Assembly (NCBI RefSeq): GCF_001655615.1
Contig: NZ_CP011567.1
Span: 1 to 64,000 of the forward strand
Length of the DNA stretch: 64,000 nucleotides
Reading direction: 5' to 3'
Source of the DNA: Pseudomonas sp. GR 6-02
GTDB lineage: Bacteria > Pseudomonadota > Gammaproteobacteria > Pseudomonadales > Pseudomonadaceae
Program-made: the position numbers and the translations under genes
The notes under the pieces: model-generated
The model's input: only the letters and a program-made list of their open reading frames with translations
What the model was told of the DNA's origin: nothing
Databases searched by the model: none
Part shown: positions 1-64,000 of the stretch, one piece after another
Numbering within the stretch: position 1 is the first letter of the stretch
How the letters are laid out: each line of letters starts with the position of its first letter

Positions 1-384
1 AAAGCTTTTCTGTAAAGCTTGTAAAAGCTAGGCACGCGATCATCTGTGGATAACTGCCTTAAGCCCTTAAAAACCGCGATGTACAGAGAATGACAACTAC
101 AGTGGAAAACGGTGGTCAGCCTGTGCTGCGCTGTCGGATAAGCTGTGTGTGGAAAGGTCAGTTATCCACAGGCAGGTTATCCACCGAGTTTCGCCCCCAC
201 TTGTCCAGTGCCCTCATGGGCGGTTATCCACAGAGCTTATGCACATACCGTTGGTCTTCTTTTTGAGGGTTAACGCGTTGATAATTCATGCCCTGTGCGC
301 AACCTGCATGTGGATAAGTGGGCGTCTGGCCGCTACAATGACCGCTTGTTTTTGCCTCACCGGCTTTCAACTTAGGGGATATCC
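1..384. other. oriC: Origin of replication region (oriC), dnaA-proximal part
   Basis: This gene-free stretch upstream of dnaA carries four exact DnaA boxes (TTATCCACA or its complement) at 45-53, 162-170, 224-232 and 309-317, and a one-mismatch box TTATCCACC at 178-186. The left edge (about 1-30) is AT-rich and could belong to the unwinding element. In Pseudomonas the functional origin lies between rpmH and dnaA, so the window probably starts inside it and the rpmH side is missing. The 309-317 box lies about 70 bp before the dnaA start, where it could also mediate autoregulation. The origin call rests on box density and position beside dnaA; the exact unwinding site is not resolved. Confidence 0.88.
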
Positions 385-1905
385 GTGTCAGTGGAACTTT
401 GGCAGCAGTGCGTGGAGCTTTTGCGCGATGAGCTGCCTGCCCAACAATTCAACACTTGGATCCGCCCGCTACAGGTCGAAGCCGAAGGCGACGAGTTGCG
501 TGTCTACGCACCGAATCGTTTTGTTCTCGACTGGGTCAACGAAAAGTACCTGGGCCGCGTCCTTGAACTGCTGGATGAGCACGGCAATGGCATGGCGCCG
601 GCGCTTTCCTTATTAATAGGCAGCAAACGCAGTTCGGCACCGCGTGCGGCACCCAATGCCCCGTTGGCCGCTGCGGCGTCCCAGGCTCAGGCGGCGGCCG
701 CACCGGTCAGCGCTCCAGCCCCTGCTCCGGCGGCGGCACCGACCAAGCGTTCGACGCAAAAAGTTGCCGAGGTCAGTGAAGAGCCGTCCCGCGACAGCTT
801 CGACCCTATGGCCGGCGCCAGTTCGCAACAGGCCCCGGTTCGTTCCGAGCAGCGCACGGTGCAGGTCGAAGGTGCGCTCAAGCACACCAGCTACCTGAAC
901 CGCACTTTCACCTTCGAGAACTTCGTCGAAGGTAAGTCCAACCAACTGGCACGGGCTGCGGCCTGGCAGGTGGCGGACAACCCCAAGCACGGTTACAACC
1001 CGCTCTTCCTTTATGGTGGCGTCGGTTTGGGTAAAACCCACTTGATGCACGCTGTGGGTAACCACCTATTAAAGAAGAACCCGAATGCCAAGGTCGTGTA
1101 CCTGCATTCGGAGCGTTTCGTGGCCGACATGGTCAAGGCGCTGCAGTTGAACGCGATCAACGAGTTCAAGCGCTTCTACCGTTCGGTGGATGCGTTGCTG
1201 ATCGATGACATTCAGTTCTTCGCTCGCAAGGAACGTTCGCAGGAAGAGTTTTTCCACACCTTCAACGCCCTGCTCGAAGGTGGCCAGCAGGTCATTCTCA
1301 CCAGTGACCGCTATCCGAAAGAAATTGAAGGCCTTGAAGAACGCCTTAAATCCCGCTTTGGCTGGGGCCTGACGGTTGCCGTCGAGCCGCCGGAGCTGGA
1401 AACCCGTGTAGCGATCCTGATGAAAAAGGCCGACCAGGCCAAAGTCGATCTGCCACACGACGCGGCATTCTTCATCGCCCAGCGTATTCGCTCCAACGTC
1501 CGTGAGCTGGAAGGCGCGCTCAAACGCGTGATCGCCCACTCGCACTTTATGGGGCGCGACATCACCATCGAGTTGATTCGCGAATCCCTGAAAGACTTGT
1601 TGGCGTTGCAAGATAAACTGGTCTCTGTGGATAACATTCAGCGCACCGTCGCTGAGTATTACAAGATCAAGATCTCCGACCTGCTGTCCAAGCGTCGTTC
1701 ACGCTCAGTAGCACGTCCGCGTCAGGTCGCTATGGCGTTGTCCAAGGAATTGACCAACCACAGCCTGCCGGAAATCGGCGATGTGTTTGGCGGCCGCGAC
1801 CACACGACTGTTTTGCACGCCTGCCGCAAGATCAACGAGCTTAAGGAATCCGACGCGGACATCCGCGAGGACTACAAGAACCTGCTGCGTACACTGACCA
1901 CTTGA
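385..1905 (+). CDS. dnaA: Chromosomal replication initiator DnaA
   Basis: DnaA binds the 9-mer boxes at oriC, melts the origin and loads the replicative helicase. The 506-residue protein has the usual four parts: an N-terminal helicase-interaction domain (about 1-85), an Ala/Pro-rich linker (about 86-160), the AAA+ ATPase core with Walker [10 protein letters not shown] at 211-219 and Walker B LLIDD at 271-275, and a C-terminal DNA-binding domain with the signature [11 protein letters not shown]. The start is GTG, preceded by AGGGGAT about 6 bases upstream. It is first in the dnaA-dnaN-recF-gyrB cluster, 39 bp before dnaN. An exact DnaA box lies inside the gene at 1626-1634. Confidence 0.99.
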
Positions 1906-1944
1906 TGAACACCAGCGCAGCTTATTAAGGCAAGGGACTAGACC

Positions 1945-3048
1945 ATGCATTTCACCATTCAACGCGAAGCCCTGTTGAAACCCCTGCAACTGGTCGCAGG
2001 CGTCGTCGAGCGCCGACAGACCTTGCCGGTGCTTTCCAACGTGCTGCTGGTTGTCGAAGGCCAGCAACTGTCGCTGACCGGTACCGACCTGGAAGTCGAG
2101 CTGGTCGGTCGTGTGCAACTCGAAGAGCCTGCAGACCCGGGTTCCATCACTGTGCCTGCGCGCAAGCTGATGGACATCTGCAAGAGCCTGCCAAACGACG
2201 CGCTGATCGACATCAAGGTCGATGAGCAGAAGCTCGTGGTGAAGGCCGGCCGTAGCCGCTTCACCCTGTCGACCCTGCCGGCCAACGACTTCCCGACGGT
2301 GGAAGAAGGCCCGGGTTCGCTGACCTGCAGCCTTGAGCAAAGCAAACTGCGTCGCCTGATCGAACGCACCAGCTTCGCCATGGCGCAGCAGGACGTGCGT
2401 TATTACCTCAACGGCATGCTGCTGGAAGTCTCGGCCGGGATCATCCGCGCCGTGGCGACCGACGGTCACCGTCTGGCCATGTGCTCGATGCAGGCCGATA
2501 TCGGTCAGCCGGATCGTCATCAGGTCATCGTGCCACGCAAAGGTATCCTGGAACTGGCACGTCTGCTGACCGAACCGGACGGCAACGTCAGCATCGTGCT
2601 GGGCCAGCACCACATCCGTGCTACCACCGGCGAGTTCACCTTCACCTCGAAACTGGTCGACGGTAAATTCCCTGACTACGAGCGTGTTCTGCCTAAAGGT
2701 GGCGACAAGCTGGTACTCGGCGATCGCCAGGCCCTGCGTGAAGCGTTCAGCCGTACCGCGATTCTGTCCAACGAGAAGTACCGCGGCATCCGTCTGCAGC
2801 TGGCCAACGGTCAGCTGAAGATCCAGGCGAACAACCCGGAGCAAGAGGAAGCGGAAGAAGAAGTGGGCGTTGAGTACAACGGCGGCTCTCTGGAAATCGG
2901 CTTCAACGTGAGCTATCTGCTCGACGTATTGGGCGTGATGACCACCGAGCAGGTTCGCCTGATCCTGTCCGACTCCAACAGCAGTGCGCTGGTGCAAGAG
3001 TCCGACAACGACGACTCGGCTTACGTTGTCATGCCGATGCGTCTGTAA
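1945..3048 (+). CDS. dnaN: DNA polymerase III beta subunit (sliding clamp)
   Basis: The beta clamp is a ring-shaped homodimer that tethers DNA polymerase III and other replication and repair enzymes to DNA. At 367 residues it has the normal family length and the expected repeated clamp architecture. It begins MHFTIQREALLKPLQ and ends with VVMPMRL, the conserved tail found in gammaproteobacterial clamps. A ribosome site (AAGG) precedes the ATG. It follows dnaA by 39 bp and is followed 20 bp later by recF, so dnaA, dnaN and recF are probably co-transcribed. Confidence 0.99.
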   Translation: MHFTIQREALLKPLQLVAGVVERRQTLPVLSNVLLVVEGQQLSLTGTDLEVELVGRVQLEEPADPGSITVPARKLMDICKSLPNDALIDIKVDEQKLVVKAGRSRFTLSTLPANDFPTVEEGPGSLTCSLEQSKLRRLIERTSFAMAQQDVRYYLNGMLLEVSAGIIRAVATDGHRLAMCSMQADIGQPDRHQVIVPRKGILELARLLTEPDGNVSIVLGQHHIRATTGEFTFTSKLVDGKFPDYERVLPKGGDKLVLGDRQALREAFSRTAILSNEKYRGIRLQLANGQLKIQANNPEQEEAEEEVGVEYNGGSLEIGFNVSYLLDVLGVMTTEQVRLILSDSNSSALVQESDNDDSAYVVMPMRL

Positions 3049-3068
3049 TCATGCTCAGCAGAAGCTAG

Positions 3069-6595
<3,527 letters not shown>

Positions 6596-6619
6596 TCCGG
6601 CAGGACCGCTAAAACAAAA

Positions 6620-6643
6620 AAGGCCAACGCTATGCGTTGGCCT
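6620..6643 (+). terminator. Intrinsic terminator after gyrB
   Basis: An 11-bp stem (AAGGCCAACGC and its complement) with loop TAT is followed by a T-rich run. It is also preceded by an A-run, so it could work in both directions between gyrB and the leftward AraC gene. Confidence 0.92.
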
Positions 6644-6718
6644 TTTTTATTGCGCGTGTCCCGTCCTGAATAAGGTTTACACCTGTTTCAGGACTAGACA
6701 CCCTTCTTGATCAATCGC

Positions 6719-7516
6719 TCAGAACATCGATGCGCCTTTGGACTTGGCCAGATAACGCCCCGGTGAATCCCCCAGGTTACGCCGAAATACCGAGGTAAAT
6801 GCGCTTGGGCTGCTGTAACCCAGATCCATCGCCACTTCGGTGATAGATGAACCATTGCTCAGTCTGGACGTGGCTTCGAGTAGACAGACTTGCTGTCTCC
6901 AGAAGACAAAACTCATGCCAGTCGCTTCCCGAAAACATCGCGTGAACGTTCGCCGGCTCATGTTCGACCAGCTGGCCATTTCACTGATGGAGATATTCTG
7001 CGTGGGGGCATCCAGGAATCGATGGCACGAAACGGCCAGTCGAGGTTCCGAAGGCAATGGTGCACTCAATGGAAGCTCCGACATGGTGCCGATTTCATCC
7101 ACCAGCAGCGTCTGTACGGACTGGCTTCGGATACTAGGCGCTTGCTCCGGGTCGATGGCCAGCGCTGCTTCCAACAGATGCCTCAGCAACGGCGAAACAT
7201 CGTAGACCTGGCAATGCTCCGGCAAACCGGCGCGGATGGAGGCAGCCTCATTGAGGTAAGTATTGATCATGGTCACGTCGCCGCGCATATGCATTTCATG
7301 CGGCACGCACGCGGGAACCCAAAGCGCTCTTTGAGGCGGGACAACCCAATTCCCCTGATCGGTGAACATCTTCAACGCGCCCGTCGAGGCGTACGCAAAC
7401 TGACCACGACTGTGCGTATGCCGCGCAAAAACAGTACCCGAAGAATACTTGCTCAGGTTCACCACAGCATCGGGGCTTCCATGCTCGTAGGGATCCAGTG
7501 TTGGATTGATCGACAT
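6719..7516 (-). CDS. AraC-family transcriptional regulator with N-terminal cupin
   Basis: This 265-residue protein has an N-terminal cupin-like sensor region (about 20-110, with the HTHSRGQFAYA and PHEMHMRGD histidine segments) and a C-terminal AraC DNA-binding domain. Two helix-turn-helix units are visible, around ISEMASWSNMSRRTFTRCF and ITEVAMDLGYSSPSAFTSVF. Such one-component regulators commonly control an adjacent divergent gene. Here that is the DMT exporter at 7675, with a shared intergenic region of about 158 bp. The effector is unknown. The pair lies between gyrB and plsC, where many pseudomonads have no insertion. Confidence 0.9.
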   Translation of the reverse strand: MSINPTLDPYEHGSPDAVVNLSKYSSGTVFARHTHSRGQFAYASTGALKMFTDQGNWVVPPQRALWVPACVPHEMHMRGDVTMINTYLNEAASIRAGLPEHCQVYDVSPLLRHLLEAALAIDPEQAPSIRSQSVQTLLVDEIGTMSELPLSAPLPSEPRLAVSCHRFLDAPTQNISISEMASWSNMSRRTFTRCFREATGMSFVFWRQQVCLLEATSRLSNGSSITEVAMDLGYSSPSAFTSVFRRNLGDSPGRYLAKSKGASMF

Positions 7517-7674
7517 GGCCCGATTTTGACAAAAGTAGACCTGCTATAGCAAGCAGGCCAAAATTTTGGACCATAGAATCACATCTCCAAAAATGCCTGA
7601 TGCAGAAACGGTTCGCATTGAACTGATTGGAATGAGGCATACCGCGGTGTGCCGCTTAATGTGAGGCTAGGGAT

Positions 7675-8574
7675 ATGCAGAAAAAACATTTGGTTCTGGC
7701 GATACTCGTCACTTTAGTGTGGGGAGTGAACTTTCCAATCACCAAGCTGGGGTTACGCTCGATCGATCCCTTTGTGTTAACCGGAATACGCTTTGCACTC
7801 GCCGCCATACCTTTGGTGTTCTTCATAAAGCGCCCCGCCATCAAGTTCAGCTATGTTGTCGCCTACGGCTTCATTTTCGGATTGGGTATGTGGGGCGTAA
7901 TCAACTATGGCATCCAGGTCGGTGTCAGCCCCGGTATTGCTTCGCTGATCATCCAGCTCAGCGTGTTCTTCACCATGGGTTGGGGGGCGTTATTATTTAA
8001 AGAGAAGCTACGTAGGGCTCAGCTTATCGGGGCACTGCTGGCATTGGTCGGGTTGGCGGGCATCATTTCTACTCAGCAAGGGGAGCACGCGATACTTGGA
8101 GTACTGCTGATTGTGCTGAGTGCAGTCGCCTGGAGCGTCGGCAACGTGATTATCAAGACATCCGGTGTCAAAGAGATCTTTTCATTTATGGTCTGGGCCA
8201 GTCTGTTTCCACCCATCCCACTCCTCTTCATCGCCTGGCTCATGCAAGGTGCCGCGCCCTTTGAGAATCTGCAAAGCAGTCTCGACCTGACAGCTGTGCT
8301 ATCGATTATTTTCCAGGTTTATCTGGCCACACACTTTGCCTATTGGGGGTGGAACTCGCTGTTGAAGCTTTATCCTGTTTCAACAGTGGCACCGCTGTCG
8401 TTGTTGATTCCGGTATTCGGCATCGGTAGTTCGATGCTGATTATCGGCGAACACATCTCAACACTGAACTTGATCTCAATTGCGATCATCATTATGGGAT
8501 TGGCAGTCGGCCTCTATCGCAAGTCCGCCGACACAATCCATGCCGCCCCCAGAGCCAGGTTGCGCTCGGACTAA
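7675..8574 (+). CDS. DMT-superfamily (EamA) transporter
   Basis: This 299-residue membrane protein consists of about ten hydrophobic helices arranged as two EamA repeats. It starts MQKKHLVLAILVTLVWGVNF, typical of the family, and ends with a short basic cytoplasmic tail. EamA proteins export amino acids or other small metabolites, but the substrate cannot be told from sequence. The ATG is preceded by TAGGGAT. The AraC-type gene on the opposite strand is the probable regulator. A hairpin with a T-run follows at 8660. Confidence 0.9.
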   Translation: MQKKHLVLAILVTLVWGVNFPITKLGLRSIDPFVLTGIRFALAAIPLVFFIKRPAIKFSYVVAYGFIFGLGMWGVINYGIQVGVSPGIASLIIQLSVFFTMGWGALLFKEKLRRAQLIGALLALVGLAGIISTQQGEHAILGVLLIVLSAVAWSVGNVIIKTSGVKEIFSFMVWASLFPPIPLLFIAWLMQGAAPFENLQSSLDLTAVLSIIFQVYLATHFAYWGWNSLLKLYPVSTVAPLSLLIPVFGIGSSMLIIGEHISTLNLISIAIIIMGLAVGLYRKSADTIHAAPRARLRSD

Positions 8575-8659
8575 GGCGGTCGTGCCAGAACATTGATCAA
8601 TTGAAATCTACATGGGCGGGGTATTGATTTCCCGCGCAGAACTACCGTAATGGACACTG

Positions 8660-8684
8660 CCAACGCTCAGCGTTGGACGTTTTT
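8660..8684 (+). terminator. Probable terminator after the EamA gene
   Basis: A short GC-rich hairpin (CCAACG, loop CTCAG, CGTTGG) is followed by ACGTTTTT. The T-run lies on the plus side only, so it should stop transcription from the EamA gene before the convergent response regulator. Confidence 0.7.
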
Positions 8685-8697
8685 ATTGTTCGTCGAA

Positions 8698-9417
8698 TCA
8701 TTCGCTAGCGGTGGCTACGCTCTCAAGCCGATACCCATACCCGTAAATCGTCAGCAGTTGCCAACCGCGATCAGCCGTCAGACCCAGCTTGTTGCGCAGG
8801 CGATAAATATGAGTATCCAGAGGCCGGGAGGACACGATTTCTTCATGGGTCCAAAAGCGCTCATACAAGTATTCACGGGACAAAGGTCGGCCCAGATTGG
8901 CGAACAGGCAGCGGGCGAGACGGTATTCCCGTTCGGTCAGGCTGATGGGGGTGGAGGCACGGGTGACAGTGAGTTCGGCGTCGTCGAATTCGAGGTCATT
9001 GAATGTGAGTATTTCGGTGGCTGCCGCGCGTTGCAGTCCATGCCGACGAAGTACGGCGCTCACCCGAGCCATCAGCTCATTAGGACGAAACGGTTTGCTC
9101 ACGTAATCGTCGGCTCCGGCGTTCAAGGCCTGGACGATATCGCTTTCGGTATCGCGACTGGTGAGCATGATCGCGGCCGGTGGTGAGTCCATGTGTTCCC
9201 GGGTCCAGCGCAACAACGACAGACCGCTGATGTCGGGCAATTGCCAGTCGAGGATCAGCAGATCGAAAGTTTCCCGGCGAAGTTGCCGTAACAGGTCCTC
9301 TCCCCGCTCGAAACTGTGCAACGTCCACGTCTGCTCCCCCGTGACGGGGATCTGTCGCAGTGTCTGTTCCACCCGGCGGAGTTCGGCGGGTTCGTCATCC
9401 AGTATTGCGACACGCAT
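8698..9417 (-). CDS. OmpR/PhoB-type response regulator
   Basis: This is a 239-residue response regulator. The receiver domain (1-115) has the acidic pair DDE near residues 7-9, phospho-acceptor Asp57 in LLILDWQLPD, and Lys108 in YVSKPF. A winged-helix DNA-binding domain follows (about 135-235), with the tail LLTIYGYGYRLE. The start is placed at MRVAILDDE because it begins at the receiver domain and has AAGGA about 10 bases upstream; two further in-frame ATGs would add 6 or 44 residues without a good ribosome site. It is divergent from a lipoprotein, FecR and CHASE2-kinase run, and that kinase is its likely partner. Confidence 0.93.
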   Translation of the reverse strand: MRVAILDDEPAELRRVEQTLRQIPVTGEQTWTLHSFERGEDLLRQLRRETFDLLILDWQLPDISGLSLLRWTREHMDSPPAAIMLTSRDTESDIVQALNAGADDYVSKPFRPNELMARVSAVLRRHGLQRAAATEILTFNDLEFDDAELTVTRASTPISLTEREYRLARCLFANLGRPLSREYLYERFWTHEEIVSSRPLDTHIYRLRNKLGLTADRGWQLLTIYGYGYRLESVATASE

Positions 9418-9517
9418 GCCGAGTGCTTCCTTCATCTCGTAAGTGCAACGGTTAAGAAAATTCCTGCGGGAGTTTAGGCTGATTGGTTGAATCTGAACAA
9501 TTGTGGCGAATTGCTGT

Positions 9518-9543
9518 GAACTTCCCAAGTGTGGATACGCTGA
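9518..9543 (+). promoter_or_regulatory. Possible AlgU-type promoter before the WVF lipoprotein
   Basis: GAACTT at 9518-9523 is followed after 15 bases by GCTGA at 9539-9543, close to the AlgU consensus GAACTT, 16-17 bases, TCTGA. The spacing is one base short and one -10 base differs, so this is only a candidate. It lies about 60 bp before the lipoprotein start. Confidence 0.3.
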
Positions 9544-9605
9544 TATCACTTAGCCGGTAGGCGATGAATTATCGGCAGAATGCTCCAGAGGGACTGTGGG
9601 AAAAA

Positions 9606-9857
9606 ATGCGTCTAAAGATTATCTTTAACGGGTTTACAAGATTAACAGCGTTGATGTTGGCCGCGGGTCTCGGATTGGGATGCACCACGGTCCAGTCAAT
9701 ATCTGTCATCGAGCAGAATGTTGCACCGCGTTACTTCGGCCCGGCAGAGACGAACACGGTGATGGGCGACTCGCCAGGCTTTGCCCCGGTGCACTCCGCA
9801 CAGGTGGAAGCCGCCCAGCTCGACATTCGCTCGGCGCAACAACGTTGGGTGTTTTAG
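9606..9857 (+). CDS. Small lipoprotein with C-terminal RWVF
   Basis: This 83-residue protein has a lipoprotein signal peptide ending in lipobox LGLGC, with the acylated cysteine at residue 26. The residue after the cysteine is Thr, not Asp, which suggests the outer membrane. The start is set at MRLKII, with GGGA just upstream; a longer form from 9564 would add 14 residues in front of the signal peptide. The mature part is short and unrecognised, and it ends AQQRWVF. A C-terminal WVF is the AlgW-activating signal of MucE in P. aeruginosa. The gene lies upstream of the FecR and CHASE2-kinase genes and is divergent from the response regulator. Confidence 0.8.
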   Translation: MRLKIIFNGFTRLTALMLAAGLGLGCTTVQSISVIEQNVAPRYFGPAETNTVMGDSPGFAPVHSAQVEAAQLDIRSAQQRWVF

Positions 9858-10189
9858 GCGCCTTCAGTCAATTCTGAACAAATATTGAGAATGACCGCGC
9901 AAGGTCGCTTATGCCGGTAAATTCGTTTTCGCTGAGCGGCACAGGGGCATTGGGATGTGCTCCGACGCAGGGAGCGTCAATGCCAAACTGCAGGACCGTC
10001 GATCGCCGGTTTTCGGCGGGTCTGCAGTTCAGGGGAAAACACATGGAGTGCCTGCTCAGTTCTGACACAGGGATGTGTCATCTCATTTCCTTTGCGCCCA
10101 TGGCTATCTGCCAGAGCATCCGGTCAGGTATCGTGCGTCAGCGCGGGCGTTTCCCGGCATGATTTGTATAAGAGCATAAAAGCCAATCC
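9858..10189. other. Gene-free spacer between the WVF lipoprotein and fecR-like gene
   Basis: No convincing gene was found in these 332 bases. The only clear structure is a perfect 7-bp dyad, TGACACA-GGGA-TGTGTCA, at 10063-10080, about 110 bp before the next start codon. It has no T-run, so it looks more like an operator than a terminator. A CG-rich imperfect repeat lies near 10000-10020. A separate promoter for the fecR-CHASE2 pair probably lies here. Confidence 0.5.
10063..10080. promoter_or_regulatory. Inverted repeat, possible operator upstream of the FecR gene
   Basis: A perfect dyad, TGACACA-GGGA-TGTGTCA, lies in the spacer before the FecR-domain gene. Its size suits a dimeric DNA-binding protein. 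The nearby OmpR-type regulator is one possible binder, although that family more often uses direct repeats. Confidence 0.35.
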
Positions 10190-11185
10190 ATGAACCTCAT
10201 GACCTTATTGCTCCCACGCCGTTCTGGCGTTTGTCTTTTACTGGTTGCCGGGTTGATGGAATTGTTCACCCAGAGTGCATCGGCGGCTGCCGCCTCGGCA
10301 AAACGTCTGCCTTATATCGATGATAATCAACAATGTCGCGGCCAACCGCTGCCCGCGACTGTCGAACATCTGACTGGCGAAGCCTGGAAGCTGGATGCCA
10401 AAGGTAAACAGACGCCACTGCAGGAAGGCATGCCGATCGACGAGCGGGAAGGCATCAAGACCTCGCCCTCGGCGTTTGTCAGCCTTTCCCTGGGTGATGG
10501 CTCGCGGGTAGTGCTGCCTTCCAGCTCCCAGATCACGCTACACCTCAATGAAGAACATTCGATCCCTCAGGTTATCCTCGAGCAGGGTCAGGTCGAGTCG
10601 TATGTGATCAAGCGTGCCAGCGACCATGATCGTTTTCAGATCGTCACGCCGGTCGGTGTACTGGGCGTACGGGGTACGCACTTCCGGGTGCGCAACGATG
10701 ATGGTGGCCAGGCATTACTGGAAGTGCTGAATGGGCAAGTGGCGGTCAATCGTGATGAGGAACTGTCGCGCCCCCGCTCTGCCCGCTCCACTGCCAAACG
10801 GACTCAGGGCCCTGAGGATGATGAAGTCCAGGTCATGGCCCGTCAGGGCTTGCGTATTCAGAAACAAGGCACGTTGACGCCAATCGACTTGTTACCTGCC
10901 CCACGTTTGTTGGGGCAGGCCGGTCAAACGGGTAATGTGCCTGTCTGGCAATTGATCATGAAGCCCATCGAAGGCGCCACGCGTTATCGGGCGCAAGTGG
11001 CCACCGACGCGAACTTTCTGGACATCAAGCAAGAGCAGTTTTCCAGCACGCCCGAGGTCAAATTCAGCGGGCTGAAAGCGTTGTTCTACCATGTTCGCCT
11101 GTCGGCGTATGACGCTCAGGGGTTAGAAGGAGAGACCGGGGTGTATGACATTTTCTATTACCCCAGGACCACGCGTGTCCAATAG
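10190..11185 (+). CDS. Periplasmic FecR-domain protein
   Basis: This 331-residue protein starts with a signal peptide (about 1-33, ending near SASA). A FecR domain follows (about 60-190, including GDGSRVVLP, VTPVGVLGVRGTHFRV and VLNGQVAVN). The C-terminal third (about 245-325) resembles a fibronectin-type fold, with repeated Y/W-containing strands such as ATRYRAQVATD. Classical FecR relays TonB-receptor signals to a sigma factor, but stand-alone exported FecR proteins without the anti-sigma part, like this one, are often beside CHASE2-domain sensors. It ends 18 bp before the CHASE2 kinase, so the two are probably co-transcribed. The ligand is unknown. Confidence 0.88.
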   Translation: MNLMTLLLPRRSGVCLLLVAGLMELFTQSASAAAASAKRLPYIDDNQQCRGQPLPATVEHLTGEAWKLDAKGKQTPLQEGMPIDEREGIKTSPSAFVSLSLGDGSRVVLPSSSQITLHLNEEHSIPQVILEQGQVESYVIKRASDHDRFQIVTPVGVLGVRGTHFRVRNDDGGQALLEVLNGQVAVNRDEELSRPRSARSTAKRTQGPEDDEVQVMARQGLRIQKQGTLTPIDLLPAPRLLGQAGQTGNVPVWQLIMKPIEGATRYRAQVATDANFLDIKQEQFSSTPEVKFSGLKALFYHVRLSAYDAQGLEGETGVYDIFYYPRTTRVQ

Positions 11186-11203
11186 CGCCCTGGCCGACGA
11201 CCG

Positions 11204-13516
11204 ATGAAGGGCCGCCCAAGGAAGGACGGCCGCGAGCCGACCCAGGCTCAGCGGCTGTTTCGGCGGATGGTCCGCGAGTGGCTGTGGGTCAGTCTGATCC
11301 TGTTGCCGCTGACGGCAGTGCTGTCCATGACCCATGGCCTGGTCTTGAGCAATCTGCTGTACGACAACCTGCGTCGGCTGAGCCCGCTGCCGGTGGACCC
11401 ACGAATACTCATCGTCACGATCGATGACTACAGCTTGCAGCAGCTAGGCAAATGGCCTTGGTCGCGGGCCATGCACGCGCAGTTGCTTGATCGGCTAGGC
11501 GCTGCGAACGCCAAAGGCATTCTGTTCGACGTGATTTTCAGCGAGCCCGATAGCCATCCCGGCAACGATCAGCTTCTGGCCCAGGCGGCCTGCCGTGCCG
11601 GAAATGTCTTCGTGCCGTTGCTGCGTGAAGGCGTGGCGCGTTATGGACAGCCTTTGGGGGAAATTGAACCGGTGGCGCCACTGAGCCATTGCGTCAAAGG
11701 CATCGGGCACATCAATGCCCAAGCGGATGCCGACGGGATCGTGCGCAGTGTGTATTTAAGCGAAGGACCGGCACAACAAACACGCGCGCAACTGGCCTGG
11801 CTGCTGTACGAACAGACCCTTACCGACAAGGAGAATGTACCGATGCCCGGGACCCCGGCCCTGCCGTCGACGCAAGGCTGGCAGCGAGCCCACAAAATAC
11901 GGATTCCTTTCATCCGTTCCGATGCGGGTTTTCCCAGTGTGCCCTACGTCAGCGTCTTGCGCGGTGAAGTCCCGCCCGAATTGCTGCGCGATCGCTTGAT
12001 CCTGATCGGCTCCACCGCTCCAGGTTTGGGGGACCGTTACGTGACACCGCAATCGGCGAGCATGGGCACCACCCCGGGCATCGAAATTCAGGCAAATATC
12101 CTCAATGGGTTGCTGCAACAGCGCAACATTGTGGCTCTCGATGAACGTTTGGCGGCGTTGTTATCGGTGGTGATTGTCGGTGAGTTGCTGGGCCTTATGT
12201 TGGTGCGTCCGCGTCGCGCGTTATGGCTGACCCTGGGGGCAATGGCGGTCGCGCTGCTGGGTTCGAGCCTGCTGTTGCGTCTTGGTTGGTGGTGGTCACC
12301 GGCCGCGAGTCTGCTGGGTATGCTGTTGGGTTACCTGATCTGGAATTGGCGAAGGCTGAATGCGGTGCTCGCCTATTTCGGCTGGGAACTGGCGCGTCTG
12401 GACAGCGAGCCGAAAGTGTTTCCCGAACGCCGTCGGACCCAGGCCCCGGCTGGCGATGTGCTGCAAGGGCAAATCGTCGCGCTGGAACAGGCCATGAGCC
12501 GGACACGTGACACCCGGCGTTTCATTGCCGATGGCCTTGAGTACTTGCCGGTGGCGACGCTGATCAGCGATCCGAATGGGCGCATTCTGTTGGCCAACCG
12601 TAAGGCTCGGGAGATATTTTCCAGCAGCCTGGTGGGCGAGGAGATGCTCGAGCAACTGAGCGAGTTGGGTTACCCGGTGCCGTCCGATGGAACGCTGCCG
12701 GCGTTGTCGACCCTGGAGCTGCTGGAGTTTCGTGACACTCAGGCACGCAGCCTGCGTCTGGACCTGGCGCCGCTGTTGCCGGCCGAGGGCGACTCGGTGA
12801 TTGGCTGGTTACTGAGCCTCACTGACTTGAGCGTCGAACGGGACGCCGAGGAGCAGCGGGCTGTGTTGCTGCGTTTTCTGTCTCATGACCTGAGGGCCCC
12901 CCACTCGGCGATTCTGGCTTTGCTCGACGTTCAGCGGCATCAGATGTCTGGCGACACTCAAGTGTTCAGTCAGATCGAGTTACAAGTGCGCAAGGCGCTG
13001 AACCTGACCGAGGCCTTTGTGCAGTTGGCAAAGGCTGAATCCGAGGCCTATCAGTTTCAGCCGAGCATGTTCGCGATGTTGCTGCTCGATACTTTCGACC
13101 AGGCCTCGAGCATCGCTCATCTGAAGAACATTCAGTTGCTGCATGACCTCGACGAAGATGCTGAAGCGCTGGTCCTGGCCGATCAGTCGTTACTGACACG
13201 GGCACTGTTCAACCTGCTGGAAAACGCCATCAAGTACAGTCCGGCGGGTTCGCGGATCACCGTGCGGGTGAGTTGTACCGAGGGTTGGTTAACGTGCGAG
13301 ATCGTCGACCAGGGCCGAGGGATTGCCGTCGAAGAGCTTCCCGAGCTGTTCAGTCAGTATCGACGCTTTGCATCGGCTCACGGCAGTGACGGCCTGGGGT
13401 TGGGGTTGTCCATGGTCAAGGCGGTGGTGGATCGTCACGGCGGGCGGATTTCCTGTCATAGCGTGGTAGGACAAGGCACGACGTTCAGTGTCCAGCTACC
13501 CCTTTTGAGCGAGTGA
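11204..13516 (+). CDS. CHASE2-domain sensor histidine kinase
   Basis: This is a 770-residue membrane kinase. After one transmembrane helix (about 25-50) comes a large extracytoplasmic CHASE2 domain (about 55-305, starting at DPRILIVTIDDYSLQQLGKWPW). Three close hydrophobic helices follow (about 315-390), then a linker and a PAS-like segment (LEYLPVATLISDPNGRILLAN). The kinase core has the H-box FLSHDLRAPHSAI, N-box NLLENAIKYSP, and glycine boxes DQGRGI and GLGLGLSMVKAVV. It directly follows the FecR gene. The divergent OmpR-type regulator at 8698-9417 is the probable phosphorylation target. A terminator follows at 13539. Confidence 0.93.
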   Translation: MKGRPRKDGREPTQAQRLFRRMVREWLWVSLILLPLTAVLSMTHGLVLSNLLYDNLRRLSPLPVDPRILIVTIDDYSLQQLGKWPWSRAMHAQLLDRLGAANAKGILFDVIFSEPDSHPGNDQLLAQAACRAGNVFVPLLREGVARYGQPLGEIEPVAPLSHCVKGIGHINAQADADGIVRSVYLSEGPAQQTRAQLAWLLYEQTLTDKENVPMPGTPALPSTQGWQRAHKIRIPFIRSDAGFPSVPYVSVLRGEVPPELLRDRLILIGSTAPGLGDRYVTPQSASMGTTPGIEIQANILNGLLQQRNIVALDERLAALLSVVIVGELLGLMLVRPRRALWLTLGAMAVALLGSSLLLRLGWWWSPAASLLGMLLGYLIWNWRRLNAVLAYFGWELARLDSEPKVFPERRRTQAPAGDVLQGQIVALEQAMSRTRDTRRFIADGLEYLPVATLISDPNGRILLANRKAREIFSSSLVGEEMLEQLSELGYPVPSDGTLPALSTLELLEFRDTQARSLRLDLAPLLPAEGDSVIGWLLSLTDLSVERDAEEQRAVLLRFLSHDLRAPHSAILALLDVQRHQMSGDTQVFSQIELQVRKALNLTEAFVQLAKAESEAYQFQPSMFAMLLLDTFDQASSIAHLKNIQLLHDLDEDAEALVLADQSLLTRALFNLLENAIKYSPAGSRITVRVSCTEGWLTCEIVDQGRGIAVEELPELFSQYRRFASAHGSDGLGLGLSMVKAVVDRHGGRISCHSVVGQGTTFSVQLPLLSE

Positions 13517-13538
13517 GCCTGATCATTTTTACAGGCAT

Positions 13539-13570
13539 AAAAAAACCGGCTATATCAGCCGGTTTTTTTA
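13539..13570 (+). terminator. Intrinsic terminator after the CHASE2 kinase gene
   Basis: Arms AAAAACCGGC and GCCGGTTTTT with loop TATATCA form a hairpin with an A-run before and a T-run after. It can act in both directions, between the kinase gene and the convergent plsC gene. Confidence 0.9.
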
Positions 13571-13698
13571 CGTCCGAAAAAAACTTATGCACGTTTTCCG
13601 AAGTTTTATTTGTTTAAGAAATATGTATAAAAATCAAAAGCTTAAAAACTAAATACAGCGATTTTCAACGAAACGGTACACAGGTTATCCACAGATCT
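13571..13698. other. AT-rich spacer with a DnaA box
   Basis: This gap between convergent genes is much more AT-rich than its surroundings over about 13575-13660 and ends with an exact DnaA box, TTATCCACA, at 13685-13693. No gene was seen. The combination resembles a miniature origin-like or DnaA-titrating element, but one box alone is not evidence of origin function. Confidence 0.45.
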
Positions 13699-14478
13699 TC
13701 AGACAGTCACTTGGTCGGTCGCACTCGGTGCTGCCGGGGCTGCTGGCAGCGAACCCATTTCGCGCTGCATCTGTTCGTTCCAGGCCTGCACCCGGTCATT
13801 CAGGTCGGCGATGGCCCGTGGCCCGCTACCCTCGGCGTACATCGGGGCGCCGATGATCACGGTGATCACTCCCTGCTTTTTGGCCCAACCGGTTTTTGGC
13901 CAGAACTTGCCGGCATTGTGTGCAATTGGCAGCACGGGCAATGACGCATTGACGGCCAACGCGGTGCCGCCTCGGGAGAACTTGCCGATGGTGCCGTAGG
14001 GAACGCGAGTCCCCTCCGGGAAAATCAGCACCCAGACATTGTCCTTGAGCAGTTCATCGCCCTTCTTCGCTACATGCTTGAGCGCGGCTTTCGGGTTGTC
14101 GCGGTCGATGGCGATCGGCCGCAGCATGGCCATGGCCCAGCCGAAGAACGGCACGTAGAGCAGTTCGCGCTTGAGCACCTGGCTCAACGGTTCGAAGTAG
14201 GCCGAGAGAAAGAACGTCTCCCAGGTGCTCTGGTGGTTGGACTGAATCACGCAGGGCTGTTCAGGCACATTCTCGGCGCCCTTCACTTCGTAGCGAATAC
14301 CCAGAAAGACTTTGCTCAGCCACAAGGCGCAGCGGCACCAATACACGTTGATAAAGCGATAACGCGCCTTGAACGGCAGAAACGGCGCGATAAAAAAGCT
14401 CAGGGTGCACCAGAGCAACGAACTGGTGCCCAGCAGCAGGTAAAAGAGGAAAGTTCTGATGGCCTGCAGTATCGACAT
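13699..14478 (-). CDS. lptA: 1-acyl-sn-glycerol-3-phosphate acyltransferase (PlsC/LptA type)
   Basis: This enzyme adds the second acyl chain to lysophosphatidic acid to make phosphatidic acid at the inner membrane. The 259-residue product has an N-terminal hydrophobic anchor and the two family motifs: the HX4(D/E) block in SNHQSTWETF and the acceptor motif FPEGTR. The start at MSILQAIRTF matches the Pseudomonas homologue PA0005 (lptA); a GTG 45 bp upstream is possible but unlikely. The C terminus has an Ala/Pro-rich tail. It follows gmhB, and a possible AlgU-type promoter (14549-14577) overlaps the end of gmhB; lptA is a reported AlgU target in P. aeruginosa. Confidence 0.93.
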   Translation of the reverse strand: MSILQAIRTFLFYLLLGTSSLLWCTLSFFIAPFLPFKARYRFINVYWCRCALWLSKVFLGIRYEVKGAENVPEQPCVIQSNHQSTWETFFLSAYFEPLSQVLKRELLYVPFFGWAMAMLRPIAIDRDNPKAALKHVAKKGDELLKDNVWVLIFPEGTRVPYGTIGKFSRGGTALAVNASLPVLPIAHNAGKFWPKTGWAKKQGVITVIIGAPMYAEGSGPRAIADLNDRVQAWNEQMQREMGSLPAAPAAPSATDQVTV

Positions 14479-14548
14479 GGCGACATTTACCGTTGCGGGC
14501 ACTGCCCGCCTATTCAAGCGCACTCCCGATCAGTCCTTGGCCAGGATG

Positions 14549-14577
14549 TCAGAAGAGCCTTAGTTGTGGATAAGTTC
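14549..14577 (-). promoter_or_regulatory. Probable AlgU-type promoter for lptA
   Basis: On the minus strand GAACTT (14577-14572) and TCTGA (14553-14549) are separated by 18 bases, one more than the usual AlgU spacing. The sequence lies about 70 bp upstream of the lptA start. The -35 element overlaps the last codons of gmhB and the DnaA box at 14565-14573. Confidence 0.5.
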
Positions 14578-15093
14578 TGCGGCAATCGCCGCCAGATCGT
14601 CAAAAATCAAGGTGCCTGCCGGTAGGGTCTTGCCCTGAGTCTTTTCGCCTTTCCCGGTCTTTACCAAAACTGGCTGACAGTCGACGGCTTTGGCGGCCTC
14701 TAGGTCACCGAGAGTATCGCCGACGAACCATAGATTCGTCAGCGAAACGTTGTAATGCGCGGCGATGGTTTTCAACATCCCGGGTTTTGGCTTGCGGCAA
14801 TCGCAGCCATCGTCTGGCCCGTGCGGGCAATAGACGATCAGACCGACTTCGCCGCCCTGCTCTGCCACCAACTCGCGCAAGCGAGCGTGCATGGTCTCCA
14901 GGGTGGCGATGTCGTAATAGCCGCGAGCGATGCCCGACTGGTTGGTGGCGACCGCCACCGTCCAGCCGGCCTTGCTCAACTGCGCGATCGCTTCGATCGA
15001 ACCGGGGAGTGGAATCCACTCCTCCACCGACTTGATGTACGCGTCGGAGTCGTAATTGATCACCCCGTCCCGATCGAGAATCAGCAGTTTCAA
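14560..15093 (-). CDS. gmhB: D-glycero-beta-D-manno-heptose 1,7-bisphosphate 7-phosphatase
   Basis: GmhB removes the 7-phosphate in the ADP-heptose pathway that feeds the LPS inner core. The 177-residue HAD-family protein has the nucleophile motif DRDGVIN, a zinc-binding loop CPHGPDDGCDC and the late acidic motif FVGDTLGD. The start is chosen at TTG 15093 (MKLLILDRDGV), with GAGGAG a few bases upstream, because this begins at the conserved N terminus; a longer reading from 15168 would run into glyS. It follows glyS by 10 bp and precedes lptA, so these minus-strand genes probably share transcripts. Confidence 0.94.
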   Translation of the reverse strand: MKLLILDRDGVINYDSDAYIKSVEEWIPLPGSIEAIAQLSKAGWTVAVATNQSGIARGYYDIATLETMHARLRELVAEQGGEVGLIVYCPHGPDDGCDCRKPKPGMLKTIAAHYNVSLTNLWFVGDTLGDLEAAKAVDCQPVLVKTGKGEKTQGKTLPAGTLIFDDLAAIAAELIHN

Positions 15094-15103
15094 CAGCAGC
15101 TCC

Positions 15104-17158
15104 TCAGCCCAGCAACGAAATGTCGGCGACGCCGAGGAACAACCCACGCAGACGCGCCAGCAGCGCATAGCGGTTGGCTCGCACCTTGGCGTCTTCGGCG
15201 TTGACCATCACGGCCTCGAAGAACGCATCCACTGGTTCGCGCAATGCGGCCAGACGCGCCAGCGATTCGCTGTACTGACGGGCAGCGGCCATTGGCTGCA
15301 CAGCCTGGTCTGCCTGCTGGATCGCCGAATACAGCGAGAACTCGTTGGCGTTGTCGAAGTACTTGGCTTCAACGACCGTCGGCACGGAGCCTTCGACTTT
15401 GCTCAGCAGGTTCGACACGCGCTTGTTCACGGCGGCCAGGGCAGCGGCTTCCGGCAATTTGCGGAACGCTTCTACCGCTTGTACACGCTGGTCGAAGTCC
15501 AGGGCCGAACCCGGCTTCAGGGCACGTACCGACAGGTAGGTCGCGACGTCCACGCCTTCGTCTTCGTAACGGGCACGCAGACGGTCGAAGATGAACTCCA
15601 GCACGGCATCATTAAGGCCGGCAGCCTTGACCTTGGCACCGAACGCATTCACGGCGAAGGCCACGGCGTCGTTCAGGTCGAGGTCGAGCTTCTTGTCGAT
15701 CAGGATCCGCAACACACCCAGCGCGGCGCGGCGCAGGGCATACGGGTCTTTGCTGCCGGTCGGCAGCATGCCGATACCGAAAATGCCCACCAGGGTGTCG
15801 AGCTTGTCGGCAATGGCCACGGCCGCACCGGTCAGGGTGGTAGGCAGTTCAGCGCCGGCACCGCGCGGCATGTACTGCTCGTTCAGCGCCAGGGCGACGT
15901 CTTCCGGCTCGCCGTCGTTGAGGGCGTAGTAGTAACCGGCGACACCTTGCATCTCCGGGAACTCACCGACCATTTCGGTCGCCAGGTCGCACTTGGACAG
16001 CAGGCCGGCACGCGCCGCCCAGGAAGCGTTACCGCCGATGCGAGCGGCAATGTAGGCCGCCAGTTTCGACACGCGCTCGGCCTTGTCGTAGACACTGCCG
16101 AGTTTTTCCTGGAACACCACGTTCTGCAGACGCAGATTGAATTCTTCGAGTTTTTGCTTCTTGTCTTGCTTGAAGAAGAACTCGGCGTCGGTCAGGCGTG
16201 GGCGAACCACTTTCTCGTTACCGGCGATGATCTGCTGTGGATCCTTGCTTTCGATGTTGGCCACGGTAATGAAACGAGGCAGCAACTTACCGTCGGCATC
16301 CAGCAGGCAGAAGTACTTCTGATTGTCCTGCATGGTGGTGATCAGCGCTTCTTGCGGCACGTCGAGGAAACGTTCTTCGAACGAGCACACCAGTGGCACC
16401 GGCCATTCAACCAGCGCGGTCACTTCGTCGAGCAGGGCTTGCGGAACGATCGCCGTACCTTCCTGCATGGTCGCCAGTTCATTGGTGCGCTTGCTGATCA
16501 GCTCGCGACGCTCGTTGGCATCGGCCAGTACATAAGCAGCACGCAGATCGTTCAGGTAGTTGGCCGGCGAGGTGATGCGCACGCTTTCAGGGTGGTGGAA
16601 GCGGTGACCACGGGAATCGCGGCCGGCCTTCTGGGCGAGGATGGTGCAGTCGATGACGTGGTCACCGAGCAGCATCACCAACCATTGGGTCGGACGAACG
16701 AATTCTTCCTTGCGAGCACCCCAGCGCATGCGCTTGGGGATCGGCAGGTCGTTCAGGGAATCTTCGACGATGGTCGGCATCAGGCTCGCGGTCGGCTTGC
16801 CGGCGATGCTTTGGCTGTAGCGCAGCTTCGGGCCGCTCTGATCGATTTCGCTCAGCTCGACGCCGCACTTCTTGGCGAAGCCCAGGGCTGCTTGAGTCGG
16901 GTTGCCTTCGGCATCGAACGCAGCCTGACGTGGCGGGCCGTCGAGGTTGATGCTGCGATCCGGCTGCTGGGTCGCCAGCGCGGTAATCAGCACGGCCAGA
17001 CGACGCGGCGCGGCGTAGACGGTTTTGCTCTCGTAGTTCAGGCCCGCGGCTTGCAGGCCTTTGTCGATACCGGCCAGGAATGCCTCGGCCAGGGTGTTCA
17101 GCGCTTTGGGTGGCAGTTCTTCGGTGCCCAGTTCAACCAGAAAATCTTGAGCACTCAT
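15104..17158 (-). CDS. glyS: Glycine-tRNA ligase beta subunit
   Basis: GlyS is the large beta subunit of the bacterial alpha2-beta2 glycyl-tRNA synthetase and contacts the tRNA. The 684-residue protein has the normal family length and the standard N terminus [20 protein letters not shown]. The C-terminal portion belongs to the anticodon-binding type. Its ATG overlaps the glyQ stop codon by 4 bases (ATGA), indicating translational coupling that would help keep the two subunits balanced. Confidence 0.98.
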
Positions 17159-18108
17159 TGTGCAGCCTCCAGCTTGGCCAGTACTTCATCACGCAGGTCC
17201 GGGGTCGCCATCGGGAAGCCGAGCTTGGCGCGAGCCAGCAGATAGGCTTGCGCGACGGAACGCGCCAGGGTGCGTACACGCAGAATGTATTGCTGACGCG
17301 CGGTCACCGAGATCGCCCGGCGCGCATCCAGCAGGTTGAAGGTGTGGGAAGCCTTCAACACCATTTCGTAGCTTGGCAACGGCAGCGGCTGGTCGAGTTC
17401 GATCAGGCGCTTGGCTTCGCTTTCATAGAAGTCGAACAGTTCGAACAGCTTCTCGACGTTGGCGTGTTCGAAGTTGTAGGTCGACTGCTCCACTTCGTTC
17501 TGGTGGAACACGTCGCCGTAGGTCACCTTGCCGAACGGACCGTCAGCCCAGACCAGGTCGTAGACCGAGTCCACGCCTTGCAGGTACATGGCCAGACGCT
17601 CCAGACCGTAAGTGATCTCGCCCGTCACCGGGTAGCACTCGATGCCGCCCGCTTGCTGGAAGTAAGTGAACTGAGTCACTTCCATGCCGTTGAGCCAGAC
17701 TTCCCAGCCCAGACCCCAGGCGCCCAGCGTTGGCGACTCCCAGTTGTCTTCGACGAAACGGATGTCATGCACCAGCGGGTCCAGACCCACGTGCTTGAGG
17801 GAGCCCAGGTACAGTTCCTGGAAGTTGTCCGGGTTCGGCTTCAGCACTACCTGGAACTGATAGTAGTGCTGCAGACGGTTCGGGTTTTCACCGTAGCGGC
17901 CGTCAGTCGGGCGACGACTGGGCTGCACATAAGCGGCGTTCCAGGTTTCCGGGCCAATGGCGCGCAGGAACGTGGCAGTGTGGAAAGTGCCGGCGCCTAC
18001 TTCCATATCGTAGGGCTGAAGTACCACACAACCTTGCTCGGCCCAGTATTGCTGGAGGGCGAGGATCAAGTCTTGGAAGGTACGCACGGCTGGCGTAGGC
18101 TGGCTCAC
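17155..18108 (-). CDS. glyQ: Glycine-tRNA ligase alpha subunit
   Basis: GlyQ carries the catalytic class II synthetase core that activates glycine and charges tRNA-Gly. The 317-residue protein begins at GTG 18108 ([19 protein letters not shown]), with AGGTG about 7 bases upstream. Conserved segments include the N-terminal [18 protein letters not shown] and [14 protein letters not shown]. The reading frame is open for another 44 codons upstream, but that extension has no family similarity I recognise. It overlaps glyS by 4 bases and is divergent from tag across about 80 bp. Confidence 0.97.
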
Positions 18109-18189
18109 GAAATTCACCTGTTTCTTGGGCTGCGATTTAAAGAGCGGGAGTATACCCGATTCGGTCCTGCGCACGCCCCCTGGAGCCTT

Positions 18190-18747
18190 ATGCCACGCTG
18201 CTTTTGGTGTACCGAAGATCCGCTGTACATGGCTTATCACGATCAGGAGTGGGGCACGCCGCTACGCGATGCGCAGGGATTGTTCGAGTTGCTTTTGCTC
18301 GAAGGGTTCCAGGCCGGGCTTTCCTGGATCACTGTATTGCGCAAGCGAGAGCGTTATCGCGAGGTGCTGTTCGGCTTCGACGTGCAGCGCGTGGCGCAGA
18401 TGAGCGATGCGGAAATCGATGAATTGATGCTCGATCCGGGGATCATCCGCAATCGTCTCAAACTCAACGCAGCCCGGCGCAATGCCCAGGCCTGGCTGGA
18501 GCTGGAAGACCCGGTGGCGTTTCTCTGGTCGTTCGTCGGCGGCACGCCGGTGATCAATCATTTCAAGGATCGCGGTGAAGTGCCGGCGGTGACACCGGCC
18601 GCCATCGAGATGAGTAAAGGCCTGAAAAAAGCCGGCTTCACGTTCGTCGGCCCGACCATTTGTTACGCGCTGATGCAGGCTTCAGGCATGGTCATGGACC
18701 ACACCCTGGATTGCGATCGCTACGCCACGTTGACGAACGGCGGTTAG
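18190..18747 (+). CDS. tag: DNA-3-methyladenine glycosylase I
   Basis: Tag excises 3-methyladenine from alkylated DNA to start base-excision repair. The 185-residue protein starts [22 protein letters not shown], containing the zinc-ligand Cys and His of the family and the motif YHDQEWG. The core [15 protein letters not shown] and the C-terminal [19 protein letters not shown] are also typical. The start is the ATG at 18190, consistent with the divergent glyQ gene; the frame is open far upstream only because it shadows glyQ. It is followed 40 bp later by the lipid A acyltransferase gene. Confidence 0.96.
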
Positions 18748-18786
18748 AATAGCCGCCTCGCGCACAGCACAAGATCAGGAGTGACC

Positions 18787-18795
18787 TGTGGATAA
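18787..18795. other. DnaA box overlapping the acyltransferase start codon
   Basis: The exact 9-mer TGTGGATAA includes the GTG start codon (18788-18790) of the lipid A acyltransferase gene. It is one of the dispersed DnaA boxes in the left 36 kb. DnaA bound here could affect expression of this gene, but that is inference from position alone. Confidence 0.5.
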
Positions 18796-19675
18796 GTTTA
18801 AAGGCGCCTTGCTGGTAGGCGCTCTGCGGCTGTTTGCCCTACTGCCATGGCGGGCAGTGCAGGCGGTGGGTTCGGCGATTGGCTGGATCATGTGGAAAAC
18901 CCCCAACCGTTCCCGCGACGTGGTGCGGATCAACCTCGCCAAGTGCTTTCCGCAGATGGACCCGGCCGAGCGTGAGCGTCTGGTGGGTCAAAGCCTGAAA
19001 GACATCGGCAAGTCTCTGACTGAAAGCGCCTGCGCGTGGATCTGGCCGGCCCAGCGTTCCATTGAACTGGTGCGCGAAGTCGAAGGCCTCGACGTTTTGA
19101 AAGAGGCGTTGGCGTCCGGTAAAGGCGTGGTTGGCATCACCAGCCATTTGGGCAACTGGGAAGTGTTGAACCACTTCTATTGCAGCCAGTGCAAACCGAT
19201 CATTTTCTACCGTCCGCCAAAACTGAAGGCGGTGGATGAGTTGCTGCGCAAGCAGCGGGTGCAATTGGGTAACCGGGTGGCGGCTTCCACCAAGGAAGGC
19301 ATCCTCAGCGTGATCAAGGAAGTGCGCAAGGGGGGCGCGGTAGGCATTCCGGCTGACCCGGAACCGGCCGAATCCGCCGGGATCTTCGTGCCGTTCTTCG
19401 CCACTCAGGCCCTGACCAGCAAATTCGTGCCGAACATGCTCGCCGGTGGCAAAGCGGTCGGCGTGTTCCTGCATGCCCTGCGGCTGCCGGACGGTTCGGG
19501 TTACAAAGTGATTCTCGAAGCCGCGCCAGAGGCCATGTACAGCACCGATACCGAAACCTCCTGCGCGGCCATGAGCCAGGTAGTCGAGCGCTACGTGCGG
19601 GCTTATCCGAGCCAGTACATGTGGAGCATGAAGCGCTTCAAGAAGCGTCCACCGGGCGAAGCACGCTGGTATTGA
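18788..19675 (+). CDS. Lipid A biosynthesis late acyltransferase (LpxL/HtrB family)
   Basis: These inner-membrane enzymes transfer a secondary acyl chain from acyl-ACP to the lipid A precursor. The 295-residue protein has an N-terminal hydrophobic anchor (about 8-36), the catalytic HX4(D/E) motif in TSHLGNWEV and the C-terminal MWSMKRFKKRP block seen in the family. It corresponds in position to PA0011, a lipid A acyltransferase in P. aeruginosa. The start is GTG, with AGGAGTG upstream. The exact acyl chain (laurate or 2-hydroxylaurate) and acceptor site cannot be decided from sequence. Confidence 0.92.
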   Translation: MDKFKGALLVGALRLFALLPWRAVQAVGSAIGWIMWKTPNRSRDVVRINLAKCFPQMDPAERERLVGQSLKDIGKSLTESACAWIWPAQRSIELVREVEGLDVLKEALASGKGVVGITSHLGNWEVLNHFYCSQCKPIIFYRPPKLKAVDELLRKQRVQLGNRVAASTKEGILSVIKEVRKGGAVGIPADPEPAESAGIFVPFFATQALTSKFVPNMLAGGKAVGVFLHALRLPDGSGYKVILEAAPEAMYSTDTETSCAAMSQVVERYVRAYPSQYMWSMKRFKKRPPGEARWY

Positions 19676-19735
19676 GGTTGCTGTGGATAACTCCGCAGGC
19701 TGCGATCTATTGATCTTGGCCTGCGTTACCGCTGA

Positions 19736-20050
19736 TCAGTGCGCCTGTCGCTCAAGCTTTTTCAGAAACACCGTCATCTCCTTCTCCGCCTGCTTGTCGC
19801 CATGGGCGCGGGCAGCTTCCAGACCCTGCTCCCAAGCCTGTCGCGCCGCCGCATAATCCGCCAGCGCCAGATGGGCCTTGCCCAAGAGCTTCCAGGCTGC
19901 CGAATACTTCGGATCGAACTCGACGCAGCGCTGGAAATGCTCTGCGGCCTTGGCGTTTTCCCCAAGATCCAGATAACCCTTGCCCAGGCCGAAGCGCAGC
20001 AATGAGTTATCCACACCCTTGGCGAGCATTTTTTCCAGGGATTCGATCAT
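19736..20050 (-). CDS. Small TPR-repeat protein
   Basis: The 104-residue product is made almost wholly of about three tetratricopeptide repeats, for example LLRFGLGKGYLDLGENAKAAEHF and the segment KLLGKAHLALADYAAARQAW. There is no signal peptide, so it is probably a cytoplasmic protein-interaction module. The start is placed at MIESLEKMLA; the 34 upstream residues of the open frame derive from REP-rich spacer sequence. It is next to trkA on the same strand, but a REP pair separates them. Its partner is unknown. Confidence 0.85.
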   Translation of the reverse strand: MIESLEKMLAKGVDNSLLRFGLGKGYLDLGENAKAAEHFQRCVEFDPKYSAAWKLLGKAHLALADYAAARQAWEQGLEAARAHGDKQAEKEMTVFLKKLERQAH

Positions 20051-20090
20051 TGGGTGGCACCTCTGGTTTTTTGGGGGAGTTCGAAATCGC

Positions 20091-20181
20091 CTTCGCGGGC
20101 AAGCCTCGCTCCTACACGGTTCAGTCGTTCGCATAATAGCTGGACGGCTCAAACCTGTAGGAGCGAGGCTTGCCCGCGAAG
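20091..20181. repeat. REP pair (REPIN), family 1
   Basis: Two inverted copies of a REP palindrome (core CGCGGGCAAGCCTCGCTCC and its complement) face each other across about 40 bp. A second copy of the same arrangement is at 27443-27537. Such REPINs are dispersed by RAYT transposases in fluorescent pseudomonads and sit between genes. Confidence 0.9.
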
Positions 20182-20192
20182 AGGCCTTCGGA

Positions 20193-21566
20193 TCAGAAGA
20201 AGCTCAACCCCACATGGAACAGCTTCTCCACATCCCGAATATGCTTCTTATCCACAAGGAACAGAATCACATGGTCGCCGGTTTCGATCACGGTGTCGTC
20301 GTGGGCGATGATCACTTCTTCATCGCGGATGATCGCGCCGATGGTGGTGCCCGGTGGCAGGCCGATGTTTTCGATGGCCTTGCCGATCACCTTGCTCGAC
20401 TTCGCATCGCCGTGGGCAATCGCCTCGATGGCTTCCGCCGCGCCCCTGCGCAGTGAGTGCACGCTGACAATGTCCCCGCGCCGGACGTGGGCCAGCAAGG
20501 TGCCGATGGTCGCCAGTTGCGGACTGATGGCGATGTCGATGTCGCCGCCCTGGATCAGGTCGACGTAGGCCGGGTTGTTGATGATCGTCATCACCTTCTT
20601 CGCGCCCAGGCGCTTGGCCAGCAGCGAAGACATGATATTGGCTTCATCATCGTTGGTCAGGGCCAGGAAAATATCGGCGTCGGCGATGTTCTCTTCCAGC
20701 AACAGATCCCGGTCTGAAGCACTGCCCTGCAACACCACGGTGCTGTCGAGGTTGTCCGAGAGGTAGCGGCAGCGGGCCGGGTTCATCTCGATGATCTTCA
20801 CCTGGTAACGGCTTTCGATGGCCTCGGCCAGGCGTTCACCGATCTGCCCGCCACCGGCGATGACGATGCGTTTGTAGCTTTCATCGAGGCGGCGCATTTC
20901 GCTCATCACTGCGCGAATGTTCGCTTTGGCGGCGATGAAAAACACTTCGTCGTCAGCCTCGATCACCGTATCGCCTTGGGGCAGGATCGGCCGGTCACGA
21001 CGGAAAATCGCCGCGACGCGGGTTTCGACATTCGGCATGTGTTCGCGTAACTGGCGCAATTGCTGGCCCACCAGCGGCCCGCCGTAGTACGCCTTGACCG
21101 CTACCAGCTGCGCTTTGCCTTCGGCGAAGTCGATCACCTGCAATGCGCCCGGATGCTGGATCAGGCGCTTGATGTAATTGGTGACTACTTGCTCCGGACT
21201 GATCAGCACGTCGACCGGAATCGCTTCGTTGTCGAACAGTTCGGCACGGGTCAGGTACGCGGCTTCGCGGACCCGGGCGATCTTGGTGGGGGTGTGGAAC
21301 AGGGTGTGGGCGACCTGACAGGCGACCATGTTGGTTTCGTCACTGTTGGTCACGGCCACCAGCATGTCAGCGTCGTCGGCACCAGCCTGCCGCAGTACGG
21401 TTGGCAGCGAGCCGCGACCCTGCACGGTGCGGATGTCCAGCCGATCGCCGAGGTCGCGCAGGCGTTCGCCATCGGTGTCGACCACGGTGATGTCGTTGGC
21501 CTCGCTGGCCAAGTGTTCTGCCAGCGAACCGCCGACCTGCCCTGCGCCGAGGATGATGATCTTCAT
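20193..21566 (-). CDS. trkA: Trk potassium uptake regulator TrkA
   Basis: TrkA is the cytoplasmic NAD(H)-binding subunit that gates the TrkH/TrkG K+ channel. The 457-residue protein contains two RCK units, each with a Rossmann nucleotide-binding motif ([13 protein letters not shown] at the N terminus and [13 protein letters not shown] near residue 238) followed by a C-terminal ligand subdomain. Full length matches the family. It lies just downstream of rsmB on the same strand, about 22 bp after its stop, giving the conserved def-fmt-rsmB-trkA order. Confidence 0.98.
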
Positions 21567-21588
21567 CCAGTCACTCCCTTAAACCCGG

Positions 21589-22899
21589 TTAACCGCGCGC
21601 GGCGGCAATCTTGATCAGCTTGGCGTAGTAGAACCCGTCGTGGCCGCCTTCCTGGGCCAGCAACTGGCGACCATGGGGCTGCTTGATGCCGGCGGCCGTG
21701 GCGAGGTCCAGTTCACGGGCGCCTGGCGTGCGGGCGAGGAACGCTTCGATGACTTCGGTGTTTTCGGTCGGCAGCGTGGAGCAGGTGGCGTAAAGCAGAA
21801 TGCCGCCCACCTCCAGAGTTATCCACATGGCGTCGAGCAGTTCGCCCTGAAGCACCGCCAGTGCGGCGATGTCGTCGGGTTGGCGGGTCAGTTTGATATC
21901 CGGGTGACGGCGGATCACCCCGGTGGCCGAGCATGGCGCGTCGAGCAGAATGCGCTGGAACGGTTTGCCGTCCCACCAGGTGGCGGTGTCGCGACCGTCG
22001 GCGGCAATCAATTCTGCGCTCAGGCCCAGGCGTGCGAGGTTTTCCCGCACCCGCACCAGACGCTTGGCTTCCAGATCCACAGCCACCACGCCGGCCAGTT
22101 TGGGCTCGGCCTCAAGGATGTGGCAGGTCTTGCCGCCCGGTGCGCAGCAGGCGTCCAGCACCCGCTGGCCCGGCGCGAGGTCCAGCAGATCGGCGGCCAG
22201 TTGTGCGGCTTCGTCCTGCACGCTGATCCAGCCTTCGGCGAAACCCGGCAGGCTGCGCACGTCGGCAGCAGCATCGAGAATGATGCCGTCGCGACTATAA
22301 ATGCAGGGCTTGGCGGCCACGCCAGCGTCACTCAGCAAGCCAAGGTAAGCGTCGCGAGTGTGATGACGACGGTTGACCCGCAGAATCATCGGCGGGTGTG
22401 CGTTGTTCGCTGCGCAAATGGCTTCCCATTGTTCAGGCCAGAAGGCCTTGAGGGATTTTTGCAGCCAGCGCGGGTGGGCGGTGCGCACCACCGGGTCGCG
22501 TTCCAGCTCGGCCAGCAGCGCTTCGTTTTCCCGTTGGGCGCGGCGCAGTACGGCGTTGAGCAAGGCTTTGGCCCACGGCTTTTTCAGTTTATCGGCGCAA
22601 CCGACGGTTTCGCCGATGGCGGCGTGAGCCGGGACGCGGGTATAGAGCAGTTGATAAAGCCCCACCAGCAACAGCGCCTCGACATCGGCATCAGCCGCCT
22701 TGAACGGCTTTTGCAGCAGCTTGGCCGCCAACGCCGACAAACGCGGCTGCCAGCGAGCCGTGCCGAACGCCAGGTCCTGGGTGAAGCCGCGATCGCGGTC
22801 TTCGACCTTGTCCATTTGTGTCGGCAGAGAACTGTTGAGTGAGGCTTTTCCGTTAAGGACTGCAGCAAGTGCCTTGGCGGCGGCCAGACGTGGGTTCAT
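21589..22899 (-). CDS. rsmB: 16S rRNA (cytosine-967-C5)-methyltransferase RsmB
   Basis: RsmB methylates C967 of 16S rRNA using S-adenosylmethionine. The 436-residue protein has an N-terminal NusB-like RNA-binding domain (about 1-140) and a C-terminal methyltransferase domain with the SAM-binding segment [10 protein letters not shown]. It also has both catalytic cysteine motifs, DAPCSATG and [14 protein letters not shown]. Its ATG overlaps the fmt stop by 4 bases, so the genes are translationally coupled. Confidence 0.97.
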
Positions 22900-23855
22900 T
22901 GAGCGTCTGCCGTTTGACCGAGGACGGTGCCGACGGCAAATTTCTCACGACGGCTGTTGAACAAGTCGCTGAAGTTCAGTGCCTTGCCGCCGGGTAATTG
23001 CAGACGGGTCAGGCACAGCGCCTGTTCACCGCAGGCGACGATCAAGCCGTCCTTGCTGGCGCTGAGGATTTTCCCCGGTGCGCCCTGCCCTTCGGCCAGG
23101 CTTGCGGCCAACACTTTCAGCGCTTCGCCGTTCAGCGTGCTGTGGCAGATCGGCCATGGATTGAAGGCGCGAACCAGACGCTCCAGCTCAACCGCCGGGC
23201 GGTTCCAGTCGATGCGCGCTTCGTCCTTGTTCAATTTGTGTGCGTAGGTGGCGAGGCTGTCGTCCTGCACTTCGCCTTCCAGTGTGCCCGCAGCCAGGCC
23301 GGCAATCGCCTGGATCACGGCCGGTGGGCCCATTTCTGCGAGGCGATCGTGGAGGCTGCCGCCGGTGTCTTCGGCGCTGATCGGCGTGGTGACCTTGAGC
23401 AGCATCGGTCCGGTATCGAGGCCGGCTTCCATGCGCATCACGGTCACGCCGCTTTCGCTGTCGCCCGCTTCAACGGCACGCTGGATCGGCGCCGCACCGC
23501 GCCAGCGTGGCAGCAAGGAGGCGTGGCTGTTGATGCAACCCAGGCGTGGGATATCCAGCACCACTTGCGGCAGGATCAGGCCGTAGGCGACCACCACCAT
23601 CAAATCCGGTTTCAGCGCGGCCAGTTCCGCCTGAGCGTCTTCGTTGCGCAGGGTTGGCGGTTGCAACACCGGGATGTTGTGCTCCAGAGCCAATTGCTTG
23701 ACCGGGCTTGGCATCAGCTTCTGTCCACGGCCCGCCGGACGGTCCGGTTGGGTGTAGACCGCAACGATCTCGTAAGGACTGCCCAGCAGGGCCTTGAGGT
23801 GTTCGGCGGCGAATTCCGGGGTGCCGGCAAAGACAATGCGCAGTGGCTCAGTCAT
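22896..23855 (-). CDS. fmt: Methionyl-tRNA formyltransferase
   Basis: Fmt formylates initiator Met-tRNA with 10-formyltetrahydrofolate. The 319-residue enzyme begins [17 protein letters not shown] and has the catalytic region [20 protein letters not shown] with GLDTGPML downstream, supplying the conserved Asn, His and Asp. The C-terminal domain binds tRNA. The open frame continues 59 codons upstream through the def spacer, but the chosen ATG matches the family. It follows def, although a terminator-like hairpin lies between them. Confidence 0.97.
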
Positions 23856-23886
23856 GGAAGCTCTCAATTGCAAAGCATCTTGAAAA

Positions 23887-23914
23887 GAAAAAGGCTTGCC
23901 GCGGCAAGCCTTTG
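23887..23914 (-). terminator. Terminator-like hairpin between def and fmt
   Basis: A near-perfect palindrome built on AAGGCTTGCCGCGGCAAGCCTT is followed on the minus strand by a T-rich run. It lies between the def stop and the fmt start, about 30 bases before the fmt ATG. It could partly terminate def transcripts or attenuate fmt expression. Confidence 0.75.
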
Positions 23915-23925
23915 AAAGAAGGGCA

Positions 23926-24432
23926 TCAAGCGTTCTGGCGGTGGAGCTTTTCCAGTTTCTTCTTGATCCGGTCGCGTTTGAGCGTGGACAGGTAATCGAC
24001 GAACAACTTGCCGTTGAGGTGGTCGCATTCATGCTGGATGCACACGGCGAGCAAGCCTTCGGCGATCAGTTCGTAAGGCTGGCCGTCGCGGTCCAGGGCC
24101 TTGATCTTGACCTTTTGCGGGCGATCGACGTTTTCGTAGAAGCCCGGCACCGAGAGGCAGCCTTCCTGGTACTGACCCATCTCGTCGGTCAGGGTTTCGA
24201 ACTCGGGGTTGATGAACACCCGCGGTTCGCTGCGGTCTTCGGAGAGGTCCATCACGACGATACGTTTGTGCACGTTGACCTGGGTAGCGGCGAGGCCGAT
24301 GCCTGGCGCTTCATACATTGTTTCAAACATGTCATCGACCAACTGACGCACTTCGTCGTCCACTACGGCCACTGGTTTGGCGATAGTGCGCAGGCGCGAA
24401 TCGGGGAATTCGAGGATGTCTAAAATGGCCAT
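23926..24432 (-). CDS. def: Peptide deformylase
   Basis: Def removes the N-formyl group from nascent proteins, using an iron or similar metal. The 168-residue protein contains all three family motifs: [16 protein letters not shown] and QHECDHLNG, which supply the metal-binding Cys and two His and the catalytic Glu. The start [11 protein letters not shown] is at the family N terminus; 40 upstream codons are open but unsupported. It is divergent from the LysM gene at 24602, with about 170 bp between starts for the two promoters. Confidence 0.98.
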
Positions 24433-24601
24433 AAGCTTAATTGCTGCACGTGTGAGGTAAAGTCGGGTCGATGGCCTGGCGAGTCCGAAGATGCAGGCTA
24501 CCGTTGTGAACGTAGCTTCCGGCTTTTCAATAATGAGCCGGAGGCGAGCCACGAGGGCTCTGGCGTTTCACGCGAACGTACATAATAAAGGGATTCACCG
24601 C

Positions 24602-25627
24602 ATGAGGAAATCACTACTCGCCTTGCTCCTTCTGGCCTCGGCCGGTTTTGCGCATGGGCAAGTGCAACTCAGGGAAGGTTTTCCACAGCAATACACCGTG
24701 GTGGCAGGGGACACACTCTGGGACATTTCCGGCAAATACCTGCGTGAGCCGTGGCAGTGGCCGCAGCTTTGGCAAGCCAATCCACAGATTGAAAACCCCA
24801 ATCTCATCTATCCCGGCGATACGCTGTCGCTGGTCTACGTCAACGGTCAGCCACGCCTGACCCTCAACCGCGGCGCTTCCCGGGGCACCATCAAGCTGTC
24901 GCCACGAGTCCGCAGTTCGCCGGTGGCCGACGCCATCCCGAGCATTCCGCTGAAGTCGATCAACAATTTTCTGTTGAGCAATCGCATCGTCGACAAGGTC
25001 GAGGATTTCGACAAGGCGCCCTACATCGTTGCCGGAGATGCCGAACGGGTACTCAGCGGCACCGGCGATCGAATCTTCGCGCGTGGCCATTTCGATCCGG
25101 CACAACCGGTCTACGGCATCTTTCGTCAGGGCAAGGTCTACACCGATCCACAGAGCAAGGAGTTCCTGGGGATCAACGCCGACGACATCGGTGGCGGCGA
25201 GATCATTGCCACTGAAGGTGACGTCGCCACCCTGGCCCTGCAACGCACCACTCAGGAGGTGCGACTCGGCGACCGGTTGTTCAGCGGCGAAGAGCGCTCG
25301 ATCAATTCGACTTTCATGCCCAGTGCGCCAAGCACCGACATCAATGGCCTGATCATCGATGTGCCGCGTGGGGTCACCCAGATTGGCGCGCTGGATGTCG
25401 TCACGCTGAACAAGGGGCAGCGCGATGGCCTGGCCGAGGGCAATGTGCTGGTGGTGATGAAAACCGGCGAAACCGTGCGCGACCGGATCACCGGTCAGCC
25501 CTTGAAAATCCCCGACGAACGGGCCGGCCTGCTGATGGTATTCCGCACCTACGACAAGCTCAGCTACGGGCTGGTGCTCAACGCATCGCGCTCCTTGGCG
25601 GTGATGGACAAGGTGCGAAATCCTTAA
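24602..25627 (+). CDS. Exported LysM-domain protein
   Basis: This 341-residue protein has a signal peptide (about 1-20, ending HGQ) and one LysM module (about 30-80, from YTVVAGDTLWDISGKYL to IYPGDTLSLVYVNG). LysM domains bind the glycan part of peptidoglycan, so it is probably a periplasmic cell-wall-associated protein. The remaining 260 residues carry no enzyme motif I recognise. It is conserved at this position (between def and dprA) in Pseudomonas. The ATG has AAGGG upstream, and dprA follows about 80 bp later. Confidence 0.92.
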   Translation: MRKSLLALLLLASAGFAHGQVQLREGFPQQYTVVAGDTLWDISGKYLREPWQWPQLWQANPQIENPNLIYPGDTLSLVYVNGQPRLTLNRGASRGTIKLSPRVRSSPVADAIPSIPLKSINNFLLSNRIVDKVEDFDKAPYIVAGDAERVLSGTGDRIFARGHFDPAQPVYGIFRQGKVYTDPQSKEFLGINADDIGGGEIIATEGDVATLALQRTTQEVRLGDRLFSGEERSINSTFMPSAPSTDINGLIIDVPRGVTQIGALDVVTLNKGQRDGLAEGNVLVVMKTGETVRDRITGQPLKIPDERAGLLMVFRTYDKLSYGLVLNASRSLAVMDKVRNP

Positions 25628-25707
25628 GCCTGCTCACAAGTTACCAACAGAGTTATCCACAGCTTATTCCCGATTCGACGGGACCTTATAACGATCAAGG
25701 ATGATCC

Positions 25708-26814
25708 ATGTCGCTGTCTGCCTGTACGTCCGTTTCCCCTGCGGAACTGGAAGCCCGTTTACGCCTGCACCTTTTGCCTGAACTCGGTCCGGCACGTTTC
25801 AAGAAGTTGCTGGAGGCTTTCGGTTCTGCCTCCAATGCCATCAGCGCACCCGCCAGTGCCTGGCGCGCGTTGGGCCTGCCCCTCGCTTGCGCGGAGGCCC
25901 GGCGCTGCAGTGAAATTCGTGATGGCGCCAGCCACGCATTGGCCTGGCTAGAGCGTCCGGGCCAGCATTTACTGATGTGGGACCAACCTGACTACCCCGC
26001 GCTGCTGGCGCAAATCAGTGATGCGCCGCCGCTATTATTCGTCGCGGGCGATCCGGGCATTCTGGAAAAACCGCAGTTGGCGATGGTCGGCAGCCGTCGC
26101 GCATCGCGACCGGGCATGGATACCGCCAGTGCGTTTTCCCGCAGTCTGGCCGGCGCCGGTTTTGTCATCACCAGCGGTCTGGCCCTGGGCATCGATGCCG
26201 CCGCGCATCAGGCGGCTCTGGACGTTGGCGGGCAAACGGTAGGGGTGCTTGGCACGGGACTTGAAAATTTTTATCCACAGCGCAATCGACGACTGGCGGA
26301 CGCCATGATCGCCTCGGGAAGCGCCGTACTTTCGGAGTTCCCGCTGGACGCCGGCCCTTCCCCGAGCAACTTCCCCCGGCGCAATCGGATCATCAGCGGT
26401 TTGTCCCTTGGTGTGTTGGTGGTCGAGGCAAGTATTGCCAGCGGTTCATTGATTACCGCGAGGCTGGCGGCGGAACAGGGGCGTGAGGTGTATGCGATTC
26501 CAGGTTCGATTCACCACCCTGGCGCAAAGGGTTGCCATCAGTTGATCCGCGACGGTGCGGTGCTGGTGGAAACCATCGAACACATCCTTGAGGCCTTGCG
26601 CGGCTGGCAACGGCTGCCGTTATCCACAGAAACGCCGCAAACGACGGTAACTCATCCACTGCTCATGTTGCTCCACGCGGCGCCTCATACCAGCGAAGCC
26701 CTGGCGGTCACCAGCGGCTGGGCCTTGTCGAAAGTGCTGGCAGCGCTGACGGAGCTGGAGATGGATGGCCGGGCGGTCTGTGAGAGCGGTCGATGGTTTG
26801 CGCGGGTAAACTAG
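25708..26814 (+). CDS. dprA: DNA-processing protein DprA (Smf)
   Basis: DprA binds incoming single-stranded DNA and loads RecA during natural transformation. The 368-residue protein has the Rossmann-like core: GSRRAS, SGLALGIDAAAH, GTGLENFYPQRN, SEFPLDAGP and FPRRNRIISGLS. A C-terminal winged-helix-like domain follows (about 305-365). The ATG is preceded by AAGGATG. Two exact DnaA boxes lie inside the gene (26271 and 26620) and one immediately upstream (25653). Whether the host is naturally competent is not shown here. Confidence 0.96.
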   Translation: MSLSACTSVSPAELEARLRLHLLPELGPARFKKLLEAFGSASNAISAPASAWRALGLPLACAEARRCSEIRDGASHALAWLERPGQHLLMWDQPDYPALLAQISDAPPLLFVAGDPGILEKPQLAMVGSRRASRPGMDTASAFSRSLAGAGFVITSGLALGIDAAAHQAALDVGGQTVGVLGTGLENFYPQRNRRLADAMIASGSAVLSEFPLDAGPSPSNFPRRNRIISGLSLGVLVVEASIASGSLITARLAAEQGREVYAIPGSIHHPGAKGCHQLIRDGAVLVETIEHILEALRGWQRLPLSTETPQTTVTHPLLMLLHAAPHTSEALAVTSGWALSKVLAALTELEMDGRAVCESGRWFARVN

Positions 26815-26869
26815 GTTTTATAAGGAAGATCGGTAAACTGCGCAGAGCCTTATTCCGGAGAGTTTTTTC

Positions 26870-27427
26870 ATGGTTAACAGTTGGCGTGTGCAACAAGCCG
26901 CACGAGAAATTCGCGCCGGGGCGGTCATTGCCTACCCAACGGAAGCCGTCTGGGGACTGGGTTGCGACCCGTGGAACGAAGAGGCGGTGGATCGTCTGCT
27001 GATGATCAAGGGCCGATCTGTGGATAAGGGCCTGATTCTGGTGGCCGACAATATTCGTCAGTTCGACTTCCTGTTCGAAGACTTCCCGGAGTTGTGGATG
27101 GACCGCATGGCCAGCACCTGGCCGGGCCCCAACACCTGGTTGGTGCCGCATCAGAATCTGTTGCCCCAGTGGATTACCGGTGTGCATGAAACGGTGGCGT
27201 TGCGGGTCAGCGACCACCCTCTGGTGCGGGACTTGTGTGCGGTGGTCGGCCCGCTGGTGTCGACCTCGGCGAACCCTCAGGGCCGACCGGCGGCACGGAC
27301 GCGGATTCGCGTGGAGCAGTATTTCCGGGGGCAGGTTGATTATGTACTCGGTGGCAATCTGGGCGGGCGCAAGAATCCGAGTGTGATTCGCGATCTGGCG
27401 ACGGGGCATGTGGTGCGCCCGGATTGA
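26870..27427 (+). CDS. tsaC: L-threonylcarbamoyladenylate synthase (TsaC/YrdC family)
   Basis: TsaC makes threonylcarbamoyl-AMP, the donor for the t6A modification at position 37 of ANN-decoding tRNAs. The 185-residue protein has the motifs [15 protein letters not shown] near the N terminus, the KGR block [11 protein letters not shown] and [12 protein letters not shown] near the C terminus. It lies 55 bp after dprA on the same strand, and dprA-tsaC-qor-hemF-aroE is the conserved Pseudomonas order. A DnaA box lies inside the gene at 27019. Confidence 0.95.
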
Positions 27428-27442
27428 GACCGCGTCATCGTT

Positions 27443-27537
27443 CTTCGCGGGCAAGCCTCGCTCCTACAGGGGATCAATGTCGTTCCGTGATCGTGTGAAC
27501 GACACAAATCCTGTAGGAGCGAGGCTTGCCCGCGAAG
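27443..27537. repeat. REP pair (REPIN), family 1
   Basis: This has the same inverted REP cores as at 20091-20181, pointing towards each other across about 45 bp. It lies between the convergent genes tsaC and qor, where such elements can also act as transcript ends. Confidence 0.9.
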
Positions 27538-27543
27538 AGGCCC

Positions 27544-28521
27544 TCAAGGCAACAGAATCGTTGAACCAGTCGTACGGCGCGCCGACAACTCAGTCTGCGC
27601 CTTCGCTGCATCAGCCAGTGGATACCGCTGGCTGATGTCCACCTTCAGCTTGCCGCTGATGATCATCTCGAACAGTTCATCAGCCATGCGTTGCAGGTTT
27701 TCAGCATTGTTGGCGTAGGTCGCCAGCGTCGGCCGGGTCACGTACAGCGAACCCTTGGCCGCGAGAATCCCCAGATTCACCCCGTCTACTGCGCCTGAAG
27801 CATTACCAAAGCTCACCACCAACCCCCGAGGCGCAACGCTGTCGAGCGATGTCAGCCAGGTATCTTTGCCTACACCGTCGTACACCACCGGGACTTTTTT
27901 ACCGTCAGTCAGTTCCAGCACGCGTTGTGCGACGTTCTCATGGCTGTAATCGATGGTCGCCCAGGCACCATTGGCTTTCGCCAGGGCGGCTTTTTCCGCT
28001 GAACTGACCGTGCCGATCAGCTTCACCCCCAGGGCCTTGGCCCATTGGCAGGCAAGCGATCCGACGCCGCCGGCCGCGGCGTGAAACAGGATGGTTTCGC
28101 CACCCTTGAGTTCATAGGTCTGACGCAGCAAGTACTGCACGGTCAGGCCTTTGAGCATCACGCCGGCGGCTTGTTCGAAGCTGATGGCGTCCGGCAGGTG
28201 CACCAGGTTGGCTTCCGGCAAGACATGCACGTCGCTGTAGGCGCCCAACGGGCCACTGCCATAAGCCACGCGATCGCCAACCTTGAAGCGGGTGACTTCG
28301 CTACCGACTGCGTCGACCACGCCCGCGCCTTCGGCGCCCAGGCCCGATGGCAGGGCTGGCGGTGCATAAAGGCCACTGCGGTAATAGGTGTCGATAAAGT
28401 TCAGGCCAATGGCCTTGTTGGTCACGCGTACCTGTTGCGGGCCGGGCTCGGCGGGTTGGTAATCCACGTATTCGAGCACTTCGGGGCCGCCATGGACGCG
28501 GAACTGGATACGCTTTGCCAT
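27544..28521 (-). CDS. qor: NADPH:quinone oxidoreductase (zinc-free MDR family)
   Basis: Qor reduces quinones with NADPH and belongs to the medium-chain dehydrogenase/reductase family. The 325-residue protein has the GroES-like N-terminal half and a Rossmann half containing HAAAGGVGSLACQWAKALG, which binds NADPH. No catalytic zinc-binding cysteines are evident, as expected for quinone reductases. It is convergent with tsaC across a REP pair and divergent from hemF across about 180 bp. The physiological substrate is uncertain, as is usual in this family. Confidence 0.93.
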   Translation of the reverse strand: MAKRIQFRVHGGPEVLEYVDYQPAEPGPQQVRVTNKAIGLNFIDTYYRSGLYAPPALPSGLGAEGAGVVDAVGSEVTRFKVGDRVAYGSGPLGAYSDVHVLPEANLVHLPDAISFEQAAGVMLKGLTVQYLLRQTYELKGGETILFHAAAGGVGSLACQWAKALGVKLIGTVSSAEKAALAKANGAWATIDYSHENVAQRVLELTDGKKVPVVYDGVGKDTWLTSLDSVAPRGLVVSFGNASGAVDGVNLGILAAKGSLYVTRPTLATYANNAENLQRMADELFEMIISGKLKVDISQRYPLADAAKAQTELSARRTTGSTILLP

Positions 28522-28678
28522 CTGCTCTCTCCTTAGGTCTTTGGCTTCTAGAGTCGTAGCGCCAAGCGCCCTATCGAACTCCCAAGCTTGATCTTCGTCA
28601 ACTGCGGCAGGCTCGCCTGCGATGTTATGCTACGGACCCATTTGCGCCGGCCCCCCGCTCTGATGGAGCGCCGCGTAG

Positions 28679-29617
<939 letters not shown>

Positions 29618-29630
29618 ACGAGGAATTCTG

Positions 29631-30452
29631 ATGGACCGTTATGTCGTATTCGGTAACCCGATCGGCCACAGCAAGTCGCCGCTGATCCACCGTCTGTTCG
29701 CCGAGCAGACCGGGCAGAAATTGGACTACAGCACCTTGCTGGCACCTCTCGACGATTTTTCCGGCTGTGCGTTGGAGTTTTTCCGCGAAGGCCGTGGGGC
29801 GAATGTGACAGTGCCGTTCAAGGAAGACGCCTATCGCCTGGCGAACAGCTTGACCCAGCGGGCGCAACGGGCCGGCGCGGTGAATACCCTGAGCAAACTG
29901 GCTGATGGCAGTCTGCTGGGCGACAACACCGATGGTGCCGGGCTGGTGCGGGACCTGACGGTCAACGCCGGATTCAGCCTCGCGGGCAAACGCATCCTGC
30001 TGCTGGGGGCCGGTGGTGCGGTGCGCGGCGCGCTGGAGCCGCTGCTGGCGGAGCAACCGGCGTCGGTGATCATTGCCAACCGCACCGTGGAAAAAGCCGA
30101 ATTGCTGGCGCAATTGTTTGCCGATCTGGGGCCGGTGTCGGCCAGCGGTTTCGACTGGCTGCGCGAGCCGGTGGACCTGATCATCAACGCCACATCCGCC
30201 AGTTTGTCCGGCGATGTACCGCCGATTGCCGGCAGTTTGATCGAACCGGGCAAGACGGTTTGCTACGACATGATGTACGGCAAGGACCCAACCTCGTTCT
30301 GCCGTTGGGCCAGTGAACATGGGGCTGGCGTGTCGATGGATGGCTTGGGCATGTTGGCCGAGCAGGCGGCGGAAGCATTCTATCTGTGGCGCGGTGTGCG
30401 CCCGGATACGGCGCCGGTGCTGGCCGAACTTCGCCGGCAACTGGCGCTGTAG
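29631..30452 (+). CDS. aroE: Shikimate dehydrogenase (NADP)
   Basis: AroE reduces 3-dehydroshikimate to shikimate in the aromatic amino acid pathway. The 273-residue protein has the substrate-binding [10 protein letters not shown] and [11 protein letters not shown] segments, which include the catalytic Lys, and the NADP-binding loop [10 protein letters not shown] followed by NRTVEKA. It is paired with hemF. Downstream, a perfect 32-bp hairpin at 30455-30486 separates it from the convergent sulP gene. Confidence 0.98.
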
Positions 30453-30454
30453 TT

Positions 30455-30486
30455 CTGTGGCGAGGGAGCAAGCTCCCTCGCCACAG
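30455..30486. repeat. Single REP hairpin, family 2, between aroE and sulP
   Basis: A perfect palindrome with 14-bp arms (CTGTGGCGAGGGAG, loop CAAG, complement) lies between convergent genes. It shares its core with the longer REP pairs at 32145 and 43024. It has no clear T-run on either strand, but could still block read-through between the two genes. Confidence 0.8.
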
Positions 30487-30513
30487 GTTATCTGTTTGTC
30501 AAAACAGTGGCGT

Positions 30514-32082
30514 TTAGTCCTCAAACCGGATCGGGCATTTCTCCGCGCCTTCCAGCTTCCTCAATTCCTCCACCACTTGCGGCCGTGCCTGCCGCAGGGT
30601 CAGGCTGCGATCCTGACGCAGCAGCCGTCGTGCTTCCTGGTGCAGCATTTCCACGCCCGAGTAGTCGATGAAGTTGATCTGCTGTGCCTCGATCACCACT
30701 CGCGGGCCTTGCATCCGTTGCAGGCGCACTTGCAGGTAATGGCTGGCGCCGAAAAAGATCGAGCCGCCGACCCTCAGGATGTCTTCGTCACCATTGCGCC
30801 AGTGCTGCACCCGTGGCTGTGAGGTGCGTTTGAGGTAGAAGAACAGTGACGCCAGCACCCCGGCGTAGATCGCCGTCTGCAACTCCAGCAACAGGGTGGC
30901 GACACAGGTCAGCGCCATGACCAGGAATTCGGCATGGCTGACCCGCAACAAGGCACGAATGCCGCGATGATCCACCAATCCCCGAGCGATCAAAAGGATG
31001 CTGCCAGCCATGGCCGGGATCGGGATGTGCGCAATCAATGCCGCACCGAAGATCGCGAACAGTGCCACCCACAGCGCCGAAAAAAACCCGGCCAGCGGTG
31101 AACAAGCGCCGGCATCGTAGCTCAGGCCCGAGCGAGTGAAGGAACCGGCGGACAGCGAACCGGAAAAAAACGCCCCGACCATGTTCGAGAAACCCTGGGC
31201 GCGAACTTCCTGATTGGCATCGAGCAACTGCTGCGAGCGGGCCGACAGGGAGCGGGCAATCGACAGGCTCGTCACCAGCCCGAGCATGCCGACCGCCACC
31301 GCACTGGGCAGCAGGCGCAATATCAGGTCCAGATCCAGCGGCAGCGAGCTGAAGGGCGGCAGCCGCCCGACAAACGCGCTGACCAGCTTCACATGACCGA
31401 ACATCGCTGGCCACAGCCACACCAGCAATCCGCTCAGGGCCAGAGCGATCAACAGCGTCGGCCAGCGCGGCACCAGCAGTTTCAGCACGATGCCAACCGC
31501 GACCGTGGCCAGGCCCAGCAGCAGCGAGGGTTTGTCTACTTCGCCGAGATGATTGAGCAGCATCATCAAGCTGTTGAGCGCCGTGGCCTGGTTGGGCACA
31601 TCCAGCCCCAGCAGGTTCGGCAGCTGCCCGATGGCAATCACCACCGCCGCGCCGAGGGTGAAGCCCAGCACCACCGAGTGAGAGACGAAATTCACCAGGG
31701 CACCGAACCGCAGCAAACCCAGTAACCACTGGAAAATGCCCGCAAGGAAAGTCAGAAGCAGGATCAGCGTGACGTAGTCCTGCGATGCAGGGACGGCCAG
31801 AGGACTGACGCTGGCATACAGGACGATGGAAATGGCCGCCGTAGGGCCGCAGATCAAATGCCACGACGAACCCCAGAGGCAGGCAATCAGCACCGGGATG
31901 ATGGCGGCGTACAGGCCATATTCCGGTGGGAGGCCAGCGATCAGGGCGTAGGCAATCGATTGTGGCAACGCGAGAATCGCACCGCTCAGGCCGACGATCA
32001 GGTCACGACCAACGCTGGCGCGGGTTTGCCGGGGCAACCAGGTCAGGAAGGGAAAGAGTGAATGGCGGCTGGGGAAGGCCAT
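30514..32082 (-). CDS. SulP-family anion transporter with STAS domain
   Basis: SulP proteins carry sulfate or other anions across the inner membrane. The 522-residue protein has about ten or more membrane helices, the family region QSIAYALIAGLPPEYGLYAA near the N terminus, and a C-terminal cytoplasmic STAS domain (about 420-515). The start at MAFPSRHSLFP has GAGAGGA upstream; the longer open frame runs through REP sequence. It is downstream of choX and betC on the same strand, so it may carry choline sulfate or export the released sulfate. A REP pair separates it from choX. Confidence 0.9.
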   Translation of the reverse strand: MAFPSRHSLFPFLTWLPRQTRASVGRDLIVGLSGAILALPQSIAYALIAGLPPEYGLYAAIIPVLIACLWGSSWHLICGPTAAISIVLYASVSPLAVPASQDYVTLILLLTFLAGIFQWLLGLLRFGALVNFVSHSVVLGFTLGAAVVIAIGQLPNLLGLDVPNQATALNSLMMLLNHLGEVDKPSLLLGLATVAVGIVLKLLVPRWPTLLIALALSGLLVWLWPAMFGHVKLVSAFVGRLPPFSSLPLDLDLILRLLPSAVAVGMLGLVTSLSIARSLSARSQQLLDANQEVRAQGFSNMVGAFFSGSLSAGSFTRSGLSYDAGACSPLAGFFSALWVALFAIFGAALIAHIPIPAMAGSILLIARGLVDHRGIRALLRVSHAEFLVMALTCVATLLLELQTAIYAGVLASLFFYLKRTSQPRVQHWRNGDEDILRVGGSIFFGASHYLQVRLQRMQGPRVVIEAQQINFIDYSGVEMLHQEARRLLRQDRSLTLRQARPQVVEELRKLEGAEKCPIRFED

Positions 32083-32144
32083 GGGTCCTCTCGGTACGGG
32101 GTAAATCGTCAGGGTAAAGCATTGGCTCGTAGTGGGCAGATCAT

Positions 32145-32276
32145 TGTGGCGAGGGAGCTTGCTCCCGCTCGGCTGCGCAGCAGTCGCAAATCCGGACAAC
32201 TCGGTGAGGCTGATAAACCGAGTTTGCCGAAATGGGAGTGCTACGCCCTCCAGCGGGAGCAAGCTCCCTCGCCACA
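32145..32276. repeat. REP pair (REPIN), family 2
   Basis: Inverted copies of the family 2 REP (TGTGGCGAGGGAGCTTGCTC and its complement) bound about 130 bp. The left copy is followed by CGGCTGCGCAGCAG. It lies between sulP and choX, and a similar pair is at 43024-43155. A possible role is to make the distal sulP less expressed than choX-betC. Confidence 0.88.
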
Positions 32277-32284
32277 GGGGAACC

Positions 32285-33217
32285 TTACAACTTGGCTTTG
32301 ACCGCCGGCAGAGCATCCTTGCCGTCCACGGTCTTCACGCCCTCCAGCCATTTATCCAGCACCACCGGGTTGGCCTTGATCCACGCCTTGGCCGCGTCGG
32401 CGTTGCTGACCTTCTTGTTCACCACTTCGGCCATGATGCTGTTCTCCATTTCCTGAGTAAAACTCAGGTTGGTGAGCAGTTTGCCGACGTTCGGGCAGGC
32501 CTGTGCATAACCTTTGCGGGTCAGTGTATAAACACTGCCGGTGTCACCGAAGTACTTCTCGCCACCCTTCAGATAATGCATTTTCAACTGCACGTTCATC
32601 GGGTGTGGCGTCCAGCCGAGGAAGGTCACGAACTTCTGTTTCTTCACCGCGCGGGATACTTCGGCCAGCATCGCCTGCTCGCTGGACTCGATCAGTTTCC
32701 ACTGGCCCATCTCGAAGTCATTCTTCTTGATGATCTCTTGCAGCGAAATGTTCGCCGGGGCGCCGGAACCGATGCCATAGATCTTCTTGTCGACTTCTTT
32801 GGGGTGTAGCTCGGCGTACTTGTTCAGGTCGTTAAAGTTATGCACACCCGCGTCCCAGACGTAATCCGGGACCGCCAGGGTGAACTCGGTGCCGTCGAGG
32901 TTCTTCGCCAGCTGCGTGACATCGCCGTTGGCCACGAACTTGTCGTAAAAGCCTTGCTGCGCCGGCATCCAGTTGCCGAGGAAGACGTCCACCTGGCCAT
33001 CCTTCAGACCGCCAAAGGTGATCGGCACCGCCAGCGTGTCGACCTTGGCCTTGTAGCCCATGCCGTCCAGCAGAAACCCGGTGATGGCGTTGGTGGCGGC
33101 GATGTCGCTCCAGCCAGGGTCGGCCATCTTCACCGTTTCGCAGCTTTGCTCGGCGTAGGCCGAGGTGCTGCCCAGAGCCAGAAGCCCGACTGTCAGTACT
33201 GTGGATAACTTTTGCAT
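32285..33217 (-). CDS. choX: Choline/choline-sulfate ABC transporter substrate-binding protein
   Basis: This 310-residue periplasmic protein belongs to the OpuAC-type binding proteins for quaternary amines. A signal peptide (about 1-23, ending SAYA) precedes the mature start EQSCETVKMADPGW, and the family segments DVFLGNWMPAQ and GIGSGAPANISLQ are visible. No permease or ATPase gene for it is in the window, so it must use components encoded elsewhere. The start has AAGGGGA upstream. It lies 16 bp downstream of betC, indicating choline-sulfate capture for that sulfatase. Confidence 0.87.
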   Translation of the reverse strand: MQKLSTVLTVGLLALGSTSAYAEQSCETVKMADPGWSDIAATNAITGFLLDGMGYKAKVDTLAVPITFGGLKDGQVDVFLGNWMPAQQGFYDKFVANGDVTQLAKNLDGTEFTLAVPDYVWDAGVHNFNDLNKYAELHPKEVDKKIYGIGSGAPANISLQEIIKKNDFEMGQWKLIESSEQAMLAEVSRAVKKQKFVTFLGWTPHPMNVQLKMHYLKGGEKYFGDTGSVYTLTRKGYAQACPNVGKLLTNLSFTQEMENSIMAEVVNKKVSNADAAKAWIKANPVVLDKWLEGVKTVDGKDALPAVKAKL

Positions 33218-33233
33218 GGACGTCCCCTTAACA

Positions 33234-34748
33234 TTATTGGTTTTGGCAGGGTTGTGGATAACGGGCTTTACGCTCCAGATCGTCGAGGTCGATGTGGTTG
33301 CGCATGTACTGCTGACTGGCATCTACCAGCGGCTGGTGGTCCCAACTCTTCAGCTTGCCGATGGTCAGGGCGTCGGCGACGAAACGCCGGCGTCGCTGAC
33401 TGGCGAGCACCTGTTGGTGGATCGCCGGGATATTCCATTTGGCCCGTGCTTCGGCGAGAAAATCCTCGAACAGCTGACGATGTTGCGGCGAATGGCTGAG
33501 TTCTTCCTGTTCACGCGGGTCGTTATGCACATCGAAGAGCAGGCAAGGGTCGTCTTCGCTGTAGATGAATTTGTAGGCGCCGCGACGAATCATCATCAAC
33601 GGGCTGATGGTGCCTTCGGCCATGTATTCACCGAACACCTCGTCGTGACCGCCCTGCCCTTGCAGGTGTGAAACCAGCGAGCGGCCGTCCAGCGGCAGGC
33701 CTGGCTCCAATGAGCCGCCGGCCAGTTCCACAAAGGTCGGCAGCAGGTCGGCGGTGGATACCGCTGCGCTGACCCGTCCGGCGCCGAATTGCCCCGGCGC
33801 ACTGATCAGCAGCGGTACGCGGGCGGCCATTTCGTACCAGTGCATCTTGTACCAGAGGCCGCGCTCGCCGAGCATGTCGCCGTGGTCACCGGAGAACACG
33901 ATGATGGTGTCATCGATCAGCCCGGTTTCCTCGAGTGTTTGCAGGAGTTTACCGACGTTGCTGTCGATATAGCTGCACGCACCAAAGTAGGCACGGCGCG
34001 CGTCGCGAATCTTATCCACAGGCAGCGGCTTGTCCCACAGGTCATAGACTTTGAGCAGGCGCTGGGAGTGAGGATCGAGTTCATCCTGTGCGGGTGTTTC
34101 CGGCAAAGGGATGTCGGCGTCGTCGTACAGATCCCAGAACGCCTTGGGAATCGTGTACGGGTCGTGTGGGTGCGTCATCGACACGGTCAGGCAGAACGGC
34201 TGATCGCCATCCTCGCGGATGTGATCGAACAGGTATTGCTGGGCCTTGAACACCACCTCTTCGTCGAAATCCAGCTGATTGGTGCGCACGCAGGGCCCGG
34301 CTTGCAGCACCGACGACATGTTGTGGTACCAGGTCGGCCGCACGTCCGGCTCGTCCCAGTTCACCGCCCAACCGTAGTCGGCCGGGTAGATGTCACTGGT
34401 CAGGCGTTCTTCATAGCCGTGCAACTGGTCCGGACCGCAGAAGTGCATTTTGCCCGACAGCGCGGTGCGGTAACCGAGGCGCCGCAGGTAGTGGGCATAG
34501 GTCGGAACGTCGGCGGGGAAATCGGCCGCGTTGTCGTAAGCGCCGATCTTGCTCGGCAACTGACCGCTGACCAGGGTGAAACGTGACGGTGCGCAGAGCG
34601 GGCTGTTGCAGTACGCGGCGTCGAACACCACGCCTTCGGCGGCGAGGCGGCTCAGATTCGGCAGTTTGATGGGCGAAGGGCCGTAGAACGGCAACATTGG
34701 CGCGGCCATTTGATCGGCCATGATGAAAAGAATATTTTTGCGCTTCAT
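33234..34748 (-). CDS. betC: Choline-sulfatase
   Basis: BetC hydrolyses choline O-sulfate to choline and sulfate. The 504-residue protein is a type I sulfatase: CAPSR within NSPLCAPSRFTL holds the cysteine that is converted to formylglycine, and ILFIMADQM and FSGDHGDMLG contain metal-binding aspartates and histidine. There is no signal peptide, so it acts in the cytoplasm. The start at MKRKNILF is preferred over an ATG 18 bases upstream because it has GGAA upstream. It is transcribed with choX and divergently from the LysR gene. Confidence 0.95.
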   Translation of the reverse strand: MKRKNILFIMADQMAAPMLPFYGPSPIKLPNLSRLAAEGVVFDAAYCNSPLCAPSRFTLVSGQLPSKIGAYDNAADFPADVPTYAHYLRRLGYRTALSGKMHFCGPDQLHGYEERLTSDIYPADYGWAVNWDEPDVRPTWYHNMSSVLQAGPCVRTNQLDFDEEVVFKAQQYLFDHIREDGDQPFCLTVSMTHPHDPYTIPKAFWDLYDDADIPLPETPAQDELDPHSQRLLKVYDLWDKPLPVDKIRDARRAYFGACSYIDSNVGKLLQTLEETGLIDDTIIVFSGDHGDMLGERGLWYKMHWYEMAARVPLLISAPGQFGAGRVSAAVSTADLLPTFVELAGGSLEPGLPLDGRSLVSHLQGQGGHDEVFGEYMAEGTISPLMMIRRGAYKFIYSEDDPCLLFDVHNDPREQEELSHSPQHRQLFEDFLAEARAKWNIPAIHQQVLASQRRRRFVADALTIGKLKSWDHQPLVDASQQYMRNHIDLDDLERKARYPQPCQNQ

Positions 34749-34862
34749 GTGATCGCGGCATTCCATAGTGGATATTTATGCGAGAGTGCTGTGATCGAGC
34801 ATGCAACCCATGGAATTTGTGGTAAAGCCCACGCCAGGCAATGACTAGGATAAGCACAGCTT

Positions 34863-35813
34863 ATGTATGACGCCCTCGGTGATTTGTCTCTGGACCTGTT
34901 GCGCGCCTTTGAAGCCGCGGCCCGCCAGCGCAGTTTCACTGCCGCTGCAGTGGAGCTCGGCACCACGCAACCGGCCATCAGTCAGCAGATCAAACGATTG
35001 GAGGAGCAGCTCGCTACACGATTGTTTGACCGCATTTATCGCGGTATCGAACTGACCGAGGCTGGCGCGATTCTGTTTGAGCAAGTTCGGCTCGGTTTAC
35101 AGAATATCGACGCCGGATTGAGCGCGATCAGTGCACAGCAGCAACACGAAGTGTTGCAGGTGGCCACCGACTTCGCCTTCGCCGCGTACTGGCTGATGCC
35201 ACGGCTGCACCGCTTCCATACCGCCCATCCTCAAGTGGACGTCAGCCTGGTTACCAGTGAGCGCAGCCACAACATGCTGCGCACTGATATCGATGTGGCG
35301 GTGCTGTTCGGCGATGGCCGGTTCAAGCAAGGCGAGAGCCATTGGTTGTTCAGTGAAGAAGTGTTTCCGGTGTGCAGCCCGCTGCTCTTGAAGGATCGTC
35401 CCCTGCCCTTGCCGGCTCAGTCATTGCTGGAGTTTCCGCTGTTGCACCTGCGTGGCGAACACAGCAGCAACTGGTTCGACTGGAGCGGCGTGTTTCGCGA
35501 ACTGGGGATCACGTCGGCGCCAGCGCCGGGGCAACTGCGCTTCGACAATTACACCTTGCTGATTCAAGCGGCGATTGGCGGCCAGGGCGTTGCGATCGGT
35601 TGGCGGCACCTTGTGGATAACTTGCTGGCGCAAGGTTTGTTGTGTCGACCGATTGCCGAGACAGTGATTTCCAGGCTGGGTTATTACGTGGTCCTGCCCC
35701 AGCGCAAACGGCGCGGGGCGTTGATTCAAACATTTGTGGATTGGTTGATGGCGGAACAGGCCAGCAGTGCGCAATCGCTTAATGGTCTTCCTTTGCCATC
35801 GATTGCGGTATGA
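34863..35813 (+). CDS. LysR-family regulator of choline-sulfate use
   Basis: This 316-residue protein has an N-terminal winged helix-turn-helix (about 8-65, with AAARQRSFTAAAVELGTTQ and AISQQIKRLEEQL) and a C-terminal substrate-binding-like effector domain. It is divergent from betC, with about 114 bp between starts, the usual LysR arrangement in which the regulator controls the neighbouring operon and itself. The effector is probably choline sulfate or choline, inferred from context only. A DnaA box lies within the gene at 35612. Confidence 0.92.
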   Translation: MYDALGDLSLDLLRAFEAAARQRSFTAAAVELGTTQPAISQQIKRLEEQLATRLFDRIYRGIELTEAGAILFEQVRLGLQNIDAGLSAISAQQQHEVLQVATDFAFAAYWLMPRLHRFHTAHPQVDVSLVTSERSHNMLRTDIDVAVLFGDGRFKQGESHWLFSEEVFPVCSPLLLKDRPLPLPAQSLLEFPLLHLRGEHSSNWFDWSGVFRELGITSAPAPGQLRFDNYTLLIQAAIGGQGVAIGWRHLVDNLLAQGLLCRPIAETVISRLGYYVVLPQRKRRGALIQTFVDWLMAEQASSAQSLNGLPLPSIAV

Positions 35814-35818
35814 GGGCT

Positions 35819-36484
35819 TTACGGTTCCGAAGTCGCGACAAAATTCACATGCTGACCGACATGCAAATTCAGCCATAACTCATCGGCAATCCCGACGGCA
35901 ACTCGGTTCAGCCGTTCCAGCGGTTCGGCCAGGCCGGGTTCCAGGCTCGTGCTGACGTGACTGAAATGCTCGATGGACAGTCCTGGTACGCCGCGTGGGG
36001 CATTCACCAGGGTCCAGTGCAATGGGCTGCTTTGCAGTGCCTCGCGGATTTCTTCTGCGGCGTGGCGTTGCAGCTCGTCTTCTATCTCCGGATCGTCCAG
36101 CACCTCGAAATCACCCACCACAAACAACCGCGCGATACCCGCGGCCTGCATGCCGTCAATCAGTGCATCCACTGCCAGCACCTGCTCGACCGGGCCAGGC
36201 ACGATGGATTTTTCGATGTGTTCGCTGTTCATCGGCAACCCCGGCGCATCCAGCAGGCAGATCACCGCCGAACAGCCGGCCACGCTTTGCTTGACCCGTT
36301 TGGCATCGAACAGATTGCCGGCCTTGGTGCGCAATCCGGGGCGTGGCGCGAGTGCCGTCAGGTCATCGAGAATCGCGATCACTTCATGTTGGCGCCGCAG
36401 CATTTCCGCCATCAGCGCACTGCCCAGGCTACTCATGGCACCATAAAGCACTACCTTCACTACCGGGGTTTCGGCGTTTTTCAT
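35819..36484 (-). CDS. NAD(P)-binding Rossmann-fold protein
   Basis: This 221-residue protein has an N-terminal nucleotide-binding fold: VVKVVLYGAMSSLGSALMAEML resembles the GxxGxxG motif of NAD(P)H-binding SDR-like proteins. Residues about 70-130 (CLLDAPGLPMN) continue the fold. The catalytic YxxxK is not evident, so oxidoreductase activity is doubtful. The start MKNAETP is chosen because the upstream 24 residues lack support. It is convergent with the LysR gene (5-bp gap), and its function is unknown. Confidence 0.75.
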   Translation of the reverse strand: MKNAETPVVKVVLYGAMSSLGSALMAEMLRRQHEVIAILDDLTALAPRPGLRTKAGNLFDAKRVKQSVAGCSAVICLLDAPGLPMNSEHIEKSIVPGPVEQVLAVDALIDGMQAAGIARLFVVGDFEVLDDPEIEDELQRHAAEEIREALQSSPLHWTLVNAPRGVPGLSIEHFSHVSTSLEPGLAEPLERLNRVAVGIADELWLNLHVGQHVNFVATSEP

Positions 36485-36567
36485 GGCTGTGCTCCGAACG
36501 TCCTGCCTATATAACGTAAGACCTGTGGGGAACGGTGTGGGTTCGACCAGGTTCAAAGGGGTTTCAG

Positions 36568-36894
36568 ATGCAACAGATCAAGGGCTACCACGCCCATGTC
36601 TATTTCGACGCCAATACTCTCCCGCAGGCCCGGGCCTTGTGTGAGCAGGCCGCACAATTGTTTCCACTGAAGATGGGCCGCGTGCATGAACGCCTGGTCG
36701 GCCCGCACCCGGACTGGAGCTGCCAATTGGCCTTCGAGCCGCAATACCTAGGCGAGGTATTGCCGTGGCTGGCGCTCAATCGCAAGGGGTTGGTGGTGTT
36801 CCTGCACCCGGAGACCGGCAACGATCTGCTCGACCACACCGAACACGCGATCTGGATGGGTGCGATCCGGCCGCTGGACCTGTCTGTTTTCTGA
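36568..36894 (+). CDS. DOPA 4,5-dioxygenase-family protein
   Basis: This 108-residue protein matches the small DOPA-dioxygenase-like family: GYHAHVYFDA near the N terminus, LVGPHPDWSCQLAF in the middle and VVFLHPETGNDLLDHTEHAIW near the end. The conserved histidines could bind a metal. The plant and fungal members cleave DOPA extradiol-style, but the bacterial substrate is not established. The ATG at 36568 has AAAGGGG just upstream. It is divergent from the Rossmann-fold gene. Confidence 0.88.
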   Translation: MQQIKGYHAHVYFDANTLPQARALCEQAAQLFPLKMGRVHERLVGPHPDWSCQLAFEPQYLGEVLPWLALNRKGLVVFLHPETGNDLLDHTEHAIWMGAIRPLDLSVF

Positions 36895-37147
36895 TCAGAG
36901 TTGTTCTTCGGGCTCGCCGGACGGCAAATCGAGCAATGGCAGTGGGCGATATCCTGCATGGGGTCGCCAATGTCTTGCTCCCGACCCACATCTACAGACT
37001 TTCAACCCGGCCGACGACCGGTCGTACATTCGGTCAATGCTTTCATCCGCGAAAGCTGGCTGAAAGCTTCCCCGATTAGGATCGCCTCACTGCCGGCAAC
37101 AGACCGGTTGGCCAACGCGAGTGTTTCATTGCCCGCCCGGCCCATTT

Positions 37148-37158
37148 AACAACAACAA
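37148..37158 (+). promoter_or_regulatory. Possible Hfq/Crc-binding CA motif
   Basis: AACAACAACAA matches the A-rich AANAANAA-type motif through which Hfq with Crc represses translation of catabolic genes in Pseudomonas. It lies 12 bases before a small leader ORF and 130 bases before citMHS, whose citrate uptake role is a plausible catabolite-repression target. Confidence 0.5.
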
Positions 37159-37169
37159 TGGTGATTCTG

Positions 37170-37238
37170 ATGTCCGCTCCTATCCGCCTCTTCGCTGCAC
37201 CTCCGCCCGTACGTTTCGTGCTTCCCGTTCTGCGCTGA
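37170..37238 (+). CDS. Putative 22-residue leader peptide before citMHS
   Basis: A short frame opens with ATG 37170 and closes with TGA 37236-37238. The product begins MSAPIRLFAAPPPVR and is rich in Pro, Arg and hydrophobic residues. It sits between the CA motif and the citMHS start, 49 bases upstream of the latter. If translated, it would connect Hfq/Crc control to citMHS through coupling. There is no codon-usage proof, and it may be chance. Confidence 0.35.
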   Translation: MSAPIRLFAAPPPVRFVLPVLR

Positions 37239-37287
37239 CCTCATCGGTTCGCCCATTCCCTAGCCGCGCTACGCCTGGAGTATTCCT

Positions 37288-38595
37288 ATGCTGACTTTCC
37301 TTGGCTTTGCCATGGTCATCACGTTCATGTTCCTGATCATGACCAAGCGCCTGTCCGCGCTGATCGCCCTGATTATCATCCCGATCATCTTCGCCCTGTT
37401 CGGTGGCTTCTCGCCGAAGATCGGCCCGATGATGCTCGAAGGCATCACCAAGCTTGCGCCGACCGGCGTGATGCTGATGTTCGCCATCCTTTACTTCGCC
37501 CTGATGATCGACTCCGGCCTGTTTGACCCGGCCGTGCGCAAGATCCTCAAACTGGTCAAGGGCGACCCGTTGAAGGTGTCGGTTGGTACCGCCGTGCTGG
37601 CGCTGATCGTGTCCATGGACGGTGATGGCGCCACCACTTACATGATCTGCGTGGCCGCCATGCTGCCGCTCTACAGCCGCATCGGCATGAGCCCGCGGAT
37701 CATGGCCGGTCTGATCATCCTCGCCGGTGGCGTGATGAACATGACCCCTTGGGGCGGTCCGACCGCTCGTGCGGCCAGTGCGCTGCATGTGGACCCGTCC
37801 GCGATCTTCGTACCGATGATTCCGGCGATGCTGGCCGGTGTGGTGGCGATTCTGGCGATTGCCTATGTCTACGGTAAACGCGAGCGTGCGCGTCTGGGTG
37901 AATTGCATCTGGTCGGTGATGAAATCGACCACAGCGAAATCAGCGTTTCGCAGTTCCCGGACGCCCGTCGTCCAAAGCTGATCTGGTTCAACGGCGCGCT
38001 GACCCTGGCACTGATGGGCACCTTGATCGCCGGCCTGTTGCCGCTGCCAGTGCTGTTCATGGTGGCGTTCAGTATCGCGATGATCGTCAACTATCCTTGC
38101 CTGCAACAGCAGAAGGACCGCGTTGCGGCCCACGCCGGTAGCGTGTTGGCGGTGGTCGGGTTGATCTTTGCCGCGGGTATCTTCACCGGTATCCTGACCG
38201 GCACCGGCATGGTCGACGCCATGTCCAAGAGCCTGCTGGCAGTCATCCCGGATTTCCTCGGCCCGTACCTCGCCGTGATCACCGCGCTGGTGAGCATGCC
38301 GTTCACGTTCTTCATGTCGAACGACGCATTTTATTACGGCGTGTTGCCAGTGCTTGCTGAAGCCGCCAGTCATTACGGTATAACCGCGGTAGAAATGGCA
38401 CGTGCCTCGATCGTCGGTCAGCCCGTCCACTTGCTGAGCCCGCTGGTACCATCGACCTACCTGTTGGTGGCCCTGGCCGGTATCGAATTCGGTGACCATC
38501 AGCGGTTCACCTTGAAGTGGGCGGTGCTGGTTTGCCTGTGCATACTGGTGGCGGCCTTGCTGATGGGGATATTTCCACTGTTCAGCACGCTATAA
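37288..38595 (+). CDS. CitMHS-family metal-citrate/proton symporter
   Basis: This 435-residue inner-membrane protein has about twelve hydrophobic helices and starts MLTFLGFAMVITFMFLIMTKR. CitMHS members import citrate complexed with a divalent metal such as magnesium, driven by protons; the specific metal cannot be told from sequence. The segments DGDGATTYMICVAAMLPLY and ILAGGVMNMTPWGGP are typical of the family. The ATG has GGAG at 37278-37281, 6 bases upstream. Expression is probably under catabolite control, given the upstream CA motif. Confidence 0.92.
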   Translation: MLTFLGFAMVITFMFLIMTKRLSALIALIIIPIIFALFGGFSPKIGPMMLEGITKLAPTGVMLMFAILYFALMIDSGLFDPAVRKILKLVKGDPLKVSVGTAVLALIVSMDGDGATTYMICVAAMLPLYSRIGMSPRIMAGLIILAGGVMNMTPWGGPTARAASALHVDPSAIFVPMIPAMLAGVVAILAIAYVYGKRERARLGELHLVGDEIDHSEISVSQFPDARRPKLIWFNGALTLALMGTLIAGLLPLPVLFMVAFSIAMIVNYPCLQQQKDRVAAHAGSVLAVVGLIFAAGIFTGILTGTGMVDAMSKSLLAVIPDFLGPYLAVITALVSMPFTFFMSNDAFYYGVLPVLAEAASHYGITAVEMARASIVGQPVHLLSPLVPSTYLLVALAGIEFGDHQRFTLKWAVLVCLCILVAALLMGIFPLFSTL

Positions 38596-38611
38596 GCCAA
38601 GACTCGCCATG

Positions 38612-38645
38612 AGGGGTCCAGGCTTTGTTTGAAGCCTGGGCCCTT
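38612..38645 (+). terminator. Hairpin between citMHS and terC
   Basis: A long stem (AGGGGTCCAGGCTT, loop TGTTT, and complement with one mismatch) lies 17 bp after the citMHS stop. It lacks a good T-run, so it may be a weak terminator or an RNA-stabilising structure. Confidence 0.55.
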
Positions 38646-38677
38646 CGTGGTTTAAACACATCCTCAAAGGAATACAC

Positions 38678-39445
38678 ATGGAATGGCTGACCAACCCTGA
38701 AATCTGGGTTGCCTTCTTCACCCTGACCGCCCTGGAGATCGTCCTGGGCATCGACAACATCATCATGATCTCGATCCTGGTCAGCCGCATGCCCAAACAC
38801 ATGCAGGCGCGTACCCGGATCTTCGGCCTGGCGCTGGCCATGGTCACCCGGATTCTGTTGCTGCTGTCGATCACCTGGGTCATGCGTCTCACCGCGGACC
38901 TGTTCGAAGTGTTCGGCCAGGGTATTTCCGGGCGTGACCTGATCTTGTTCTTCGGTGGTCTGTTCCTGCTGTGGAAAAGCTCGCAAGAGATGTATCACGC
39001 GCTGGAAGGCGAGGATGAAACCAGCGACGAGCCAAGTGGCAAGGGCGGTAACTTCCTCTACACCATTATCCAGATCGCGATCATCGACATCGTGTTCTCG
39101 CTGGACTCCGTCATCACTGCCGTTGGCATGGTGTCCCACGTACCGGTCATGGTCGCGGCAATCATCGTCGCAGTGCTGGTGATGATGTGGGCTTCCGGCA
39201 CCATCAGCGAGTTCATCGACAAGCACCCGTCGCTGAAAATGCTGGCGCTGTCTTTCCTGTTGATCGTCGGTACCGTGCTGATTGCCGAATCCTTCGATGT
39301 GCATGTGCCGAAAGGCTACGTCTACTTCGCCATGGCGTTCTCGCTGGCAGTGGAAGCGATCAACATCAGGATGCGCACCGCGATTGCGAAAAAACGCACA
39401 CAGCAAGAGCCGGTGAAACTGCGCAAGGATGTTCCGGGTCAGTAA
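38678..39445 (+). CDS. TerC-family integral membrane protein
   Basis: This 255-residue membrane protein has about seven to eight helices. It carries the TerC signatures ALEIVLGIDNIIMISIL near the N terminus and IIDIVFSLDSVITAVGM in the middle, each holding a conserved acidic residue in a membrane helix. Family members are linked to metal ion export (for example manganese) and tellurite resistance; this copy's ion is unknown. It ends in a basic tail. A strong terminator follows at 39464. Confidence 0.92.
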   Translation: MEWLTNPEIWVAFFTLTALEIVLGIDNIIMISILVSRMPKHMQARTRIFGLALAMVTRILLLLSITWVMRLTADLFEVFGQGISGRDLILFFGGLFLLWKSSQEMYHALEGEDETSDEPSGKGGNFLYTIIQIAIIDIVFSLDSVITAVGMVSHVPVMVAAIIVAVLVMMWASGTISEFIDKHPSLKMLALSFLLIVGTVLIAESFDVHVPKGYVYFAMAFSLAVEAINIRMRTAIAKKRTQQEPVKLRKDVPGQ

Positions 39446-39463
39446 CCCGAACACCCTGCTGTG

Positions 39464-39489
39464 ACAAAGGGGCCTTCGGGCCCCTTTGT
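39464..39489 (+). terminator. Intrinsic terminator after terC
   Basis: A stem built on ACAAAGGGGCC, the stable loop TTCG and the complement lies 19 bp past the terC stop. Confidence 0.85.
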
Positions 39490-39583
39490 CATGTCTGCAT
39501 CAAACTGTTTTCATGACAGTTTTGTTTCAATCGCTTCTTTAGCTATGCGATGCTGGCGTCCAGACCGTTAGCCAACTACAGCT

Positions 39584-39853
39584 TAGGGGGCGGTCTCAAT
39601 TAATTTCCCTGCCGCGCCGGGTCTGCTGTTGTGCAGGGCAAGGCGCGAGAAGCGTGGTTTGGTCATTCCAAATAAGCTTCGAGCAACGCAGCCCTGCACA
39701 ACAGCAGGCCCGGCCCTTCGGGTTGTGCCTTAAAGTGGGCCAGGCTGCGTTGCAGGCCTTGGAAAGGGAACAACCATTCCCAGCGGCCTGCGCCTAGCCT
39801 GGCCCGCTTTAAGGCGACAACGCGGCAGGGAAATTAATTGAGACCGCCCCCTA
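39584..39853. mobile_element. MITE-like element with 33-bp perfect terminal inverted repeats
   Basis: The ends are perfect 33-bp inverted repeats: the left arm (39584-39616) starts TAGGGGGCGGTCTC, and the right arm (39821-39853) ends with its complement. Two nested inverted repeats lie inside. One has arms near 39620-39640 and 39692-39712; the other, an imperfect one, near 39728-39815. The whole 270 bp can fold into a cloverleaf. There is no transposase gene. The outermost TA at both ends could be the target duplication of an IS630- or mariner-like transposase. It lies between terC and the Na/Pi gene, probably separating the latter from older upstream signals. Confidence 0.78.
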
Positions 39854-39923
39854 GTACAGAACGTAGAAGATCGCGGCATCGTTAACTTGCCCCGCTGGGG
39901 CGCTACCACCACAGGGGGCCTGT

Positions 39924-41582
39924 ATGCTCACCCTGCTCAATTTATTATCGGCCGTGGCCTTGCTGATCTGGGGCACGCACATCGTCCGAACCGGCATCCT
40001 GCGGGTTTATGGCTCCAACTTGCGCCATGTGATCGGCCAGAACATGGCCAGGCGCTGGCTGGCGTTTATCGCCGGGATCATGGTGACCGCCATGGTCCAG
40101 AGCAGCAACGCCACCGCCATGCTCGTCACCTCATTTGTCGGTCAAGGCCTGATGGCGCTGACCCCGGCCCTGGCGACGATGCTCGGTGCCGACGTCGGTA
40201 CCGCACTGATGGCGCGGGTACTGACCCTCGACCTGTCGTGGCTGTCACCGCTGCTGATCTTCCTCGGGGTGATTTTCTTTCTGTCGCGCAAGCAGACCCG
40301 GGTCGGGCAGATGGGGCGGGTCAGCATCGGTCTGGGGCTGATCATTCTGGCGCTGCAACTGATCGTCGAGGCCGCCACGCCGATCACTCATGCTCAGGGA
40401 GTGAAGGTGATTTTTGCCTCTCTGACCGGCGATATCTTGCTCGATGCGCTGGTCGGTGCACTGTTCGCGATGATTTCATACTCCAGCCTGGCCGCCGTAT
40501 TACTGACCGCGACCCTCGCCGGTGCCAGCGTGATCAGCCTGCCAGTGGCCATCGGCCTGGTGATCGGCGCCAACATCGGCAGCGGCGTTCTCGCCTTCCT
40601 CAGCACCAGCATGCAGAACGCCGCCGGCCGTCAGGTGGCGCTGGGCAGCCTGTTGTACAAACTGATTGGTCTGCTGCTGATCATTCCGGTGCTCGATCCA
40701 CTGGTGCACTGGATCGACAGCTTCGACTTCAGCGCTCAGGAAATGGTCATCGGCTTCCACCTGCTCTACAACACCGCGCGCTGCCTGATCCTGTTGCCCA
40801 GCGTCGGGCTGATGGCCAGGCTCTGTGCTTGGCTGCTGCCGGAGCGGCCGGACATCAACGGCACGGCCAAACCGCGGCACCTTGACCCGACGGCATTGGT
40901 GACCCCCAGCCTGGCGCTGGCCAATGCCGCCCGGGAAACCCTGCGCATCGGCGATCTGGTCGACAACATGCTCGAAGCCATGCTCGCCGTACTGCGTGGC
41001 AAACAGACCGCCGTTACCCAGGAAATCCGTCGCCTGACCGATGATGTCGAAGCGCTCTACAGCGCGATCAAACTCTATCTGGCGCAAATGCCTCGGGAAG
41101 ACCTCAGCGAACAAGATAGCCAACGGTGGGCTGAAACCATCGAGCTGGCGATTAACCTTAAACTGGCCAGTGACCTGATCGAACGCATGCTGCGCAAGGT
41201 TCAGCAGCAGAAAACCGCGCAGAGGCGGTCGTTTTCCGAGGTCGGTCTGGAAGAATTGGCGGGCCTGCACAGCCAGCTGATTGCCAACCTGCGCCTGGGG
41301 TTGTCGGTGTTCCTCAGTTCCGATCCGGAAAGTGCTCGCCAGTTACTGCGTGAGAAACGTCGCTTTCGCGCACAGGAACGCCGCCTGGCCCACGCTCATG
41401 TCAGTCGTTTGCACCGTAAGATTGTGCAAAGCATCGAGACCAGTTCGCTGCATCTGGAGCTGATCGCTGACATGAGGCGCCTCAATTCGCTGTTTTGCAG
41501 CAGTGCCTATGCGGTGTTGGGCACTTCGGACACCGGTGCTCTGGCGGTCGACGATTTGGCTGACATCACTCATTCACCCTGA
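39924..41582 (+). CDS. Na/Pi-cotransporter family protein with PhoU-like tail
   Basis: This 552-residue protein has two sodium/phosphate-cotransporter repeats in its membrane half (about 1-310), each with a QSS-like motif region: MVQSSNATAMLVTSF near residue 55 and AMISYSSLAAVLL near 185. A cytoplasmic PhoU-like helical region follows (about 330-540, rich in Glu, Arg and Leu). Such proteins import phosphate with sodium. The gene is downstream of the MITE-like element and does not carry an obvious Pho box. It is followed 55 bp later by the M16 peptidase gene. Confidence 0.9.
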   Translation: MLTLLNLLSAVALLIWGTHIVRTGILRVYGSNLRHVIGQNMARRWLAFIAGIMVTAMVQSSNATAMLVTSFVGQGLMALTPALATMLGADVGTALMARVLTLDLSWLSPLLIFLGVIFFLSRKQTRVGQMGRVSIGLGLIILALQLIVEAATPITHAQGVKVIFASLTGDILLDALVGALFAMISYSSLAAVLLTATLAGASVISLPVAIGLVIGANIGSGVLAFLSTSMQNAAGRQVALGSLLYKLIGLLLIIPVLDPLVHWIDSFDFSAQEMVIGFHLLYNTARCLILLPSVGLMARLCAWLLPERPDINGTAKPRHLDPTALVTPSLALANAARETLRIGDLVDNMLEAMLAVLRGKQTAVTQEIRRLTDDVEALYSAIKLYLAQMPREDLSEQDSQRWAETIELAINLKLASDLIERMLRKVQQQKTAQRRSFSEVGLEELAGLHSQLIANLRLGLSVFLSSDPESARQLLREKRRFRAQERRLAHAHVSRLHRKIVQSIETSSLHLELIADMRRLNSLFCSSAYAVLGTSDTGALAVDDLADITHSP

Positions 41583-41637
41583 ACGTCCACAGTTGCCTGA
41601 AGTCTGTTGTACTTACGCTGTCGTACGGAAACTCGTT

Positions 41638-43014
41638 ATGCGCTGTCTGCTATTCGCTTGTCTGTTGCTCGGCGCCCTGCCCTCATTTGCCCTGGATCGC
41701 TTTCAGGTCGAGGGCTATACGCTGCCCAACGGTCTGCAATTGGTCCTCAAACCGGGCACCGAGCGCGGGCATGTGGCGATTCGGCTGGTAGTCGGCGTGG
41801 GTCTGGATGATTTCAGCTGCGCCGACAAGGAGCTGCCGCATCTGCTCGAACACTTGCTGTTCAGCGGCATCGACGCCACCGGCGAAGGTGGTCTGGAGGA
41901 GCGCATGCAGGCCCTGGGGGGTGAGTGGAACGCTTACACCAGCAACGCCGACACCACGTTCGTCATCGAAGCACCGGCGAAAAACCAGCGTAAGGCCCTC
42001 GATCTGTTGTTGGCTCTGCTGACCCAGACCCGTATCGACGACAACGCTATCAACGTCGCCAAGCAGGTGGTCGAGCGCGAAGACGGTGGCCATTATTCGC
42101 ACCTGCAACGCTGGCTGGATCGCCAGGACCTGGGCCACACCGCCAGTAATCAGTTGGCGGTGGAACTGGGCCTCAAATGCCAGGAGCGCGCCGAAGTCAG
42201 TCACCTGACCCGCGAGCAACTGGAGAAGGTGCGCAAAGCCTGGTACGCGCCCAACAACATGACCCTGATCGTGGTCGGCGAGCTCGACCGCCTGCTGCCG
42301 GCCTATCTGGAACGGGCGTATGGCGCGCTCGTAGCCGTCGAGCCTGCCGATCACCTGCCCTTGCCGACAATCCAGGCCAGCGCGGCCCACGAGCGTACTC
42401 TGAGCCACGGTTTTGTCGGTGGCGGCGCCAAGTTGCACTGGCTGGTGCCGGAACCGGTGCAGGAAGACCAGCCCGACGAAACGTTCGATCTGCTCAAGGA
42501 CTACCTGGACTGGGCGCTTTATCGCCAACTGCGCCTGGTCCATGGGTTGTCCTATGGGCCCTCGGCCGAGCGTGAGGTGTTTGGCGGAGTGGGCTTCATG
42601 AGCCTGAACGCCGATCTTGAACGCGGCGACGTGCCGGCAGCTGAACAGGTGCTGGATGAGCTCAAAGCCGGTTTGCTCAAGGACGGTCTCGACGCCACCA
42701 CCTTCGCCCGCCTCAAGCAGGCCGCCATCGCCCGTCAGGCCTGGGCCGTGCAAGGCAATAGCGCCCTGGCGGATTACTACTGGAGCGCCCTTGGGGACTA
42801 CGAGGACGGCCATTTCACCAACCCGGCCAAGGCACTGCAAGAAGTGACGCTGGCCGAGGCGAACCAGGCGATGCGTGAGTTGCTGCTGCAACCGGGGTAT
42901 TTGCGGATCGAGAAGCCGTTGGTGAGTTATGACCAGTTGATGTGGGCGATTGCCGGGGTATTTGGATTGATGGTGCTTGGGGCATTGGGTTGGCGTGTTC
43001 ACCGCAGAAAGTAG
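41638..43014 (+). CDS. Exported M16-family (pitrilysin-like) peptidase, membrane anchored
   Basis: This 458-residue protein begins with a signal peptide (about 1-19, ending SFA). The inverted zinc motif HxxEH is present as LPHLLEHLLF, near residue 70. The C terminus has a hydrophobic helix (about 430-450) followed by basic residues, so it is probably held in the inner membrane with its catalytic part in the periplasm. M16 peptidases often come as pairs, and this one stands alone here. The start at MRCLLFACLL gives the complete signal; the longer frame is unsupported. Its substrate is unknown. Confidence 0.88.
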   Translation: MRCLLFACLLLGALPSFALDRFQVEGYTLPNGLQLVLKPGTERGHVAIRLVVGVGLDDFSCADKELPHLLEHLLFSGIDATGEGGLEERMQALGGEWNAYTSNADTTFVIEAPAKNQRKALDLLLALLTQTRIDDNAINVAKQVVEREDGGHYSHLQRWLDRQDLGHTASNQLAVELGLKCQERAEVSHLTREQLEKVRKAWYAPNNMTLIVVGELDRLLPAYLERAYGALVAVEPADHLPLPTIQASAAHERTLSHGFVGGGAKLHWLVPEPVQEDQPDETFDLLKDYLDWALYRQLRLVHGLSYGPSAEREVFGGVGFMSLNADLERGDVPAAEQVLDELKAGLLKDGLDATTFARLKQAAIARQAWAVQGNSALADYYWSALGDYEDGHFTNPAKALQEVTLAEANQAMRELLLQPGYLRIEKPLVSYDQLMWAIAGVFGLMVLGALGWRVHRRK

Positions 43015-43023
43015 TTATTTCCC

Positions 43024-43155
43024 TGTGGCGAGAGAGCTTGCTCCCGCTCGGCTGCGCAGCAGCCGTAAACCGGTATCGGAGATCTACTTGAAATTACGCG
43101 GTGGGTGGTTTTAGGGCCGCTTCGCGACCCAGCGGGAGCAAGCTCCCTCGCCACA
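43024..43155. repeat. REP pair (REPIN), family 2
   Basis: Inverted copies of the family 2 REP bound about 130 bp, nearly the same length and arrangement as at 32145-32276. The left copy has a base change (GAGAGAG for GAGGGAG). The central spacer differs from the other copy, as expected for independently evolving loops. Confidence 0.88.
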
Positions 43156-43241
43156 GGGTTTGGGGTTGGTCAACGTAACCGGAACCCTCGCCACAGGCCC
43201 CCTCGGACGGTACCCTGTCGGGGATTTTTCCCACGACTATT

Positions 43242-44282
43242 GTGAACCGCCGAATGCCGACTCTGACCCTGTACATACAGCGCATCCTGGAATTGATGAA
43301 GCGCTACCCCGGGGTCATCGCGCTCGGCGGTTTCATTTCCGGGGTCGGCAGCTTCATCTTGGTGGATCGCCAGCAAGGCCTGGCGACCTGGATCACCACC
43401 ATCATGCTGGTCAGCTGGGTCTGGCTGATGCTGGAAAACAGCCTCACTGAGTTGTTCGCCAAGGTCTTCAAGCGCGAAATACCCCAGCCCCTGCTGCGTT
43501 ATGCGACGCAGATGATCCATCAGGAAAGCCTGTTCTTCGTCCTGCCGTTCTTTTTCATCACCACCACCTGGAACAGCGGCCAACTGTTTTTCACGGGGTT
43601 GTTGGGCATGGCGGCGTTGATCTCGATCACCGACCCGCTCTACTACAAATGGCTGGCGCCGCGCCGCTGGGCGTTCCTGGCGCTGCATACCCTGACCCTC
43701 TTCGCCGCCCTGCTGACCGCCCTGCCCGTCATCCTGCACCTGACCACCTCCCAGAGCTTCAAACTGGCGCTGGGCATCGCCATGGTGCTGTCGTTCCCCA
43801 GTCTGGCGTCGATCTTCCCGATTCGGACCGTGCGCAATGCGTTGGCGATCCTCAGCATCACCGTGGGCATCGGCGCTGTCGGCTGGGTGCTGCGTTCCTG
43901 GGTTCCGCCGGCCACCCTGTGGATGACCGATGTGGCGATCAGCACCCAAATGCAGGACCGCACCCCCGGCAAGAGCCTGGAAGAAGTCAGCGCCGAGCAG
44001 ATTCGTGGCGACGGTTTGTACGCCTACACCGCGATCAATGCCCCACGGGGGCTGGACGAGCGGATTTATCACGTCTGGATGTTCAACGGTAAAGAGGTCG
44101 ACCGCATCCCTCTGGATATCCACGGCGGGCGCAAGGAAGGCTACCGCGCCTGGACCCATAAGCAGAATTTCCCCGGCAATCCCGCGGGTAAATGGCAAGT
44201 TCGGGTGCTCACCGAAGACGGCCAGTTGATCGGCGTGCTGCGCTTCAAGGTCATGGACAGCACACCCATCAAAGATAAGTAA
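43242..44282 (+). CDS. Membrane protein with C-terminal DUF2914 domain (DUF5924 family)
   Basis: This 346-residue protein has about five or six hydrophobic helices in its first 230 residues, then a soluble C-terminal domain (about 235-340, from TDVAISTQMQDRTPG to VLRFKVM) that resembles DUF2914. The start is uncertain: GTG 43242 has GGGGA at 43220-43224, about 17 bases upstream, and ATG 43254 is an alternative that removes four residues. The function is unknown. It immediately precedes the Mce/Mla-type operon (53-bp gap) and may be linked to envelope lipid handling, but that is only by position. Confidence 0.78.
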   Translation: MNRRMPTLTLYIQRILELMKRYPGVIALGGFISGVGSFILVDRQQGLATWITTIMLVSWVWLMLENSLTELFAKVFKREIPQPLLRYATQMIHQESLFFVLPFFFITTTWNSGQLFFTGLLGMAALISITDPLYYKWLAPRRWAFLALHTLTLFAALLTALPVILHLTTSQSFKLALGIAMVLSFPSLASIFPIRTVRNALAILSITVGIGAVGWVLRSWVPPATLWMTDVAISTQMQDRTPGKSLEEVSAEQIRGDGLYAYTAINAPRGLDERIYHVWMFNGKEVDRIPLDIHGGRKEGYRAWTHKQNFPGNPAGKWQVRVLTEDGQLIGVLRFKVMDSTPIKDK

Positions 44283-44335
44283 CGCGGTTCGTGCTATTAA
44301 TCTGGTCTGCGCAATTGCCGAACAAGCAGGAGCTT

Positions 44336-45484
44336 ATGACCAGCAGCACAACGCCTGGCAATGTCCGACTGGATACCTCGCACATCCCTGCCCTGCTGCG
44401 GGTCACGGGTGACTGGACGCTCGCTCATTACGCCGATCTCAGCCACCTGAGCGAAAAGCTCCGTGGCCAATACGACAACAACACCCCCATCGACCTCAAC
44501 GGCCTCGGTGCCCTGGACACGGCGGGTGCATCGCTGTTGGTGGAGTTGCTGGGTTCCGAGCGTCTGGGCAAGTCCGCCGAACACCCTGATTGCACCCTTT
44601 CCTCCGCCGATCGCGCCTTGCTGCAGACGGTGTATTGCTCGCTGACTGATTTCTGCGTGCCGATCAAAGAGCCGGAAATCAGCGTCGGCATTCAACTGCT
44701 GACCCGTATCGGCCGTGCGGTCGATGCGGTCTGGCAGGACGCCCTGCAGGTGCTGGGTTTTGTCGGCCTGATCCTGCAAACCATCGCGCGCGGGCTGTTT
44801 TGTCCCAAGCGCTGGCGCCTCACGCCGATGGTCGCGCACATTGAGCAGACTGGCCTCGACGCCGCTCCCATCGTCGCCCTGCTGACCTTTATGGTGGGCG
44901 CCGTGGTAGCGTTTCTCGGTGCGACTGTGCTGGCGAGCTTCGGCGCGAGCATTTTTACCGTGGACCTGGTGGCGTTTTCTTTTTTGCGCGAATTCGGCGT
45001 GTTGCTCACCGCGATCCTGATGGCCGGCCGCACCGCCAGTGCGTTCACCGCGCAGATCGGCTCGATGAAGGCCAACGAAGAAATCGATGCGATCCGCACC
45101 CTCGGCCTCGACCCGATGGAGTTGCTGGTGGTGCCGCGGGTATTGGCGTTGCTGGTGGCGCTGCCGATGCTGACCTTCCTGGCGATGTTGTCGGGGATTG
45201 TCGGCGGTGGCGTGGTGTGTGCGCTGTCGCTGGATATATCGCCGGCGATGTTCCTGTCGCTGCTGCAATCGGACATCGGCGTTCAGCACTTCCTGGTGGG
45301 GATCGTCAAAGCGCCGATTTTTGCGTTCCTGATCGCCGCCATCGGCTGTCTTGAAGGCTTCAAGGTCAGCGGCAGCGCCGAGTCCGTCGGCGCGCACACC
45401 ACGTCGAGTGTGGTGCAGTCGATTTTCGTGGTGATCGTCCTCGATGCCGTGGCCGCATTGTTTTTCATGGAGATGGGCTGGTGA
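44336..45484 (+). CDS. MlaE-type ABC permease fused to an N-terminal STAS domain
   Basis: This 382-residue protein combines a STAS domain (about 1-110, with PALLRVTGDWTLAHYADL and LGALDTAGASLLVE) and an MlaE permease domain (about 130-382, with the EIDAIRTLGLDPMELLVVPRV segment that couples to the ATPase). In the E. coli Mla system these parts are the separate proteins MlaB and MlaE. The start is ATG 44336, with GGAG upstream. It overlaps the ATPase gene by 4 bases (GTGA), and four genes follow in tight order, so it is a complete inner-membrane Mce module. Confidence 0.93.
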   Translation: MTSSTTPGNVRLDTSHIPALLRVTGDWTLAHYADLSHLSEKLRGQYDNNTPIDLNGLGALDTAGASLLVELLGSERLGKSAEHPDCTLSSADRALLQTVYCSLTDFCVPIKEPEISVGIQLLTRIGRAVDAVWQDALQVLGFVGLILQTIARGLFCPKRWRLTPMVAHIEQTGLDAAPIVALLTFMVGAVVAFLGATVLASFGASIFTVDLVAFSFLREFGVLLTAILMAGRTASAFTAQIGSMKANEEIDAIRTLGLDPMELLVVPRVLALLVALPMLTFLAMLSGIVGGGVVCALSLDISPAMFLSLLQSDIGVQHFLVGIVKAPIFAFLIAAIGCLEGFKVSGSAESVGAHTTSSVVQSIFVVIVLDAVAALFFMEMGW

Positions 45485-46284
45485 GTCGTCTACCCCGAGC
45501 GCCTTCCGAGGCGGTGATCGAAGTCCGTGGGCTGTGCAATCGCTTCGGCCGCCAGAGCGTGCACGAGAACCTCGACCTGGATTTGTACAAAGGCGAAATT
45601 CTGGCGGTGGTCGGCGGTTCCGGCAGCGGCAAATCGGTGCTGTTGCGCAGCATCGTCGGCTTGCGCCAGCCCAGCGAAGGGCTGGTGAAGGTCTTCGGCA
45701 AGAACTTGCCGAGCCTGTCGGAGCACGAGCGTTCGCTGGTCGAGCGGCGCTTCGGCGTGTTGTTCCAGAAAGGCGCCCTGTTCTCTTCGCTGACAGTGAC
45801 CGAGAACGTCGCCCTGCCCCTTATCGAACACGCCGGCCTGAGCCGTACCGATGCCGAGCACTTGGCGGCGGTGAAACTGGCATTGGCCGGATTGCCGTTG
45901 TCGGCGGCCGACAAGTACCCTGCTTCACTGTCTGGCGGCATGATTAAGCGCGCCGCCCTGGCCCGGGCGCTGGCGCTGGACCCGGACATTCTGTTTCTCG
46001 ACGAGCCCACCGCTGGTCTCGACCCGATTGGCGCGGCGGCGTTCGATCAATTGATTCTGACCCTGCGCGACGCGTTGGGTTTGAGTGTGTTTCTGGTCAC
46101 ACACGACCTCGACACGCTCTACACCATCACCGACCGGGTGGCGGTGCTGGCGCAAAAGAAAGTACTGGTGGCGGATGCCATCGACAAGGTTTCGGAAACC
46201 GACGACGCGTGGATTCACGAATACTTCCATGGCCCTCGCGGCCGCGCGGCGCTGACGGCCGCTAACCAGCTCAACGAGGTCTGA
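45481..46284 (+). CDS. ABC transporter ATPase (MlaF-like)
   Basis: This 267-residue ATPase powers the Mce system. Motifs are Walker A GGSGSGKS (about 46-53), the signature LSGGMIKRAALARAL and Walker B ILFLDEPTAGLDP. The methionine in LSGGM is usual for Mla-type ATPases. The start is GTG 45481, overlapping the stop of the permease gene by four bases, so translation is coupled. It ends two bases before the MlaD-like gene. Confidence 0.94.
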   Translation: MSRLPRAPSEAVIEVRGLCNRFGRQSVHENLDLDLYKGEILAVVGGSGSGKSVLLRSIVGLRQPSEGLVKVFGKNLPSLSEHERSLVERRFGVLFQKGALFSSLTVTENVALPLIEHAGLSRTDAEHLAAVKLALAGLPLSAADKYPASLSGGMIKRAALARALALDPDILFLDEPTAGLDPIGAAAFDQLILTLRDALGLSVFLVTHDLDTLYTITDRVAVLAQKKVLVADAIDKVSETDDAWIHEYFHGPRGRAALTAANQLNEV

Positions 46285-46285
46285 C

Positions 46286-47224
46286 ATGGAAACCCGAGCC
46301 CATCACGTATTGATCGGCCTGTTCACCGTCATAGTGGTGGCAGGCGCCCTGCTCTTCGGTCTGTGGCTGGCCAAGTCCAGCGTCGACACTGAATTCAAGG
46401 ATTATGAAATCGTCTTCAACGAGGCGGTCAGCGGTTTGTCCAAGGGCAGCGCCGTGCAGTACAGCGGGATCAAGGTCGGCGATGTAGTGACGCTGCGCCT
46501 GGACCCGAATGATCCGCGCCGGGTGTTGGCGCGGATCCGCCTGGGCGGCGATACCCCGATCAAGGAAGACACCCAGGCCAAACTGGCGCTGACCGGGATC
46601 ACCGGCACCTCGATCATTCAGCTCAGCGGCGGCACGCCGCAAAGTCCGACACTCAAGGGCAAGGGCGGCAATTTGCCGACCATCGTGGCATCACCCTCGC
46701 CTATCGCCCGTTTGATGAGCGACAGTAACGATCTGATGACCGGTGTGAACGTGTTGATGCAGAACGCCAATCAGATGTTTTCTTCGGAAAACGTCGAGCG
46801 CATCAGCAAGACCCTTGAGCATCTGGAGCAAACCACCGGCATCATCGCCGACCAGCGCGGCGACATCGGCCAAGCCATGCAGCAACTGGCGTCGATCAGT
46901 AAACAGGCCTCCGCCACACTCGAACAAACTGCTGGGCTGATGCGCAACGCCAACAGCCTGCTCAACGATCAGGGCAAGCAGATGTTTGGCAGTGCCGAGC
47001 AAGCCATGAAGTCCCTGGAACGGAGCAGCGCGACCATCAACTCATTGCTCACCACTAATCAGGATTCCCTCAACAACGGCATGCAGGGCCTCAATGGCCT
47101 GGCGCCGGCAGTGCGTGAGTTGCGCGACACCTTGAGCTCGCTGCGCACCATTTCCCAGCGGCTTGAGGCCAACCCCAGCGGTTACCTGCTGGGCAGTGAC
47201 AAGAACAAGGAGTTCACGCCATGA
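46286..47224 (+). CDS. MlaD-family (MCE-domain) substrate-binding protein
   Basis: This 312-residue protein has one N-terminal membrane helix (about 8-30), an MCE domain (about 38-120, with GLSKGSAVQYSGIKVGDVV) and a long C-terminal helical region (about 150-305). MCE proteins form hexameric rings in the periplasm that carry lipids between membranes; the long helices could build a needle-like tunnel as in PqiB or YebT. It overlaps the lipoprotein gene by 4 bases (ATGA). Confidence 0.92.
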   Translation: METRAHHVLIGLFTVIVVAGALLFGLWLAKSSVDTEFKDYEIVFNEAVSGLSKGSAVQYSGIKVGDVVTLRLDPNDPRRVLARIRLGGDTPIKEDTQAKLALTGITGTSIIQLSGGTPQSPTLKGKGGNLPTIVASPSPIARLMSDSNDLMTGVNVLMQNANQMFSSENVERISKTLEHLEQTTGIIADQRGDIGQAMQQLASISKQASATLEQTAGLMRNANSLLNDQGKQMFGSAEQAMKSLERSSATINSLLTTNQDSLNNGMQGLNGLAPAVRELRDTLSSLRTISQRLEANPSGYLLGSDKNKEFTP

Positions 47225-47847
47225 AGCTGATCCCGTTAGCCTTGGCTGTCGGTTTTGCCCTGACCAGTGCCTGCTCGATTCTGCCCAAGTCCGAGCCATC
47301 CGATGTCTACCGGTTGCCCTCGGCCCAGAGCGGCGCACCGGCCAATCACAGCACGGCGTTGCACTGGTCGCTGCGGCTGGCCAAGCCGCAGACCAGCGAA
47401 GCCTTGAACAACCCGAAGATCGCCGTGATCCCTCAGGGTGACCTGATCAGCAGCTACAAGGCTTCCCGCTGGAGCGACCCGGCGCCGGTGCTGCTGCGCA
47501 ATCGTCTGCTCGATGGTTTCCAGCGTGACGGTCGGGTGCCGTTGCTCAGCACCGATGACAGCAATTTGCAGGCGGACCTGGAGCTGGGCGGCAACCTGCA
47601 GGCGTTCCAGACCGAATACCAAGGCACGACGGCGAGCGTGGTCGTGCGGCTGGATGCATTGCTGGTGCGTGGGTATGACCAGCGCATCCTCGCCAGTCGG
47701 CGCTTTGAAGTGCGTCAGCCGTTGAGCGATGTGAAGGTGCCGGCGGTGGTCGCCGGGTTCGGCCAGGCCAGCGACCAGTTGACGGCACAGGTGGTGGCCT
47801 GGACGGTGGAGCAGGGTCAGAAAGTCGTGCCGCCGCTGAGGCCCTGA
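47221..47847 (+). CDS. ABC-type transport auxiliary lipoprotein (PqiC-like)
   Basis: This 208-residue protein has a lipoprotein signal with lipobox LTSAC and acylated Cys18. The following domain matches the auxiliary lipoprotein family (DUF330) that ends many Mce operons, and is likely the outer-membrane end of the lipid path. The start overlaps the MlaD-like gene (ATGA). A bidirectional terminator follows at 47861. Confidence 0.9.
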   Translation: MKLIPLALAVGFALTSACSILPKSEPSDVYRLPSAQSGAPANHSTALHWSLRLAKPQTSEALNNPKIAVIPQGDLISSYKASRWSDPAPVLLRNRLLDGFQRDGRVPLLSTDDSNLQADLELGGNLQAFQTEYQGTTASVVVRLDALLVRGYDQRILASRRFEVRQPLSDVKVPAVVAGFGQASDQLTAQVVAWTVEQGQKVVPPLRP

Positions 47848-47860
47848 AGCCACCGCTGAA

Positions 47861-47895
47861 CCCTGTGGGAGTGGGTTTGCCCCCACAGGGTTTTC
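47861..47895. terminator. Bidirectional terminator between convergent genes
   Basis: Arms CCCTGTGGG and CCCACAGGG with a 12-bp loop are followed on the plus strand by TTTTCG. This stem resembles yet another REP family but sits 13 bp after the lipoprotein stop, where a terminator is expected. Confidence 0.72.
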
Positions 47896-47897
47896 GT

Positions 47898-49127
47898 TTA
47901 GCCGAAGAACCAGTAGCAAACCCCGATGGCCCCCAGCACCCCGCCAAGCTCCGCCAGCAGCGCACAGCCCACTGCATGCCGTGCACGCTGGATGCCCACC
48001 GCGCCGAAATACACCGCCAAGACATAGAAGGTCGTTTCGGTACTGCCCTGGACTGTCGCCGCCACCAGCGCCGGGAAGCTGTCCACCCCCTCGGTCTTCA
48101 TGGTTTCAATCAGCATTGCCCGGGCGGCACTGCCGGAGAACGGTTTGACCATGGCCGTCGGCAGCGCATCGACGAAGCGTGTGTCCCACCCGGCCCACGC
48201 CACCAGGTGACGAATCCCGTCCAGACCGAAGTCCAGCGCCCCGGACGCCCGCAGCACACCCACGGCGCAGAGCATCGCCACCAGATACGGCAGCAGGTTC
48301 TTGGCGACGTCGAAGCCTTCTTTGGCGCCTTCGACGAATGCCTCGTAGACCTTCACCTTGCGTAATGCGCCGATGATCATAAACAGCATGATCAAGCCGA
48401 ACAGCGTCACGTTGCCGAGGACCGATGACAGGCTCGCCAGCGCAGTCGCCGAGAGTGTCGCCAGCAGTGCCATGAAGCCGCCAAGGGCGAGGGCGCCGGG
48501 AATCAGGTATGCCAGCACCACCGGGTCCCAGATGCGCAGGCGTTGCATGAACGCTACGGTCAGGAAGCCGACGATGGTTGAGCAACTGGTGGCGAGCAGA
48601 ATCGGCAGGAACACCAGCGTCGGATCGGGCGCGCCTTGCTGGGCGCGGTACATGAAGATCGTCACGGGCAGCAGGGTCAGGGAGGAGGCGTTGAGCACCA
48701 GGAAGAGGATCTGCGCGTTGCTGGCGATCGTTGCACTGGGGTTGAGCTCTTGCAGCGCCTTCATGGCTTTGAGGCCGATCGGTGTGGCGGCGTTGTCCAG
48801 GCCCAGGCCGTTGGCGGCGAAGTTCAGGGTGATCAGGCCGATGGCGGGATGACCGGCCGGCACTTCCGGCATCAGGCGCAGGAACAGTGGCCCCAGCGCC
48901 TTGGCCAGCCACTCGACGATCCCGGCCTTCTCGGCGATCCGCAGAAAGCCCAGCCAGAGGGTGAGGGTGCCGAACAACAGGATCATGACCTCGACCGACA
49001 ATTTGGCCATGGCGAAAATACTTTCCACCATCGCCGCAAAGATCCCGGCGTTACCACCGATCAGCCACTGCGCCAGCGCCGATACGGCTGCCACGATGAA
49101 GAAGCCAAGCCACAGGCCATTAAGCAT
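47898..49127 (-). CDS. Nucleoside-recognition (Gate) domain membrane protein, SpmA-SpmB fused form
   Basis: This 409-residue membrane protein has about ten helices and two Gate-type halves corresponding to SpmA (with NFAANGLGLDNAATPIGLKA) and SpmB (with VKPFSGSAARAMLIET and GSTETTFYVLAVYFG). In Bacillus the two are separate and act in spore maturation; in non-sporulating Pseudomonas the fused protein is of unknown transport function. It is transcribed on its own towards the Mce operon, downstream of the gltP terminator. Confidence 0.85.
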   Translation of the reverse strand: MLNGLWLGFFIVAAVSALAQWLIGGNAGIFAAMVESIFAMAKLSVEVMILLFGTLTLWLGFLRIAEKAGIVEWLAKALGPLFLRLMPEVPAGHPAIGLITLNFAANGLGLDNAATPIGLKAMKALQELNPSATIASNAQILFLVLNASSLTLLPVTIFMYRAQQGAPDPTLVFLPILLATSCSTIVGFLTVAFMQRLRIWDPVVLAYLIPGALALGGFMALLATLSATALASLSSVLGNVTLFGLIMLFMIIGALRKVKVYEAFVEGAKEGFDVAKNLLPYLVAMLCAVGVLRASGALDFGLDGIRHLVAWAGWDTRFVDALPTAMVKPFSGSAARAMLIETMKTEGVDSFPALVAATVQGSTETTFYVLAVYFGAVGIQRARHAVGCALLAELGGVLGAIGVCYWFFG

Positions 49128-49181
49128 CAGTCAAATCCCCCGGAAGATGCGGCGAATGATAGCGGGGTAGGCAGAAACGAC

Positions 49182-49205
49182 AAACCCCGGATTTCTCCGG
49201 GGTTT
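49182..49205 (-). terminator. Intrinsic terminator after gltP
   Basis: A 10-bp stem (AAACCCCGGA, loop of 4, complement) lies 27 bp past the gltP stop on the minus strand. A T-containing tract (GTCGTTTC) follows on that strand. Confidence 0.78.
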
Positions 49206-49231
49206 GTTGGGGGCTCTTGTGGGAGCGGGCA

Positions 49232-50563
49232 TTAGTTGCTGGAGGTTTCACCAACCGGCAGCTTTTCCTTGCTGCGCCAGTGCGGCAGGGAGTTCCAGTA
49301 GCGCTGGCCCTTGGCGTCGTCGTACATGCCTTCCCAGCGCGAGATGACCAGCACGGCCAAGGCGTTGCCGATCACGTTCAGCGCGGTACGGGCCATATCC
49401 ATGATGCGGTCGACACCGGCGATGAATGCCAGGCCTTCCAGCGGAATACCGACGCTGCCCAGAGTGGCTAGCAACACCACGAAGGACACACCCGGTACGC
49501 CGGCGATGCCTTTAGAGGTGACCATCAGGGTCAGCACCAGCAGCAGTTGCTGGCTGATTGACAGGTCGATGCCGTACAGCTGGGCAATGAAGATCGCCGC
49601 GATGCTCTGGTACAGGGTCGAACCGTCGAGGTTGAACGAGTAGCCGGTCGGTACCACGAAGCTGCAAATGGCTTTCGGCGCGCCGTAGGCTTCCATCTTC
49701 TCGATCACGCGCGGCAGCACGGTTTCGGAACTGGCGGTGGAGTAGGCCAGGACCAGCTCATCCTTGAAGATGCGCATCAGCTTGATCACCGAGAAGCCGA
49801 ACAGGCGAGCGATCAGGCCCAGCACCACGAAGGCGAAGAAGGCGACGGCGAAGTAAACCAGGACGACCAACTTGGCCAGTGGCAGCAGGGAGGCGAAGCC
49901 GAAGTTGGCCACGGTCACCGCGATCAGTGCGAACACGCCGATCGGGGCGTAGTTCATGATCATGTGGGTGACTTTGAACATGCTTTCCGACACGCCCTGG
50001 AACATCTTCACCAGAGGTTCGCGCAGGTCCGATTGCAGGCTCGACAGACCGAGACCGAACAACACGGAGAAGAAGATGATCGGCAGCATCTCGCCGCGCA
50101 TCATGGCCGCAAAGATGTTCGACGGGATCAGGTTGAGGATGGTTTCGATGAACGCGTGTTCATGCTGAACCTCGGCAGCAGTGGCCTGGTACTTGGAAAT
50201 ATCCACGGTACCCAGGGTGCTCATGTCGATGCCGCTGCCCGGATGGACCACGTTGGCCAGCACCAGACCGACCAGAATGGCGATGGTGGTGACGATCTCG
50301 AAGTAAATGATGGTCTTCAGACCGATACGCCCGAGTTTTTTCGCGTCCCCAACGCCAGCGATGCCGACGACCAGCGAGGAGATTACGATCGGGATCACGA
50401 TCATCTTGATCAGACGGATAAAGATATCGCCTGCTGGTTGCAGGACGTTGCTGATCCACCAGGCCTTTTCAGCGCTGAAGTGGTTGAGCAGTGCACCTAT
50501 TGCTATCCCCAGAACCAGACCGATGAGGATCTGCCAGGCGAGGCTAAGCTTTGCCTTCTTCAT
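49232..50563 (-). CDS. gltP: Glutamate/aspartate:proton symporter GltP (DAACS family)
   Basis: GltP imports glutamate and aspartate with protons. The 443-residue protein has about eight membrane helices plus re-entrant loops; the substrate-binding region SSETVLPRVIEKMEAYGAPK and FVVPTGYSFNLDGSTLYQSI is characteristic. The start at MKKAKLSLAWQ has AAGGGTAAAG upstream; the longer open frame from 50611 is unsupported. Downstream is the terminator at 49182. It is in the same neighbourhood as algB in P. aeruginosa, where PA5479 is gltP. Confidence 0.95.
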   Translation of the reverse strand: MKKAKLSLAWQILIGLVLGIAIGALLNHFSAEKAWWISNVLQPAGDIFIRLIKMIVIPIVISSLVVGIAGVGDAKKLGRIGLKTIIYFEIVTTIAILVGLVLANVVHPGSGIDMSTLGTVDISKYQATAAEVQHEHAFIETILNLIPSNIFAAMMRGEMLPIIFFSVLFGLGLSSLQSDLREPLVKMFQGVSESMFKVTHMIMNYAPIGVFALIAVTVANFGFASLLPLAKLVVLVYFAVAFFAFVVLGLIARLFGFSVIKLMRIFKDELVLAYSTASSETVLPRVIEKMEAYGAPKAICSFVVPTGYSFNLDGSTLYQSIAAIFIAQLYGIDLSISQQLLLVLTLMVTSKGIAGVPGVSFVVLLATLGSVGIPLEGLAFIAGVDRIMDMARTALNVIGNALAVLVISRWEGMYDDAKGQRYWNSLPHWRSKEKLPVGETSSN

Positions 50564-51246
50564 ATCTTTACCCTTACTTGCGTTTGACTCAGGCCGATGC
50601 ATGAACTGCAACGCTCAATGGCGAAGCCGTCTTGCACCAACCCCCGTATAAGGTCCCCGCGAGCGAGCATTTACAGCTCTCTGGCAGCGAAAAAGGCGCA
50701 ACTATTCCGATGCGGGGAAGCGCCGTCTAATGCCGTAAACGCCTACCCTATGCCGAATCGGCATGAGATTTTTCAACTGAAACCCACGTCCCAGCCGGTT
50801 CGAATGCGACATTTCGGCAGGTATAAGTGCCGTGAACCGGCCATTTCAGCGCCGGTTGATGTTTTTTTGAACCAGTGAAAATTTAGGAGATGTCCTACGT
50901 TCGACTGCGATTTTTCTTCTCATGAAAGTCAGAGCTTTCTCGATATACGGTCACGAAGAAACACCGCGAAACGGTTTTGCGGGGAATATGCAGCAAGAAC
51001 ATATGAGCAGAATGCTCTAGATCAACGTTTTGCACGTTGAAGCTCTCCGCAAGTCCGTCGAGCCACGCTAGGCCGACGAACTTGCGTCGCAGCTTCACCT
51101 GACCCGGCCCTTGCGCGGCTACTCCCTGTACCCGTAGGTCACTCCGACCCTGAAGCAGTCAGAACGTCCCGACCCCTTGGTCATGCGTCTACCGTCCTCG
51201 GGTAGCGCAGTGGAAAGAAGCGTGAGGCCTCTTTCGTGTTTCGAAC
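50564..51246. other. Long spacer upstream of gltP
   Basis: No gene could be supported in these 683 bases. A 67-residue open frame on the minus strand (50895-51098, GTG start) is the only one of note; its N-terminal part has coding-like codons, but there is no recognisable family and the ribosome site is poor. A hairpin at 50835-50869 with a plus-strand T-run has no gene to terminate. The gltP promoter must lie near 50570-50700. Confidence 0.5.
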
Positions 51247-51412
51247 TCAATACCGGCGTGGATCTTTCTTCAGTCGCGCCATCCACATCTTCTGCATGCC
51301 TTCGTCCGGTTTACCGAGTAAGCGGTAGTCGGCATGTCGCGTGGGTGGCCGCGATCGTCATGGCACTGCCGCCCAGAAGCAGGGCGGCCGCCAATGTCTT
51401 TAACCAAAACAC
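51247..51412 (-). pseudogene. Small exported protein gene, apparently frameshifted
   Basis: A GTG at 51412, with GAGG 9 bases upstream and overlapping the end of the DUF1328 gene, opens a signal-peptide-like frame: MFWLKTLAAALLLGGSAMT, then IAATHAT. That frame stops at 51311 after 33 residues. In the frame shifted by one base the sequence continues from about 51337, reading HADYRLLGKPDEGMQKMWM then ARLKKDPRRY, and stops at 51247. One extra base near 51333-51338 would explain both halves, which together make a 54-residue periplasmic protein. It could be a true pseudogene or a sequencing error. Confidence 0.45.
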
Positions 51413-51417
51413 ACATA

Positions 51418-51663
<246 letters not shown>

Positions 51664-51951
51664 TTAAAACACCCAGCGTTCCTGGGAGGGCGTCTCGTCC
51701 ACAGGCCGGGCCTGGTCGACGCCCATCATTCGTATTGAGGCGTTGTCAGCCGGGTTGCTGCTGACGGCGCTGAAGTGGCTTTGGGGGGGATGTGGAATCG
51801 AAAGGTGCACTGGCGCCGGTTGCGCGCTTTGCTCCCAACGCATGTACTGCTGGCCACCAATCAGGGTGATCAACAACGCCAACAGGGCAAACAAGCCTTG
51901 CTGGACATGCAGTGGCGAAAGACGCAATTGGGCGGCACTTTGGCGATTCAT
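51664..51951 (-). CDS. Membrane-anchored small protein ending in WVF (MucE-like signal)
   Basis: This 95-residue protein has a short basic N terminus, one hydrophobic helix (about 18-33) and a C-terminal part (36-95) rich in Pro, Ser, His and Gln, so its tail is probably periplasmic. It ends SQERWVF. In P. aeruginosa a C-terminal WVF on the small envelope protein MucE activates the protease AlgW, which cuts the anti-sigma factor MucA and frees AlgU. The rest of the sequence is not clearly related to MucE, so this is a shared signal only. The GAGGAACTT upstream supplies a ribosome site. It lies 440 bp from algB, on the opposite strand. Confidence 0.72.
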   Translation of the reverse strand: MNRQSAAQLRLSPLHVQQGLFALLALLITLIGGQQYMRWEQSAQPAPVHLSIPHPPQSHFSAVSSNPADNASIRMMGVDQARPVDETPSQERWVF

Positions 51952-52391
51952 CCTGAAGTTCCTCCCATACGGGTAGTGATCTTTGGCGGGCGCTGGTTCA
52001 TTAAATGCCCTGATTACCTAGACCATTGCAGCCTGCATGCCAGCTTTAATAAAGAATAAATACGATAGAAATCAAAAGGTTATTGTGTTTGTAGAAAACG
52101 TTTTAGACGCATCCTGCACGATGATCCGTTTGCAGTCGTGCGTAATGCACGATGAGTTCGCAGGCACTTTCAATATTTTTGGAATTGCGGGGAGGGCGTA
52201 GATGTCAGAAAGGGACGCAGGCAATCGCTGAAAGAATGGTCTGTAAATAAAAGTTCAAATAAATCAGCGTATTAGCTGAACTTTGAGTAGATAGATAGCC
52301 TGTTGTGGCTGGAATCGACCAGAATCAATCATGCAACTTGCCCGATTTTTCCGGGACTAACCAAGAACACCTATTAAAGGAGCGTAGGAAC
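51952..52391. other. Divergent regulatory region between the WVF gene and algB
   Basis: These 440 bases carry no gene and are AT-rich in several stretches. They contain two exact copies of TGCACGATGA, at 52115-52124 and 52146-52155 (31 bp apart), a dyad TCGTGC-GTAAT-GCACGA at 52136-52152, and a hairpin with arms AAAGTTCA and TGAACTTT at 52249-52283. The GAACTT in the right arm (52278-52283) could be a -35, but no good AlgU -10 follows at 16-17 bases. Promoters for algB and the WVF gene must both lie here. Confidence 0.6.
52115..52155. promoter_or_regulatory. Direct repeats and dyad, candidate operator upstream of algB
   Basis: Two direct copies of TGCACGATGA are 31 bp apart (about three helical turns). 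The second overlaps a dyad, TCGTGC-GTAAT-GCACGA. Regular spacing suggests a dimeric or cooperative regulator about 240-280 bp upstream of the algB start. Confidence 0.45.
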
Positions 52392-53738
52392 ATGGAATCA
52401 GCCACTGAGCATCAAGGCCGCATTCTGCTGGTGGACGACGAATCCGCCATCCTTCGAACCTTTCGCTATTGCCTCGAAGACGAAGGCTACAGCGTGGCCA
52501 CCGCGACCAGCGCTGCTCAGGCCGAAGCCTTGTTGCAGCGTCAGGTTTTCGATCTGTGCTTCCTCGATTTGCGCCTGGGTGAAGACAATGGCCTCGATGT
52601 GCTGGCCCAGATGCGAATTCAGGCGCCCTGGATGCGTGTGGTGATCGTCACCGCTCACTCGGCCGTAGACACTGCCGTGGATGCAATTCAGGCCGGTGCC
52701 GCCGACTATCTGGTCAAACCTTGCAGCCCCGATCAGTTACGTCTGGCCACCGCCAAACAGCTGGAAGTGCGGCAACTCTCGGCACGCCTGGAAGCCCTCG
52801 AAGGTGAAGTGCGTAAACCCAAGGAGGGGCTGGACTCCCACAGCCCGGCGATGAAAGTGGTGCTTGAAACCGCACGCCAGGTCGCCAGTACCGACGCCAA
52901 CATTCTGATTCTCGGAGAGTCCGGCACCGGTAAAGGTGAGCTGTCACAGGCCATTCATGGCTGGAGCAAACGCCAGAAGAAATCCTGCATCACCATCAAC
53001 TGCCCCTCCCTGACAGCGGAATTGATGGACAGTGAACTCTTCGGCCACAGCCGTGGCGCGTTCACCGGTGCCAGCGAAAGCACCTTGGGGCGTGTCAATC
53101 AGGCTGATGGCGGAACGTTGTTTCTCGACGAGATCGGCGATTTTCCCCTGACCTTGCAGCCAAAGTTGCTGCGTTTCATCCAGGACAAGGAATACGAGCG
53201 TGTGGGTGACCCGGTGACCCGTCGCGCCGACGTGCGAATCCTCGCGGCTACCAACCTCAACCTTGAAGACATGGTCCGCGACGGGCGCTTTCGTGAGGAT
53301 TTGCTCTATAGGCTGAACGTCATCACTTTGCACCTGCCGCCGCTTCGCGAACGCAGGGAAGACATCCTGAACCTGGCTGACCGTTTCCTGGCGCGCTTCG
53401 TCAAGGAATACTCGCGTCCGGCCCGGTGTTTCAGCGACGAGGCCCGCGAGGCGCTGCTCAGCTACCGCTGGCCCGGCAATATCCGCGAGCTGCGCAACGT
53501 GGTGGAACGGGCGAGCATTATTTGTCCGCAGGAGCGGGTCGAGATCAGCCACTTGGGCATGGCCGAAGCTCCGACCAACAATACGCCACGCATTGGCGCC
53601 GCGTTGAGCCTGGATGAGTTGGAGAAAGCCCACATCGGCGCGGTCCTTGCCACCGCCGATACCCTGGATCAGGCGGCCAAGACCCTGGGTATCGACGCCT
53701 CGACCCTGTACCGCAAACGCAAGCAGTACAACCTGTGA
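52392..53738 (+). CDS. algB: NtrC-type response regulator AlgB
   Basis: AlgB activates alginate genes in P. aeruginosa and is the partner of KinB. The 448-residue protein has a receiver domain (about 10-125; phospho-acceptor Asp in LCFLDLRLGED), an AAA+ domain with Walker A GESGTGKGEL, the sigma-54-contact motif GAFTGA, and a C-terminal Fis-type helix-turn-helix. The unusual Walker A ending GKGE is shared with P. aeruginosa AlgB. The start MESATEHQG is preceded by AGGAGCG. It is followed 10 bp later by kinB. Confidence 0.97.
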   Translation: MESATEHQGRILLVDDESAILRTFRYCLEDEGYSVATATSAAQAEALLQRQVFDLCFLDLRLGEDNGLDVLAQMRIQAPWMRVVIVTAHSAVDTAVDAIQAGAADYLVKPCSPDQLRLATAKQLEVRQLSARLEALEGEVRKPKEGLDSHSPAMKVVLETARQVASTDANILILGESGTGKGELSQAIHGWSKRQKKSCITINCPSLTAELMDSELFGHSRGAFTGASESTLGRVNQADGGTLFLDEIGDFPLTLQPKLLRFIQDKEYERVGDPVTRRADVRILAATNLNLEDMVRDGRFREDLLYRLNVITLHLPPLRERREDILNLADRFLARFVKEYSRPARCFSDEAREALLSYRWPGNIRELRNVVERASIICPQERVEISHLGMAEAPTNNTPRIGAALSLDELEKAHIGAVLATADTLDQAAKTLGIDASTLYRKRKQYNL

Positions 53739-53748
53739 GCTGCACCCG

Positions 53749-55539
53749 ATGAAACTGGCGATGACATTGCGCACCCGGTTGTTCCTGAGTATTTCAGCCT
53801 TGATCACCGTGGCGCTGCTCGGGCTGTTGCTAGGCCTGGTCAGCGTGATGCAGATGGCTGGTACACAGGAGGCCCTGATCCGTGACAACTTCGTCAGGCT
53901 GGATCTGGGATTGAAGCTGCGCCAGACCCTGGGTGATCAACTGATCATCATGCTCGGCGAGAAGCCTGATCCCGCGGCGCTCGAGGCATCCCGACAGCAT
54001 TACCTCGAATTGCTCGATGAAGGCATTGCTCGCGAGCCGTCCAGCGAGGGCGCCCAGTACGGTTTCAAAAAGGCCAAGGCTGATTACCAGAGCTTTCTGC
54101 AGGCCTACGATCTTTCCCGCGATACGGCACAGGTGCTCACTGGGGGCGGGGATCTCACGGAAAAATTCAACACGCTGCGCAACGGTTTGATCGCCGAACA
54201 GAAGCGCGCGCTGGATAACATCAGTGAAACCGAACGCCAGGCCCGGGACCGCGCGTTGCTGATTGCCGGCCTGCTCGGGTTGATCGGGGTGGGGGTGCTG
54301 TTCATCGGGTTCATTACCGCCCATGCGATCGCCCAGCGTTTCGGAGCTCCGATCGAGGCCCTGGCGGCGGCCGCTGACAACATCGGCCAAGGCAATTTCG
54401 AAGTGACTCTGCCGATTTCCTCCGCAGTGGAAATGAACCAGCTGACCCGACGCTTCGGAATCATGGCCGAGGCCCTGCGACAGCACCAAGCCACTAATAT
54501 CGACGAGCTACTCGCCGGACAGCAGCGTTTGCAAGCAGTGCTCGATAGCATCGACGACGGTTTGCTGATCATTGATCGTCAAGGTCAGCTCGAGCACCTC
54601 AACCCGGTGGCTCAGCGCCAGTTAGGCTGGGACACCGAGCGTCTCGGCCAAGGGCTGGGCACGGCACTTGAGCGTCCCGAACTGGATGAACAACTGCATC
54701 TGGTGCTGCGCGGCGGCACCCTGGAACGAGTGCCGGACGACCTGAGCATCGAGGTTGACGGGGAGTCGCGATTGCTGACGTATAGCCTGACGCCGGTCAG
54801 CCATACCCAGGGTCATATTCTCGGCGCCGTGATGGTGTTGCATGACGTCACCGAGCAGCGTGCCTTCGAACGGGTGCGCAGCGAGTTCGTCTTGCGTGCT
54901 TCCCATGAGTTACGCACGCCGGTCACCGGGATGCACATGGCATTCGGCCTGTTCCGCGAGCGGGCGCATTTTGCCGAGGATTCCCGTGAGGCCGACTTGC
55001 TGAACACCGTGAATGAAGAAATGCAGCGCTTGATGCAGTTGATCAACGACCTGCTGAATTTCTCTCGCTATCAGAATGGCCTGCAAAAACTCACCCTGGC
55101 GCCGTGCTCCATCAAAGATTTACTGGAGCAGGCCCAGGCACGCTTTGCCGGCCCGGCGCAGGAGAAGGGCATTGAGCTGTTGGTGGAAGTGCAGGGAACG
55201 TTGCCACGGCTGCAAGCCGATCAGGCGCAACTGGAGCGGGTGCTCGATAACCTGATCGACAACGCCTTGCGTCATACCTCCCGCGACGGGCTGATACGTT
55301 TGCAGGCTCGACGTCATGGGGAGCGGGTGATTATCAGTGTCGAAGACAACGGCGAAGGCATTGCCTACAGCCAGCAAGGAAGGATATTCGAGCCTTTTGT
55401 TCAGGTCGGCCGCAAGAAGGGCGGCGCCGGGCTCGGTCTGGCGCTGTGCAAGGAGATCGTGCAGTTGCACGGTGGGCGGATGGGCGTGTATTCACGGCCG
55501 GGGCAGGGTTCGCAGTTCTACATGGCGCTGGCGGTATAA
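53749..55539 (+). CDS. kinB: Sensor histidine kinase KinB
   Basis: KinB is the membrane sensor for AlgB. The 596-residue protein has a first helix (about 10-32), a periplasmic helical sensor region, a second helix (about 165-190), HAMP and PAS-like segments, then a kinase core with H-box ASHELRTPVTGMH and ATP-binding boxes VEDNGEGI and GAGLGLALCKEI. The length is close to P. aeruginosa KinB (about 595 residues). In that species loss of kinB causes AlgW-dependent destruction of MucA and alginate production. It ends 12 bp from the convergent EAL gene. Confidence 0.96.
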   Translation: MKLAMTLRTRLFLSISALITVALLGLLLGLVSVMQMAGTQEALIRDNFVRLDLGLKLRQTLGDQLIIMLGEKPDPAALEASRQHYLELLDEGIAREPSSEGAQYGFKKAKADYQSFLQAYDLSRDTAQVLTGGGDLTEKFNTLRNGLIAEQKRALDNISETERQARDRALLIAGLLGLIGVGVLFIGFITAHAIAQRFGAPIEALAAAADNIGQGNFEVTLPISSAVEMNQLTRRFGIMAEALRQHQATNIDELLAGQQRLQAVLDSIDDGLLIIDRQGQLEHLNPVAQRQLGWDTERLGQGLGTALERPELDEQLHLVLRGGTLERVPDDLSIEVDGESRLLTYSLTPVSHTQGHILGAVMVLHDVTEQRAFERVRSEFVLRASHELRTPVTGMHMAFGLFRERAHFAEDSREADLLNTVNEEMQRLMQLINDLLNFSRYQNGLQKLTLAPCSIKDLLEQAQARFAGPAQEKGIELLVEVQGTLPRLQADQAQLERVLDNLIDNALRHTSRDGLIRLQARRHGERVIISVEDNGEGIAYSQQGRIFEPFVQVGRKKGGAGLGLALCKEIVQLHGGRMGVYSRPGQGSQFYMALAV

Positions 55540-55551
55540 GCCTGAACCCTC

Positions 55552-57168
55552 TCAGTCTTCGTCATCCAGACGCCGCGTTGCTTGTCGGCGGCCACGGGTA
55601 ATCAATTCGATGAATTGCACAGCGCTCAATGGGTGTGCGAACAGCCAGCCCTGACCGAACTTCACCCCCTCGCTGCTCAGAAACTCTGCCTGGGCTTCAT
55701 GTTCGATGCCTTCGGCAATCACCTTGAGTTGCAGGGCCTGGGCCATGCGAATGATGTGCGGTGCCACGCCGCTGCTGGCGGCGTCATGACCCAGCGCGTC
55801 GATAAATGCTTTGTCGATTTTCAGGCAGTCCACGGGCAGTGTTTGCAGGTAGGCGAGGCTGCAATAGCCAGTGCCGAAGTCATCGATCAGCACCTGATGC
55901 CCGACATCGCGCAAGGCCTGCAGGTTTTCTCTGGCCACCACGACATCAACCAATCCGCGCTCGGTCACCTCAAAGGCAATCTGTCTGGCGGCTACACGGT
56001 GCAAGGCCAGCAGGCGCGCCATCACCTGACCGATACGCGGCACCATGACGTCGCAGGCCGCCAGGTTGACCGAGATATACAACTGCGGATTGGCGCGCAA
56101 CAGTTGTCCGAGCTGTTCCAGCAGGCGCTGTAATACGAAATCAGTCATCTGGCGGATCTGGCCGGTGTTTTCCGCCATGGGAATGAACAGCTCGGGGCTG
56201 GTCAAGGTGCCGTCCGGCCTTCGCCAGCGCAGCAAGGCTTCGGCTCCGACACAGTTGCGACTGTCGAGGTCGAAGATCGGTTGATACAACACCTGCAATT
56301 CGCCTCGTTGTATCGCGCCGTGCAGTTCGGCATCCAGTGATTGACGCTGGCGCACCAGCAGAAACACCAGAATGCCTACGCAGGCACTTAGCGCGAGGCT
56401 GGCCGGAAGCAGCCACCACCAAACGGCCGGCACATGCATCCCGGTACGCGGGGTGATCAGCACCAGTTGGTATTCGGGAGTGTTGGTCGGCATTCGGTAA
56501 ATCAGGCGGGTAGGGGTGACTTGCAGTGCATCGTGATTTTTCGGGGGCCAGGGTTGCGTCGGGGGCCACTCCTGCTCGGCACCGAGCACGGGAATCGCGC
56601 GGGTGTCGTGGTCGAGCACCACCAGCAGGCTGCTCCCCGGAGACAGATCAACCATGTCGGTCAAATGCCCGCGAGACGTAGCCACCCGGAAATTGCCACG
56701 CCCCAGCATCAGTGCGGCGCGGTTCTCATCGGGTTCGGTGGTGGTGTTCAACCAATAGCTGTAGGTGGGGCCCTCGATGTCCGGTGGCCGGATCACCGAC
56801 AGCCCTTCCTGGCGGGGGCGGTTGGAGCAGATTCCTGAAGCATCCATGTAAGCGGCTTCGTAAACGAAGCGGTAATTGAAGCTGACTTGCTGCAATGTGG
56901 CGATCATTTCATCGTCGCAGCCCCGCAGCGGTTGAGCTTCAAGGTCATCGAGGCTTTCGCGCAGTTGCCCGAACAGCTGCTCCAGACGGACCAGAAAGCG
57001 CTCCCCCTGGGCGTTCATCTCCTGGCTTTCGTTGTCCTCGACCTGATGCATCGCAATGAACAGACTGCCGGTCATCAGCAGCGTGGCACTCAAGGCAGCC
57101 GCCAGCGTCGCCAGAAACCAAGGGCGATAGAACCAGCTACGCAGCTTCTCTCGAGCAGCCGTCATCAT
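55552..57168 (-). CDS. Cyclic-di-GMP phosphodiesterase (CSS-motif sensor and EAL domain)
   Basis: This 538-residue membrane protein has two helices (about 17-39 and 245-270) enclosing a periplasmic CSS-type sensor with the Cys-containing motif GICSN, then a cytoplasmic EAL domain (about 280-525). The catalytic set looks complete: EALLRW, the Asn in VSVNLAACD, FEVTERG, DDFGTGY, KIDKAF and EGIEHEAQ. It should therefore degrade c-di-GMP, with periplasmic redox state through the cysteines as a likely control. It lies between kinB and the ampDh2-like gene, a position empty in P. aeruginosa PAO1 as I recall. Confidence 0.94.
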   Translation of the reverse strand: MMTAAREKLRSWFYRPWFLATLAAALSATLLMTGSLFIAMHQVEDNESQEMNAQGERFLVRLEQLFGQLRESLDDLEAQPLRGCDDEMIATLQQVSFNYRFVYEAAYMDASGICSNRPRQEGLSVIRPPDIEGPTYSYWLNTTTEPDENRAALMLGRGNFRVATSRGHLTDMVDLSPGSSLLVVLDHDTRAIPVLGAEQEWPPTQPWPPKNHDALQVTPTRLIYRMPTNTPEYQLVLITPRTGMHVPAVWWWLLPASLALSACVGILVFLLVRQRQSLDAELHGAIQRGELQVLYQPIFDLDSRNCVGAEALLRWRRPDGTLTSPELFIPMAENTGQIRQMTDFVLQRLLEQLGQLLRANPQLYISVNLAACDVMVPRIGQVMARLLALHRVAARQIAFEVTERGLVDVVVARENLQALRDVGHQVLIDDFGTGYCSLAYLQTLPVDCLKIDKAFIDALGHDAASSGVAPHIIRMAQALQLKVIAEGIEHEAQAEFLSSEGVKFGQGWLFAHPLSAVQFIELITRGRRQATRRLDDED

Positions 57169-57241
57169 GGAATATCCGAAGGATTACCAATGAGTTATAG
57201 CTGCTGATTGGGAAAAGACCCTGACCGTCGGGCGGGCGTCA

Positions 57242-58021
57242 TTATTTTGTCTGGTTCAACACCTGGAGAAGCGCCGCGGTTTGCGCGTCCGGCGTGCCGT
57301 CGAAACGGGACGGGCGAAAATGCAGCTGAAAAGCCGCCAGCACATTGCGTGTCGCTGCATCCAGTTCGCCGGTTTGTGGCGTGGCGTAGCCCAGGCGGGC
57401 AAGTTGTGCCTGAAACCAACTGATGCTTGGCAGCTGCACGGCGAACTGCGCTTGCTGACGCGCCACGGCCTGCTCGTTCGGCCAGATTCCCAGGCCTTCG
57501 GCCGCCAGGCGTTTCCAGGGGAACAGCGGGCCAGGGTCGAGCTTGCGCATGGGGGCGATGTCGCTATGGCCGATGATATGGCGAGGGCTGATGCCCTGGC
57601 GCTTGCTGATGTCCTTGAGCAGAAAGATCATCGATTGGACCTGGGCTTCGCTGTAGGGATACCAGAGGCGCCCGGTCGGGGTGTCCTGGAAGCCCGGATT
57701 GACGATTTCGATGCCAATGGAACTGGAATTCAGCCAGGTCCGGCCTTGCCATTGGCTTTCGCCGGCGTGCCAGGCTCGAAGATTTTCATCCATCAGCTTA
57801 TAGATGGTGGCGTGCTCGTCGTCGCCGATCAGGTAGTGGCTGCTGACTTCGCCATGGGTCAGCAATTGCAGCGAGTCCTCCAGGGATGCGGAGGTGTAAT
57901 GCATCACCACGAACTGAATACGGCTGTCGTGATTGACTGAAGGGTGGCTGGTGTCAATCCGGGGACCGCTGGCGCAACCGGCTAATACGAGCAGCGAAGC
58001 AATAAGAGCAAGAAGTTTCAT
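57242..58021 (-). CDS. N-acetylmuramoyl-L-alanine amidase, AmpDh2-like lipoprotein
   Basis: This 259-residue protein is an AmpD-type zinc amidase that cleaves the amide bond between MurNAc and the peptide. A lipoprotein signal with lipobox LAGC puts the acylated Cys at residue 16. The catalytic domain (about 30-180) has zinc and catalytic residues in VVMHYTSAS, SIGIEIVNPG and HIIGHSDIAPMRKLDPG. A peptidoglycan-binding domain follows (about 190-255). It corresponds in position to PA5485 (ampDh2), a periplasmic amidase. The start MKLLALIASL is used; a longer frame is unsupported. Confidence 0.92.
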   Translation of the reverse strand: MKLLALIASLLVLAGCASGPRIDTSHPSVNHDSRIQFVVMHYTSASLEDSLQLLTHGEVSSHYLIGDDEHATIYKLMDENLRAWHAGESQWQGRTWLNSSSIGIEIVNPGFQDTPTGRLWYPYSEAQVQSMIFLLKDISKRQGISPRHIIGHSDIAPMRKLDPGPLFPWKRLAAEGLGIWPNEQAVARQQAQFAVQLPSISWFQAQLARLGYATPQTGELDAATRNVLAAFQLHFRPSRFDGTPDAQTAALLQVLNQTK

Positions 58022-58123
58022 GGTGGAGGCAATATACACGAGACAATAATGCAACAGTGTAACGTATTGCCTTGCGCGCCGACCGCAAAAGCGCGCCTTT
58101 AAACAAAATGGAACAATTAACTG

Positions 58124-60163
58124 TCAGCCCAGTTCTATCCGATTACGCCCGGTGTTTTTCGCGCGATATAACGCCTGATCAGCTCTTTTAAGCACCAGGT
58201 CGCTATGTTCGCCCGCTCTGAAGGCGGTCAGTCCCATGGAAATGGTGATAGTGACTCGCTCGCCCTTGAAGTGGAATGGGCAAGCTTCGATCGATGCGCG
58301 CAAGGTTTCCAACAGTTTCGCGCCGGCCATCGGCGCCGTGGCAGGCATCAACAGCACAAACTCCTCACCGCCAAACCTGGCTATGAAGTCCGTCCCGCGC
58401 AGACGCTTGCGCAGCACACTGGCGATGATTTTCAGCACCTTGTCGCCCGCGAGATGGCCGTAGTTGTCATTGATGCGTTTGAAATGGTCGAGGTCGAGCA
58501 TCGCCAGCAACAGGGTATTGCCGTGTTGTTGCCATTGACTGATTTCGTGGTCCAGCCGTTCGCTCCAGGCCGCTCGATTCGGCAGGCCGGTCAACGGATC
58601 GATCAAAGCCTTCTGGCGCTGTTCTTCGAGGTGCTCGCGGTAACCCAGCGCTTCCTGCTCCATGTGGGCCACCCTTTCAGCCAGGCTTTGCAGGCGGGCA
58701 GCGACTTCCTGCTCGCGCTCGTCGCGTTGCTTCTGGTGCTGGTCCATGGTGCCGAGCAGGCCTTCGAGATGGTCTTCCAGCATGTGCTTGAGGTCATCGA
58801 GGTCCGCCGCGTCCTGCATGCTGCTTTGCAGGCCGTCGACTTGCTCGCGAATCTGCGTGTCCATCACTCGCGCGGCAGAGCGGTTGTCGGCGTGGCCTTC
58901 GCTGGCGGCTTGCAGGTTGCTCTGAAATGATTCGAGGCGTTCGTTGAGTCGTTGCAGATAGGCTTCGAATTCGTGTTGGCCGCTGTCGGTAATGGCCAGC
59001 ATTAATGTTGCAAGATCATCGAGGATGGGTAGCAGTTCGTACCAATTCAAGCCGTTTTGAAGACGATTGCGCATCGCTTCGGCTTGCGGTCGATGGCGTT
59101 CGGGCAGCGTCAGGTCGTCGAGAAGGCCCAGCAGAGTGTCTTCGATGTGCTTGGCCACAGAGCTGTAGGACGGTTCCGGCGAGTCCGGCAGGGCATACAG
59201 AATGTCGTGTTCTGACGTCTGCGGATCGCTGGCCTCCGGGATCAGTTCATCCGGGTTGATTGCCGGCGGAGCCTGGGTGGCCGGTACGGCGATCGATGGA
59301 GCCGGCTCTTGCGGGTGTTCGAGGTTCGGCTGGATTTGTGGCTCCGGGGCCTGGCTGCTCGTGGCCTCTGGCTCCAGGATGGGCGGGGCGAACGCCACGA
59401 CTTCGGCTATGGGTGCCGTTGTTGCTGTGGGAGCCGGAGTGTCCACGGGTTCAGCGGGCGCAGCGGCGGGCAGGGCAGCTTCAACGGTTGGCATTACCGC
59501 TTGCGGTTTGTTGGCGGCTGGCGCGAGATTGGCCGTCGCGAGTGGGAGTTCGGCCAGTGGAGCTGCAACCGGCTCGACAGGTTGCGGTGCAGGCATTGGC
59601 AATTCGGGGGCGGCGATCTGTGGCGCAGCCTCGTCTGCATCCCGGCTACCGAACAGGCGCTGCAGAAAACCCGGACGACCCGGTTCCACAGGGTTCTCCA
59701 ACAGGCTCAAGGCTTTGCCTTGCAAGCCGCTCAGTTCGCTGAGCAGCAACGGGATTTCGCGAGCCTGGCCGACACGTCCGTTCAGCTGCTTGGCGAAACT
59801 CTTCAGTGGCCGGCTCACTTCCCGTGGCAGCGGCAATGCTTGCAACTGAGAGACCAGCGCCGTCAGTGCGGCGCTGACTTGATCAACCCGGGTTTCCCGG
59901 CGTTGCTCGGAGTCGAGCACGGCTTTTTCCAGGCGCGGCAGCAAGGCTGCCAGGCCGGCGTCCATGTCGTCTGTGCGTACGACTTCGCGCATTTCCTTCA
60001 TGCATAGGTCAACGGCGCGATCGGTGCCTTCGGCAGCCAGGGTGCTGCGCACCAGCCCGCGACGCAGCAGGTCGAGCCGGGCGTCCCATCGACGTTCGAG
60101 CTTTTCCTGTTGTTCGATGCTTTTGAGGTATTTCTCTTTCCAGCGCTGTGCTTCGTCGCTCAT
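58124..60163 (-). CDS. dgcH: Diguanylate cyclase (GGDEF), DgcH-like
   Basis: This 679-residue protein synthesises c-di-GMP from GTP. The N-terminal two thirds are helical regions flanking a long Ala/Pro-rich linker (about 180-310), with no obvious membrane helix. The C-terminal GGDEF domain (about 510-679) has the active site FGGEEF and an inhibitory I-site RGTD five residues upstream. Position and layout match PA5487 (dgcH), a conserved constitutive cyclase in Pseudomonas. Its start codon directly follows the stop of the EEP-family gene on the same strand. Confidence 0.93.
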   Translation of the reverse strand: MSDEAQRWKEKYLKSIEQQEKLERRWDARLDLLRRGLVRSTLAAEGTDRAVDLCMKEMREVVRTDDMDAGLAALLPRLEKAVLDSEQRRETRVDQVSAALTALVSQLQALPLPREVSRPLKSFAKQLNGRVGQAREIPLLLSELSGLQGKALSLLENPVEPGRPGFLQRLFGSRDADEAAPQIAAPELPMPAPQPVEPVAAPLAELPLATANLAPAANKPQAVMPTVEAALPAAAPAEPVDTPAPTATTAPIAEVVAFAPPILEPEATSSQAPEPQIQPNLEHPQEPAPSIAVPATQAPPAINPDELIPEASDPQTSEHDILYALPDSPEPSYSSVAKHIEDTLLGLLDDLTLPERHRPQAEAMRNRLQNGLNWYELLPILDDLATLMLAITDSGQHEFEAYLQRLNERLESFQSNLQAASEGHADNRSAARVMDTQIREQVDGLQSSMQDAADLDDLKHMLEDHLEGLLGTMDQHQKQRDEREQEVAARLQSLAERVAHMEQEALGYREHLEEQRQKALIDPLTGLPNRAAWSERLDHEISQWQQHGNTLLLAMLDLDHFKRINDNYGHLAGDKVLKIIASVLRKRLRGTDFIARFGGEEFVLLMPATAPMAGAKLLETLRASIEACPFHFKGERVTITISMGLTAFRAGEHSDLVLKRADQALYRAKNTGRNRIELG

Positions 60164-61024
60164 TCAGACAGGACTCAACGCGGGGAATGCATCGGCCGTG
60201 AGCGAGCCCGGCAGACGAATTTCTACCGCGACCGGCAGGTGATCGGAAATGGGTTGTGCCAGCACCTCGACCTTTTCAAGCGTCAGGGTGGGGCTGAGCA
60301 GAATGTGGTCCAGACAGCGCTGTGGGCGCCAGCTGGGAAAGGTCGCTTCCATCTGCGGCGCGAGCAGGCCTAAATCGCGCAGCGGGGAATGTTGCAGCAA
60401 GTCACCGGCGTGGGTATTCATATCGCCCATCAGCACCTGGTGCTTATAACCGCCGATCAACTCGCGGATGTAAGCCAGTTGCATGCTACGGGCGCGAGCG
60501 CCCAGCGCCAGGTGCATCATCACCACCACGAGCGCCTCCGGACCTTCGCCGAAGCGCACCAGAATGGCCCCGCGACCCTTGGGCCCCGGCAGCGGATGAT
60601 CCTCGATCGCCCACGGGCGCAGGCGGCTGAGCACGCCATTGCTGTGCTGGCCGAGATGACCGAGATTGCGATTGAGTTGTTGATACCAATAAGGGAAGGC
60701 GCCGAGCTGCGCCAGGTGTTCGACCTGATTGACGTAGCCCGATCGCAGGCTGCCGCCATCGGCTTCCTGCAAGGCGACCAGATCGAAGTCGCCCAGCAGA
60801 TTGCCGATTTTTTGCAGGTTGTCGGCACGCCCGGTGTGCGGCAGCAGATGCTGCCAGCCGCGGGTCAGATAGTGCCGATAACGCTCGGTACTGATGCCGA
60901 CCTGGATATTGAAACTGAGCAAACGCAGACGGCTGTCCACGGGCAACCCCGTTGATTCCAGGTGATGCTCGTTGACCCGCGGGTCGTGCAGGCCAACGAT
61001 GCGTTCAGTTCCCCAGCGGCGCAT
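60164..61024 (-). CDS. Endonuclease/exonuclease/phosphatase-family protein
   Basis: This 286-residue protein has the metal-dependent EEP fold: LLSFNIQVG near residue 35, LVALQEADGG, LMGDMNTHAGD and the terminal CLDHILLS, which supply the conserved Asn, Glu, Asp and His. There is no signal peptide. Members cut DNA, sphingomyelin or phosphoinositides; the substrate here is unknown. The gene corresponds to PA5488 by order, and the cyclase gene follows it without a gap, so they are probably one transcript. Confidence 0.9.
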   Translation of the reverse strand: MRRWGTERIVGLHDPRVNEHHLESTGLPVDSRLRLLSFNIQVGISTERYRHYLTRGWQHLLPHTGRADNLQKIGNLLGDFDLVALQEADGGSLRSGYVNQVEHLAQLGAFPYWYQQLNRNLGHLGQHSNGVLSRLRPWAIEDHPLPGPKGRGAILVRFGEGPEALVVVMMHLALGARARSMQLAYIRELIGGYKHQVLMGDMNTHAGDLLQHSPLRDLGLLAPQMEATFPSWRPQRCLDHILLSPTLTLEKVEVLAQPISDHLPVAVEIRLPGSLTADAFPALSPV

Positions 61025-61038
61025 GGCGGTCGCCGCGC

Positions 61039-61680
61039 TTAGTTGGCAACGGCCTTGGTTGCCGCTCGCTCTTTGGCGACCAGTTGGTCAGCCAGTTTCA
61101 ACGCTTGTTCGGCGCCGCCGGCAGAGCCGATGTCAAAGCGATACTTGCCATTGACGATCATGGTAGGCACGCCGGAGATTTCATATTTCTTGGCAAGCTC
61201 TTTGGCTTTGTTGATCTGGCCCTTGATGGCGAAGGAGTCGAAGGTGGCCAGGAATTTTTCCTTGTCTACACCTTGGGTCGCCAGGAAGTCCGCCATGTCT
61301 TCTTTGTCGGTCAGTTTCTTGTGTTCTTTCTGGATTGCGTTGAACACCGCAGCGTGAACCTTGCTCTCGACACCCATGGCCTCAAGCGTCAGGAACATCT
61401 GGCCGTGGGCATCCCAAGGGCCGCCAAACATGGCCGGGATACGTACGAAATTCACGTCGGAAGGCAGCTTTTCAACCCATGGGTTGATGACGGGTTCGAA
61501 GGCATAGCAATGCGGGCAGCCGTACCAGAACAGCTCCACGACTTCGATCTTGCCAGGCTCGGCCACCGGGACCGGGTTGCTCAGTTCGACATAGGGCGCT
61601 TCAGGTTTTTCGGCGGCTTGGGCAGTCATGCCGAACAGGCTGGCAGCGACGAGTGCGGCGCTGATGATCAGATTACGCAT
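61039..61680 (-). CDS. dsbA: Periplasmic thiol:disulfide interchange protein DsbA
   Basis: DsbA forms disulfide bonds in newly exported proteins. The 213-residue protein has a signal peptide (about 1-22, ending TAQA), the redox motif WYGCPHCYAF with CPHC, and the cis-proline loop ISGVPTMIVNG. Length and layout match the family. An AlgU-type promoter (GAACTC, 17 bases, TCTGA) lies upstream at 61723-61750, in line with reported AlgU dependence of dsbA in P. aeruginosa. It corresponds to PA5489. Confidence 0.97.
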   Translation of the reverse strand: MRNLIISAALVAASLFGMTAQAAEKPEAPYVELSNPVPVAEPGKIEVVELFWYGCPHCYAFEPVINPWVEKLPSDVNFVRIPAMFGGPWDAHGQMFLTLEAMGVESKVHAAVFNAIQKEHKKLTDKEDMADFLATQGVDKEKFLATFDSFAIKGQINKAKELAKKYEISGVPTMIVNGKYRFDIGSAGGAEQALKLADQLVAKERAATKAVAN

Positions 61681-61722
61681 GCTTTACTCCTGGACAATTT
61701 GGGCGCCTCGCGCGACCTGTTT

Positions 61723-61750
61723 TCAGACAGATTCCGGCGGGCTTGAGTTC
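61723..61750 (-). promoter_or_regulatory. AlgU (sigma-22) type promoter for dsbA
   Basis: GAACTC (61750-61745) and TCTGA (61727-61723), 17 bases apart on the minus strand, fit the AlgU consensus. The promoter is about 40 bp upstream of the dsbA start. Confidence 0.72.
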
Positions 61751-61773
61751 TGTAGTGTAACGGCAGCGGCCAC

Positions 61774-61803
61774 AAAAAAGGGCAGCCAAAGCTACCCTTT
61801 TTA
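61774..61803 (-). terminator. Terminator after cytochrome c4 gene
   Basis: Arms GGGTAGC and GCTGCCC with loop TTTG lie between A- and T-runs, about 75 bp past the cytochrome c4 stop. Its symmetry suggests it could work in both directions. It separates this operon from dsbA. Confidence 0.85.
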
Positions 61804-61878
61804 TGTTTGCATCGACGGATTAATCGAGAGTTAACGTTGCAAGAGATGTACATCACTCACAACGCTCGATCACAGGTC

Positions 61879-62490
61879 TTAGTGCAAGCCTTGAATATAG
61901 CTGGAGACGGCGGCGATATCTTCGTCGCTCAGCTTTTTAGCGATGCTTTGCATTGGTTTGGTGTCGCCGTCGTTGGTCCGGCCACCTTCTTCTTTTCTGA
62001 ATTCGGTCAGTTGCTTGCCGACGTACTGAGCATGCTGGCCGCCCAGGTGCGGGAAGCCGGCAGCTGCGTTGCCTGCGCCATTGGGCGAGTGGCAGCCGGT
62101 GCAGGCTGGCAGCCCTTTGGCCAGGTCGCCGCCACGGAACAGTGCTTCACCGCGAGCCACGATTTTCGGGTCGGCGGCACCGACGCTGCCTTTCTGGCTG
62201 GCGAAGTAGGCGGAGATATCGGCCAGGTCCTGATCGCTGAGGTTGGTCAGCAGGCCGGTCATTTCCAGTACCGTGCGTTTGCCGGACTTGATGTCGTGCA
62301 GCTGCTTGTTCAGATAACGCTCGCCCTGGCCTGCCAGTTTCGGAAAGTTAGGCGCCATGCTATTGCCATCCGGGCCATGACAGGCGCCACATACTGCGGC
62401 TTTCGCCTGACCAGCAGTCGCATCACCTGCAGCATGGGCAATACCGGAGATCCCCACGGTCAACAGCAGACTCACGATCAATTTGTTCAT
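61879..62490 (-). CDS. Dihaem cytochrome c4
   Basis: This periplasmic electron carrier, 203 residues long, has a signal peptide (about 1-20, ending AHA) and two c-type haem sites, CGACHGPDGN and CTGCHSPNG, each in its own half of about 90 residues. Cytochrome c4 passes electrons between the bc1 complex and terminal oxidases, for example cbb3. It is downstream of cytochrome c5 (46-bp gap) and is followed by the terminator at 61774. It corresponds to PA5490. Confidence 0.95.
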   Translation of the reverse strand: MNKLIVSLLLTVGISGIAHAAGDATAGQAKAAVCGACHGPDGNSMAPNFPKLAGQGERYLNKQLHDIKSGKRTVLEMTGLLTNLSDQDLADISAYFASQKGSVGAADPKIVARGEALFRGGDLAKGLPACTGCHSPNGAGNAAAGFPHLGGQHAQYVGKQLTEFRKEEGGRTNDGDTKPMQSIAKKLSDEDIAAVSSYIQGLH

Positions 62491-62536
62491 CAGCTAATCC
62501 AACTACGGCTAAGGGTTAAAGAGTTATGGACCGGGT

Positions 62537-62827
62537 TTACTCGCTCATCCACTGGATGATGGCTCGGTAATCCTCGGCACTGCAGTCCATGCACAAACCA
62601 CGCGGCGGCATCGCCTTGAAACCCTGGGTCACGTGTTGCACCAGCGTCTCCATACCTTTCGCCAACCTCGGCGTCCAAGCTTCCTGATCGCCCCTGCGGG
62701 GCGCCATGGGTAGTTGGCCGGAATGACAGGCACCACAAACACGGTTGTACACAGCTTCCGGATCCTGTGTAGCCTGAGCGCTGTAAAGCGGCATCAAGAC
62801 ACCGGCAGCTAGCAGCCATTTCGTCAT
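62537..62827 (-). CDS. Cytochrome c5 family protein
   Basis: This is a 96-residue periplasmic monohaem cytochrome with a signal peptide (about 1-19), haem site CGACHSGQ and a probable axial Met in the MPPRG region, followed by a second cysteine pair (CMDC), as in cytochrome c5. It works with cytochrome c4 as an electron shuttle. It is divergent from engB, with about 190 bp between the starts. Confidence 0.9.
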   Translation of the reverse strand: MTKWLLAAGVLMPLYSAQATQDPEAVYNRVCGACHSGQLPMAPRRGDQEAWTPRLAKGMETLVQHVTQGFKAMPPRGLCMDCSAEDYRAIIQWMSE

Positions 62828-63018
62828 AAAACGACCTTTTCAGGGTTGAGAGCGTGCTGCGTTCTAATGCGCAATCAAGGTCAATCGCTCTCGTGAACTT
62901 CATCCTACGCTGGGACAAAGCGCACACAAAATCTGCGGCATTATATACTGGCGTCACTGAAACGGAAACGACACTGCTTGCCGCGTCCATTCCCGGCGCC
63001 GCCCACATCGGAAATCCC

Positions 63019-63660
63019 ATGCAACTCAAGAATCCCATCCTCGGCCTGTGCCAACAGTCCACCTTTATGCTCAGCGCCGCCAAAGTCGACCAATGTCCCG
63101 ACGACGAAGGCTTTGAAGTGGCCTTCGCCGGGCGTTCCAACGCCGGCAAGTCCAGCGCGTTGAATACTCTGACCCACGCCAGCCTGGCGCGGACCTCGAA
63201 AACACCGGGTCGCACACAGCTGTTGAACTTCTTCAAGCTAGACGATGAACGCCGTCTGGTCGACCTGCCAGGCTACGGTTATGCAAAAGTACCGATCCCG
63301 TTGAAGATGCACTGGCAGCGTCACCTGGAAGCCTATCTGGGTGGCCGTGAGAGTTTGAAAGGTTTGATTCTGATGATGGACATCCGTCATCCAATGACCG
63401 ACTTCGACCTGTTGATGCTCGATTGGGCCGTCGCCAGCGGCATGCCGATGCATATTCTGCTGACCAAGGCCGACAAACTGACCTACGGCGCGGCAAAAAA
63501 CACGCTGCTCAAGGTTCAATCGGAAATCCGCAAGGGTTGGGGCGATACGATCACTATCCAGCTGTTTTCGGCCCCCAAGCGCATGGGCCTGGAAGAAGCC
63601 TACACCGTACTGGCGGACTGGATGGAGTTGGCGGACAAGGGTGCCGAGGCTGCCGAGTAA
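63019..63660 (+). CDS. engB: Ribosome biogenesis GTPase EngB (YihA/YsxC)
   Basis: EngB is an essential small GTPase that helps assemble the 50S ribosomal subunit. The 213-residue protein has G1 [10 protein letters not shown]3 [10 protein letters not shown]4 TKADK and G5 SAPKR. The start at [10 protein letters not shown] has GGAAA upstream; the longer frame from 62854 lacks support. As in E. coli, where spf lies between polA and yihA, a small RNA gene (ersA) lies between engB and polA. Confidence 0.96.
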
Positions 63661-63684
63661 GTCTCTCGAGGCCAATTGGCAGGC

Positions 63685-63816
63685 AAAAAAAACCCCGGAC
63701 TTCGTATGGGGAGGGAGAAGTTCCGGGGTTCAAGTTCCGGACCGCTAGGGCGGGGTCCAGATATCTGCCAACACTTAACACAACATAGGAGCATCGAAGG
63801 GCTTCACCAGCCATTC
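63685..63816 (-). ncRNA. ersA: ErsA small regulatory RNA (Spot 42 position)
   Basis: The gap between engB and polA encodes a small RNA on the minus strand. An AlgU-type promoter (63823-63850) would start transcription near 63816. The end is a hairpin with arms around 63691-63703 and 63718-63730, followed by eight T on that strand (63692-63685). The transcript is therefore about 131-132 nt, matching the 132 nt reported for ErsA of P. aeruginosa, whose locus and AlgU dependence are the same. The terminator loop has a C-rich stretch, CUCCCUCCCC, the kind of region ErsA uses to pair with algC mRNA. Confidence 0.86.
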
Positions 63817-63822
63817 AGTATC

Positions 63823-63850
63823 TCTGAGTGGCGGTTCGCGGATTTAGTTC
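63823..63850 (-). promoter_or_regulatory. AlgU (sigma-22) type promoter for ersA
   Basis: GAACTA (63850-63845) and TCAGA (63827-63823) on the minus strand are separated by 17 bases, matching the AlgU consensus in spacing and nearly in sequence. Its position puts the start at about 63816. Confidence 0.78.
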
Positions 63851-63913
63851 AGACTATTTTCAAAATCCTTTGGAAATAATCACTGTCGTTTTTCGCTCTA
63901 TAGCCCTTCGTCA

Positions 63914-63941
63914 TGTGCTGCGGCGCCAGGCCGCAGCACAA
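63914..63941. terminator. Hairpin after polA stop, possible terminator
   Basis: A perfect GC-rich stem (GTGCTGCGGC with complement, loop GCCA) lies about 20 bp past the polA stop on the minus strand. It has no T-run there, so it may stall or protect the polA transcript before the ersA promoter. Confidence 0.5.
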
Positions 63942-63958
63942 ACGTCTTTTCAGGTGGC

Positions 63959-64000
63959 TCAGTGCGCCTCATCCCAGTTGTTGCCTGCGCCCACCTCAAC
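63959..64000 (-). CDS. polA: DNA polymerase I, C-terminal end (partial)
   Basis: Only the last 13 codons and stop (TGA at 63959-63961) are in the window. They read VEVGAGNNWDEAH, the conserved C terminus of bacterial DNA polymerase I. The rest of the gene continues beyond the right edge. Its position next to ersA and engB matches other pseudomonads (PA5493). Confidence 0.92.
   Translation of the reverse strand, partial: VEVGAGNNWDEAH

Follow-up and report, generated by a model that had tools for sequence, protein, structure and literature searches.

The 64-kb window analysed here, the first part of a 6.5-Mb single-contig Pseudomonas genome, carries a small gene whose product is likely an orthologue of MucE, judged from its sequence and surroundings, and not a new kind of reporter that merely resembles MucE. 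We thus seem to be dealing with a familiar type of protein where it was not expected, likely masked by sequence drift. We directly established the gene itself, its genomic slot and the conservation of its C-terminal tail, as well as the presence of a matching AlgW and of the algU-mucA-mucB-mucD cluster. We consider it highly probable that the gene is the mucE of this strain, and that the exported RWVF tail of its product unlocks AlgW, leading to the cleavage of MucA and the release of AlgU.

The first-pass annotation had described an ORF of 83 residues ending in AQQRWVF, neighboured by genes for a response regulator, a FecR protein and a CHASE2 kinase, and we found both the ORF and these neighbours as described (Table 1). 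An alternative upstream start of the ORF is possible at 9564; 83 residues is the most frequent length among the close relatives of the window protein. Neither the Pfam nor the NCBIfam models matched the 83-aa protein, and the curated family libraries contained no match for the MucE of P. aeruginosa either. The protein is short and likely disordered.

Table 1. Features of the window discussed in the text, with their positions and strands.
Feature	Position	Strand	Remark
OmpR-type response regulator, divergent, counterpart of PA4032	8698..9417	-	83% identity to the MucE-bearing locus L066
Intergenic element GAATCTGAACAATTGTG, putative operator/promoter of the divergent pair	9489..9505	+	Conserved across loci
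GAACTT, proposed AlgU -35	9518..9523	+	String present, not conserved
mucE-like gene	9606..9857	+	83 aa, MRLKIIF...AQQRWVF; ORF, homologues, genomic slot
Hydrophobic export/anchor segment ending LGLGC (possible lipobox, Cys26)	9642..9683	+	Cysteine kept in the window clade
GFAP core motif	9777..9788	+	Common to all 13 rows of the distant-relative alignment
C-terminal RWVF, predicted AlgW PDZ ligand	9843..9854	+	RW[VI]F in 45/45 slot genes; crystallised decapeptide SVRDELRWVF
FecR-domain protein, counterpart of PA4035	10190..11185	+	Present in 45/45 mucE-bearing loci
CHASE2-PAS histidine kinase, counterpart of PA4036	11204..13516	+	65% identity to the L066 kinase
Small protein of 95 aa, the second with RWVF; hydrophobic N-terminal segment, C-terminus QERWVF	51664..51951	-	Divergent from algB
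NtrC-type response regulator, called AlgB as it precedes kinB	52305..53738	+	Start as in the ORF list
KinB sensor kinase	53749..55539	+	Pfam KinB_sensor E 5.5e-31

The slot occupied by the gene is also found in G566, a genome of the P. aeruginosa type that belongs to a different genus from the window in the taxonomic scheme used. Its locus, L066, shows the order divergent response regulator, mucE, (aqpZ), FecR protein and CHASE2 kinase, and the window shows the same order without aqpZ. The regulator, FecR protein and kinase of L066 are 83%, 64% and 65% identical, respectively, to those of the window. Between the regulator and FecR genes of L066 lie an aquaporin gene, which we take to be aqpZ, and an ORF of 89 aa ending in SVRDETRWVF, 99% identical to the NCBI entry 'mucoid induction factor MucE [Pseudomonas aeruginosa group]'. 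Sixteen proteins were found with this L066 MucE, six ending in RWVF, one in RWIF and nine, variants or fragments, ending otherwise; P0050, the member from P. aeruginosa (78%), terminates in SVRDELRWVF, the decapeptide seen bound to AlgW in crystals (PMC8545111). The literature, in its accessible parts, agrees on the neighbours: mucE is PA4033 (PMC3819740), PA4032 and PA4036 encode a response regulator and a sensor, respectively (PMC6605022, PMC5812489), and InterPro uses the name PA4035 for the FecR family at the locus (PMC5192318). Given the MucE-bearing slot of L066 and this agreement, the window gene can be regarded as a positional orthologue of mucE.

The body of the protein appears to keep a trace of the same relationship. 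Distant relatives, 32-42% identical to the window protein, have the GFAP motif and the tail in common with it. When we aligned the profile of P. aeruginosa-type MucE (four sequences) with that of the window family by hhalign, the probability was 94.5% with the tail included and 33% after removal of the last five columns (E 4.6e-4, colinear, with only four sequences on the P. aeruginosa side), and, likewise without the tail, five column shuffles scored 0.3-0.6% and the unrelated algB-linked family described below scored 0.4%. A profile search started from the window family did not retrieve P. aeruginosa MucE. Body homology of this kind probably backs the orthology, albeit as modest evidence by itself.

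To place the gene in the window genus, we used the kinase, which was found in 171 of 398 genomes. We surveyed 104 loci with the regulator, namely the window, three named contigs (L002-L004) and 100 further stretches, drawn from 91 genomes with a full-length or nearly full-length kinase and seven with shortened matches among the 171; loci of G566, G612, G579, G588 and G622 and the named contig L003 were further members of the survey. The gene occupies the slot in 42 of the 91 genomes and in none of the seven. A long slot (at least 680 bp from the regulator to the next gene) is present in 47 loci, and 45 of these contain, on the strand of the kinase gene, an ORF whose product ends in RW[VI]F. 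No such ORF occurs in L067 and L172, the most divergent of the long-slot loci, or in any of the 57 loci with shorter spaces (up to 534 bp); for L128, L138 and L142 the computed gap is negative, since only the end of FecR matched. The FecR gene accompanies mucE in all 45 loci, and among the 59 loci without mucE it was found in 30 and absent in 29. aqpZ adjoins mucE in seven of the 45. Judged by position, the gene is present in at least 42 of the 398 genomes, whereas a profile of close relatives detects it in 12 (the window's own included) and consequently misses most of them. The pattern DELRWVF-stop had no match in the 398 genomes, probably because the taxonomic scheme assigns P. aeruginosa to a different genus. 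Of 25 genomes from the genus of G566, one, G566 itself, has the regulator at E <= 1e-80.

The mucE-like gene is dispensable, as it is missing from 59 of the 104 loci that retain the regulator. One of these is L077 (G337), near the window, in which a deletion of ~290 bp between the regulator and FecR removes the gene and the kinase is 92% identical; this locus amounts to a natural mucE knock-out in a close relative. On a tree of 103 regulators (the fragment in L106 was left out), seven changes in the presence of mucE are needed, of which only two are forced by well-supported branches. We also noticed that, in the kinases of L068, L069 and L173-L177, the match to the query begins only at about residue 300, the CHASE2 part being missing, and that these loci have neither FecR nor mucE; more such shortened kinases occur among the 171 genomes.

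Conservation of the terminal WVF in homologues had been set beforehand as a check that could refute the proposal of the first-pass annotation, and the tail proved to be strongly conserved. All 14 rows of a protein search (the query and its 13 closest homologues) end in QRWVF. Among 48 homologues from a profile search, including P0001 and P0012, which are approximately the window protein itself, 45 end in RWVF, one in LWVF, one in RYVF and one, a fragment, otherwise. The slot genes end in RW[VI]F without exception (35 RWVF and 10 RWIF). The ORF search in the slot required only an aromatic-aliphatic-aromatic end, and the fixed Arg and Trp were therefore not built into the result. The codons of the tail vary across the 45 genes (four for Arg, seven for Val/Ile, both for Phe and three stops). 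In 19 representatives sharing less than 60% identity, the mean pairwise identity of the bodies is 21%, R, W and F are present in all 19, and position -1 is V or I. Counting the bare motif is less informative: R-W-V-F-stop, in a pattern that also accepts TGG as the last codon, has four matches in the 6.5-Mb genome versus two in the reversed control, and W-V/I-F-stop has 51 versus 36. Because these counts are not clearly above the control, it is conservation, not frequency, that bears the argument. These comparisons support the proposed AlgW-type C-terminal signal on a small, probably exported protein. Elsewhere in the genome, a protein that is presumably an OprD-like porin (L198; G000, ~963600, reverse strand) ends in MWIF, making it a candidate for an ordinary AlgW signal.

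How the protein is held in the envelope bears on the alternative that survives best, albeit one we regard as quite unlikely: the protein would be an outer-membrane lipoprotein, its tail would meet AlgW only upon failure of lipoprotein export, and an AlgU promoter would provide positive feedback. In its favour, the hydrophobic segment of the window protein closes with LGLGC (residues 22-26), which fits the general lipobox pattern used for comparison, with Gly for Leu at -3, and the cysteine is nearly invariant in close relatives. The same cysteine is mostly missing in the 12 aligned distant relatives, and a convincing lipobox is present in only five of the 45 slot genes (the window, L002-L004 and L084), whereas all 45 retain the tail; the lipobox script gave six further matches, of which four fall within the hydrophobic segment and two beyond it, and these were not counted. 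On these grounds a general lipoprotein model was rejected for the family. The earlier description of the product as a lipoprotein fits the window clade with its LGLGC and Cys26 and does not extend to the whole family, and an outer-membrane sensor of export failure is unlikely as a general mechanism. In the window clade itself, a role as a lipoprotein-export sensor is possible. The hydrophobic segment ends 54 residues before the C-terminus in the window protein, and likewise 54 residues before it in the L066 MucE.

The feedback part of this alternative draws on the AlgU-dependent transcription of mucE in P. aeruginosa, as given in the accessible text of PMC3819740, and on a possible AlgU promoter that the first-pass annotation had placed at 9518-9543. 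The GAACTT string is indeed there, but L003 has GGATTT and L004 has GAATTT in its place, and GAACTT occurs anywhere upstream in only two of the 45 slot genes. The strict consensus GAACTT-N15-18-TCNRA was found upstream of none of the 45 (0.06 in shuffles), and a relaxed consensus upstream of two, versus 1.75 in mononucleotide shuffles; the MucE-bearing L066 has no AlgU site by the strict scan and one by the relaxed scan. An AlgU promoter was accordingly rejected as a conserved feature of the family, and AlgU feedback may act via another sequence or be restricted to P. aeruginosa.

A different stretch of the intergenic region is conserved. The element GAATCTGAANAATTRTG, or a near form of it, occurs in 84 of the 104 loci by a strict pattern and in 92 by a looser one, irrespective of mucE, and the window contains one match at up to two mismatches, versus 0.05 expected. 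As far as can be judged from its sequence and position, this element (9489-9505) may serve the divergent pair as operator or promoter. In several of the loci without mucE, it runs on into the inverted repeat GAATCTG...CAGATTC.

The predicted receptor of the tail is well conserved in this genome. Its AlgW (L088) aligns over approximately the whole length with the PDB AlgW chains 7co2, 7co3 and 7co5, and of the 16 positions that the accessible text of PMC8545111 names, 13 are identical (D149, E151, D153, Y212, S227, E266, R279, W281, L282, E285, M342, R347 and R374). The remaining three positions differ (V284I, K287Q and Y311F), and affinity may differ as a result. In the contacts reported between AlgW and the peptide, Arg -3 pairs with E285 and Glu -5 with K287 (PMC8545111). 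Position 287, Lys in P. aeruginosa, is Gln here, as is position -5 of the window tail, while Arg -3 still faces Glu285. A row of Pfam matches (ECF sigma factor, RseA_N/C, MucB_RseB and trypsin-PDZ protease) reproduces the order algU-mucA-mucB-mucD. The MucD-like protease of the genome possesses two PDZ stretches, and PDZ proteases of the Prc, CtpA and MucD type also read non-polar C-termini; the tail could on this basis be a degradation or recognition signal for one of these proteases, not an activator of AlgW. The fixed Arg -3 and Trp -2 nevertheless match the AlgW contacts in PMC8545111, with E285 and W281 kept, and P. aeruginosa MucE, the positional counterpart, acts via AlgW according to PMC3819740; we therefore hold this second alternative to be improbable, more so than the first. 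That the ORF is spurious or a neutral remnant with an accidental tail is hardly credible, as, for all its hypervariable body, its lack of a Pfam or NCBIfam match and its absence from 59 of 104 loci, the tail is held at the amino-acid level in all 45 slot genes despite the variation in codons.

Our preferred reading, in which the window gene is mucE, would operate as follows, the mechanism being very likely that of MucE on the strength of these comparisons. We infer that the short protein is exported and held at the membrane by its N-terminal hydrophobic segment, in the window clade possibly by a lipidated Cys26, so that about 54 residues would extend into the periplasm and end in RWVF. With enough free tail near the inner membrane, the tail would bind the PDZ domain of AlgW, Phe 0 and Trp -2 entering hydrophobic pockets and Arg -3 reaching Glu285; this binding would activate AlgW by unlocking it, whereupon MucA would be cleaved and AlgU released. 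The divergent response regulator, together with the FecR protein and the CHASE2 kinase, probably determines the amount of MucE, a two-component control suggested by the position of the genes and by the shared intergenic element, which is also present in loci without mucE.

The window encodes a second small protein with the same tail, divergent from algB and kinB. Relatives of this algB-linked protein were found in 66 of 144 genomes searched, all of the window genus. In the 30 loci fetched (the window's included) out of the 66 matched genomes, 29 tails read RWVF and one RWMF, and the start of an AlgB-like receiver domain lies divergently upstream in every one of the 30. The hhalign probability between this family and the window MucE family fell from 86% with whole profiles to 0.4% without the tail; the likeness is therefore that of the tail alone, and homology of the two was rejected. 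All 14 of the mucE-bearing genomes covered by the search also have the algB-linked protein. In G566, of the P. aeruginosa type, we found no second ORF ending in RW[VI]F with a CGN arginine codon, and the algB-linked protein would thus represent a lineage difference. In P. aeruginosa, KinB is reported to act on alginate through AlgW-dependent proteolysis of MucA (cited in PMC6979010, in its accessible part). Tentatively, and with more doubt than confidence, we propose that two two-component systems, CHASE2/FecR and AlgB/KinB, feed AlgU via unrelated AlgW activators bearing the same tail, and that the MucE of the window clade is in addition a lipoprotein and possibly a reporter of export failure. 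If this is the case, the algB-linked protein would directly explain, in these species, a link between KinB and AlgW like that reported in P. aeruginosa, and how KinB could work via AlgW can be tested directly on this protein.

MucE orthologues have been said to exist only in P. aeruginosa (PMC3819740); the accessible parts of other papers describe mucE as absent in Azotobacter vinelandii (PMC6979010) and missing in Pseudomonas mendocina (PMC7832885), and a table lists MucE as 'nd' for P. putida (PMC12112638). In the open-access literature, as far as its texts were accessible, we came across no description of MucE from species other than P. aeruginosa, nor of the algB-linked RWVF protein. With the slot gene and its tail in at least 42 of 398 genomes, dedicated AlgW ligands look to be a more widespread trait of Pseudomonas, linked to a two-component locus that has received little attention, and they can be studied in harmless soil pseudomonads. 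In the MucE family, the body has drifted to ~21% identity around four fixed residues.

Among known systems, the BiofilmReg operon of Burkholderia contaminans (PMC5192318) similarly combines a response regulator, a FecR protein ('PA4035') and a CHASE2 kinase; unlike the window locus, it comes without any mention of mucE in the accessible text, which gives the PAO1 version as the FecR protein and kinase only. The algB-linked protein is, like the window MucE, small, with an N-terminal hydrophobic segment and an RWVF tail, but its body is unrelated. The tails of outer-membrane proteins are normally buried inside the folded barrel. As ligands of DegS/AlgW, such proteins share with the window protein a C-terminal aromatic-x-Phe PDZ signal (PMC8545111, in its accessible part), whereas the window protein is not large enough to form a barrel and its RW[VI]F is fixed. 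The closest system is MucE (PA4033) itself: the window protein differs from it in an almost unrecognisable body, a possible lipobox, the lack of aqpZ and of a conserved AlgU promoter, and Gln for Glu at -5 facing an AlgW with Gln for Lys at 287, but it resembles MucE in its slot beside a PA4032-type regulator, a PA4035-type FecR protein and a PA4036-type kinase, in its small size and N-terminal hydrophobic segment, in its RWVF tail and, it appears, in a weak, colinear homology of the body.
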